Source of the DNA: a virus
IMG/VR virus record: IMGVR_UViG_3300009537_000064
Location: 1 to 39,129 of that record
Length of the DNA: 39,129 nt
Direction: 5' to 3' (one strand)
A program made the position numbers and the translations under genes. The notes below the pieces were generated by a model. That model was not told where the DNA came from, made no database searches, and was given only the letters and a program-made list of their open reading frames with translations. Shown here in pieces: positions 1-39,129 of the stretch (position 1 is the first letter of the stretch; every line of letters starts with the position of its first letter).

Positions 1-164
1 AGGGTTACGAGGCGTGGTACGAGTACGACGCGAACAACAACTGCACCCACTACCGCAGCAGCAGGGGTTACGAGGAGTGGCGCGAGTACGACGCGAACAA
101 CCACTGCGCCCACTTCCGCAACAACAAGGGTTACTCTCGGGGAACACCGAGAAAGGGGGCTTGA
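1..164 (+). CDS. Partial repeat protein, C-terminal end only
   Basis: The frame beginning at base 3 is open from the window edge to a TGA at 162-164. The visible 53 residues hold two 21-residue repeats that each begin GYE, followed by a tryptophan two residues later, then EYDANN, a Cys, a His and an Arg. Related GY..W.EYD.N repeats occur in many phage and bacterial hypothetical proteins, but no function is known to me. A short basic tail (SRGTPRKGA) follows the second repeat. The stop codon lies inside the -35 box of the next promoter. The start is outside the window, so total length and repeat number are unknown. The repeats are also close at DNA level, which suggests recent tandem duplication. 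Confidence 0.6.
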   Translation, partial: GYEAWYEYDANNNCTHYRSSRGYEEWREYDANNHCAHFRNNKGYSRGTPRKGA

Positions 165-189
165 CAAACTGGCCCCAGGCAGTTATATT
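161..189 (+). promoter_or_regulatory. Sigma70-type early promoter
   Basis: TTGACA at 161-166, a 17-bp spacer and TATATT at 184-189, preceded by GGGGGC. The predicted transcription start (about 196) is only a few bases before the ATG at 199, so the mRNA would be leaderless or nearly so. The upstream gene's TGA lies within the -35 box. Confidence 0.8.
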
Positions 190-198
190 TAACTCATA

Positions 199-405
199 AT
201 GAAATCACAACATCGCTTCATCGTTTTCGCCCCGACTACAGGTCTGCGGCTCGAGGACATCTTCACCAAGAACAAGGATTTTATCATTGGGTCTGACAGA
301 ACCTTGGACAGGGCCATTAGCATAGCTTCTCACCAAGCGAAGCAGGATGAGGCCCTGGTCCTGGACACTCGCTCGGACTCAATCGTTTACTTCAACGGAC
401 AATGA
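199..405 (+). CDS. Small hypothetical protein, 68 aa
   Basis: Sixty-eight residues with no family I recognise. The sequence looks like a small soluble alpha/beta protein: a basic start (MKSQHRF), a hydrophobic strand (FIVFAP), a mixed helical middle and a terminal strand (SIVYFNGQ). There is no signal peptide, membrane segment or Cys cluster. The ATG lies 9 bp downstream of a consensus -10 box and no Shine-Dalgarno can fit between the predicted start site and the ATG, so translation is probably leaderless. The next gene starts 15 bp after the stop and has its own strong ribosome binding site, so the two are likely cotranscribed. Early expression is inferred from the promoter alone. Confidence 0.6.
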   Translation: MKSQHRFIVFAPTTGLRLEDIFTKNKDFIIGSDRTLDRAISIASHQAKQDEALVLDTRSDSIVYFNGQ

Positions 406-420
406 AGGAGGTAGGAGATA

Positions 421-699
421 ATGTTTAGGATTACGGACGGCAAGGGGTTCCATATTACTTTTGACAATGGGTGGACAATGAGCGTCCAATGGGGATATCA
501 TAATTATTGTGATGCCAAAGACCCAACCAAGCTGCTTGGTGGAGTGGATTCGTTGACCGCAGAAATTGCCTACTGGGATGCCAATGAAGTCTGGCACGAC
601 TTTGGAAGTGACCAAGTAAAGGGATACGTTTCGGCAAATGAGGTGGCAAGGGTGATGGCCCAAGTCTCGAACCTTCCAAATTCAAAACCCTTGACGTGA
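421..699 (+). CDS. Conserved small phage protein, 92 aa
   Basis: The N-terminus (FRITDGKGFHITFDNGWT) and the following Trp-Gly-x-x-Asn-Tyr-Cys segment match a type of small hypothetical protein I associate with large phage genomes; its role is unknown. It appears to be a beta-rich single domain with a conserved aromatic core (W at about residues 19 and 24) and an acidic middle containing the EIAYWDANEVWHDF stretch. A strong Shine-Dalgarno (GGAGG, then AGGAG) lies directly upstream of the ATG. The gene probably belongs to the same early transcript as the 199-405 gene. No catalytic motif is visible. Confidence 0.7.
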   Translation: MFRITDGKGFHITFDNGWTMSVQWGYHNYCDAKDPTKLLGGVDSLTAEIAYWDANEVWHDFGSDQVKGYVSANEVARVMAQVSNLPNSKPLT

Positions 700-734
700 A
701 CCGCCAGCGGAGATGGTAAGCGTTAAAAAAGGGC

Positions 735-763
735 TTGACAGGTCGGTGTTTCGGCACTATCTT
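735..763 (+). promoter_or_regulatory. Sigma70-type early promoter
   Basis: TTGACA at 735-740, a 17-bp spacer and TATCTT at 758-763, preceded by AAAGGGC. It drives the cluster starting at 841. The leader of about 70 nt contains a GAAGCCAGC repeat at about 775-806. Confidence 0.75.
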
Positions 764-771
764 TATTAAGA

Positions 772-808
772 GAAGCAAGAGAAGCCAGCGAAGCCAGCGA
801 AGCCAGAG
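772..808 (+). repeat. Short direct repeats in an mRNA leader
   Basis: Three tandem, slightly diverged copies of GAAGCCAGC in the untranslated leader between the promoter at 735 and the ATG at 841. A similar GGCGAAGCC pair occurs at 1599-1616, just before the gene at 1618. The function is unknown. Confidence 0.5.
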
Positions 809-840
809 AAAAACAAAATACCCAACAGGATAATCTAAAA

Positions 841-1071
841 ATGAGAAAGCCCGAGTTTGTTGAGACAACGGTACTGGAGTTTGGCCTATTCGCTCTGTCA
901 GCAGAAGGTCACTTGACTCGGATCAACAGGTATACGTCCTACAAGTCCCATGAAGACGCGCTCCGGGGATTCGAGGACACGAGGTGGGAAAACCGGTCGC
1001 TGATTATCTCCCGAGAGGCAATAATTCTCCCGGTAATCAGTATTCAGCTGTCTATGATGCTGGAGAAATAA
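841..1071 (+). CDS. Small hypothetical protein, paralogue of the 1322-1597 gene
   Basis: A 76-residue protein of unknown function. Its core aligns with the product of 1322-1597: a Phe-Gly/Ala-Leu-Phe strand, then EGH followed by R-x-N, a T-x-Y motif, a DA dipeptide, FE and a Trp, ending in an Ile-Leu-rich strand (IILPV). The two genes are therefore paralogues that flank a third small gene. A weak AGGA lies about 8 nt upstream of the ATG. The stop TAA overlaps the next ATG (TAATG), implying translational coupling. The family is not one I can name; the EGH..R.N..T.Y pattern is typical of small accessory proteins in large phages. Confidence 0.6.
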   Translation: MRKPEFVETTVLEFGLFALSAEGHLTRINRYTSYKSHEDALRGFEDTRWENRSLIISREAIILPVISIQLSMMLEK

Positions 1072-1325
1072 TGAACGATTATCTGAGGGGCCTAGAGGAC
1101 GAGCGCCAGTCGTGCTTTGTGGGCATAGGGATCCTCGAGGATCGCGTTGAGAACATCAGTGCCCAAATCCTCGAGGTCAGGGCCTTACAGGACGAGCGTC
1201 AGAGGTGCTTTGTGGGCATAGAGATCCTCGAGGATCGCGTTGAGAGCCTCACTGCCCAAATCCTCGAGGCCATCGAGGCTGATGAAGATTCCAGGACTAC
1301 AATAACCCCGGAGGATTTCGAGTGA
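1071..1325 (+). CDS. Small coiled-coil protein with an internal duplication
   Basis: Eighty-four residues made mainly of two direct repeats of about 31 aa. Each contains DERQ, a Cys-Phe-Val-Gly-Ile block, ILEDRVE and AQILE. The repeats are also nearly identical at DNA level (about 1097-1175 and 1187-1265), so the duplication is recent. The heptad-like spacing of Ile, Leu and Val suggests a helical coiled coil. An in-frame upstream extension to about 984 is possible, but the ATG at 1071, which overlaps the preceding stop, is the better start. The stop overlaps the GTG start of the next gene. The function is unknown; a role as a small oligomeric adaptor is a guess. Confidence 0.55.
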   Translation: MNDYLRGLEDERQSCFVGIGILEDRVENISAQILEVRALQDERQRCFVGIEILEDRVESLTAQILEAIEADEDSRTTITPEDFE

Positions 1326-1597
1326 CCGCCAAAAGGACCGCCAAAAAGACCGCCAAAAAGACCGCCAAAAAGGAGGGTGCTTGGACCGAGGTCATTGAGA
1401 CAGGCTTTGCACTGTTCATCCTGACCGACGAAGGACACTTCAAGCGTCTGAATCAGTTTACCACTTATGGGACCAAATTAGACGCGGTCCAGGCCTTTGA
1501 GGAATTCGGTACCCGGGACTGGGATTCGGAGCTCTTTTCGCTTACTTCGGTCATAATCCTCTCGGTCGCAGATAAGATTATGCGGTGGGTTGAGTAG
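1322..1597 (+). CDS. Small hypothetical protein with Lys-rich N-terminal repeats
   Basis: Ninety-one residues. The N-terminus is a TAKK tetrapeptide repeated four times (first copy TAKR), encoded by a 12-bp DNA repeat at about 1325-1371. This gives a strongly basic tail like those that bind nucleic acid. The remainder (about 19-91) is paralogous to the 841-1071 product: FALF, EGH..R.N..T.Y, a DA dipeptide, FEE, W and an Ile-rich last strand. The start is GTG, overlapping the preceding TGA (GTGA). The basic tail is absent from the paralogue, so it was gained here or lost there. Nucleic acid binding is inferred from composition only. Confidence 0.6.
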   Translation: MTAKRTAKKTAKKTAKKEGAWTEVIETGFALFILTDEGHFKRLNQFTTYGTKLDAVQAFEEFGTRDWDSELFSLTSVIILSVADKIMRWVE

Positions 1598-1617
1598 CCA
1601 GGCGAAGCCGGCGAAGC

Positions 1618-1764
1618 ATGGGAAAGACCATCAGGAGCCAGAAGAATGCCTGCCAAGAGTGCGGGGAGAAGACCTTCGACCGGGATGTCTGCCGGGATTG
1701 TTCTAAGGACTTGAAGTCCGAGCAACGCCGGGGGCACCGGCGCCGGGTAGCTGAGGCTGGGTAG
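1618..1764 (+). CDS. 48-aa zinc-finger-like protein
   Basis: A short ORF of 48 residues with four cysteines in two CxxC pairs (C12/C15 and C25/C28) separated by nine residues, the spacing of a small treble-clef or zinc-ribbon knuckle. It is followed by a strongly basic tail rich in Arg (QRRGHRRR). It starts at ATG 1618, 20 bp after the previous stop, and ends at TAG 1762-1764. The Cys spacing and basic tail suggest a nucleic-acid-binding protein, but no family is recognised. The initiation site is not certain because there is no clear Shine-Dalgarno; a repeat of GGCGAAGCC sits where one would be expected. Confidence 0.5.
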   Translation: MGKTIRSQKNACQECGEKTFDRDVCRDCSKDLKSEQRRGHRRRVAEAG

Positions 1765-1828
1765 CTGAGGATCCGGCTATGGAAACACCTGATAGGGTAT
1801 AGTGTGTAATCCCCTGTCAGGCACCAAC

Positions 1829-1950
1829 TCCTTTTTCGACTCCGAAATCCATCCTGTCATTGATGCTGACGATTCCTTTTTCGACTCCGAAATCCATCCT
1901 GTCATTGATGCTGACGATTCCTTTTTCGACTCCGAAATCCATCCTGTCAT
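1829..1950 (+). repeat. 45-bp tandem repeat, 2.7 copies, in a gene-poor interval
   Basis: Two complete 45-bp copies (1829-1873 and 1874-1918) and a 32-bp third copy (1919-1950) are essentially identical. They are followed by a 12-bp repeat (CCTGTCATCAGT) at about 1944-1967. The unit is divisible by three, so frames on both strands stay open. On the plus strand a GTG at 1802 could start a 93-residue protein with FFDSEIHPVI repeats, ending at 2083. It has no good ribosome site and a non-repetitive, random-looking C-terminus, so I do not call it. The 1765-2159 interval holds nothing else I can support. The repeat could be regulatory, a recombination product, or part of a short coding sequence. 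Confidence 0.7.
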
Positions 1951-2159
1951 CAGTCCTGTCATCAGTCTCGACTCTCGGTTCTGCCGGCAATCTGATTTGC
2001 CCAGGAATAGATTTTTTTTTACAGAACCTGTGCAATACCCCAGGGTAACCCAAGGGCCTGCTTGGACGGGGGTGACTAAATAATAATAGAATGCCCCCAA
2101 GACAAGATCCGACCTGCCTATTCCCCCTAAAAACCCCAATAATGAGGACCGTCTAGCCT

Positions 2160-2408
2160 ATGGAGATACCGAACTTATTAGATATTGCCAAAGCGTGGAT
2201 AATTTCTCGCAATCCAACGCCGCAACAGCAGGAAAAGGCCGATCTCCGTATCGCCGCCTGTAACACTTGTGAACAGAAGTTGTGGAGGCCGCCGATTCAG
2301 ACCTGGACTTGTGCCAAGTGTGGATGTCCGATAGCCAAGAAAGTCTTTACACCGGGGGCCAATCCGTGTCCCTTGAATAAGTGGACCTGGGAAATACCGG
2401 AGGAGTAG
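2160..2408 (+). CDS. Small zinc-ribbon protein, 82 aa
   Basis: Six cysteines: C34xxC37, then C51xxC54xC56, then C70 in an NPCPLNKW context. This pattern (CxxC, CxxCGC, CP.(x)KW) is that of a small phage zinc-ribbon protein often found beside structural genes, of the DUF6171 type. The N-terminal 30 residues form a helix with a PTPQQQEKA segment. Its stop is one base from the ATG of the large gene at 2410, so the two are cotranscribed and may be functionally linked. The biochemical function is unknown. No strong Shine-Dalgarno is visible before the ATG at 2160. Confidence 0.7.
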   Translation: MEIPNLLDIAKAWIISRNPTPQQQEKADLRIAACNTCEQKLWRPPIQTWTCAKCGCPIAKKVFTPGANPCPLNKWTWEIPEE

Positions 2409-2409
2409 G

Positions 2410-4551
2410 ATGGCCGCAAGAACAGGCCTAACACGCTGGACCGGGAAATTCTCCAAGCCTGATGCCGAAGGAGGAGTTACCATTCAGGGATCCATTAAAG
2501 TTCCCGCTGGAAAAAAGGATATCAACAGCGCCGATATATGGAAAGTTACCGAACTTGCTGTAGGACCATTAACAACAAAGCTAGCGAAGGGCACCAAGGT
2601 CATAATAGATGTCATCCCCGATGAGGCCAAGTTAAAAGATATTAAGAAAGAGATTAACTCCGAGTTGGCTTCAAGAGACAATAAGTATTTTCTCCCATGT
2701 TCTCTGGATACTGGTGTGTTGATTGATGGGATCAAAAATACCGATAAGTTTTATGTGGATATTAATTTTCTTGAAAGAACTACTCCATTGAGAAAATCTG
2801 GGAAGTCGGTCGAAGAACTGTTGGAAAAACTCTCAACTGAATTTGCCATAAAAAATTATCGCAATCTCAACATAAACGCAGCATTTAAACCTTCGGATGT
2901 TATTCGCGAAGGACTCCACGGAGTTCCGCAAGAAGAAAATATGTCAATGACGGTGATTGAATTGCAAACAGTAATACACATCCTGCAAAAAAAACTCCTC
3001 GCATCCAAGAACGAACAGAATAAATCCAGCCTTCAAGCGGATATCCAGAAGAATCTGGACAAAGCAGCCCAAATAAAAATAAAAATGCAGGATGCAAATC
3101 GTCAAATTAAAATTAGAACAACAGCACCACCAGTTAAAATCCGAGACCGAGTTTTTTTTCGAAGAATACAAAAGAGTTACATTTTTAGTTCTGGAGACCA
3201 CCTAAGAGCCGTGTTATTCAATTATTCCAAGAAATTGTTAAAAACACACGGGACAGGAAAGAACAGGAAAAAAACACCGGAGAATCTCGGATGGACCCTA
3301 TTTGCCGAAGGATTGATTGACTATTTTGCCCCCCAAAACAACGACCTAGAACACATTGTTTTTCCTTGGGGGACACCACTAAAACTTATTAATGCATTTT
3401 CCAAAGACCTTGCAGAATTGCTTTTGGGGCTTTTAATTTTTAAAAGGAAAGTTGTGATAGAACCATCGGGCAACGACGCCTTTCCTATAGGTGCCAACGA
3501 AGAAATTCTAGAATTTATTGTTCCTGTATCTGGAACGGTACCACTAATAGACTCCGCAGTTACGGTTGGGAATCCCTCCGCAGTAAACGAAGGTAGTTTA
3601 ACAACACGCACCGTATGGGTCTCCTCAAAATCTGGAGATGGTGCAGCACCTGCATTGTTGGGCGATATCTGGGACGAGTACCGAGAAAAACGCAAAACTG
3701 ATAAGGAGTTTAACATCCCAGCGCAAAAAGATAGTGTCATAGAAAAAATTACTAACATATTTTTAACCGGTGGTCTGCCAGAACCAAAATCAAATACATC
3801 CCTAGGAGAAGACACGGACATAAAATTAGTTTCCAACCCCCTTATGGCCTGGATCTACGGGGTGCGGGAAACGCTTAACTTAAAAAAGGAAGTTATAACC
3901 GACGAGGAAATAAAGAGTGTGTATTATTATTTGGTGGAGATAGTGACCGGAACTTCTGGTAGGGGCAGAAAGTCGTTTTTTTCTACATATGCCGCAGGGA
4001 AGGATCAAAACGCAAATGCGGATCCGCCGGCGAATCCGAAGTTTGAGTCATTAAAAAGTAGTGGAGTAACTTCTTCAGGAAAACAGTCAGAACCTTCAGG
4101 AAATGTTCCATCCATTGAAGAGGAATTGAAAAAATTAGAAGGAATAAATGCAGACGGAATAGAGATTTTCGTAAAGTCAAGAATAATCTTAGAAGCATTC
4201 CGGGCTAAGGAAACAAATGCTAGCAAGGCTCATACCAGAAACATCACCTCATTTTTTTCTAAGAAGCTGGCCGAAGATATGCGAGGTTGCGACTACACGC
4301 TGGATACTTTAACCAGATTAGTGCAGGCTATGGATTTTTACCAATTTTCATTGGTAACTAGTGAGTTGATTTCTTCGCAGGGGCTGGCGCCGAAGCCGAA
4401 GTCGACGAAAGAGAGAGGAAAAAAACGACCAATAAAATTTATCATTAAATCAGCAAAAACCACAAAAATCGAAATCATCGGTGATAAAAGCACTGCCAAC
4501 GATATTTTAGCAAATCACGGGGTTATAAATTTCCGACTTTCATCTAACTAA
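2410..4551 (+). CDS. Large protein of unknown function, 713 aa
   Basis: I do not recognise this protein. It has no signal peptide, membrane segment or obvious enzyme motif. The order of features is: a beta-rich N-terminus with VTIQGSI and VIIDVIPDE segments (about 1-130), a Lys/Gln-rich helical stretch likely to be a coiled coil (about 180-240), a mixed central region, a Gly/Ser/Pro-rich linker (about 540-570), a helical segment, and a Lys-rich C-terminus with beta character (FIIKSAKTTKIEIIGD). It is more AT-rich than the genes to its left. The size and modular low-complexity linker would fit a virion or internal head protein, but that is inference. It directly follows a zinc-ribbon gene and is followed by an early-type promoter. 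Confidence 0.8.
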   Translation: MAARTGLTRWTGKFSKPDAEGGVTIQGSIKVPAGKKDINSADIWKVTELAVGPLTTKLAKGTKVIIDVIPDEAKLKDIKKEINSELASRDNKYFLPCSLDTGVLIDGIKNTDKFYVDINFLERTTPLRKSGKSVEELLEKLSTEFAIKNYRNLNINAAFKPSDVIREGLHGVPQEENMSMTVIELQTVIHILQKKLLASKNEQNKSSLQADIQKNLDKAAQIKIKMQDANRQIKIRTTAPPVKIRDRVFFRRIQKSYIFSSGDHLRAVLFNYSKKLLKTHGTGKNRKKTPENLGWTLFAEGLIDYFAPQNNDLEHIVFPWGTPLKLINAFSKDLAELLLGLLIFKRKVVIEPSGNDAFPIGANEEILEFIVPVSGTVPLIDSAVTVGNPSAVNEGSLTTRTVWVSSKSGDGAAPALLGDIWDEYREKRKTDKEFNIPAQKDSVIEKITNIFLTGGLPEPKSNTSLGEDTDIKLVSNPLMAWIYGVRETLNLKKEVITDEEIKSVYYYLVEIVTGTSGRGRKSFFSTYAAGKDQNANADPPANPKFESLKSSGVTSSGKQSEPSGNVPSIEEELKKLEGINADGIEIFVKSRIILEAFRAKETNASKAHTRNITSFFSKKLAEDMRGCDYTLDTLTRLVQAMDFYQFSLVTSELISSQGLAPKPKSTKERGKKRPIKFIIKSAKTTKIEIIGDKSTANDILANHGVINFRLSSN

Positions 4552-4557
4552 CTAGTC

Positions 4558-4586
4558 TTGACAATTACGGCATTATGAATTAGCTT
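4558..4586 (+). promoter_or_regulatory. Sigma70-type early promoter
   Basis: TTGACA at 4558-4563, a 17-bp spacer and TAGCTT at 4581-4586. The -10 is weaker than in the other promoters here. It drives the queD homologue at 4638, which has GAGGA as its ribosome site. Confidence 0.6.
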
Positions 4587-4637
4587 TATTAATAGTGATT
4601 AAGTTTTACGAAACCTATGTATTGAGGAAAACACCAT

Positions 4638-5078
4638 ATGCCCCACATTGCCAAGCGTTATCACGATATTTGTGCAGGACACCGTGTTTATGGACACGAA
4701 AACAAATGCTCTAACGCACACGGACACAACTATCGCATTCATTTTACTTGCGAATCTGCTGGGCTCGACTCAGTTGGTCGGGTCATTGACTTCTCTGTTA
4801 TGAAGTCTCTTTTATGCAATTGGCTCGAAGATAACTGGGACCACAAGTTTCTTCTTTGGGAAGGAGATCCCTGGATTCAGCCGATGAATGCATTGGACCC
4901 CGAAGGTCTTGTCATTCTTCCAGTCAACCCAACTGCCGAAAATCTGGCCGAATACTTAGTCAATGTCATTGGCCCATCTCAGCTGGATGGTACTGGAATT
5001 GTCCTAACTGAAGTTAACATTGAGGAAACTCGCAAGTGTTCGGCGGCGTATTCTAAGCCGACTCGTTCATCCCCTTAA
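4638..5078 (+). CDS. queD: 6-carboxytetrahydropterin synthase (QueD-like)
   Basis: The product belongs to the 6-pyruvoyl-tetrahydropterin synthase/QueD family, which converts dihydroneopterin triphosphate to 6-carboxytetrahydropterin in 7-deazaguanine (preQ0) synthesis. At 146 residues it has about the usual length. Visible residues include the zinc histidines H15, H28 and H30, the catalytic Cys24 in C-x3-HGHNY, an Asp68-His69 pair (NWDHKFLLW), and the C-terminal glutamate near E130 (VNIEETRK). It starts at ATG 4638 behind GAGGA. No queE, queC, folE or base-insertion gene is in this window, so its role, in tRNA queuosine or in 7-deazaguanine DNA modification, depends on genes outside or in the host. 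The stop codon lies inside a 16-bp palindrome. Confidence 0.9.
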   Translation: MPHIAKRYHDICAGHRVYGHENKCSNAHGHNYRIHFTCESAGLDSVGRVIDFSVMKSLLCNWLEDNWDHKFLLWEGDPWIQPMNALDPEGLVILPVNPTAENLAEYLVNVIGPSQLDGTGIVLTEVNIEETRKCSAAYSKPTRSSP

Positions 5079-5084
5079 GGGGAT
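5069..5084. other. Perfect palindrome over the queD stop codon
   Basis: A 16-bp perfect inverted repeat, ATCCCCTTAAGGGGAT, with the queD TAA (5076-5078) at its centre. No T-tract follows on the plus strand, so it is not a canonical intrinsic terminator. It could be a weak terminator, an RNA-stability element or a protein-binding site. Confidence 0.5.
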
Positions 5085-5108
5085 CTCCGGTTGTTGATGT
5101 CAGGTCGA

Positions 5109-5116
5109 CATAAATA
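5109..5116 (+). promoter_or_regulatory. T4-late-type promoter box (CATAAATA)
   Basis: CATAAATA, one base from the T4 late consensus TATAAATA, 30 bp upstream of the ATG at 5146. It would drive the DUF2061 membrane gene and the small genes behind it. Confidence 0.5.
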
Positions 5117-5145
5117 TAGTGAATCATTAATTGCAAGGGTGGCCT

Positions 5146-5415
5146 ATGAGTATAAGAGAATGGTATTTGATTAGGCAATTGAAAATTATGGTGTGGCAAT
5201 TGCTCAGACGCCCACACTCAGCACATCGAACCCTCTTAGTAAAGACGGTTGTGTACCGAGTGTTTTCTGAATCTGCAACTTTTTGTATTGCATTTTTGCT
5301 AACAAGAAATTCAGGTATGAGCTTTGCAATTACCGGATTGAGTTTTGTTGCAAAAACAATTCTTTATTATATTTTTGAACGTGGTTGGAGCACATTTATA
5401 CGCAGAGTGTATTAG
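5146..5415 (+). CDS. DUF2061 family membrane protein
   Basis: An 89-residue protein with the DUF2061 layout: an Arg/Lys-rich N-terminus, then LVKTVVYRVFSESATFCIAF as a first membrane segment, a short polar turn, and SFAITGLSFVAKTILYYIFE as a second, ending in a conserved ERGW-type motif followed by basic residues. The conserved K-T-x-x-Y-R and K-T-x-x-Y-Y/E-R motifs are both present. The function of this family is unknown; it is common in bacteria and in aquatic T4-like phages. ATG 5146 is chosen because AAGGG lies a suitable distance upstream; a TTG at 5131 is an in-frame alternative. Confidence 0.75.
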   Translation: MSIREWYLIRQLKIMVWQLLRRPHSAHRTLLVKTVVYRVFSESATFCIAFLLTRNSGMSFAITGLSFVAKTILYYIFERGWSTFIRRVY

Positions 5416-5440
5416 TAAAAACCCCCTAAAGGAGAAAAGT

Positions 5441-5641
5441 ATGACAGACTTTACATTAGGATCGTTGTCTGGGCTTGAAATGATTATTTTTGGAATTTTT
5501 GCTCTGGCATTAGTTATTATGGGAATTCGTGTTTTCTTCCCAAAGAAGCGGGTACCCACTAGGCGCGGCGCACATCGCCCAGGTGAGCCTGAGGGCGGAG
5601 ATGGTGATGACGGCACCGAAACACCTAGGGTAACCGACTAA
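5441..5641 (+). CDS. Small single-pass membrane protein, 66 aa
   Basis: Residues about 12-31 form one hydrophobic helix (MIIFGIFALALVIMGIRVFF), followed by a basic segment (PKKRVPTRRGAHR) and an acidic, Gly-rich tail. The positive residues right after the helix predict a short N-terminus outside and a C-terminus in the cytoplasm. The ATG at 5441 is chosen because of the strong AAAGGAGAA just upstream; a longer in-frame extension begins inside the previous gene and is unlikely. I do not recognise the family. A lysis-related or membrane-remodelling role is possible because it follows another small membrane gene, but nothing in the sequence shows this. Confidence 0.65.
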   Translation: MTDFTLGSLSGLEMIIFGIFALALVIMGIRVFFPKKRVPTRRGAHRPGEPEGGDGDDGTETPRVTD

Positions 5642-5643
5642 GT

Positions 5644-5784
5644 ATGTCAGGTAAGGGAGACAGTCCTCGACCAATTAACGTTGATAATGAAACATATGAG
5701 AAGAATTGGGAGAGGACCTTCTCTCCTCCTAAAGAGGAGCAGAAGAAACCGAAGAAGCGCGTGAGAAGAACCTCGTCAAACTAA
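5644..5784 (+). CDS. Very small basic protein, 46 aa
   Basis: An open frame of 46 residues starting 2 bp after the preceding stop, with no hydrophobic core. It is composed of a polar N-terminus (MSGKGDSPRPINVD), an aromatic patch (YEKNWERTFS) and a Lys/Arg-rich C-terminus (PKKRVRRTSSN). Tight packing between two genes and a stop 10 bp before the next ATG support it being real. The function is unknown; the composition fits a disordered nucleic-acid-binding or inhibitor peptide. Confidence 0.5.
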   Translation: MSGKGDSPRPINVDNETYEKNWERTFSPPKEEQKKPKKRVRRTSSN

Positions 5785-5794
5785 ATGGAGATTT

Positions 5795-6421
5795 ATGATT
5801 AATATTTCTAGTGAGCGTGTTATTGCCTGGGCAGACTGTTTGCGGGAGCATTCCTATAGTCCAGTGAGAGTGCAACACATCCTCCAATCATTCGAAGAAC
5901 AATATATTCGCAACCGTGCCTGGCTGGTCAACACAGTATCAGTATACACCACAATTCTAGGCGGAAACGCCTATGTCTTTGGTGGCAGGCACGGTGTGTT
6001 AGCATCAATGATTGCCGACAACTGGAAGGATATTGAACGGGTGTATAACATTGATAATGACCCCGAATGTGCGATTATCGGGAAAATAATGCATCACAAT
6101 GACCCTCGCATTGAGTTCATTACTTGTGATGCCACTGATTTCGCGCGGGACCGTTACATCGACCCAGAATTGATTGTCAATACTTGCACCGCTCATCTTG
6201 CTCAGGAAGAATTTGATACCTGGATGGCCGAGGTCCCAGATAGCAGACCCATCGTTCTACAAGGAAGCAACCGCTTTATGGACAAGGGACACGTTAGATG
6301 TTCAGAGACTCTAGAAGCGTTTGTTGAGAATAACCATTTAGACAATATTCGATTTAGTGGGATTTTGCCTAGTACCAAAGGCCAGCAATTTATGCTAATT
6401 GGCTCAAACGAAAGGGCTTGA
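5795..6421 (+). CDS. Putative SAM-dependent methyltransferase-like protein
   Basis: A 208-residue protein with a class I methyltransferase-like layout. A glycine-containing strand-loop (YVFGGRHGVLASMI, about residues 50-63) is followed by a strand ending in an acidic residue (YNIDNDPE, about 83-90), then an ITCDATDF segment (about 108-115), and a fourth-strand motif (LIVNTCTAHL). These match motifs I, post-I, II and III in order, but no substrate-recognition domain is recognisable, so the substrate is unknown. TGGAGA lies before the ATG. The TGA stop is embedded in the -35 box of the ligase promoter. Confidence in the fold is moderate and in enzymatic activity low. Confidence 0.6.
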   Translation: MINISSERVIAWADCLREHSYSPVRVQHILQSFEEQYIRNRAWLVNTVSVYTTILGGNAYVFGGRHGVLASMIADNWKDIERVYNIDNDPECAIIGKIMHHNDPRIEFITCDATDFARDRYIDPELIVNTCTAHLAQEEFDTWMAEVPDSRPIVLQGSNRFMDKGHVRCSETLEAFVENNHLDNIRFSGILPSTKGQQFMLIGSNERA

Positions 6422-6446
6422 CAAATCGACTAAAATGTGTTATATT
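6418..6446 (+). promoter_or_regulatory. Sigma70-type early promoter for DNA ligase
   Basis: TTGACA at 6418-6423, a 17-bp spacer and TATATT at 6441-6446, preceded by AAAGGGC. The TGA of the upstream gene (6419-6421) lies inside the -35 box. The predicted start near 6453 rules out translation of the ligase from the in-frame GTG at 6437. Confidence 0.85.
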
Positions 6447-6472
6447 ATAATATACATTTAAATGGAGACAAG

Positions 6473-7774
6473 GTGAACGACATTTTTGAGCAATTGTCCA
6501 AAACGTCCAGTCGGCTTGAAAAGGAAGCCATTTTGAAGGAAAATCTGAACAATGGTCCGCTCATTCAAGCCATAACACTTGCGTTGAATCCCTTTATGCA
6601 GTTCTATATTCGGAAGATACCCAAGTATGCACCTTCATCAAATCCTGCAATCACGTTGCAAGATGCGATGAACGATATGTTGCCGCTTCTTTCGTCGCGC
6701 ACAGTTACAGGCAACGCGGCAATTGCGTGTCTTAAAGATGCCCTTGAAAATCTCTCACCTGCTGATGCAAAGGTTATAGAGAAGATTATTCAAAAGGACT
6801 TGCGGTGTGGTGTATCGACTGAGACTGTAAATAAGATTTGGCCCAACCTTCTCCCCAAATATCCCTGTATGCTTGCAACAGCATCAGATGAAAAGGTTCT
6901 TTCCAAAATGTCATACCCCGCCTCGGCGCAGTTAAAGATGGACGGGATGAGATTCAACGCCATTGTGAAGGACGGCATTCTTGAATTCCGCAGTCGTAAC
7001 GGCAAGGAACTTTCCCTTCTAGGCAATCTCTTTGAGTTTGTAACATTGGCAAACACCGCGTCAAATATTTTGGGAACAAAGAACGTAGTGTTTGACGGTG
7101 AATTGATGGTAGTTAGCACCTCAGGGAATATGTCTAGACAACAGGGCAACGGAATTTTGAGCAAGGCCAACAAAGGAACGATTAGCCCAGAAGAAGCAAC
7201 TCAGGTTCACGCAACTATCTGGGACATTATCCCCTATGACGATTTTCTTGCAGGAGAATATGATAAGCCGTACAATTACCGCTTAAATGTTCTCAAGTCT
7301 CTCAAATTCCCGCCTAGAATTCACCTCGTTGAAAACACCCAGGTCCTTTCACTTGAAGGCGCACAAATTATCTTTGAAAAATATCTAAATAGCGGATTAG
7401 AGGGAATAATTTTGAAGGACCTGAGTATGCCTTGGGAGAATGCCAGAGCCAAGCATCAGGTAAAGTTCAAAGGTGAGCTGGAGTGTGAACTGGAGTGTGT
7501 TGAATGGCAAGAGGGGACAGGCAAGCACGAAGGTCGTCTTGGGGCTCTTGTAGCCGTATCATCTGACCGAAAGATAAAAGTTAACGTCGGTTCTGGATAT
7601 TCTGACGAACAAAGAAATATATATACTAGAGAGAGTACCCTCGGAAAGATAATAACGGTCAAATATAACACTAGGATTGTAGATAAAGCTGGTAACCAGA
7701 GTCTGTTTCTCCCAGTTTTTATAGCTTTGCGTGAGGACAAAGAAGTTGCAGATTCATCCACCTCTATTAAGTGA
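6473..7774 (+). CDS. 30: ATP-dependent DNA ligase (T4 gp30-like)
   Basis: This enzyme seals nicks with ATP as cofactor during phage replication and repair. The adenylation motif is KMDG with the nucleophile Lys at about residue 155. Further nucleotidyltransferase motifs follow in order: a SRNGKEL segment (motif Ia region), FDGELMV (motif III), EGIILKD (motif IV) and a VKFK motif V, then an OB-fold C-terminus. The 433 residues are slightly shorter than T4 gp30 (487). GTG 6473 is chosen because GGAG lies just upstream and because the promoter's -10 box covers the earlier in-frame GTG at 6437. The ligase is transcribed from its own early-type promoter. Confidence 0.93.
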   Translation: MNDIFEQLSKTSSRLEKEAILKENLNNGPLIQAITLALNPFMQFYIRKIPKYAPSSNPAITLQDAMNDMLPLLSSRTVTGNAAIACLKDALENLSPADAKVIEKIIQKDLRCGVSTETVNKIWPNLLPKYPCMLATASDEKVLSKMSYPASAQLKMDGMRFNAIVKDGILEFRSRNGKELSLLGNLFEFVTLANTASNILGTKNVVFDGELMVVSTSGNMSRQQGNGILSKANKGTISPEEATQVHATIWDIIPYDDFLAGEYDKPYNYRLNVLKSLKFPPRIHLVENTQVLSLEGAQIIFEKYLNSGLEGIILKDLSMPWENARAKHQVKFKGELECELECVEWQEGTGKHEGRLGALVAVSSDRKIKVNVGSGYSDEQRNIYTRESTLGKIITVKYNTRIVDKAGNQSLFLPVFIALREDKEVADSSTSIK

Positions 7775-7778
7775 TTTT

Positions 7779-7976
7779 ATGGTTGAAGAAGAATCTGGCT
7801 GTAAGAAAGACACAGATGAAAGTGCGCTTGAATTCGCTCGCAGAGATAGCCTGGAATTTTGTGTTCGTGACATCATCGATTCGCTTAAAGAATTAGAGGA
7901 AAAAAATTCCGCTTCGCAACCGCCACCAGAATCTTGGATCCATCGGATAGGACGAAAACTTATAAATACTAACTGA
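7779..7976 (+). CDS. Small acidic hypothetical protein, 65 aa
   Basis: Sixty-five residues, acidic at the N-terminus (MVEEESG) with a helical middle (FCVRDIIDSLKELEEK) and a Pro-rich stretch before a short basic end. No family is recognised. The ATG at 7779 begins 4 bp after the ligase stop; an in-frame ATG at 7731 would overlap the ligase by 44 bp and is less likely. A late-type promoter box for the next gene lies inside its 3' end. Confidence 0.5.
   Translation: MVEEESGCKKDTDESALEFARRDSLEFCVRDIIDSLKELEEKNSASQPPPESWIHRIGRKLINTN
7961..7968 (+). promoter_or_regulatory. T4-late-type promoter box (TATAAATA)
   Basis: An exact TATAAATA inside the end of the preceding gene, 16 bp before the ATG of the FmdB-like gene at 7985. 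The predicted start site would leave a leader of about 10 nt. Confidence 0.55.
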
Positions 7977-7984
7977 GAATATAG

Positions 7985-8251
7985 ATGCCAACATACGAAT
8001 ATGTTTGTCAGGCGTGCGAGGTGTACTTTACGCAGTATCTTAGCATACCGGATATGAATCGCCCCGAAGGTGAGCCGTGCCCAGAGTGTGGGGTAGTAGA
8101 AGTAAAAAAGGTTATGTTTTCTGCACCTTCAATTGGAGATGCAGTTCGTTTAGGAATCAGACGACCTGACGGGGGATTTAGAGATGTTCTTCACAAGATC
8201 CACGAAAAGATGCCAGGATCGAAGCTCAAGGACAATAGCTCCTTCATTTAA
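7985..8251 (+). CDS. FmdB-type zinc-ribbon protein
   Basis: An 88-residue protein whose first 40 residues match the FmdB/CxxC_CxxC_SSSS putative regulatory family: MPTYEYVC at the start, C8xxC11, then a CPEC pair (C32/C35) and a VKKVMFSAPS segment. Four cysteines would hold one zinc ion. The C-terminal half (GIRRPDGGFRDVLHKIHEKMPGS) resembles extensions seen in phage versions. In bacteria, family members are thought to be regulatory; the phage role is unknown. An exact T4-late-type box lies just upstream, and a strong stem-loop follows. Confidence 0.85.
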   Translation: MPTYEYVCQACEVYFTQYLSIPDMNRPEGEPCPECGVVEVKKVMFSAPSIGDAVRLGIRRPDGGFRDVLHKIHEKMPGSKLKDNSSFI

Positions 8252-8279
8252 AATATTTAACGTTGTCGTTACACCATGG

Positions 8280-8306
8280 GCCGGCAAGGATACTTGCCGG
8301 CTCCTT
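8280..8306 (+). terminator. Stem-loop terminator candidate before phoH
   Basis: A 9-bp GC-rich stem (8280-8288 with 8293-8301) and a 4-base GATA loop, followed by TCCTTT. The T-tract is imperfect. It separates the FmdB-like gene from the PhoH-like gene and argues against translation of PhoH from the ATG at 8276, which lies just upstream of the stem. Confidence 0.6.
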
Positions 8307-8329
8307 TACACCACTCCACCGGTTATTCA

Positions 8330-9112
8330 ATGTCAAAGAAATCTCGGCTAAAACTAATTCCATCACAAGAATTCACACCCGCAATCTCCTCACCCCTAAT
8401 TCTAGACGAGAAACTAGCAAAAACAAAGATAAAGGCCACAGATTTGAAGTGTATTCTGCCCCTAACCGACAATCAAAATCACTTTTTCAATCAATATCAA
8501 AAAGATAAGAGAGCCTTTCTACTTCACGGAGTAGCGGGTACAGGTAAGACATATATTGCATTGTATAACGCATTTAAGGAGATTTTCGAGAAAAATTCAC
8601 CCTGCCAGAAGGTTATTATCGTTCGGTCTGCGGTCCCCTCGCGAGACATCGGCCATCTACCAGGAGATGAAAAGGAAAAGACTGAGGTGTATACCCAGCC
8701 GTACGTTGATATTTGTTCAGAATTGTTTCCCAGATTTGGCCCATCAGCATTCAATCGTCTGAGGGAACAAAAGGCCCTTTCATTTATGGTTACGTCCTTC
8801 GTTCGAGGTCTGACCGTTTCAGATTCTATCATCATTGTTGATGAAGCTCAAAATATGACCGATATGGAATTGAATTCCATAATGACACGCATTGGACAAA
8901 ATACCAAGATAATATTCTGCGGAGATTTCAGACAGACAGATTTGTATAAGAAAAACGATATGTCCGGGTTAAAGAAATTCATTAGTATAACCGACCATAT
9001 GCCGTCGTTTGTTTCCGTTGAGTTTGGAGTTGAAGATATTTGTCGTAGTAATTTGGTAAAGGAATATATCATTGCAAGAATGACAATAGAAGATATGATG
9101 CTTGTATCTTGA
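8330..9112 (+). CDS. phoH: PhoH-like P-loop ATPase
   Basis: A 260-residue P-loop NTPase of the PhoH family, very common in marine and freshwater phages. Walker A is GVAGTGKT at about 67-74, followed by the family motif RSAVPSRDIGHLPGD, and Walker B is SIIIVDEAQN. The later FCGDFRQTD segment is the sensor region. The family is ATP-binding and helicase-related; its exact role in phages is unsettled. ATG 8330 is preferred over 8276 because the latter sits at the edge of a terminator-like stem. The TGA stop overlaps the -35 box of the next promoter, so transcription units abut directly. Confidence 0.9.
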   Translation: MSKKSRLKLIPSQEFTPAISSPLILDEKLAKTKIKATDLKCILPLTDNQNHFFNQYQKDKRAFLLHGVAGTGKTYIALYNAFKEIFEKNSPCQKVIIVRSAVPSRDIGHLPGDEKEKTEVYTQPYVDICSELFPRFGPSAFNRLREQKALSFMVTSFVRGLTVSDSIIIVDEAQNMTDMELNSIMTRIGQNTKIIFCGDFRQTDLYKKNDMSGLKKFISITDHMPSFVSVEFGVEDICRSNLVKEYIIARMTIEDMMLVS

Positions 9113-9137
9113 CAGATTAAACATTATTGATTATATT
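9109..9137 (+). promoter_or_regulatory. Sigma70-type early promoter, leaderless gene
   Basis: TTGACA at 9109-9114, a 17-bp spacer and TATATT at 9132-9137. The TGA of phoH (9110-9112) lies in the -35 box. The ATG at 9143 is only 6 nt past the -10, at the expected start of transcription. Confidence 0.85.
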
Positions 9138-9142
9138 ACAAT

Positions 9143-9817
9143 ATGACAAATACATTCAATCACGCATTAATAAAAATTCCAGAAATTTCAGCACACACCC
9201 AAGACAACGGGAAACGTTTCTATCGCACGCCTGAGGGGAAAATGTACCCCTCAGTAACAACTGTGTTATCCCTTCATAACAAAGAGGGGCTAGCACAGTG
9301 GCGTGCGCGAGTTGGTAATGACGAGGCCAACAAAATTTCTAGGCAGGCTGCAACCAGAGGAACCCGCATCCACAATATTGTTGAGAGGTATCTAAACAAC
9401 AATGGTGTAAAGGAAGGCCTCACTCCATTGGATCTGGCCAGTTTCATTTCTCTGCAAACGCACTTATCAAGAATTGACAATATTCGAGGATTGGAAGTCG
9501 GATTGTATTCAGACTTCTTGCGTTTGGCGGGCCGTGTTGATTGCGTTGCCGACTTCGATGGCAAGCTGAGTATTATCGACTTCAAAACTGCCAAACGCAG
9601 AAAGGACAAGGAGTATATCGAACATTACTTTATGCAAACAAGCGCATATGCCATTATGTTCGAAGAAAGAACAGGCATACCGATTGGCCGAACAGTAATT
9701 CTCATTTCGGTTGATGATGATGACTCGCAGGTCTTTATTGAAAAGCGGGACAACTATGATAAGAAGCTAATTGAGTACCGGGACCTGTGGGAGAGTATAA
9801 ATAAGAATGCAGGATGA
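9143..9817 (+). CDS. PD-(D/E)XK nuclease, RecB/Cas4-like exonuclease
   Basis: A 224-residue nuclease with the RecB-like PD-(D/E)XK arrangement: RGTRIHNIVE (H77, the QxxxY-upstream helix region), GLEVGL (E118), GRVDCVA (D133), IDFKTAK (D146, K148) and a helix with QTSAYA, the Q-x-x-x-Y motif. These are the metal-binding and catalytic residues of the family. T4-like phages of aquatic hosts often encode such an exonuclease; a role in recombination or host DNA degradation is inferred. Translation appears leaderless: the ATG falls at the predicted transcription start with no ribosome site. Its 3' end carries an exact late-type promoter box (9796-9803) that points into the tmRNA. Confidence 0.85.
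   Translation: MTNTFNHALIKIPEISAHTQDNGKRFYRTPEGKMYPSVTTVLSLHNKEGLAQWRARVGNDEANKISRQAATRGTRIHNIVERYLNNNGVKEGLTPLDLASFISLQTHLSRIDNIRGLEVGLYSDFLRLAGRVDCVADFDGKLSIIDFKTAKRRKDKEYIEHYFMQTSAYAIMFEERTGIPIGRTVILISVDDDDSQVFIEKRDNYDKKLIEYRDLWESINKNAG
9796..9803 (+). promoter_or_regulatory. T4-late-type promoter box upstream of the tmRNA
   Basis: An exact TATAAATA inside the 3' end of the nuclease gene. T4 late transcripts start a few bases after this box, so a pre-tmRNA would start near 9810, about 30 nt before the first P2 strand. It is the only good promoter match I see between the nuclease start and the tmRNA. Confidence 0.55.
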
Positions 9818-9819
9818 TA

Positions 9820-10063
9820 GTACAATGCCTCAACTGAAGATTAGCTTGGACGGGGGTTCGACTCCCCCCATCTCCACTTAGAAGTAAAAAAAAATATTTT
9901 GGGGGTGCTTGGTTTCGACAGGTTAGTGTATAGGGAGAGGATCTATCCGATAGGCGACTGCCGTAAGCAGAGCAAAAACATCAAATGCCAACTTTAATCA
10001 GGCATACGCTCTAGCCGCGTAAAGCGCAGAGCCGGGTTTATGAACCTGGGAACAGAATCATAC
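9820..10063 (+). ncRNA. ssrA: Circularly permuted (two-piece) tmRNA
   Basis: A transfer-messenger RNA, which rescues stalled ribosomes and tags the nascent peptide. The acceptor half comes first: T-arm GGGGG/CCCCC (9852-9856/9864-9868) with loop TTCGACT, then CATCTCC (9869-9875) and discriminator A9876. The coding half starts with GGGGGTG at 9901-9907, which pairs with CATCTCC over 7 bp and includes the alanine-specific G3-U70 wobble. GGTTTCGACAGG at 9911-9922 is the tmRNA D-region signature. P2 pairs 9919-9927 with 9840-9848 (9 bp with wobbles). The tag ORF is at 9972-10022, with its stop in the loop of P5 (10008-10012/10028-10032). CCA is not encoded. The 24-nt A-rich segment 9877-9900 would be removed. 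The 5' end is approximate. Confidence 0.88.
9972..10022 (+). other. tmRNA proteolysis-tag reading frame
   Basis: Read from GCA 9972 the tag is AKTSNANFNQAYALAA followed by TAA at 10020-10022. The last four residues are the classic ALAA degron seen by ClpXP-type proteases. A second possible resume codon is GCC at 9987, giving ANFNQAYALAA; both are in the same frame. The stem CTGC/GCAG (9958-9961/9967-9970) just before the frame occupies the place of pseudoknot PK1. Confidence 0.75.
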
Positions 10064-10089
10064 CTAAAGCCCCCGCAAGGGGGTTTTAG
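10064..10089 (+). terminator. Intrinsic terminator of the tmRNA
   Basis: An 11-bp stem (10064-10074 with 10079-10089), GCAA tetraloop and TTTT in its right arm. It lies directly after the last tmRNA helix (hairpin 10032-10049) and before the next promoter. Confidence 0.85.
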
Positions 10090-10093
10090 TGTA

Positions 10094-10101
10094 GATAAAT
10101 A
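10094..10101 (+). promoter_or_regulatory. T4-late-type promoter box (GATAAATA)
   Basis: A one-mismatch match to TATAAATA just after the tmRNA terminator and 86 bp before the SleB-like gene. A consensus early promoter lies between it and the gene. Confidence 0.35.
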
Positions 10102-10112
10102 TATCATAACTG

Positions 10113-10141
10113 TTGACAACACAACGAAAACAGTGTATATT
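10113..10141 (+). promoter_or_regulatory. Sigma70-type early promoter
   Basis: TTGACA at 10113-10118, a 17-bp spacer and TATATT at 10136-10141. It would transcribe the SleB-like hydrolase, gp33 and gp59, which overlap one another. Confidence 0.85.
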
Positions 10142-10179
10142 TAAAGAGTACAGATAACATCTTCAAAAAGAGAGGAAAT

Positions 10180-10701
10180 ATGAAGATAGCTAGTGTTTTC
10201 CTCGTAATGGTTGTATTGTTACACTTTTCAATGACAGACAATAAACCCCTTACTCTGCAATACGGAAAACAGGATAGCGTTCTTTCCATCAGAGACACAA
10301 TTGATACAACGGCAGTAAACAAAGAATTGAATTGTATGGCACAGAACATCTATTACGAATCGGGATCAGAACCATATGAAGGTAAGTTGGCTGTTGCAAC
10401 AGTAACAATGAACAGAGTTAAAAGCAGGTCGTTCCCGCAAACGGTTTGTGAGGTAGTGTTTCAAAGAAATCCCAGGGGGTGTCAGTTCTCTTGGGTCTGC
10501 GAGAAGAATCGCCGGGCACCAAACCAAAAGTTGTTTGCCGAAGCAAATAGAATCGCACTGGAAGTTTTACAATCTAACAAAAGATTGCACTCTATTGGCA
10601 ATGCAATGTTTTTTCACAATATGACAGTCAAGCCGACTTGGAGCTTAACTATGACGCCAATCAAAAAAATCGGAGGCCACATTTTCTATGTCCTCAGCTA
10701 A
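10180..10701 (+). CDS. SleB-type cell wall hydrolase with an N-terminal signal
   Basis: A 173-residue protein with a hydrophobic N-terminal segment (about residues 4-17, SVFLVMVVLLHFS) that acts as a signal or signal-anchor, then a cell wall hydrolase domain of the SleB/Hydrolase_2 family from about residue 50. Family motifs visible are the NIYYES motif with Glu60 as the probable catalytic acid, EGKLAVATVTMNRV, and the GCQFSWVC region followed by a NAMFFHN segment near the end. Such enzymes cleave peptidoglycan glycan strands. The signal-anchor suggests a phage endolysin exported by the host Sec system, but this is inference. GAGGA lies before the ATG. The 3' end overlaps gp33 by 14 bp. Confidence 0.85.
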   Translation: MKIASVFLVMVVLLHFSMTDNKPLTLQYGKQDSVLSIRDTIDTTAVNKELNCMAQNIYYESGSEPYEGKLAVATVTMNRVKSRSFPQTVCEVVFQRNPRGCQFSWVCEKNRRAPNQKLFAEANRIALEVLQSNKRLHSIGNAMFFHNMTVKPTWSLTMTPIKKIGGHIFYVLS

Positions 10702-10981
10702 CGTACAGCCCGACAGTCTAGACGACCCCAGAATATTCACAGTCGAATATTTGATAACTCGCAAATTTCAAACACCGGAAGAGTTTTCTATATTCATAGA
10801 GTCTGATGCAAGACGGCGCAACTTGGGTTATTTAGAAGCATTACTAGATTATTGTGATAACCAAAACATTGAGCCAATTGCAATTTCCAATTTGATTTCA
10901 CCTTCGCTCAAAGACAAGATTCAAGCTGAAGCGGAAGACTTAAACCTTCTCAAACGAAAAAAGGGTAAACTACCAATATGA
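10688..10981 (+). CDS. 33: gp33-like late transcription coactivator
   Basis: A 97-residue protein matching T4 gp33 in size (112), acidic and helical character and position next to gp59 and gp32. In T4, gp33 bridges the sliding clamp (gp45) and RNA polymerase bound by gp55 to activate late promoters. Visible features are a helix-rich body (FSIFIESDARRRNLGYLEALLDYC) and a basic end (LLKRKKGKLPI). The ATGA overlap with the next gene at 10978 implies coupling. The assignment rests mainly on sequence feel and synteny, so confidence is moderate to high. Its presence supports the TATAAATA boxes in this window being functional. Confidence 0.8.
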   Translation: MSSANVQPDSLDDPRIFTVEYLITRKFQTPEEFSIFIESDARRRNLGYLEALLDYCDNQNIEPIAISNLISPSLKDKIQAEAEDLNLLKRKKGKLPI

Positions 10982-11595
10982 GATACTTAGAGCCGTTTAC
11001 CGCGTACAAGATGTATTTGACGCTTCGGCTTCATTTTACATCAAGAAATTATGACATTTCAAAAAATGGAAAGGCTGTCAATCTGTCGAGAGAATCCTTT
11101 CTTAAGAAGCATAACGAAATCCCTCTGATAAATAGTTTATCAGAAAAATACTGTGAGTCTGACCTAGCAGAATACTTCATTGCAAATTTTACAGCAGGTG
11201 ATGCTTGGGGCGGTCTCTACACAGGAAAGGGTGAGGGCGCATCTGAGTTTATGAATTGGAAGAAGCGGCAAGAGTCAATGACATATACATATAAGCAAGA
11301 TTTGCGTCTGCTTTTAGACGGTGAACCGAGTATAGAATCTCTTTGGGATGTTCCGAAGAATGAGCATCCCAAGATTCTACGCTTTTATTTGGGGAACAAA
11401 GTGCAACTAGAGTCGGTTATCGTTTTGGACAAGTTGTATGCGTTTGTCCCCATTCTAGATGCAAGACTTGGGAATGACCTCGTTTGGAGTGATACAACAT
11501 TGTTATTTAAGAGATATTCACCATTTATATCAGTATCCAAGAAAAAATTTCAGGAAATAACAGACCAAATAATTAGAGAGGCAACAAGGGGATGA
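10978..11595 (+). CDS. 59: gp59-like helicase loader
   Basis: A 205-residue homologue of T4 gp59 (217 aa), which loads the gp41 replicative helicase onto gp32-covered forked DNA. The N-terminal PFTAYKMYLTLRLHFTS segment and the following YDISKNGKAVN and GDAWGGLYTGKG motifs are characteristic of the family. It overlaps gp33 by four bases at the start and the small ORF at 11592 by four bases at the end, forming one operon. The order gp33-gp59-gp32 follows T4. Confidence 0.87.
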   Translation: MRYLEPFTAYKMYLTLRLHFTSRNYDISKNGKAVNLSRESFLKKHNEIPLINSLSEKYCESDLAEYFIANFTAGDAWGGLYTGKGEGASEFMNWKKRQESMTYTYKQDLRLLLDGEPSIESLWDVPKNEHPKILRFYLGNKVQLESVIVLDKLYAFVPILDARLGNDLVWSDTTLLFKRYSPFISVSKKKFQEITDQIIREATRG

Positions 11596-11753
11596 GAAGA
11601 AAGAAGTCGGACTGGGATGATGAAGAAGTGACAGTTCATAATCGAAAAAGGGACAAATGCAGGCTTGACAAACACCCCAAATCGTTGTATCTTTTAATAG
11701 ATGAGAACGAGCTAGATGATGATGAGTATGATGAACTGATAGATTATCGGTAA
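11592..11753 (+). CDS. Very small acidic protein between gp59 and gp32
   Basis: A 53-residue frame beginning at an ATGA overlap with gp59. It has a basic N-terminal third (MRRKKSDW, HNRKRDKCR), a hydrophobic patch (SLYLLI) and a strongly acidic C-terminus (DENELDDDEYDELIDY). The acidic end resembles the C-terminal tails through which T4 gp32 contacts partners, but homology is not shown. The gp32 promoter lies inside it. Confidence 0.5.
   Translation: MRRKKSDWDDEEVTVHNRKRDKCRLDKHPKSLYLLIDENELDDDEYDELIDYR
11665..11693 (+). promoter_or_regulatory. Sigma70-type promoter for gp32
   Basis: TTGACA at 11665-11670, a 17-bp spacer and TATCTT at 11688-11693, preceded by AGGC, inside the small upstream gene. 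It allows gp32 to be expressed separately from gp33/gp59, with a leader of about 130 nt. Confidence 0.8.
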
Positions 11754-11827
11754 TCAACTCTGCAGGTGTAGGACAACATTACGCAGTTATACTTCGCCAT
11801 ACAACGCTATACAAAGGAGAAAAACGT

Positions 11828-12745
11828 ATGTCATTTAACAGTCTTTCCGATCTTCGGAAATCGCGCGGCAACTTCGACACACTAATGAAGGAAGTTGAAA
11901 AGTTTGCCAGCAACACGGGTGGAGGAGAGCGTAAGGAAGATACGCGATTCTGGCAGCCGACAGCAGACAAGGCAGGCAATGGCCTTTCAGTTATTCGTTT
12001 CCTTCCTCCCCCGAAGGGAGAAGAGCTACCTTGGGTGCGTCTTTGGAATCACGGATTCCAAGGCCCAGGTGGAAAGTGGTACATTGAGAATTCTCTAACT
12101 TCTTTGGGCCAATCAGATCCTGTCTCAGAGTTTAATACTGAGTTGTGGAATTCTGGTTCAGAAGCCAACAAGGAAATCGCGCGTAAGCAAAAGCGCCGGC
12201 TTCAGTACATTGCAAATATTCTTGTTGTTAAGGATCCATCTCATCCTGAGAATGATGGTAAGGTGTTTCTTTACAAGTTCGGAAAGAAGATTTTCGACAA
12301 GATTAAGGATGTGATGCAGCCACAGTTTGAAGATGAAGAGCCAGTAAATCCCTTCGATTTCTGGAAGGGAGCAAACTTCAAGCTGAAGATTCGCAATGTT
12401 GAAGGTTATCGTAACTACGATAAGAGTGAATTCGATTCACCGACGGCAATTGCATCAAATGATTCTGAGATTGAGAGCATCTGGAATGCACAATTCTCTC
12501 TTTCGGAATTTCTCGATCCCAGCAACTTCAAGACTTATGAGGAACTGAAGAAGAAGCTCGACTTCGTTCTTAAGGGGAATTCGGCAAACTCAACTGCCGA
12601 GAGCATTGCAGCATCAATGCGGGCAGAGAGCGCCCCAGAGCCAAAGACAGCTTCAGCCAAGACAATTAAGGCTGAAGCGGCAGTAGAAGAAGATGCAGAG
12701 GATACAATCAGTTACTTCTCTCGTCTAGCATCAGACGACGAATAA
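11828..12745 (+). CDS. 32: gp32-like single-stranded DNA-binding protein
   Basis: A 305-residue homologue of T4 gp32 (301 aa), which coats single-stranded DNA in replication and recombination. The N-terminal basic segment (LRKSRGNFDTLMKEVEK) fits the cooperative self-association domain. The core carries LWNHGF..GGKWYIENS, DPVSEFN.ELWNSG and VFLYKFGKKIFDKI, and NPFDFWKGANFKLKIR is the conserved OB-fold end. The C-terminus is acidic (VEEDAEDTISYF...DDE). The protein contains no cysteine, so the T4 zinc site (His and three Cys) is absent, as in many aquatic T4-like phages. AAAGGAG lies before the ATG, and an intrinsic terminator follows. Confidence 0.95.
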   Translation: MSFNSLSDLRKSRGNFDTLMKEVEKFASNTGGGERKEDTRFWQPTADKAGNGLSVIRFLPPPKGEELPWVRLWNHGFQGPGGKWYIENSLTSLGQSDPVSEFNTELWNSGSEANKEIARKQKRRLQYIANILVVKDPSHPENDGKVFLYKFGKKIFDKIKDVMQPQFEDEEPVNPFDFWKGANFKLKIRNVEGYRNYDKSEFDSPTAIASNDSEIESIWNAQFSLSEFLDPSNFKTYEELKKKLDFVLKGNSANSTAESIAASMRAESAPEPKTASAKTIKAEAAVEEDAEDTISYFSRLASDDE

Positions 12746-12768
12746 ACAACAAAAATTGATTGTAATAA

Positions 12769-12794
12769 AAAAGACGCGAGAAATCGCGTCTTTT
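12769..12794. terminator. Bidirectional intrinsic terminator
   Basis: An 11-bp stem AAAAGACGCGA/TCGCGTCTTTT (12769-12779/12784-12794) with a GAAA loop, between the convergent gp32 and the minus-strand tape-measure candidate. It has U-runs in both directions and serves both transcripts. Confidence 0.9.
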
Positions 12795-12797
12795 CCT

Positions 12798-14432
12798 TTA
12801 GTTCCTAACCTGCCGCTTATCTTGCCATCTTCGGAATGAATTATCACTCGTCCTTGGGTCACCTGCCGCAGGCTGTGACCCAACCGATCCACCCGAACTA
12901 ATGTTATTATTTGTAACATTTGTTACAACATTTTGCGCGGCTTTCTGCGTTGTCGTCGCATCGGCCAAATCTTCAGTGGCCATAGAAACAGCAGCCGCTG
13001 TTTCTTGGGGAGCAGATTCTATCGTGCTGGGTGTAGGTGCCGTTATTTCTGCGGTCGCACCCGTTTCTTGCCTAGCCCGGGCGCGAGCCTCTCTCTCAGG
13101 TATTCCTTCGGCCTGGTATTTACGGACCAAATCTCCCGTTTCTTTCAAATGGGCGCGGTCTCTGTATCCCCGACTCTTAGCGTCAGCATCATCCTTTTCA
13201 GCTATTCCGGCATCGCGAGAATCTAGTCTCTTTTGCTCATCTTTATAAAATTCTCTTTCTTCGGCAGCCTCACCCATAGTTTTCCAACCAAACATTTTGT
13301 TTATAGAATCGCCGATTTTCAAGCCCGCAGCCAAGGCCAACCCTACTGCTGCCGCTTTACCCAGAAGAAGTAATGCCGGTAGCATTTTAGACATCGAGCT
13401 AACTAACATCGCAAGTTGGCCGCCACCGCCGGCCTTTTCCATGGCTTCTATCATCTTTGTTTTGAACTCATCATCTTTAGCCGCAAGTGACTGCTCCTCC
13501 AGGGTAGTTGCGTCGGTGTCAGAATCCGACATACTTTTTTCATTTTCATCTTCCGGAGCAGATGCTACGACAAATTTTTGAACCGTAGCATTTTGTACAT
13601 TGAGATTTTCAATATTGAGGTCTTTCTTTTCTGCCTTCGCTCGGTTTTCTTTTTTAGGCTTTTTTTTGGTAGAATCTACCGCAACAGTTGCCGTCGTAGA
13701 TTTGTTTTCCATAGAAATTCCTGCTCTCTCTTCCATTCCCGCAATGGAACTCTGAAGTGCATCTACCTTTTCGGCGTCTTTCTCTCTCCGAATGGCTTCC
13801 TGCAAAGTTAGTGGCTTTTTCTTGGGAACAAATTCATTGATGCGAAAGGCGGACCGCAAACTTTGCATTGCGAACCCCTTGGCGTGTGCTCCAAATTTTT
13901 GAGCCTTAGTTGCGTCTGGTCCCAACTCATCAATGCGCTCTTGAATATTTTGACCAAACAAACCTTGTTTGACTGCATCTTTTATGGGTGTGCCTGCTTT
14001 TTTTGGTTCCATAGACCGAATAGCATCAATTGCCTTGTCAAATTCTTCGGCTCTTTCTGGCTCCTCTTCCTTTTTCTGTTCTAGTTTTACAATGACAGTT
14101 GCAATTCGTGCCATAACGGCATCGGTATTTTTTATGCCTTCATCTCCAGACTTTACAGATTGTCGTAGCAGTTTAAAAAGTTCGTCAAAATTCTTTTTTA
14201 AATCCTTGTCCATGACGGCTTCAAGTGTTTCTGTATTTTCTTTCAGCCTTTCAATCATTTCGTGGACAGATGCCACTATCGGCTCAACTGTTTTATTGGT
14301 AAGATTGGCGAACGCACTCCCACCATTTGAAGCAATTGCCTCACCGGTCTGTGCAACTTCACGGTCTTTTAGCGAATCTCGGTGTCCTGAGTCTTCGCCA
14401 GCTTGTTTTCTAGAAAAAATGTCGCCTATCAT
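12798..14432 (-). CDS. 29: Candidate tail tape-measure protein (gp29-like)
   Basis: A 544-residue protein, close in length to T4 gp29 (590). It is mostly helical and charged, with coiled-coil character in the first 200 residues. There is one hydrophobic segment of about 30 residues around 340-375 (SKMLPALLLLGKAAAVGLAL). A long Lys/Ala/Glu-rich middle and a low-complexity Thr/Asn/Gly-rich C-terminus follow. A helical body with a single apolar patch fits a tape measure. Position supports it: it directly follows the gp26/frameshift-chaperone locus, the order of tail chaperone then tape measure seen in lambda-like and T4-like phages. Direct homology to gp29 cannot be shown by eye. Confidence 0.6.
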   Translation of the reverse strand: MIGDIFSRKQAGEDSGHRDSLKDREVAQTGEAIASNGGSAFANLTNKTVEPIVASVHEMIERLKENTETLEAVMDKDLKKNFDELFKLLRQSVKSGDEGIKNTDAVMARIATVIVKLEQKKEEEPERAEEFDKAIDAIRSMEPKKAGTPIKDAVKQGLFGQNIQERIDELGPDATKAQKFGAHAKGFAMQSLRSAFRINEFVPKKKPLTLQEAIRREKDAEKVDALQSSIAGMEERAGISMENKSTTATVAVDSTKKKPKKENRAKAEKKDLNIENLNVQNATVQKFVVASAPEDENEKSMSDSDTDATTLEEQSLAAKDDEFKTKMIEAMEKAGGGGQLAMLVSSMSKMLPALLLLGKAAAVGLALAAGLKIGDSINKMFGWKTMGEAAEEREFYKDEQKRLDSRDAGIAEKDDADAKSRGYRDRAHLKETGDLVRKYQAEGIPEREARARARQETGATAEITAPTPSTIESAPQETAAAVSMATEDLADATTTQKAAQNVVTNVTNNNISSGGSVGSQPAAGDPRTSDNSFRRWQDKRQVRN

Positions 14433-15306
14433 TTTTGTTTATCCAGTTTATTTTTCTGTTTCTCTAAATGTTGAACTAGCAGTCCGACGTATATCTCTCT
14501 TTCCCACGGTAACATATTTTCCAACTCACTCAACGAATAATGATGCAACTGCATAAGAAGAAAATTTGTCTTGTAAAAGTTACCCAGATTGTCGTGAGAA
14601 AGAGCTATTCGAAAAAACTCGACAAGTTCTCCATAACTACATTATTTTTAGAAGTGCAACTAGGACACTCATAATCAATTCGGTGAATCAATTTTGGCAT
14701 AGTTTCAAAAAATTCACGGACCAATTTAAATTGAGAGGCTGTCAGGCTGTCTAAAAACTGACGTTTGCTGTCAATTGTTTCCTTAGAGCAATCATAAGCA
14801 GCTTCCTCAGTATAAATCGTGTCCATCATATCACTTATGATATCATAAATCACGTTCACATCCTCGCTTGCACCAATATTAGAAACTTGCCTACAATTTG
14901 GGTACTTCATTGTCAGAACAACGGTATCTGTCAACTGTATTTTTTTGTTGTGTGCTGGGTCGTGAACAACATTTATTTCCGACAAATTCAGACTGTGTTG
15001 GAGCTTGTGATTACAAGCACCACAAATCAAATATATCTCAGCAACTTCACCAACTGATTTAGCTCTAGCTTGAAGAAAGACATACTGAACATCAAATATT
15101 GGATGAGTTTCGACTCCCACCTTCCCAAACGTGCAATTCTTTACAACTTCGTCGAGTGCATTAAGCTGTTCTTTTTGGCTTGCCCCCTCCCCTGCCATAA
15201 GAAGGAGCTTCTCTTCCTTCATTAAAAATGGACGCATTTTTATAGTTTCACCGGTCGAAGGCAAGATTGCCTCATATGTAGGCACAACGATAGATGGTAT
15301 ATTCAT
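14429..15306 (-). CDS. Predicted -1 frameshift fusion of gp26 with a gp51-like domain
   Basis: The zero frame (gp26) ends with SSFFE and TAG at 14605-14607. Just before, the mRNA reads T TTT TTC (complement of 14611-14617), an X_XXY_YYZ slippery heptamer placed correctly in frame. Slipping back one base continues as RIALSHDNLG and stays open for 60 codons to TGA at 14429-14431, which overlaps the next ATG. The extension has a conserved-looking block (FYKTNFLLM, HHYSLSELENMLPWEREIY) resembling T4-type hub-assembly/chaperone proteins. No ATG precedes these residues in that frame except one (complement of 14552-14554) that would cut off half of the block. The fusion would be 292 residues. Confidence 0.65.
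14605..15306 (-). CDS. 26: gp26-like baseplate hub/assembly protein
   Basis: A 233-residue protein of the T4_baseplate family (T4 gp26, 208 aa). The family start is clear: IPSIVVPTYEAILPSTGE, then MRPFLMKEEKLLLM and FLQARAKSVGEVAEIY. Two CxxC pairs (C95/C98 and C214/C217) predict a zinc-ribbon. In T4, gp26 takes part in baseplate hub assembly; its position before the tape-measure candidate and the frameshift extension make a tail-assembly chaperone role likely, as in lambda G/GT. AGGAG lies upstream of the ATG. Confidence 0.88.
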   Translation of the reverse strand: MNIPSIVVPTYEAILPSTGETIKMRPFLMKEEKLLLMAGEGASQKEQLNALDEVVKNCTFGKVGVETHPIFDVQYVFLQARAKSVGEVAEIYLICGACNHKLQHSLNLSEINVVHDPAHNKKIQLTDTVVLTMKYPNCRQVSNIGASEDVNVIYDIISDMMDTIYTEEAAYDCSKETIDSKRQFLDSLTASQFKLVREFFETMPKLIHRIDYECPSCTSKNNVVMENLSSFFE

Positions 15307-15326
15307 TTAATACTCCTGATGTGTGA

Positions 15327-15965
15327 TTAAAGAGCCCTAGGTGCAATAAACGGTCCAGTCACCTGGGCGCCACTTGTGATTTCATCTGGATTTATCTTTG
15401 GTGCATTTTGAGCATCTTGGGGTGCTTCTTTGAGGTACTCACTTCGCCATCGTCTGAATGCAATGCTCACATTTAACCGAAGAGCGCCTGTGTTACTATA
15501 CCCCAACGGTATTAATTGGATGGACCGAGGAAATGCCTCCTCAAGAATGGTAACCATTGTTTTTTCTTTTTCACTATTTCGAAAATTTACAATTCGCACT
15601 TCCCCAACGATGTCTTTGTAAAAAGAAATTTCGCGAGTGTTGTAATCTATCATTGATTCCATCCAGCTTTCAAAATATTCTTTGGCAGTAAAATCCTCAT
15701 CGAGGAGGAATTGAAAGACCACAGATTCACCCATATAGTCAATGGTGTGCACCCGCTGTTCAGAAAGAGCATTAAATCTAGCACTTCTGGTCTGTACGAT
15801 TTTGCCCGGAAGTTGTGCTTCTTCACAGAACAGCGCCAGCCGCCGACCGACATTTCCGGCACCTATGTTGAGGCTCCTATTTGTGGTGAAGGTACACTCA
15901 TACTTTGTGCCTCTAGCTACATTAGTTTTTCTGATTTCTGCAATAAAGTTTTCTATATTAGCCAT
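15327..15965 (-). CDS. 54: gp54/gp19-like tail-tube initiator
   Basis: A 212-residue protein of the gp19/gp54-type tail-tube fold. Family traits visible are the N-terminal NFIAEIRKTNVARGTKYE strand-turn, the CEEAQLPGKIV segment, YMGESVVFQFLLDEDF, and the terminal strand NVSIAFRRWR. T4 uses this fold in gp19 (tube), gp48 and gp54 (baseplate-tube junction). Location in the hub block, next to gp26 and gp4 rather than next to a sheath gene, favours gp54 over gp19. At 212 residues it is shorter than T4 gp54 (320). The start overlaps the stop of the upstream minus-strand gene by 8 bp. Confidence 0.65.
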   Translation of the reverse strand: MANIENFIAEIRKTNVARGTKYECTFTTNRSLNIGAGNVGRRLALFCEEAQLPGKIVQTRSARFNALSEQRVHTIDYMGESVVFQFLLDEDFTAKEYFESWMESMIDYNTREISFYKDIVGEVRIVNFRNSEKEKTMVTILEEAFPRSIQLIPLGYSNTGALRLNVSIAFRRWRSEYLKEAPQDAQNAPKINPDEITSGAQVTGPFIAPRAL

Positions 15966-16539
15966 TGCTTACCATACTTGATAAGGATTTTTTATAAACT
16001 TCGGTTTTTGGTGAACCAGTAAAGCGTTCAATGGGTAACAGAGCAGCGGTCTTCCAGTCCTGCGGATTAATCTCTAAAAATCGTGATTGTACCTGAGAAA
16101 GCAGATACCTTTTTACTAGAACTTGAGATTCCGCGAAGGGACGAAGAAGAGCCCAACTTAGGCCCATCTTGGTTTTATCGGTTAATGTTTTTGTGGTTCT
16201 CACAGAAGCCAATCTATCTAAAAGTTGTACCCGCGCAACAGGCGGAATGTAGTGCAAATTGAGACCCAAAAATCCACCCTCCATTTCATTGAATGGGAGG
16301 ACAAGGGGGAAAGTGTCATAATATGGGAGAGTTTTCTTCATCTTGGGGTCATACATAAACAGGTACATCCCCCCAACGTCCAGTGTAGTTGCAATCTTAC
16401 CAATTCCAGAAGTTAGGATTGATCCGCGCGTTTGTGCAGCCATACCTAAACGCCTGATTTGGTTTTGATACCAAGTCATAGCTTGTTTGGGGTTTCTTAT
16501 CTGCTCTAGCGGATTGAATTTTTCTTGCATTTCGGACAA
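15958..16539 (-). CDS. Conserved T4-like structural or head-tail protein, unknown role
   Basis: A 193-residue protein. It has a distinctive central block YLFMYDPKMKKTLPYYDTFP followed by LVLPF, a GGFLGLNLHYIPP motif, and a C-terminal half rich in basic residues (LVKRYLLSQVQSRFLEI). I associate this block with a conserved protein that neighbours gp4 and baseplate genes in aquatic T4-like phages. Databases sometimes link such proteins to the gp2-type DNA-end protector, but I cannot confirm that. An exact TATAAATA on this strand lies about 115 bp upstream, so late expression is likely. Confidence 0.7.
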   Translation of the reverse strand: MSEMQEKFNPLEQIRNPKQAMTWYQNQIRRLGMAAQTRGSILTSGIGKIATTLDVGGMYLFMYDPKMKKTLPYYDTFPLVLPFNEMEGGFLGLNLHYIPPVARVQLLDRLASVRTTKTLTDKTKMGLSWALLRPFAESQVLVKRYLLSQVQSRFLEINPQDWKTAALLPIERFTGSPKTEVYKKSLSSMVSNG

Positions 16540-16567
16540 CCTCGTTCTAAAATGGGGCTTGTAGGGC

Positions 16568-16596
16568 TTGACAACTCACTTCCCCGGGCATAAGTA
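16568..16596 (+). promoter_or_regulatory. Sigma70-type promoter in the antisense direction
   Basis: TTGACA at 16568-16573, a 17-bp spacer and TAAGTA at 16591-16596, preceded by GTAGGGC like other promoters here. It points rightward between two minus-strand genes and would give RNA antisense to gp4. I find no ORF of useful length right behind it. The -10 is poor. Confidence 0.45.
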
Positions 16597-16652
16597 TCTA
16601 TGTAGTGATTGAGGATAGAAAAAGAAAACACAGTTAAATCAGTTACACAAGA

Positions 16653-16660
16653 TATTTATA
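16653..16660 (-). promoter_or_regulatory. T4-late-type promoter box (TATAAATA)
   Basis: An exact TATAAATA on the minus strand, in the 155-bp gap between gp4 and the gene ending at 15958. It would drive the block 16539 down to 12798 (unknown protein, gp54-like, gp26, tape-measure candidate). Confidence 0.6.
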
Positions 16661-16694
16661 GTGCTAGAACAGAGTAAACAAGAGCAAAAGATAA

Positions 16695-17147
16695 TCACAT
16701 TAGTCCTAAGTCGCGTTCAGTAATAAGCATAAACTCCCATCCCATCTTCTTAGAATACTCGGTAGCAGCCTTCCATTTAGCGTTGTTGATGGCCCATTGA
16801 AACACTTCGGATAGAAATCGTTGTGTTTTCCTTTTTGGGACTACTGGTTCCTGAGTAAATCTATAGGGCTTTACTTCAATTAGGTATTTCTTCCTTTCTC
16901 CAGTTTTTGTCTGGACTACTATAAAGAAGTCAACAAAGTACCTGTGGAGCATATTATCCTTGGGACTGACATAAGGGACGACGATTTCTTCGGACCCCCA
17001 TTCTAGCACATTTTTGTTCAAATCACACCATTTCATAAACCGGTACTCGTAGCTTGAACGGTAAATGATATTCTGAGTATTGCCCATATACTTGGCAAAA
17101 TTTGTCGGAACGAAGCGTCCCTTGTAAGTGTCTCTCGTATAAGCCAT
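16695..17147 (-). CDS. 4: gp4-like head completion protein
   Basis: A 150-residue protein, the same length as T4 gp4. It has the TnsA/Holliday-resolvase-like endonuclease core: NIIYRSSYEYRFMKWCDLN with a helix Glu, VLEWGSEEIVVPY, HRYFVDFFIVV with the catalytic Asp, and KYLIEVKP with the E-x-K pair, followed by PKRKTQRF. In T4, gp4 acts in head completion after DNA packaging, and mutants produce heads that fail to join tails. The nuclease-like active site is conserved here. A late-type box AATAAATA on this strand lies about 50 bp upstream. Confidence 0.9.
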   Translation of the reverse strand: MAYTRDTYKGRFVPTNFAKYMGNTQNIIYRSSYEYRFMKWCDLNKNVLEWGSEEIVVPYVSPKDNMLHRYFVDFFIVVQTKTGERKKYLIEVKPYRFTQEPVVPKRKTQRFLSEVFQWAINNAKWKAATEYSKKMGWEFMLITERDLGLM

Positions 17148-17157
17148 TAAGAACCCA

Positions 17158-17165
17158 TATAAATA
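17158..17165 (+). promoter_or_regulatory. T4-late-type promoter box (TATAAATA) for gp48
   Basis: An exact TATAAATA 41 bp upstream of the gp48 ATG in the short divergent interval between gp4 and gp48. Confidence 0.7.
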
Positions 17166-17195
17166 GTTTTTAGCATCTTTACTCCTCTATTAGGA

Positions 17196-17203
17196 TATTT
17201 ATT
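17196..17203 (-). promoter_or_regulatory. T4-late-type promoter box (AATAAATA) for gp4
   Basis: On the minus strand, 48 bp upstream of the gp4 start. With the box at 17158 it makes an overlapping divergent late-promoter pair. Confidence 0.5.
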
Positions 17204-17206
17204 CAT

Positions 17207-18385
17207 ATGTCTATAACCGAAGACAGCCAATCACCTTCGAATCAGCTACCCGACACAGCTCCCCGGGATAGAAAAACTATTGCTACTAGAGGTGGGAGAC
17301 TTTTGCAAGACAATCCCATCCCCCTTGATAGGTCAGGCGCTAGCACCAGAGAAACGTCTACAGGTACACGAGTTTTGCGTTATCCCGAAATGCTCGGCAA
17401 TGACGAGAACCCGCACTATGTTATGTTCTTTGTCAATGTGCCAGAAAATCGAACAGAAGCAACTCAGCCGGGCGCAGTTAGATATGACCCCACGGGAGAA
17501 AATCGCATATCAAGTGAAAATGCTTCAACTGTGCTAGGTTTGGCAGTAACAGGCGCAATTTCTGCCTTGGGTGCCATTAAAATCGGTGAAGGTATTGCTA
17601 GTGCGATTTCTGGGGATCTTGTTAAGGCTACAACCCAAGCAACTCAGGGTGCTGGAGCTGTCGCAGCATCTCCCGTTATAGGGGCAGGGGTGGGGCTAGC
17701 ATCTCGCGTATTATTGCAACCTAAGGGACTAGTTCATTTGCCAATTGCAATTGCCCTTCAAATCGTTGATAAGCCGTCGGCAACATATTCGATGGGTTAT
17801 GAGGACAAGGAATTGGGAATGTTGGGTGCAATGAGTCGAGGATTGGATGCTGGTAGGGGTGTTATTGGTGAAGCAACTGATATGGGTAAGGCTCTTACTA
17901 GAGAGGGTATTCTTGGTGCTGCCAATATTCCTAAATTGGCGGGTCTTGGGTTTGATTTCAAATCATTTGTCAATAAGACTGAAAGGCGAGTTCAGAACCC
18001 AAACAAGGAACAGATGTTCAAATCAGCGGGCTTTAGGTCATTCACATTCGAATATACCTTTATGCCAAGAAGTGAACAGGAGCTGATAGATATTAAGGAA
18101 ATCATAGACACGTTCAAGAGATATATGCACCCAGAAACATCCTCCAATGTGTTTTACTTGACATATCCTGCCGAGTTTAACATCATTTACTATTATAAGG
18201 ATGCAGAAAACGAATATTTGCACAAGGTATCAGCTTGCGCTCTTAAAGACTTGAAGGTCAACTATGGTGGAAGTGATTTCACTGTGTTTAGAAATAGCAA
18301 GGGTAAGCCCACTGAGATATTTCTATCTCTGACCTTTATTGAAATGGAAGTCTTGACATCACAACGCATTGATAAGGGGTTCTAA
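17207..18385 (+). CDS. 48: gp48-like baseplate tail-tube cap
   Basis: A 392-residue homologue of T4 gp48 (364 aa), which sits on the baseplate hub and starts tail-tube polymerisation. The N-terminus carries the RYPEMLGNDENPHYVMFFVN motif, the middle is Gly/Ala-rich (about 100-170), and the C-terminal third is strongly conserved: GFRSFTFEYTFMPRSEQE, a TFKRYMHPE helix, FYLTYPAEFNIIYYY and VNYGGSDFTVF, ending in a LSLTFIEMEVL strand. The last part is the gp19-like tube fold. The stop is one base before the gp53 ATG, and the two are cotranscribed from the late box at 17158. Confidence 0.9.
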   Translation: MSITEDSQSPSNQLPDTAPRDRKTIATRGGRLLQDNPIPLDRSGASTRETSTGTRVLRYPEMLGNDENPHYVMFFVNVPENRTEATQPGAVRYDPTGENRISSENASTVLGLAVTGAISALGAIKIGEGIASAISGDLVKATTQATQGAGAVAASPVIGAGVGLASRVLLQPKGLVHLPIAIALQIVDKPSATYSMGYEDKELGMLGAMSRGLDAGRGVIGEATDMGKALTREGILGAANIPKLAGLGFDFKSFVNKTERRVQNPNKEQMFKSAGFRSFTFEYTFMPRSEQELIDIKEIIDTFKRYMHPETSSNVFYLTYPAEFNIIYYYKDAENEYLHKVSACALKDLKVNYGGSDFTVFRNSKGKPTEIFLSLTFIEMEVLTSQRIDKGF

Positions 18386-18386
18386 T

Positions 18387-18896
18387 ATGTATTTTTCTAA
18401 GTTTCCTCAGTTCATTATGAGATTGGGTGAAGAACAAAAAGTTGTTACGGACTTTCTAATTCGCGTCGGGGTTGGCAAGGGGTATAAAGATTTGTCAGTT
18501 CTATTGTTACCTTATGTTATTCGGGATGGTGAGAAAGCGGAACACGTTGCTTATAACATATATCGCAATTCAGAATATCATTGGGTTCTTTACTTGATTA
18601 ATAATATCACAGACCCATATACCGATTGGCCAATACACAGCCAAGATGTTAAAATTAATGCACAGAAAAAATATGATAATATTGAGGCAATACATCACTA
18701 CGAATTGCGGTCACACACCCCGACTGTAATCATTGACCCATATTTTCTGGGTGAGTATGATGAGGATGAGTTTTTTGCCGTCACGAATTACGAATTTGAA
18801 GTGGCTGAGAATGAAAAGAAGCGCACCATCTCAATATTGCAACCCAAATATATTCAAGAATTCACCAATTTGTTGTCATCAACGCTTAGAGCGTAG
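18387..18896 (+). CDS. 53: gp53-like baseplate wedge protein
   Basis: A 169-residue homologue of T4 gp53 (196 aa), which joins baseplate wedges into the hexagonal plate. Characteristic residues are the MYFSKFP start, VVTDFLIRVGVGKGYKD, YVIRDGEKAEHVAYNIYRNS and YHWVLYLINNITDPYTDWP; the NNI-DPY-DWP block is diagnostic. The ATG at 18387 is preferred to an in-frame upstream start because it immediately follows the gp48 stop and begins with the conserved MYF. Confidence 0.92.
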   Translation: MYFSKFPQFIMRLGEEQKVVTDFLIRVGVGKGYKDLSVLLLPYVIRDGEKAEHVAYNIYRNSEYHWVLYLINNITDPYTDWPIHSQDVKINAQKKYDNIEAIHHYELRSHTPTVIIDPYFLGEYDEDEFFAVTNYEFEVAENEKKRTISILQPKYIQEFTNLLSSTLRA

Positions 18897-18902
18897 TCTA
18901 TT

Positions 18903-20318
18903 ATGAGCAACACCAACAGGACAAATGAATCCTTAGCAGATTCAACAGACATAACTACTGAGAGCATACAGGCTGCTGGGGATGTTATAATTGATGAGGT
19001 TATTTTGTTCACCTCTGCGGGTGAGATAGATTTGAGAAACTTTCTTTTGGAATTTTCTCTTTATGAAGATATGTTTTCTAATGCAATGTCCGCAACTGCA
19101 ATTATAACAGATGCAGCCGGAATTATATCTAAGGTTCCGTTACGAGGAGGGGAGTTCTTAAACATAACAATCCGCACTCCTACTTTTCCGGCAACACCCG
19201 AGTTTTCTATTAAGAGAACATTTATTGTTACTGGATTGCTAGACAGAATACTAGATAAGGACAGACAGCAAATATATGTCCTTCGTCTAGTTTCTCCCGA
19301 AGCAGTTTCGGACAACTTGCAGCCGCTATCCAAATCATATTCTGGAACAACGGATAAGATAGTCGGTGATATTTTCAAGGAATATCTTCTAGCACCTCGT
19401 TATACGGGTGATGCAGGAACTAGTGCATTGTATATTTTCGGGGCACCCCATTCATCAAGTCTTACGTTTGTAGTCCCATTTTGGACACCGTTTAAGGCTA
19501 TTAATTGGGTGTGTGCAAGAACCGTTAGTGGGCGCGGCGTTGCACCAAATGCATTATTTTATGAGTCTAACAAAAATTTCTATTATGGGACGGTTGAGGA
19601 TATCATATCACAGCAGAGAAACGCGGGTATAGTGTTTGGTGAATATTTTTATGGCGATAACAGTATCCGTGATAGGAGTTCTGGCAACTTCAATTATGTC
19701 TCCTCAGATTTAGGTACAGGATATAAAGTTATTGAGGCGATTAACATTCCTAGACAATTTGATATTCTTGATGGCCAAGATTTAGGTTATTATTCGGGCA
19801 CGATGTTGACGCACGACATTGTTACTAAAGAATATTATGATGTGATTTGGGATTATGGTGATAGTTTTACTGCATATCGGCATTTAGAAAGTTATACGAC
19901 AGACGGGGGCGGCACGAGAGAGGATCTCAGCGGAGCATACCCCCAGTTTTCGAAAAGCACCCCCAAACACCCACATACATACCGAACAGTAAGAACAAAA
20001 CACCATAAGATTTTCAATGATTATACTGACTCAAAAATTGAAAATTGGTCGTTGCAACGCAACAGTATGCTTTATGAGATGAGCAATCTTAGAATACATA
20101 TAGATGTGCCAGGAAGAACTGATATTGAAGTTGGTGTGTTAGTTTATTTGAATTTTCCTATAGGAACAAACAAAGAGACAGACGTTGCTTCGAATTTTGA
20201 TGAGCGGATGAGCGGCGTGTATCTTGTTAGTGCTATACACCACACTATATCAATAATAGGAAAACACAAAATGGTTCTTGAGCTTATTAAGGATTCCTTT
20301 AAGAAAAGCGTGGATTGA
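18903..20318 (+). CDS. 27: gp27-like baseplate hub protein
   Basis: A 471-residue protein just before gp5, the position of a hub subunit. T4 gp27 (391 aa) forms a trimer that supports the gp5 spike. Visible hub-like features are an N-terminal beta-barrel region (EIDLRNFLLEFSLYEDMFSN, FLNITIRTP), a middle with FVVPFWTPFKAINWVC (also found in phage late-control D/gp27 type hubs), and a final strand SAIHHTISIIGKHKMVLELI. These match the gp27/gpD superfamily pattern by eye. The next gene starts one base after its stop. Confidence 0.8.
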   Translation: MSNTNRTNESLADSTDITTESIQAAGDVIIDEVILFTSAGEIDLRNFLLEFSLYEDMFSNAMSATAIITDAAGIISKVPLRGGEFLNITIRTPTFPATPEFSIKRTFIVTGLLDRILDKDRQQIYVLRLVSPEAVSDNLQPLSKSYSGTTDKIVGDIFKEYLLAPRYTGDAGTSALYIFGAPHSSSLTFVVPFWTPFKAINWVCARTVSGRGVAPNALFYESNKNFYYGTVEDIISQQRNAGIVFGEYFYGDNSIRDRSSGNFNYVSSDLGTGYKVIEAINIPRQFDILDGQDLGYYSGTMLTHDIVTKEYYDVIWDYGDSFTAYRHLESYTTDGGGTREDLSGAYPQFSKSTPKHPHTYRTVRTKHHKIFNDYTDSKIENWSLQRNSMLYEMSNLRIHIDVPGRTDIEVGVLVYLNFPIGTNKETDVASNFDERMSGVYLVSAIHHTISIIGKHKMVLELIKDSFKKSVD

Positions 20319-20319
20319 T

Positions 20320-22275
20320 ATGAACAACCTGTATAATAACGGTGGATTTTTTTGGTGGATGGGAGCAGTTGAGGACAGAAACGACCCATTATATTTGGGG
20401 AGGTGCAGAGTTCGCATTGTCGGATACCACAATACAGACAAAGTAATGTTACCGACTGAGGATCTCCCGTGGGCATACCCAATGCAACCAATCACCTCTG
20501 CTGCGATGTCTGGCATTGGTCACTCTCCTTTGGGACCCGTTGAAGGAACTTGGGTTATCGGATTCTTTCGGGACGGTGATGATTGTCAAGAACCTGTCAT
20601 AATGGGAACGGTTGGGGGAATCCCTCAAGCCGAGTATTATAATAGAATATCATCGTCTACTGGTTTTGTTGATCCCAATAAAAAGTATCCGTTGACTGAA
20701 TATATGAATGAGCCAGACACAAATCGGTTGGCTAGATCCCAGAGTATCAAACAGACTATTGTAGGTGTGAAGGATGAGGAACGAGTCGAGGAAATTGCAA
20801 CCGCTATGGAAGGCGAAGACTGGGACCAACCTGAAATTCCATATTTTGCTCAATATCCATATAATCACGTTTATCAATCTGAATCGGGCCACGTTATTGA
20901 GATAGACGACACTGCGGGTGCTGAAAGATTGCACTTGTATCACAAGACAGGTACCTTCTTAGAGATTGATGCGAATGGTACTATGGTTAAGAGAATTGTT
21001 GGTGATAATTATGAGATTTTAGACAGACACGGTAACATTTATATTAAGGGTAATGCAAATGTCACAACTGAGGGGTCAATCAACATCTATGTTAAAAACA
21101 ACTGCAATTTACAGGTAGATGGTGAGCTTAACACACAAGTTCATAAAGACTACAACATTAATGTCGCCGGCAAGCTGAATATTAGTGCGGGTGAATCAGT
21201 ATCAATAAACACAAAGGGCAGTCTTAAGATTGGAGCTGAGGGAGACATCACAGCAAAGACAGACGGCGAGGTTAAGTTGGAGTCGGGGTCTACTTTCAAC
21301 ATCTTAGCAAAGACACAGTTGAAAGCCATGGGTGGAGTTCGAACTACAATTGGAAGCCCAATTACCGAAGTTGGTACAATAAAGATGACAGGGATGTCTA
21401 TTGTGTTTCTGCCACCAGGAAAGGCAGATGGGACTACAAAGCCAAATCTACCAGATCCAGTTGAAAGAAAGGATCCGGAGGAACCTGATTTGGACGACTT
21501 GGGATTTAAGATGGATGGTGGTGCGCGGGCCGCCGCTGAGAGTGAAAAACTATTTGCTGAACAGATTGCAAATGATTTGTCGTTGCCGCTAGATGCTAGA
21601 ATTACTGCGGCAGAATATGTCGCCCTAAAGGAAGAAGAATTGTCGTCGGGTACAACAAACTCTGTTTCTAATCCAAAGGATATAAGCGAAGAAATTGCCA
21701 ACACGCCGCCAGATTTGGTGTGTGAAGCAGGTATGCGAGTTGTTTCGGCAGCATTGGCAGACATTGGTATTTTAGAAACCGGAACTGCAAAGTATCGGGG
21801 TGACGGGAGAAACTATGGTGGACGCCGAAAGACTGCAACTCTGCCCGCAGGGGAATTACCTGAAGGTCAGCCCGGAAGAATTGATGAGATGATGGCCAAT
21901 GCAGGTCTTGATAATATAAGAAAGTTTCGAACCACGGGGTCGGGTCATTATTGGTGTGCGGGTGCAGTCACTACCTGGTGGAAAGAGGCTGGTCTTCCAA
22001 CTCCGCCTGGCGCAGCCTCTTGCGCTAGCTGGGCGGCGTGGGGGCGAAAGAACGGGCTCTTTTCGTCTATTCCTGTAGTGGGGGCTGTTGTTTTTTATGG
22101 TAATCACGTGGGTATTGTTGCTGCAATTTCTCCGAAGGGAGTGATAACTACAATTGAGGGGAACACAGGCGGCGGGGGGTTCAATCGTAATGGGTGCGGT
22201 GTATTCTCTAAGACACCAAAAAGATCCAGAATTCAGGGGTTCATTATTCCCCCAGGCTGCAAAACTACCAGATAA
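20320..22275 (+). CDS. 5: gp5-like central spike with C-terminal CHAP-like domain
   Basis: A 651-residue spike protein. Residues about 1-110 form the gp5 OB-fold (FFWWMGAVEDRNDP, RCRVRIVGYH, VEGTWVIGFFRDGDD, PVIMGTVGG). Residues about 180-370 hold the repeated short beta-strand pattern (GNIYIKGNANV, GKLNISAGESV, GSLKIGAEGDI) of the triple-stranded beta-helix. T4 gp5 has its lysozyme between these; here that region is a short linker without a lysozyme motif. Instead, residues about 540-620 resemble a CHAP/NlpC-P60 domain: WCAGAV with Cys546, NHVGIV with His596, and an IEGNT acidic motif at Glu613. It could cut peptide cross-links in the wall. ATG 20320 follows the hub stop. Confidence 0.9.
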   Translation: MNNLYNNGGFFWWMGAVEDRNDPLYLGRCRVRIVGYHNTDKVMLPTEDLPWAYPMQPITSAAMSGIGHSPLGPVEGTWVIGFFRDGDDCQEPVIMGTVGGIPQAEYYNRISSSTGFVDPNKKYPLTEYMNEPDTNRLARSQSIKQTIVGVKDEERVEEIATAMEGEDWDQPEIPYFAQYPYNHVYQSESGHVIEIDDTAGAERLHLYHKTGTFLEIDANGTMVKRIVGDNYEILDRHGNIYIKGNANVTTEGSINIYVKNNCNLQVDGELNTQVHKDYNINVAGKLNISAGESVSINTKGSLKIGAEGDITAKTDGEVKLESGSTFNILAKTQLKAMGGVRTTIGSPITEVGTIKMTGMSIVFLPPGKADGTTKPNLPDPVERKDPEEPDLDDLGFKMDGGARAAAESEKLFAEQIANDLSLPLDARITAAEYVALKEEELSSGTTNSVSNPKDISEEIANTPPDLVCEAGMRVVSAALADIGILETGTAKYRGDGRNYGGRRKTATLPAGELPEGQPGRIDEMMANAGLDNIRKFRTTGSGHYWCAGAVTTWWKEAGLPTPPGAASCASWAAWGRKNGLFSSIPVVGAVVFYGNHVGIVAAISPKGVITTIEGNTGGGGFNRNGCGVFSKTPKRSRIQGFIIPPGCKTTR

Positions 22276-22278
22276 ATA
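22271..22278 (+). promoter_or_regulatory. T4-late-type promoter box (GATAAATA) for gp25
   Basis: One mismatch to TATAAATA and only 7 bp from the gp25 ATG. It overlaps the end of the gp5 gene. If used, gp25 mRNA would be leaderless. Confidence 0.4.
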
Positions 22279-22284
22279 GATATT

Positions 22285-22683
22285 ATGACAACTAACACAC
22301 CCAATCGAATTTACAAAGATTTTGATATGTCGTTTACTCCTCTTCCTATCACGGGTGATGTGAGCAGGAGGATTGACGCAAACGCAGTTCGCCAGTCCCT
22401 ATACAATCTTATAAAAACTCAATTTTATGAGAGGCCGTTTCAACCAGAAATCGGTTCGCCTATGTATAGATTGCTCTTTGAGCCAATAGATCCAATAACG
22501 ACAAATGCTCTAAAACAAGGTTTGGAAAGGTTGATACAGAATTTTGAGCCAAGAGTCGTTCTGCAACAGATTGAGGTTTTACCAAAACCGGATGAAAATG
22601 CATATAATATTTCAATTTTCTTCTATGTTGTTGGAATAGGAACTCCAGTGACATTCACAACCGTCCTAACGAGATTGCGATAA
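22285..22683 (+). CDS. 25: gp25-like baseplate wedge protein
   Basis: At 132 residues it equals T4 gp25 in length. It belongs to the GPW/gp25 family of wedge proteins that help trigger sheath contraction. Conserved segments are the IYKDFDMSFTPLP start, RRIDANAVRQSLYNLIKTQ, YERPFQPEIGSPMYRLLFEP, and the FEPRV block that contains the EPR motif. The stop overlaps the ATG of gp6 (TAATG). Confidence 0.94.
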   Translation: MTTNTPNRIYKDFDMSFTPLPITGDVSRRIDANAVRQSLYNLIKTQFYERPFQPEIGSPMYRLLFEPIDPITTNALKQGLERLIQNFEPRVVLQQIEVLPKPDENAYNISIFFYVVGIGTPVTFTTVLTRLR

Positions 22684-24572
22684 TGGCCGAACTGAGAATA
22701 ACCGAATTAGATTTCAATAAGATTAAGACAAATCTTAAAGGATTCTTGACCTCGCAAACAGAATTCACCGATTACAATTTCGATGGTTCTGGTATGAGTG
22801 TCTTTTTAGATGTGCTTGCCTATAATACACACTACAACGCAATGTTGGCCCATCTTCAGGCTAACGAACTGTTTATTGATAGTGCAATTAAGCGGTCGTC
22901 TGTCATATCTCACGCCAAGACATTGGGTTACATTCCAAAGTCGGCTACTGCGGCTAGAGCCACAGTTAGAATAGAAATAACACCTCCCACAGTGCCGACT
23001 TCTGCCTCACCTCTTCTTTTACCAAAATATAGTAAATTCTTGGCTACGGTTAATGATGTGAACTTTTCTTTCAATACCTTTGAAGAATATACCGCAGACT
23101 ATAATCCAATCCTCAATAAGTATATCTTTACTGAAGTTGTGCTGTTAGAGGGGAATCCTGTAACAAATAGGTTTTTGGTCAATGAAGATACCGCTAGTGG
23201 TCCTTTTGTTTTAGCAAATTCTACCGTTGACACTACTTCAATCCGAGTTCGGGTCAAAGAGACCACTACTTCAAGTGAGAGTGAAATATTTAAGCCTGCG
23301 TACACGGTTGTTGATGTAGATGAAAACAGCCGGGTATTCTGGACAGAAGAAACTCCCGATTCTAAATACAAATTGATTTTGGGTGATAACACGTTTGGAA
23401 AGAGGCTGGAGAGCGGAAATGAGGTGTTAGTTGATTATCAAGCATCAACCGGCGATACCAGTGCCAATGGCGCACGAACGTTCTCTTTTTCTGGTACTAT
23501 AGGTGGTTATTCGGCCATCAGCGTGATAACAGAAGCAAGAGCCGCAGGCGGATCACCCAGAGAATCTATAGACAGTATTCGATTCAATGCTCCTAGATTC
23601 TACTCTACTCGCAATCGAATAATCACCCAACAGGATTATCGAACAGTTTTGCGGGCCAGATATCCCTTCATTAAAGGAATTGTTGTTTGGGGTGGTGAAG
23701 AAAATGTTCCTCCAATTTATGGAAAGGTTTTTATTTCGATTGATACTGATACAGATTTCATTTTGACAACACAGGACAAACAAGTCATTATTAATAACAT
23801 CCTCAAACCAGCAACCGTTCTAGGAATACAACACGAATTTGTCGCTCCAGAATATTTGTATGTTGGGGTCTCAGCGGACATACGGTACAATCCTGCAAAA
23901 ACTAATAAAACGCCAAATGACCTGGCCGCACTAATTTCATTTGAAATACAGGACTATTTTAGAACACAGCTTTCCACATTAGATAAAGTGTTTTATTATT
24001 CTAAGTTGCTTAGATTTGTAGACGATTCCGCGCCCGAAATAGTTGGATCACAGATATCTCTCAGGCTTCAAAGACGAATCATACCCGCGGTATCCACTGC
24101 AATTTCAACGAGAGAATTTTTTACAACTGCACTAGAGCCAAACAGTATTTTTAGTACGAGATTCAGAACGGTTGTTGGTGGAACAGAATACACAGTGCAT
24201 TTACAAGATGTACCAAAGACAACACCACCAAGCACAACCGGTTCAATTTCTCTAATAGATTCTATTACTGGGGCTACATTAGATTCGGAATATGGTACCG
24301 TAGAGTATTCTACGGGAGTTGTTTCTCTGACTAAATTGTTAGTTACGGGGTATTTGGGGAATGTGAAAGATGTCAGACTCCATGCAACACCAGAAGACCT
24401 ATTTTATAATCTTCAACCGTCAATTGTAAATTCTGAGGTTCGGCCAGATTTCGCAACACTGCCATTCCCAGCAAAGAATATCATAATGAGATTGGACGAT
24501 AGTTCAGAGAATAGGCTTATCGGTCAATTTTCGGGATTGACGGTTCGTGCTATACCAACTAAAGAGAGTTAA
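22683..24572 (+). CDS. 6: gp6-like baseplate wedge protein
   Basis: A 629-residue homologue of T4 gp6 (660 aa), the BaseplateJ-type protein that forms the inner baseplate ring. The N-terminus has the family block ITELDFNKIKTNLKGFLTSQ, FTDYNFDGSGMSVFLDVLAYN, HYNAMLAHLQANELFIDSA and SVISHAKTLGYIPKSA. The central SPRESIDSIRFNAPRFYSTRN and LKPATVLGIQHEF segments are typical of gp6/gpJ cores. It begins at the overlap with gp25 and ends 8 bp before the next gene. Confidence 0.95.
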   Translation: MAELRITELDFNKIKTNLKGFLTSQTEFTDYNFDGSGMSVFLDVLAYNTHYNAMLAHLQANELFIDSAIKRSSVISHAKTLGYIPKSATAARATVRIEITPPTVPTSASPLLLPKYSKFLATVNDVNFSFNTFEEYTADYNPILNKYIFTEVVLLEGNPVTNRFLVNEDTASGPFVLANSTVDTTSIRVRVKETTTSSESEIFKPAYTVVDVDENSRVFWTEETPDSKYKLILGDNTFGKRLESGNEVLVDYQASTGDTSANGARTFSFSGTIGGYSAISVITEARAAGGSPRESIDSIRFNAPRFYSTRNRIITQQDYRTVLRARYPFIKGIVVWGGEENVPPIYGKVFISIDTDTDFILTTQDKQVIINNILKPATVLGIQHEFVAPEYLYVGVSADIRYNPAKTNKTPNDLAALISFEIQDYFRTQLSTLDKVFYYSKLLRFVDDSAPEIVGSQISLRLQRRIIPAVSTAISTREFFTTALEPNSIFSTRFRTVVGGTEYTVHLQDVPKTTPPSTTGSISLIDSITGATLDSEYGTVEYSTGVVSLTKLLVTGYLGNVKDVRLHATPEDLFYNLQPSIVNSEVRPDFATLPFPAKNIIMRLDDSSENRLIGQFSGLTVRAIPTKES

Positions 24573-24580
24573 TATAGTAT

Positions 24581-25918
24581 ATGACATCTCTCAAGAAAAA
24601 AATATCACATTTAATTGGCGGACAGCTCCCAGAGTTTGTCCGGTCTGAATATCCCAGATTTGTCCAATTCTTAGAAGCCTATTATAGATTTCTAGAACAA
24701 CACACTCTTGTGGACCCCATTTCAGGCGCAACTGAGGGTGAGTTGGGAGTTTATGGTGCGAATGACCTATTGATGAATTCAGATTCTTGGGCGGATGTTG
24801 ATACGACTCTGAATGAGTTTGTTGCAAAAATGCGGGCGCAGTATTCTTGGGACATCCCGGATAGCACCCTGGTCGAATCTCGGTGGATTATTAAAAATAT
24901 TTCCCAATATTATGATGTCAAGGGGTCTATTGATGGCACAACAATGTTTTTTAGAATGTTGTTTGATGGGCCAGTTAGTGTTCGATATCCTTCCGAACAC
25001 ATTTTGCGAGCATCAGACGGGCGCTGGAGCAAAAAGTTTATCTTAAAACTTGACACGGAAAATTATGAAGCAGATCCGTTTGAGTTGCAGGGAAGAAGAT
25101 TTCAAATAGTGTATGACGAATTTGTTTTGGGGGAGGGGGTTGTAACTCGGAGCCATCCGGCAGATTGCCTTGATGTAGTCAAACTTCTTAGTGGATTTAT
25201 GTATAAGTTGGAAATAGATAGTTCATTTTCTATTAATTTGGAAAACATTGGTACAATTGCCCAATTGGGATATTTTGCCGAAGATTACGTTGAAAATCTA
25301 TCTGGCCCCAACGCATATGCAGAACTTCCAACTATCCGCGGTTTTGACAGCGGTGTATATGTAAGGCGCGGAAACATTACTTATGGCACTCTTTCCCGGC
25401 AACTTTTAAGTGTTGATGTCAGTGTAAATGCAGGCACGCTATTTAATGTCGGTGAAGTGTATAACATTGAAGAGGATTCTGGTCCAGAAGATGTCCCAAA
25501 TAGAGCCGTAATAACTATTGATTCTGTGGATCCGATTACAGGTTCTATAAAACGAGCATCTATTTTAAAGGCAGGATACAGATTTGAAGATACTATGTTC
25601 GATGTTGTTATAGGCGCAGAGCGAGAGTTTGGAACTGCCGCCACACTGAATTTCAATGCCGGATTAGTACACATTACTCCTGGGCAGTTTTTATCTTCTA
25701 GTGGATTTTTATCTGATGTAAACCGCCTAGAGGACAATTATTTATATCAAACACATTCATATGTCATTCGAACAGACCATCCACTAATATCCTGGGAAAA
25801 GGCATATCGTACCTCTGCTCATCCGGCAGGATATAAATTTTTCGGAGAATATGTTATCACCAATGACATCGGGTTTGAAGTTACTACTGAGTTTGAACGT
25901 GAAATAATCCCAACATAA
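24581..25918 (+). CDS. Baseplate wedge-associated structural protein (possible gp7 position)
   Basis: A 445-residue protein in the slot occupied by gp7 in T4 (between gp6 and gp8), but less than half as long as T4 gp7 (1032). The N-terminus (LIGGQLPEFVRSEYPRFVQF, then LEAYYRFLEQ) is a recurring module in structural proteins of aquatic T4-like phages. It contains YDVKGSIDGTTMFFRMLFDG and a beta-rich C-terminal part. I infer a wedge or short-tail-fibre adaptor role from position; homology to gp7 cannot be shown by eye. A late-type box for the next gene overlaps its stop. Confidence 0.7.
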   Translation: MTSLKKKISHLIGGQLPEFVRSEYPRFVQFLEAYYRFLEQHTLVDPISGATEGELGVYGANDLLMNSDSWADVDTTLNEFVAKMRAQYSWDIPDSTLVESRWIIKNISQYYDVKGSIDGTTMFFRMLFDGPVSVRYPSEHILRASDGRWSKKFILKLDTENYEADPFELQGRRFQIVYDEFVLGEGVVTRSHPADCLDVVKLLSGFMYKLEIDSSFSINLENIGTIAQLGYFAEDYVENLSGPNAYAELPTIRGFDSGVYVRRGNITYGTLSRQLLSVDVSVNAGTLFNVGEVYNIEEDSGPEDVPNRAVITIDSVDPITGSIKRASILKAGYRFEDTMFDVVIGAEREFGTAATLNFNAGLVHITPGQFLSSSGFLSDVNRLEDNYLYQTHSYVIRTDHPLISWEKAYRTSAHPAGYKFFGEYVITNDIGFEVTTEFEREIIPT

Positions 25919-25921
25919 ATA
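25914..25921 (+). promoter_or_regulatory. T4-late-type promoter box (CATAAATA) for gp8
   Basis: One mismatch to TATAAATA, overlapping the stop of the preceding gene and 30 bp before the gp8 ATG. Confidence 0.5.
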
Positions 25922-25951
25922 ACACAAATACCCACTACGAATGAGATTATA

Positions 25952-27244
25952 ATGCCATCTATTTTTCCTATTAATGCCAGACTTGAATTGGCTAAGGGGT
26001 TGCACCGAGACATCGCAGATAAGCACGATTCATTTTATGTGTTTATAGGACGAAGTTTGCCTTGGGGGGGCACGCCACCCCCTCTAGCCGATACATATGA
26101 GGATATTCTTGATGCCAAACGAAATATTTTAGCCATACAAGAAATACAGCCGATTGATACATCTTTACTCGCATCCAACATACCGTGGTCTTCAGGAACA
26201 GTGTATGTGCCCTATGACGACAGGACCAATCTTGACGGTGAACTCTTTTATGTGGTTACATCAGAGGGCCAAATCTACAAGTGTCTGGATAATGCGGGTG
26301 GCGCGCAATCTACCGACGAACCAACCGGAACCGACATCACTCCAATTGTGACCGCAGATAATTATATCTGGAAATTCATACAAAAAATTGGTACAGCAGA
26401 TGGAACTAAATTTACTACCAATGACTATGTTCCGGTAAGATATTATGTCAAAGGAGGAGACGGAGATGCTACAAATCAGGATGTAGCCGATAGTTCTGTT
26501 CCGGGCGCAATCTATAGAGTTGCAATTGACAATCCGGGAGAGGGGTACTCTGTGGTGCCGACGGTAGATGTTTTTGGTGACGGCATTGGATTAGAAGTTG
26601 CAGTTGGGATAGATGTGGGAGAGGAAACTATAGTCGCAGCTAACCTCTTTGACAATAACGGATCTGGATATTCTTTTGCGGATTTAATCATAACATCTGC
26701 CGGCGGCATTAACGGCGAGCTTCATAGTGTAATTTCACCCACTGGCGGCCACGGTTCGGATGTGCCATCCGAACTCATTGCAAAAACCGTAGGAATTTCT
26801 TTGACCCTAGATGAATCGTTGCATTCTGCCGGTGAATACAGACAGATTGGGATTATAAAAAATCCAACAAAGTATAATGATTCTGACTCGCCGTTTGAAG
26901 CTAGTACGGGCAGCTCAAATTTCTCAACTGTGATGTCTCAAGGTGACGCAGACGAGTTTGTTATAGGTAATACCGTAACAACTAATGCAGGTGGAGTTTT
27001 CTATGTATCACAAAAGACAACAGATGGTATAGATGTCCGAATATGGCTTCACCCGATTATACCAATTATCGCAATAGGACAAGAGTTGTCAAGCGTTACT
27101 GATCCTGTCCCGGTCACTATAAATAATCTCACAGAACCTAGCATTGACAGATTTGGTGGTGAAGTCATTTACATAAACAACTTAGCACCCGTAATTCGTA
27201 GTGCGGACCAATTTGAAGTTGTCCGTCTTTTTCTAAAGTTTTAA
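25952..27244 (+). CDS. 8: gp8-like baseplate wedge protein
   Basis: A 430-residue protein related to T4 gp8 (334 aa). The conserved N-terminal half includes INARLELAKGLHRDI, FYVFIGRSLPWG, the block SGTVYVPYDDR followed by FYVVTSEGQIYKCLDN, and YIWKFIQKI. About 100 residues of extra beta-rich, Gly/Asp-rich sequence lie in the C-terminal half (PGEGYSVVPTVDVFGDGIG and a similar NGSGYSFADLIITSAGG), apparently two related repeats of a kind found in fibre or wedge domains. An exact TATAAATA lies inside its 3' part. Confidence 0.88.
   Translation: MPSIFPINARLELAKGLHRDIADKHDSFYVFIGRSLPWGGTPPPLADTYEDILDAKRNILAIQEIQPIDTSLLASNIPWSSGTVYVPYDDRTNLDGELFYVVTSEGQIYKCLDNAGGAQSTDEPTGTDITPIVTADNYIWKFIQKIGTADGTKFTTNDYVPVRYYVKGGDGDATNQDVADSSVPGAIYRVAIDNPGEGYSVVPTVDVFGDGIGLEVAVGIDVGEETIVAANLFDNNGSGYSFADLIITSAGGINGELHSVISPTGGHGSDVPSELIAKTVGISLTLDESLHSAGEYRQIGIIKNPTKYNDSDSPFEASTGSSNFSTVMSQGDADEFVIGNTVTTNAGGVFYVSQKTTDGIDVRIWLHPIIPIIAIGQELSSVTDPVPVTINNLTEPSIDRFGGEVIYINNLAPVIRSADQFEVVRLFLKF
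27118..27125 (+). promoter_or_regulatory. T4-late-type promoter box (TATAAATA) inside gp8
   Basis: An exact TATAAATA 134 bp upstream of the giant structural gene at 27260. It may boost that gene, or it may be chance within coding DNA. Confidence 0.35.
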
Positions 27245-27259
27245 CGATAAAGGGACCAA

Positions 27260-30200
27260 ATGGCGATTAATTTAAATACATACCCGTATTTTGATGACTC
27301 TGAGGATGCACTGAATAGTAATTTTCAGCGGATCTTATTTAAACCGGGATATGCCGTTCAGGCACGAGAATTGACTCAAATTCAATCCCTGCTTCAAAAT
27401 CAGATTAAGAGATTTGGGGATAATATTTTCAAAGAGGGGTCGGTTATAACTGGTTGTGCAGAATCGTTTAATTTTGAGTTCCCATATATCAAAATTTTAG
27501 ATTCTGGAACAAACCCCGACCTCACCTCATATATCGGAAAAACGTTGAAGCACTTGTCAACGGGAGTAACTGCCGTTGTCAAACAGGTTATAGACGGGAC
27601 ATCATCACACGCCACAGATTTTAAGACTCTGTATATACATTATACAAATAGTGACAGCGCAACCAAAGAAATAAGTATCTTCGTTGCAGACCAAGTTCTA
27701 AATGTGTTGAATGCCGATGGGTCAACTTCTGCATCTAACGTTACGGTTGGTGCAGGCGGAGCCTCGCCGGTGGGGGTGGGGTCTCTGTTCTCTGTTGGTT
27801 CTGGCATTGTTTATGCAAATGGAACATTTGTTCTTCACGCCGACCAGACTATTGTTATTGATAGATATAGCTCCACGCCTTCGAGGATCGTTGGATTCCG
27901 GATAGCGGATTCAGTTGTGACCGCATTTGATGATGAGACACTGCTCGACCCAGCGAGAGGATCATATAATTATACTGCACCCGGTGCAGACAGATATAAG
28001 ATGGAGACAACTCTAGTCTCATATCCGTTAGATTCTATTGGTTCTTTGGATTCGGGATTTTACTTGCTTTTCGAAGTGGAAGACGGAAAAGTCAAGAGGA
28101 GATTCACAAAAACGCAATATGCTGAATTGCAGCGGGAGCTGGCCAGCCGCACATATGACGAATCTGGAAACTACACAGTTAGAGAGTTCCCAGTAATTAT
28201 CAATGAGCATCTGCGAAGTTCGTCTGGAACAAATAAGGGCAGATATACGGTTGAACAAGGCGGAGATCCGTCTAAGTTGGCGGTCGGCATACTTCCAGGA
28301 AAAGCATTTGTTCGTGGTTATGAACACGAATTGTTCGCCACAGACGTTGTTTCTATAGATAAGGCAGTTGATACAGCCGTTCTCCAAAATCAACCAACAT
28401 CTACATTTTATGGTAATTACATAGAAGTTCAGAATGTATCGGGAGAATGGGATTTCACCAATCACGGTCAGTTGAGCCTGCTATCATCCTCAAGTTTTGT
28501 TGACACTATTGGAACTGCAACATTTCTCAATATTGAATATATCACGACCAATCTCTATCGGATTTATCTCAACAATATTGTGATGAATTCGAGTGAGACT
28601 TTCAATGACGTAACACACGTGGGAATACCAGCTGGGAGCAATATTTCAGATAGTAAGGCTGAAATTATACCAGCAGACATCGTATTGAAGGAAAGTTCTT
28701 ATCCTAGTTTGATTTTTAAGTCACCGGTTGATAATATCAAGACATTTGCCCCAGAGGGCAATCTAGATACGAGTTTCATTCATCGTGTCAAGAAAACTGT
28801 TGATTTTCAGGGAACGAGTGTTGAAGTTGCATTGACTGGAGTAGATGTTTGGGCCTCAACTAATTTCTCCAATGATAGCACCATTCTCAGCGACCTTTAT
28901 ATCGTAAGAGCTTCTACGGGTGAAGTATTAGATTTTACTTTGGCGTCAAACAACACCGTTTCTCTTACTAGCCCAACCGTTATAACATTAACTCTGGATA
29001 CACCTCTAACAGGAGGCAATAAAGAAGTCACAGTTATAGGGAGAGTGAGGCGAGTAAACGGGCCACCAAATACAAAGTCAGTAAAGCCTGCATTTGTCAA
29101 GCTACACACCACAACGTTGTTTCCTTCGGGGACAGTGACGACCGGCTCTGCTGTCATTCCGCTGAGCGGAGGCATTGACCCAGTGGGTAATATTAATGCA
29201 GGAGATGTGGTTTATTATGAGGTTACTCCTGGCGGAATCTTTGCATCTGCCGGTATTGTTTCTTCAGTTTCAACGGGGCAGATAACATTGACAGAAAATG
29301 CTTCTGTTACTGCAAACGGAGTCAAGATACGAGTAGACCATCCTGGGTGGGCTAACGGAAAACTGTCGTTGGGTATAAGTGATGTATTTTCTATAACGAA
29401 TATCTGGGCAACAACCTCTCTTGCAAGTTGGCCAACAACAGTGCCTCCAACAAATTGGAGGAATGTGACCGGATCCTTCGTCTTAAATACAGGACAAACG
29501 GATATTAGCTATACAAACTCCTCAATATCTCCTCTATCGGGTGATTTTTCTGCTCAAAAGCTCATCGTAGAGGTGAAGTATTTTGAGGCAGCGGGGACAT
29601 CTGGCGGATATTTCAACATAGATTCGTACCCAATTCCGGCAAACGAAGAGGATGTCCCAACTGCATCCGAAATTAACATTTGGGACATCCCAGCTTATCC
29701 TGGCACAACAGAAATTTTTGACTTAAGAAATTCAATAGATTTCCGAATGAGAATGTCTAATACCGCAAATCTACTTGAAACATATTCAAATTCGACAACT
29801 ACTCTTAATCCAGCAAATAGCAATACACTTGCAGTAGCAGCAGTTATTCCTGTTCCTTCGGAAGAGTTTGACAGCGACATTGAATTTTATCTTTCTCGGC
29901 AGGATCGTCTTGTGTTAGATTCTGCAGGAAACTTCATTGCAATTCGAGGTATTCCTGATGCTAGCCCATCTCTGCCAGCGCCGACAGAGAATTCAATGAC
30001 CATTGCAGAGGTGTTTATTCCGCCGTATCCTTCGCTATCCCCCTTTATGGCACGTTCGCTGAGTCGCCCAGCAAATAGCGTAAAGATTCGTCACATTAAT
30101 AATAAGCGGTATACAATGCGGGACATTGGCCAGATTGAAAAGAGGCTAGACCGCATTGAATATTACACTGCACTATCCTTACTGGAAACGGATGCAGCTA

Positions 30201-33200
30201 AACTTCTAATCACCGGCCCAGGCGGAGAAGTTAGGTTCAAAAATGGGATTTTAGTAGATGGATTTACAGGACACAATGTGGCTAATGTTTTTGATCCTTA
30301 TTATCGTGCGTCAATTGATACCAGAGCAAGAGAATTGCGCCCGCAGTTTAATATTGAACAAATCAAGTTGACTCAAAAATCATTGGGGAATTTGATCCGC
30401 AATAGAAACGATGTGGTTTTGGTCGTTAAGCATTTGCCTGGAATACACTTTGAGCCGGGGGAGAGCATAATAACTCTTCCCGGAGGAACAGTAACTCACG
30501 CAGTCAAGATTATTTCGGGGACCAGCTTTGATTGGTACCGAGTGTATCTGCGTGGTATCACAGTAGGTTCGGAACCTACTGTTGGCAACACAATAAGTGT
30601 TACGAGAGATGCATCTACTATTTCGGGCACTATTGCAAACTTTATTGGAGATGCTGATGTGACCCAAGATGCGTTTCCCGATGCACTTCGCCCTGCGGCA
30701 ATCGTGCTGCCGGTCGAGGGTGAACTTGTAACATTACCGTATGACAACCAAACATATGCTGAAAATCCATATGCAACAAAAACACGAAATGTTGTCAGTC
30801 AATTAATTTTCACCTATCGCGGAGAGATTACTCTTGATCCGTCACAGGATACGTGGATTGACACGGTAGAGTTGCCCGAATTGCAAATTAACATTGACAA
30901 CACAAATGATAATTGGTTGGTTTCTTCTAACGACATTAGTTCTCCCAATTGTGCACCGGCTCCATGGGCGGCAGATGGTCTATCGCAGAGCGGAAGCGGA
31001 ATATCCTGGTGCCGTTGGTGGGATCTGAGGAACCTGTGTTTGGCCGAAGTTAATAAATTGCCAATAGTAATACAACCTACAGGAATAGCGGCTTGCAACA
31101 ATTTTAGAGGAGATGTTTCGTCACCGTTCGGTACTGAATGGGGTAGCTGGGAGACTCTTTGGACGGGCATTGATATTGCTATGGTAGAATCACAGACAAT
31201 CAATCCGCTTGTTGGTGCAAATACTTGGATAACTGAAACTATCACCACAACAACATCACAACAAACTCGTACGGGAATAACAGTTAATTGGATCCCAGAA
31301 ACAAGAGTGGAGAATTTGGGGCTTAAGACGGTTAACCGAAATGTTGTCCCCTTTATGAGAAGCATTGTTGTTAAGTTTAATGCCGTTAGACTGAAGCCGG
31401 AGACAAGAATTTATCCGTTCTTTGATGGTGTTGCTGTTGATGTTCATTGTAGGCCGCTAGGTGGGTCATATGGTGACTCGCTTATAACCAATGCGAGGGG
31501 CGAATTTAGCGGTGAATTCAGAATTCCTTCTGGGCAATTTACAGTTGGTTCAAAGGCATTTGAATTGGTAGACAGAGCAGACCGTGTTGCAAGTTTGGTT
31601 CGGTCTATTGCGGCTGAAGTGTTCACTTCATCAGGCACAATGGTTGAGACACAGAACACTATTCGGTCAACAAGAACTGCCAGACCGACTCTAGATGTTA
31701 TAGAGGAAACCCGAAATGCGATGGTCTCGCGGCAGGTTGATATTGAAATAACCCGCACCGGTGCCTTTGGCGGTGAAGATCCAACAGCACAAACGTTCTT
31801 CATCACAGGAAGAGAAGGTGGAGTATTTATCACTAAGTTAGATTTATATTTCAGAACTAGGTCTTCGACTGCTCCGATAACCGTTCAAATTAGAGAAACT
31901 GTTAACGGATATCCCGGCGCGAGAATTGTCCCATTCGGATCTGTTACTTTACAACCGAGCGATGTAAATATCTCAGATGCAGGTGACGCCGTTACTGAGT
32001 TTGCTTTCCCCTCACCGGTATTCTTAGAAAATAATACTGAATATTGTTTTGTTATTTTACCCGCAGGCAACAATGATGAATATAATTTGTGGGTCTCTGA
32101 ATTGGGCGAAGATGAAGTTGGAACAGGAACGAGGGTCTCTGAACAACCATATGCTGGGGTTCTATTTGTCTCTGCAAATAACCGAGCTTGGACCGCATTA
32201 CAGACCGAAGATATAAAGTTCACTCTATATGAGGCAGCATTTAATACCGGTGTTATTGGAACATTAACATTGAGAAATGAACCAATTGATTATCTATTTG
32301 TTCCCGGTACAACACAATTTAGTGCCGGCGAGGTTGTCACATCAAAGAGTGCATCTGGAACTGCATCTGGTGTTGTTCAAACGGTAGACCGTGCTGCATC
32401 TGTTGCAAGAGTTCTTGTAACATCGGGGCAGTTTATAACATCTCCGAATTTAACCGGAACTGTCTCAAATCCAGTAAATTCTAGTGTTATAACTGGGGCA
32501 GGAACTGATTTTACCAATGAAGTTATAGTTGGATCACTCTTAACGATAACACAGGGTCTAACAGATGTACCAATTGGCATCGTTCAGTCCGTTGATTCTG
32601 CAATCCAGTTAACTCTAGAAGCACAATATGCTCCTGAGATAGTAGCAGGAACAACAATAAAGATACAGCACGCAGTTGTTAAAAATCAATCAGGCACTGT
32701 GAAGTTGCCGCTAGTGGATATTGAACAAAAGAATTTCAGTGTATTTGCGCCGACATTGGCACACTTGAATTTTACAGGAACTAATGTTTCTTGGGCGTAC
32801 AGCACCAATCAGGGAACTAACACGACAAACTTCACGCCAGTTAATACAACAGACACCCGTCGCGCACTTTCGGTTAAGTCTAAGAGCAACGAAATAGGTG
32901 ACAACGAATCATTAACAGTTCGGGCACTAGTGTCAAGCACACAGGAAAATCTGTCGCCTGTTCTAGATTTGAAGAAGATGGGGGTACTTGTTATTGGCAA
33001 TACAATCAACAGCAGCACACTGGACGAAGAAAATAATGACGGTGCTGCTCTTGCTAGGTATATAACAAGAAAGGTGGTGTTGGACCTCGACGATGCAGAA
33101 AATATCAAAGTTTATCTGGATGCAGACAAGCCTGCTGGTACAGGTATAACGGTATACGGCAAGTTATCAAATAGCACAGATCCGACACCATTTGAAGATT

Positions 33201-33427
33201 TGCAATGGATTGAATTGGAGGAAAATGCACCCAGAAATTCTAACGGATTTGCAGAATATTCGTATGAGCTAGGCAGCGACAACTTAGTAAATGATGTGTT
33301 TGAATATACGAATTCAGCAGGAACGTTTAGCACATTTAAAACATTCGCTATCAAGATTGTTATGACTAGCACAAGTGTTGCGGTGGTGCCGAGAATCAAA
33401 GATTTGCGTGTGATTGCAGTTTCATAA
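27260..33427 (+). CDS. Giant DUF4815-type structural protein, 2055 aa
   Basis: The N-terminus (PYFDDSEDALNSNFQRILFK, PGYAVQARELTQIQSLLQNQ) is that of the DUF4815 family. In T4-like phages of aquatic hosts, very large proteins of this family lie downstream of gp8 and are structural. The body is mostly beta-rich with many short repeats, and has SRPANSVKIRHINNKRYTMRDIG followed by a helix (QIEKRLDRIEYYTALSLLETDA), a common baseplate/fibre hinge motif. It occupies the place of T4 gp9-gp12 distal baseplate genes, so a baseplate-periphery or tail-fibre-attachment role is likely but inferred. It spans 6.2 kb, the largest gene of the window. Confidence 0.85.
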   Translation: MAINLNTYPYFDDSEDALNSNFQRILFKPGYAVQARELTQIQSLLQNQIKRFGDNIFKEGSVITGCAESFNFEFPYIKILDSGTNPDLTSYIGKTLKHLSTGVTAVVKQVIDGTSSHATDFKTLYIHYTNSDSATKEISIFVADQVLNVLNADGSTSASNVTVGAGGASPVGVGSLFSVGSGIVYANGTFVLHADQTIVIDRYSSTPSRIVGFRIADSVVTAFDDETLLDPARGSYNYTAPGADRYKMETTLVSYPLDSIGSLDSGFYLLFEVEDGKVKRRFTKTQYAELQRELASRTYDESGNYTVREFPVIINEHLRSSSGTNKGRYTVEQGGDPSKLAVGILPGKAFVRGYEHELFATDVVSIDKAVDTAVLQNQPTSTFYGNYIEVQNVSGEWDFTNHGQLSLLSSSSFVDTIGTATFLNIEYITTNLYRIYLNNIVMNSSETFNDVTHVGIPAGSNISDSKAEIIPADIVLKESSYPSLIFKSPVDNIKTFAPEGNLDTSFIHRVKKTVDFQGTSVEVALTGVDVWASTNFSNDSTILSDLYIVRASTGEVLDFTLASNNTVSLTSPTVITLTLDTPLTGGNKEVTVIGRVRRVNGPPNTKSVKPAFVKLHTTTLFPSGTVTTGSAVIPLSGGIDPVGNINAGDVVYYEVTPGGIFASAGIVSSVSTGQITLTENASVTANGVKIRVDHPGWANGKLSLGISDVFSITNIWATTSLASWPTTVPPTNWRNVTGSFVLNTGQTDISYTNSSISPLSGDFSAQKLIVEVKYFEAAGTSGGYFNIDSYPIPANEEDVPTASEINIWDIPAYPGTTEIFDLRNSIDFRMRMSNTANLLETYSNSTTTLNPANSNTLAVAAVIPVPSEEFDSDIEFYLSRQDRLVLDSAGNFIAIRGIPDASPSLPAPTENSMTIAEVFIPPYPSLSPFMARSLSRPANSVKIRHINNKRYTMRDIGQIEKRLDRIEYYTALSLLETDAAKLLITGPGGEVRFKNGILVDGFTGHNVANVFDPYYRASIDTRARELRPQFNIEQIKLTQKSLGNLIRNRNDVVLVVKHLPGIHFEPGESIITLPGGTVTHAVKIISGTSFDWYRVYLRGITVGSEPTVGNTISVTRDASTISGTIANFIGDADVTQDAFPDALRPAAIVLPVEGELVTLPYDNQTYAENPYATKTRNVVSQLIFTYRGEITLDPSQDTWIDTVELPELQINIDNTNDNWLVSSNDISSPNCAPAPWAADGLSQSGSGISWCRWWDLRNLCLAEVNKLPIVIQPTGIAACNNFRGDVSSPFGTEWGSWETLWTGIDIAMVESQTINPLVGANTWITETITTTTSQQTRTGITVNWIPETRVENLGLKTVNRNVVPFMRSIVVKFNAVRLKPETRIYPFFDGVAVDVHCRPLGGSYGDSLITNARGEFSGEFRIPSGQFTVGSKAFELVDRADRVASLVRSIAAEVFTSSGTMVETQNTIRSTRTARPTLDVIEETRNAMVSRQVDIEITRTGAFGGEDPTAQTFFITGREGGVFITKLDLYFRTRSSTAPITVQIRETVNGYPGARIVPFGSVTLQPSDVNISDAGDAVTEFAFPSPVFLENNTEYCFVILPAGNNDEYNLWVSELGEDEVGTGTRVSEQPYAGVLFVSANNRAWTALQTEDIKFTLYEAAFNTGVIGTLTLRNEPIDYLFVPGTTQFSAGEVVTSKSASGTASGVVQTVDRAASVARVLVTSGQFITSPNLTGTVSNPVNSSVITGAGTDFTNEVIVGSLLTITQGLTDVPIGIVQSVDSAIQLTLEAQYAPEIVAGTTIKIQHAVVKNQSGTVKLPLVDIEQKNFSVFAPTLAHLNFTGTNVSWAYSTNQGTNTTNFTPVNTTDTRRALSVKSKSNEIGDNESLTVRALVSSTQENLSPVLDLKKMGVLVIGNTINSSTLDEENNDGAALARYITRKVVLDLDDAENIKVYLDADKPAGTGITVYGKLSNSTDPTPFEDLQWIELEENAPRNSNGFAEYSYELGSDNLVNDVFEYTNSAGTFSTFKTFAIKIVMTSTSVAVVPRIKDLRVIAVS

Positions 33428-33440
33428 CGGAGAAACACCA

Positions 33441-33641
33441 ATGTCAGATAATACAACATTTATCCGCGATACGGCATCAAATGCTCTCATCAACACAAAA
33501 AAAGCTGAGTATATGGAGTATAAAAAAATGCGAAATATGTCTCGCAAGGTGACCTCAATGGAAACTGACATAAATAATATTAAAGATGACCTACAAAAAA
33601 TTACAAAACTGCTTAACGATTTGCTTAAAGAGGTAAAATAA
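33441..33641 (+). CDS. Small coiled-coil protein between structural genes
   Basis: Sixty-six residues. The N-terminal part (DTASNALINTKKAEYMEYK) leads into a long amphipathic helix (MSRKVTSMETDINNIKDDLQ, KITKLLNDLLKEVK) that fits a trimeric or dimeric coiled coil. ATG 33441 follows CGGAGAAAC. The stop directly abuts the next ATG. Small coiled-coil genes at this place are common in aquatic T4-like phages; the function is unknown. Confidence 0.65.
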   Translation: MSDNTTFIRDTASNALINTKKAEYMEYKKMRNMSRKVTSMETDINNIKDDLQKITKLLNDLLKEVK

Positions 33642-34796
33642 ATGGCGCTCCTGTTTAGACAAGTTAAAGATGCTCCCCTAACAAATGATGAAGTTGATGA
33701 TAATTTTGAATTTCTAGAGACGGACAAACTCAGCCGTGTAAGCGGCGGAGAGATGCTTGCTCCCATACTATTGTCGGGGGGTGCTGCTCCGACTATTAAT
33801 GGACACGTTACTAGCAAGGGGTATGTTGATACTAAGGCAGATTCTTCGGCAGCAGCAGCCATTACTTCTAGGTTGCCCCTGACAGGCGGAACACTGACTG
33901 GGAGACTCACCTTGGGTACAGGATCTAGTCTTCGTCTGCTTTCTATAGGTACACCTGCATCTCTAGAAGATGGAGTGACCTGGAACGAAGGCGGTGTTAT
34001 AAAGTTTTATAGCGGAGCTGCTACAAAAACGGTCGCCTTTACTGACAGCAAAACTGCAGGTTGGGTGACTCCCAGGACGTTGACTCTGGGAACAGATTTA
34101 ACGGGAAATGCATCCATTGATGGGACGGCTCCCATAACGCTGAATGCAACTATTGCAACAGGTGCTGTAACCAACACTAAGATTGCCCTTGCAACAATAA
34201 CAGCCGACAGATTGGCTCCGGGTGTTCTGACAAGCGGCGGAATTGGTTATACCGGCTCGCAAGGTATAGTTGGGTACACGGGTTCACAGGGAACGTTGGG
34301 GATTCAAGGTCCTATCGGATACACGGGGTCTGCTGGATCTGGAGCATCCCCATCGGAGTCTGCTGAATTTGCTAGTTTGGGTGTTGGGGTGACTCCTCCC
34401 GGATTGCCTGCTGGGTTGGGTGACGCGCATATCGGGAGCGACCTTTTTGTTAACGGTGATATCACCGCATTCTTTTCTTCAGATTCACGCCTCAAAGAAA
34501 ATGTCGCACCCATAACAGATGCACTTAACAAAGTGACTAAGATTCGAGGAGTGACGTTTGATTGGACAGAAGACCATCTAAGAAAGCAGGGCGGTGAAGA
34601 TGGGTATTTTATTCGTCGCCACGATGCCGGTGTTATTGCTCAGGAAATTGAAATGGTCCTCCCCGAAGCTGTAGCATTGCGGGATAACGGAATAAAGGCG
34701 GTTCGTTATGAGAAAATTATTCCGTTGCTAATTGAAGCCATCAAAGATTTAAAGGCGGAGCTTGATGGGCTCAAGTCTACTATAACGGAGAGATAA
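33642..34796 (+). CDS. Tail-fibre protein with collagen-like stretch and S74 chaperone
   Basis: A 384-residue fibre-type protein. Order: an N-terminal attachment-like segment (DAPLTNDEVDDNFEFLETDK), phage-fibre beta repeats (GHVTSKGYVDTKADSS, LPLTGGTLTGRLTLG), a Gly-X-Y stretch (GYTGSQGIVGYTGSQG, about 205-235), and a C-terminal Peptidase_S74 intramolecular chaperone from about residue 280 (SDSRLKENVAPI, then FDWTEDH, AGVIAQEIEMVLPEAV, VRYEKIIPLLIEAIKDL). S74 domains fold the trimer and often cleave themselves off near the Ser of DSRLK. The Gly-X-Y stretch matches that of the partial gene at 38543, suggesting recombination between them. Confidence 0.85.
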   Translation: MALLFRQVKDAPLTNDEVDDNFEFLETDKLSRVSGGEMLAPILLSGGAAPTINGHVTSKGYVDTKADSSAAAAITSRLPLTGGTLTGRLTLGTGSSLRLLSIGTPASLEDGVTWNEGGVIKFYSGAATKTVAFTDSKTAGWVTPRTLTLGTDLTGNASIDGTAPITLNATIATGAVTNTKIALATITADRLAPGVLTSGGIGYTGSQGIVGYTGSQGTLGIQGPIGYTGSAGSGASPSESAEFASLGVGVTPPGLPAGLGDAHIGSDLFVNGDITAFFSSDSRLKENVAPITDALNKVTKIRGVTFDWTEDHLRKQGGEDGYFIRRHDAGVIAQEIEMVLPEAVALRDNGIKAVRYEKIIPLLIEAIKDLKAELDGLKSTITER

Positions 34797-34797
34797 G

Positions 34798-35043
34798 ATG
34801 CCCGGAACTGTTCCGAATGAAAATGTATCCTTCTATTATTTGAAAATTGCTAAAGAAGCAGGAACTTATATTTTTCAGGAGGGAGAAGATTGTGATGTGT
34901 TGGTCGGAACTAATGTCACATTTAGTGATTTGTCTTCCTTTTATCCTCAAGCCGGCCCCGAAGAGGATACTAGTATTGGAACCTGGATAGGACATACAAT
35001 TCCTTTTGCGTGGATGACCTGCAAACCACCAGAACAGGGTTAA
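34798..35043 (+). CDS. Small hypothetical protein beside tail fibres
   Basis: An 81-residue protein of unknown function with a beta-type middle (GTYIFQEGEDCDVLVGTNVTF) and an aromatic C-terminus (TWIGHTIPFAWMTC). It starts one base after the upstream stop with a GGAGA in the end of that gene. No family is recognised; position suggests a virion or fibre-assembly accessory protein. Confidence 0.55.
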   Translation: MPGTVPNENVSFYYLKIAKEAGTYIFQEGEDCDVLVGTNVTFSDLSSFYPQAGPEEDTSIGTWIGHTIPFAWMTCKPPEQG

Positions 35044-35073
35044 GAATCAACACACACCAAATAATATATTCAA

Positions 35074-35451
35074 ATGGCAATCATTCAGAACATAGTTATA
35101 GACCAAGGAACTACATTCGAATTACCAATTTCGATTTCGGATGCCAGCGGTAACCCCATAAATCTAACCGAATACATTGCTCGCGCAGAGATGCGTCGGA
35201 GCTACAATTCTAATGTTGCTATCAATTTCACGGCTATCATCACAGACGCACTTGAAGGAGAGATAACTCTTTCTCTGACCCCATCTCAAACCAGTGTAAT
35301 CAAGAGCGGGCGTTATGTTTATGATGTTGAGATATCAGATGTAACAGGATATATTGGGTCTAACGGATATCAGGGGTCGCAGGGAATCAATAACCGAGTT
35401 ATCCGGGTTCTTGAAGGCATCGCAACGGTCACACCTGAGGTTAGTCGGTAA
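35074..35451 (+). CDS. Structural protein with a short collagen-like insert
   Basis: A 125-residue protein: IDQGTTFELPISISDASGNP, then LTEYIARAEMRRSY, SLTPSQTSVIKSGRYVYDVE and the terminal RVLEGIATVTPEV. This beta-sandwich pattern is widespread in aquatic T4-like phages near fibres. It is interrupted by GYIGSNGYQGSQG (about 99-111), a Gly-X-Y triplet run like that in the neighbouring fibres, inserted just before the last strands. The function is unknown; a fibre-associated or baseplate-upper-like protein is plausible. Its stop overlaps the next ATG (TAATG). Confidence 0.7.
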   Translation: MAIIQNIVIDQGTTFELPISISDASGNPINLTEYIARAEMRRSYNSNVAINFTAIITDALEGEITLSLTPSQTSVIKSGRYVYDVEISDVTGYIGSNGYQGSQGINNRVIRVLEGIATVTPEVSR

Positions 35452-35711
35452 TGAATGCACCTCTAAGGGTCAAACTAAGACCGCCGAGTAAAAATATTGG
35501 AGTTCAGGTAAAAAATCCGCCGACAATTAATGCGACGATTCGCAAGATTTTTCTCTCCAATGTTAATCTAGAAAAGCTGAAGAACGTTGATACTACCCCA
35601 TTCGGATTGGATACTGGGTTTACAGTGGTCTATGACCTCTCTAGTCAGACTTGGATCACTCAACCGTTGCCGGCGGGCCTGACTGGAGATATAGACGGGG
35701 GTCTGTACTAG
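35451..35711 (+). CDS. Small structural-cluster protein, 86 aa
   Basis: An 86-residue basic-to-neutral protein (N-terminal RVKLRPPSKNIGVQVKNPPT, C-terminal YDLSSQTWITQPLPAGL, then a DIDGGLY end). The end is a motif I associate with fibre-adaptor proteins of aquatic phages. It overlaps the preceding stop by one base. Its TAG shares the palindrome CTAG with the stop of the convergent glycosyltransferase. Confidence 0.6.
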   Translation: MNAPLRVKLRPPSKNIGVQVKNPPTINATIRKIFLSNVNLEKLKNVDTTPFGLDTGFTVVYDLSSQTWITQPLPAGLTGDIDGGLY

Positions 35712-38395
35712 CCTTTGTGATTTGGGTCAACGCGGTAGACAGTTGACCCAATGTGGTCACATATGATGGAAGAATCTACAAATAGCTTAAATCCGAGTTC
35801 TTCTGCCTTGAGACAAAAGTACACATCTTCAGATACGGTGTCTTCCATTTTTAAGGCTGACTTGTAGAAAAAGTACGGATATTTCATTTTTCTAATGACT
35901 TCCGATTTCACCAACACACAACCAAACCCACATCCGGCAATTTCATACAATCCTGGCGGCTGAAATCTCTCTATGGGAGCATTTAATACACCCCCCGAGG
36001 TTCTTTCATATATCTCTATCGTGTGTTCCCCGAGCTTGCGCTGAATGTAAACCCCTGAAACAATATCTTTGTCGTGATTTAACATCTTTGTTAGACAATC
36101 CTTGGGTAAAACAATGTCTGAATCTACAGAAAGAAGATAGTCAAAATGGATTGCCCAATTTGCAATTAGATTTCGGATCTGGTCAATATTATAACCAAAG
36201 AAATATTGAAAGGTTGTCTCTACATTCTCGGGGATATCGAGGTCATAAATGCTCTTGAATGTTTCAACTTCTATGTATTTTGCGGTCGGAATTGCGATGA
36301 GGATTTTTTTTTTGATTTGTGTTTGCATTTTCATTGCCCCCCGAGATATCACGGCGTTTGCAGTTTTAGTTTGGTCTTCCTTATTAATTTTGTAATCGTT
36401 TAGAGGATTCGTGTCGTTGTAGTTATAGACAACATCTTGAACAACCCGAATCTTAGACGGGTCAGCCTGCTCTATTACATTGTAGAATAATGCAGTGTCG
36501 CCGCCTGCTCTGAACCAGTTTCCATTCTCATCTTTAAAAACATCCTCGGCTATATTATTCATTAGATGTTTGGAGAAGGTTCTCAAGTGCGTGTATGGCA
36601 TCAGCCACGCAAAGTGGTGTTTTCTGTAGTCACGGTTTTTCTTAATTTCTTCGGGATATGGTTGTGCTATCAGGGGGATGCGGTCTGCGACTGACCACAT
36701 AGACCCATATGTGAATTCTGCTCCCTCTGAGTATATGGTATTATAGTGCTGGAGGATTGTGTTATTATTGACCAGAGAATCGTCGCCGTCTAACATCATA
36801 ATAATAGTTTCTTCTGGGCAAAGACTCTTTATTGCAGTCACCTGATTGTAAATTGCACCGAAATTTTCTCGGTTAGAATAAAGAACAAATCTGCTTCTAA
36901 TATTTTCTGGGAGAGACGAGATTGTGTCCTTTGCAATTTGACACGAGGTGTCGGTTGAACAATCATCAATTAGGTAATGCGTATAGTTATCATAGTCTTG
37001 CGAAGCAACGGACCGAATACACTGTTCAATATAATCCTGGCAATTGAAAAATGTTGAAACAATCGAAATGTGCCTTTGTGGGTTGGTCCTTATGTACCCC
37101 CACTCATCTTGATTGCTGAATCTTCTTTGAAAAATTTGATGTACTCTGGTGTTTATTTTGTTAACCGCTCGGTATTCGTCAACAGGTAAATACTGCCCCA
37201 ACATCTTAAAGAAGTGTTGTTTCCATTGTAGCGCAACTGTGCTCCAGTCTGAAACTTCGCGGATGATGTTGCAGTATTGCATTTTCTGCGAATTGAGATA
37301 TTTGTCCTGGTGGGCTCTAACTACGGTTTGAACAAATTTTTGCGTTTGAGATTCAGAATTAATATTAGGGAACAACGAATTGGGTTCGACCGGATAGTCA
37401 ATTAGATAGCACGCCTTGCCAATTGCAGTCTCCTCCAATGCGCCAAACCTAGTTGTTATTACAGGAGTATTATAGGCAAGAGACTCTAGTGTAGATATTC
37501 CAAATGTTTCAGGAAATGCTCCGGGAAAAATTGTAAACGCAGCCTCGGCAAGGTGCCGGGCAATATCCGGTTGGGGGATGACTCCTGTAAACCTCACGTT
37601 GAGGCTTTTTAGGTCTTCTCGTTTAGACAGTTCGTTTACAGTATTTTCTTGGTCATTTGGGCCAATATCACGATGGAACCGATAGAACCCCCCGATAATG
37701 CGAAGCTCTGCGGCAGGAATGTGTTGTTTTACGAGGGGCCAGATTTTATTAACTAATGGCAACATTCCTTTAGTGGCAGATGCATTATAAATGAAAAGAT
37801 TCGGATTCTTCTTGCTGATATCAACTTCTTTGATGTGTTTTTTTATGCCGTTTCTAGTCATAAAGACTTTGTTTTTTAAAACTTCAAAATTTCGTCTATT
37901 TCCGTGGTCGCAAGTTGTAAAGTAACTAGTGTGAAAGTCGGATAGAGTGAAAACTTGGTCTATGTCTCCTGATAATAGGAGTTCTTCAATAAGTTGGTCA
38001 CCTGTACAAAACGTGTCGTGCAGCCAAAGGATCTTCAACTTTGCATTGGTCTTTATTTGTTCAAATTTTTGCGACTGATTCCCAAATGCACCCCAGTATT
38101 TTTGAGGCAGAACGGCAACCACACTCCTGGAGGCAACAACAACGTCGAACTTGTATGAGTTCGGTTCATCCAATCTAGTTAGGTCGAGATAGTTGACTCC
38201 ATCATATACACCCTCACTTGACCGAGGTGAGTCTTTGCAGTGGTTGAACACCGTCACATCAAACCCCAAGAGGCTCAATTCTTTGGCCATATAAATTATA
38301 GCAGACTCAGACCCACCCAAACCAACCTTTTCTAAGGTGCTGCCGTCATATGTTAGTCCCAAAATATCAATAAACGCTACGGAAATTGGTATCAT
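35708..38395 (-). CDS. Three-domain glycosyltransferase
   Basis: An 895-residue protein with three glycosyltransferase regions. Residues about 1-400 are GT-B (GT4 type): LGGSESAIIYMAKELSLLGF at the start, and FPETFGISTLES with the E-x7-E motif. Residues about 435-640 are GT-A (GT2 type): HISIVSTFFNCQDYIEQCI, LIDDCSTD, and MLDGDDS as the DxD metal site. Residues about 695-895 are another GT-A-like region: ILIAIPTAKYIEV, a YLLSVDSDIVLPKD DxD motif, and a cysteine-containing AGCGFGCVLVKSEV segment. No signal peptide is seen, so it is cytoplasmic. It lies on the opposite strand among tail-fibre genes with its own consensus promoter. The target (virion protein, host surface glycan, or DNA) is unknown. 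Confidence 0.85.
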   Translation of the reverse strand: MIPISVAFIDILGLTYDGSTLEKVGLGGSESAIIYMAKELSLLGFDVTVFNHCKDSPRSSEGVYDGVNYLDLTRLDEPNSYKFDVVVASRSVVAVLPQKYWGAFGNQSQKFEQIKTNAKLKILWLHDTFCTGDQLIEELLLSGDIDQVFTLSDFHTSYFTTCDHGNRRNFEVLKNKVFMTRNGIKKHIKEVDISKKNPNLFIYNASATKGMLPLVNKIWPLVKQHIPAAELRIIGGFYRFHRDIGPNDQENTVNELSKREDLKSLNVRFTGVIPQPDIARHLAEAAFTIFPGAFPETFGISTLESLAYNTPVITTRFGALEETAIGKACYLIDYPVEPNSLFPNINSESQTQKFVQTVVRAHQDKYLNSQKMQYCNIIREVSDWSTVALQWKQHFFKMLGQYLPVDEYRAVNKINTRVHQIFQRRFSNQDEWGYIRTNPQRHISIVSTFFNCQDYIEQCIRSVASQDYDNYTHYLIDDCSTDTSCQIAKDTISSLPENIRSRFVLYSNRENFGAIYNQVTAIKSLCPEETIIMMLDGDDSLVNNNTILQHYNTIYSEGAEFTYGSMWSVADRIPLIAQPYPEEIKKNRDYRKHHFAWLMPYTHLRTFSKHLMNNIAEDVFKDENGNWFRAGGDTALFYNVIEQADPSKIRVVQDVVYNYNDTNPLNDYKINKEDQTKTANAVISRGAMKMQTQIKKKILIAIPTAKYIEVETFKSIYDLDIPENVETTFQYFFGYNIDQIRNLIANWAIHFDYLLSVDSDIVLPKDCLTKMLNHDKDIVSGVYIQRKLGEHTIEIYERTSGGVLNAPIERFQPPGLYEIAGCGFGCVLVKSEVIRKMKYPYFFYKSALKMEDTVSEDVYFCLKAEELGFKLFVDSSIICDHIGSTVYRVDPNHKG

Positions 38396-38433
38396 TCTTC
38401 ACCTCAATCAGAAGTATCGCAAAGCAATGTAGT

Positions 38434-38462
38434 AATATACTCTATTTAGTGAGAATTGTCAA
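38434..38462 (-). promoter_or_regulatory. Sigma70-type early promoter for the glycosyltransferase
   Basis: On the minus strand, TTGACA (38457-38462), a 17-bp spacer and TATATT (38434-38439), about 40 bp upstream of the ATG. This is a perfect match, so the gene is likely read early, unlike its late fibre neighbours. Confidence 0.88.
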
Positions 38463-38464
38463 GG

Positions 38465-38472
38465 CATAAATA
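38465..38472 (+). promoter_or_regulatory. T4-late-type promoter box (CATAAATA) for the fibre gene
   Basis: One mismatch to TATAAATA, 71 bp before the fibre ATG at 38543. It lies 2 bp from the -35 box of the divergent early promoter, so the two promoters abut. Confidence 0.5.
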
Positions 38473-38542
38473 CATCATCAGTTGCTTTATAGCAATGCAC
38501 TAAACTCAGCTTAATAGCACTTTTCAGAGACAGGGTTGCCAT

Positions 38543-39129
38543 ATGGCGAATCTAATACGCATCAAGCGTAGTGCGGTACCAAACAAACTCCCCCTTATAG
38601 CGGATGTGGACTTAGGCGAGCTTGCCATCAATACCTATGATGGTAAGTTGTTCCTTAAGAGGACGCAAGGAGTTGTCTCAGAAATAGTGCAAATCGGCGC
38701 CCAAGGAGAACTGGGCTACACGGGCTCCCAAGGTGAAATCGGCTACACTGGTTCAATCGGGTACACTGGCTCACAGGGCGTCATTGGGTATACAGGTTCT
38801 CAAGGTGAAATCGGCTACACTGGTTCAATCGGGTACACTGGCTCACAGGGCGTCATTGGGTACACTGGTTCCCAAGGTGAAATCGGCTACACTGGTTCAA
38901 TCGGGTACACTGGCTCACAGGGCGTCATTGGGTACACTGGCTCACAGGGCGTCATTGGGTACACTGGCTCACAGGGCATCATTGGTTACACTGGTTCAAT
39001 CGGGTACACTGGTTCCCAGGGCGTCATTGGTTACACTGGCTCACTGGGCGTCATTGGTTACACTGGTTCAATCGGGTACGCTGGCTCACAGGGCGTCATT
39101 GGTTACACTGGTTCAATCGGGTACACTGG
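38543..39129 (+). CDS. Collagen-like tail-fibre protein, N-terminal part
   Basis: The frame is open from ATG 38543 to the window end (195 codons seen). The first 55 residues resemble phage fibre-attachment N-termini (IRIKRSAVPNKLPLIADVDL, GELAINTYDGKLFLKR). From about residue 56 it consists of Gly-X-Y triplets without proline: GYT GSQ GEI/GVI GYT GSI. Three near-identical 72-bp units (24 residues) begin at 38732, 38804 and 38876, then shorter 8- and 16-residue units. The triplet motif matches the run in the fibre at 33642. The C-terminal receptor-binding part lies outside the window. Binding target unknown. Confidence 0.85.
   Translation, partial: MANLIRIKRSAVPNKLPLIADVDLGELAINTYDGKLFLKRTQGVVSEIVQIGAQGELGYTGSQGEIGYTGSIGYTGSQGVIGYTGSQGEIGYTGSIGYTGSQGVIGYTGSQGEIGYTGSIGYTGSQGVIGYTGSQGVIGYTGSQGIIGYTGSIGYTGSQGVIGYTGSLGVIGYTGSIGYAGSQGVIGYTGSIGYT
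38732..38947 (+). repeat. 72-bp tandem repeats in the fibre gene
   Basis: Three near-identical 72-bp copies at 38732-38803, 38804-38875 and 38876-38947, each coding for 24 residues of Gly-X-Y triplets. Further related 24-bp and 48-bp units continue to the window end. Differences are mostly synonymous, which suggests recombination-driven expansion. Confidence 0.85.

Follow-up and report, generated by a model that had tools for sequence, protein, structure and literature searches.

A circularly permuted tmRNA preceded by a conserved late-promoter motif in a T4-like phage

The window, by which is meant the whole 39,129 nt stretch of viral DNA analysed herein, encodes PhoH, an exonuclease, an endolysin, a gp33-like coactivator, a gp59 loader, gp32 and a DNA end protector, alongside baseplate wedge and hub families of T4 type. 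An earlier note had ascribed the DNA to a T4-like phage, and gp32, gp33, gp59, PhoH and the T4-type baseplate genes bear this out. Elsewhere in the window, a QueD-like 6-pyruvoyl-tetrahydropterin synthase (4638–5078) hints that the phage may have a pathway for queuosine-type modification of DNA or tRNA, and short ORFs with internal repeats (DDSFFDSEIHPVI repeated; a TAKKTAKK run) are located at 984–1597 and 1802–2083, upstream of the conserved block. Within the PhoH–exonuclease–tmRNA–(hydrolase)–gp33–gp59–gp32 gene order conserved amongst relatives, a complete permuted tmRNA occupies approximately 9809–10065 on the plus strand, with the following features in and around it.

9143–9817, plus strand: exonuclease (phrog_298), the upstream neighbour here and in relatives
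9796–9803, plus strand: T4-type late promoter TATAAATA, exact consensus, with a predicted start at about G9809
9809–9839, plus strand: 5′ leader with the 5′ portion of the acceptor piece (Rfam structure)
9816–9820 with 9942–9946, plus strand: outer pairing, GATAG with CTATC (Rfam structure)
9840–9848, plus strand: P2 5′ strand, pairing with 9919–9927 (9 bp in the MFE fold)
9852–9868, plus strand: T-arm, GGGGG-TTCGACT-CCCCC (Rfam structure)
9869–9876, plus strand: acceptor 3′ strand CATCTCC (C9869–C9875) and discriminator A9876 (Rfam structure)
9877–9900, plus strand: intervening segment of 24 nt between the two acceptor strands, of varying length and sequence amongst relatives
9901–9907, plus strand: acceptor 5′ strand GGGGGTG (G9901–G9907), with 97.6 % of cells paired across 24 sequences
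9911–9921, plus strand: conserved GGTTTCGACAG of the tRNA-like domain (Rfam structure, conserved alignment columns)
9919–9927, plus strand: P2 3′ strand (MFE fold, covariation)
9987–10022, plus strand: tag frame, from resume codon GCC 9987 through ANFNQAYALAA to stop TAA 10020–10022
10008–10032, plus strand: possible P5-like stem around the stop codon (window MFE fold only)
10036–10064, plus strand: 3′ hairpin with conserved loop ACCTGGGAACAGAA (beta_tmRNA model)
10065–10088, plus strand: terminator-like hairpin AAAGCCCCC-GCAA-GGGGGTTTT (sequence reading and beta_tmRNA alignment)
10180–10701, plus strand: endolysin/cell-wall hydrolase, the downstream neighbour
10688–10981, plus strand: gp33-like late transcription coactivator (phrog_254, E-value 3.2e-20)

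The circularly permuted tmRNA proposed in the earlier note was upheld by the covariance-model search suggested there, an Rfam cmscan in which two models matched at full length and above their gathering cut-offs. RF04321 (tmRNA_permuted) aligns to 9816–10022 on the plus strand with 126.4 bits (E-value 1.5e-24; cut-off 47), placing the acceptor half before the tag half as had been read from the sequence, and RF01850 (beta_tmRNA) aligns to 9762–10088 with 96.6 bits (E-value 2.8e-28; cut-off 84). The beta subtype scores best amongst the alpha, beta and cyano models, and its match survives clan competition. Whilst an RNA at 9820–10063 is thereby confirmed, its ends require amendment, with transcription probably beginning near G9809 and stopping at the 10065–10088 hairpin. 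As for the intrinsic terminator claimed previously, a G+C-rich, terminator-like hairpin is present, but a strict terminator scan did not call it. ARAGORN also calls a tmRNA at this locus, parsed as 9787–10235 with a tag of VDNTTKTVYI; this tag was rejected, as it is located beyond the terminator-like hairpin and is without an ALAA end.

Structurally, the acceptor stem comprises the seven pairs expected, with G9903–U9873 as the equivalent of G3–U70 and one further G-U pair, as is borne out by the Rfam structure and by covariation. The 9 bp P2, which includes three G-U pairs, is likewise recovered in the MFE fold and displays changes on both sides amongst relatives. The outer stem appears as GGUAG/CUACC in relatives, a G-C to A-U replacement in which both sides have changed, and the stem of the 3′ hairpin is similarly altered on both sides. 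The P5 described as enclosing the stop codon does fold in the window, but it was not recovered in the clade consensus fold. No CCA is encoded, with CTT following discriminator A9876; its absence is ordinary, since a complete CCA is likewise missing from 58 of the 66 betaproteobacterial host genes sampled, and it was for this reason rejected as a peculiarity of the clade. The segment at 9877–9900 would be expected to be cut out to leave two pieces, because it sits between the acceptor strands and is variable in relatives.

Comparison of 24 distinct phage copies reveals that 14 of the 21 acceptor, T-arm and P2 pairs have changed on both sides: eight of nine in P2, three of five in the T-arm (where pairing is 100 % retained) and three of seven in the acceptor stem. 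In total 75 cells are changed on both sides, against 22.9 for shuffled alignments (0 of 500); the covariation score of 0.424 compares with 0.134 for the shuffles (0 of 500) and 0.07–0.11 with the helices slid. The reading frame displays equivalent constancy. The tag, ANFNQAYALAA, closes with a degradation signal of ClpXP type, followed by a stop codon, and within the clade of the window tags of 11–16 residues differ by whole codons, such that the frame and the ALAA end persist through indels of 12 and 15 nt. This end is found in 22 of 23 members; the exception, L263 (10823–11122), is intact as far as the tag and then continues into unrelated sequence, and is either a broken gene or a misassembly. 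Amongst unique phage tags of the first set, 24 of 25 end in LAA and one in MAA. Judged by these patterns, 9809–10065 is an RNA under selection, with chance excluded, because pairs have changed on both sides in phage copies and the tag frame and ALAA end have been kept through indels. The same conservation bears on whether the RNA might be a decoy or inhibitor, competing with host tmRNA or SmpB and performing no trans-translation. There is precedent, as the tmRNA of phage DS6A, which is without a tag frame, inhibits that of E. coli (PMC11915505), yet a decoy has need of neither tag frame, resume region nor ALAA, all of which are conserved here, and we consider this reading highly unlikely.

With regard to transcription, the T4 late promoter element is positioned at about −13 to −6, and the predicted start at approximately G9809 follows from this spacing and the TATAAATA at 9796–9803. 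A scan of IMG/VR with the conserved tmRNA start, from which pattern the promoter was left out, returned 40 contigs (31 distinct). In 30 of the 31 distinct loci NATAAATA is found 4–5 nt before the predicted start region, at −13/−12 of the conserved GTAGGATGGTAGTA, whilst the background frequency of ATAAATA in those loci is 2.3e-4 per base and strand. The sequence farther upstream of NATAAATA falls into several unrelated contexts amongst the distinct loci, so the tmRNA and the promoter element travel together. In a separate clade (L109, L110 and L113), TATAAATA precedes the start region of that clade by 4 nt. The window as a whole contains six copies of TATAAATA against 1.74 expected (0 of 100 shuffles), and those at 7961, 16653 (minus strand), 17158 and 27118 are, by position, upstream of genes too. 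Since a conserved T4-type late promoter precedes the tmRNA, expression late in infection is suggested, with promoter activity judged from the motif. The promoter could instead serve the downstream genes, the tmRNA being simply first in the transcript. A conserved late promoter before a phage tmRNA is unreported in the literature searched, and is a useful addition to what is known of phage permuted tmRNAs.

Of the 50 records searched, made up of relatives found through gp32 and three named phages, 31 carry the RNA. Thirty records span both exonuclease and gp33, and in 25 of them, some of which are near copies, the RNA lies between the two genes; the remaining five have no RNA in that interval, and it is therefore not essential in all. 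A 190 kb contig (G041, the contig of L075) harbours a tmRNA at 166967–167230, approximately 100 kb from the exonuclease–gp33 slot, with gp32 near 66800.

When 72 permuted tmRNAs were placed in a tree, the window sequence fell within a phage-only clade of 13 rows (support 100/100), and the alphaproteobacterial genes form one separate clade. Beta-type phage and betaproteobacterial host genes are intermixed with no firm resolution, the sampled beta host genes nesting among phage genes in a tree weakened by long branches, by an alignment of 209 columns and by midpoint rooting. Constraining all phage genes to one clade is not rejected (p-AU 0.083, or 0.146 when pelagiphages are omitted), and neither this tree nor the p-AU tests settle whether movement was from host to phage or from phage to host. 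Only 3 of 60 genomes sampled from the betaproteobacterial order passed the cut-off, and with respect to the phage host the beta-type match may be read as only a hint. Beta-type permuted tmRNAs, in each case unannotated as such, were also detected in the Acinetobacter phages BUCT628 (MZ593728; L004:2969–3183) and vB_AbaM_3098 (L249:2507–2723), and in Stenotrophomonas phage Moby (L250:2481–2747), whose gammaproteobacterial hosts possess a one-piece ssrA of their own. A further unannotated example adjoins the tRNA gene cluster of the N4-like Alcaligenes phage vB_Af_QDWS595 (Schitoviridae; L251:2486–2739), and a beta-type permuted tmRNA scoring 166.7 bits occurs in a genome, L141 (NZ_BDAC01000014.1), titled Pseudomonas indica NBRC 103045 and possibly a mislabelled or mixed assembly. 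Speculatively, the beta-type permuted tmRNA might be an RNA long carried by phages, which passes from host to host, works even in those with a one-piece ssrA (Acinetobacter, Stenotrophomonas) and is the source of the scattered betaproteobacterial permuted ssrA genes, although we hold this to be rather unlikely.

tmRNA genes are common integration sites, and this, together with the broken 3′ part of the L263 relative, might suggest that the locus has no function in the phage, being either a host gene that was captured recently or is decaying, or what is left of a prophage attachment. Compensatory changes, a maintained frame, a promoter motif of its own, a phage-only clade and a fixed position among T4-like replication genes all run counter to such an origin, which we regard as extremely improbable and, on the covariation, as refuted in the main.

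What the analysis shows is the tmRNA architecture with its covariation and intact tag, together with the conservation of both the slot and the late-promoter motif; transcription, cleavage, charging, tagging and benefit are all steps that we infer. The reading that we consider probable is that the locus is a functional permuted phage ssrA, inherited within a T4-like lineage and transcribed late, whose ribosome rescue spares ribosomes during virion synthesis. Late in infection, phage-modified RNA polymerase (of gp55/gp33 type) would start at about G9809 and read to the 10065–10088 hairpin, whereupon host RNase P and 3′-processing enzymes would excise 9877–9900, leaving two pieces that P2, along with the acceptor and outer stems, would hold together. 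CCA would be added by the host nucleotidyltransferase and alanine charged by host AlaRS via G3–U70, after which host SmpB and EF-Tu would deliver the tmRNA to ribosomes halted by broken or non-stop mRNA. A ribosome so engaged would resume at GCC 9987, add ANFNQAYALAA, terminate and be freed, with the tagged product marked for ClpXP-type proteases. The benefit would be a continued supply of free ribosomes while virions are being made in bulk late in infection and damaged mRNA is plentiful. A search for an SmpB encoded by the phages themselves found none in 23 records, amongst them the 39 kb window fragment and several exceeding 100 kb, although it detected SmpB in 10 of 14 control genomes; the RNA would therefore be expected to function with the SmpB of its host.

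Ribosome rescue during infection, one of two roles raised in the earlier note, thus stands as the most likely one. The other, proteolytic control, is less likely as the main purpose. It would have the phage mark host proteins, or phage proteins made in surplus, for degradation, so as to recycle amino acids or switch phases, as put forward for the OM43 (Methylophilales) phage Melnitz (PMC9004378), and the strict retention of the ALAA degradation end fits. Ribosome rescue predicts that conservation equally, however, whilst a late promoter is ill-suited to an early host-takeover role and tmRNA targets stalled ribosomes as opposed to chosen host proteins, making proteolysis an unlikely main purpose. 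The findings show that selection has maintained a complete ribosome-rescue RNA as an enduring component of one T4-like phage lineage. Late transcription would give it a concrete, testable timing, unlike the published idea of early infection.

Permuted tmRNAs are already known in phages, and the window adds one more. A count from 2022 found 133 unique tmRNA structures in 402 phages, 53 of them two-piece and 50 of these from marine or aquatic samples (PMC9004378); counting all forms, a tmRNA database holds 79 unique phage sequences (PMC11915505). No report of experiments on a phage-encoded permuted tmRNA was found in the freely available literature searched. The unusualness claimed in the earlier note was overrated, as permuted tmRNAs of aquatic T4-like phages, also adjoining gp33, were published in 2022 (PMC9004378), and that of Mosig is annotated. 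Melnitz provides a close parallel, being an aquatic T4-like phage with a two-piece tmRNA directly upstream of its gp33-type coactivator gene (PMC9004378). Its ssrA is described as of alphaproteobacterial type, tied to a glutamine riboswitch and behind an early promoter, from which its authors guessed at an early role (PMC9004378); the window, by contrast, scores best as beta type and carries a late-promoter motif, and Rfam found no riboswitch in it. The Pelagibacter phages Mosig EXVC030M (MT647606) and HTVC008M (KC465899) harbour ssrA in the same slot, from exonuclease to gp33, annotated in Mosig and unannotated in the deposited record of HTVC008M (145161–145370; L252:2662–2871). Unlike the window, both are alpha type by Rfam with no NATAAATA found within 80 nt upstream, and Mosig encodes CCA. 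The timing of tmRNA expression may therefore differ between phage groups, given that Melnitz has an early promoter and that no late element was found in Mosig and HTVC008M. The best subtype match for the window is the chromosomal tmRNA of Betaproteobacteria (RF01850; Azonexus, Thauera, Dechloromonas), with which it shares the two halves, P2, the 3′ hairpin and a CCA that is mostly un-encoded, and from which it differs in its own tag and sequence and in its membership of a phage-only clade.
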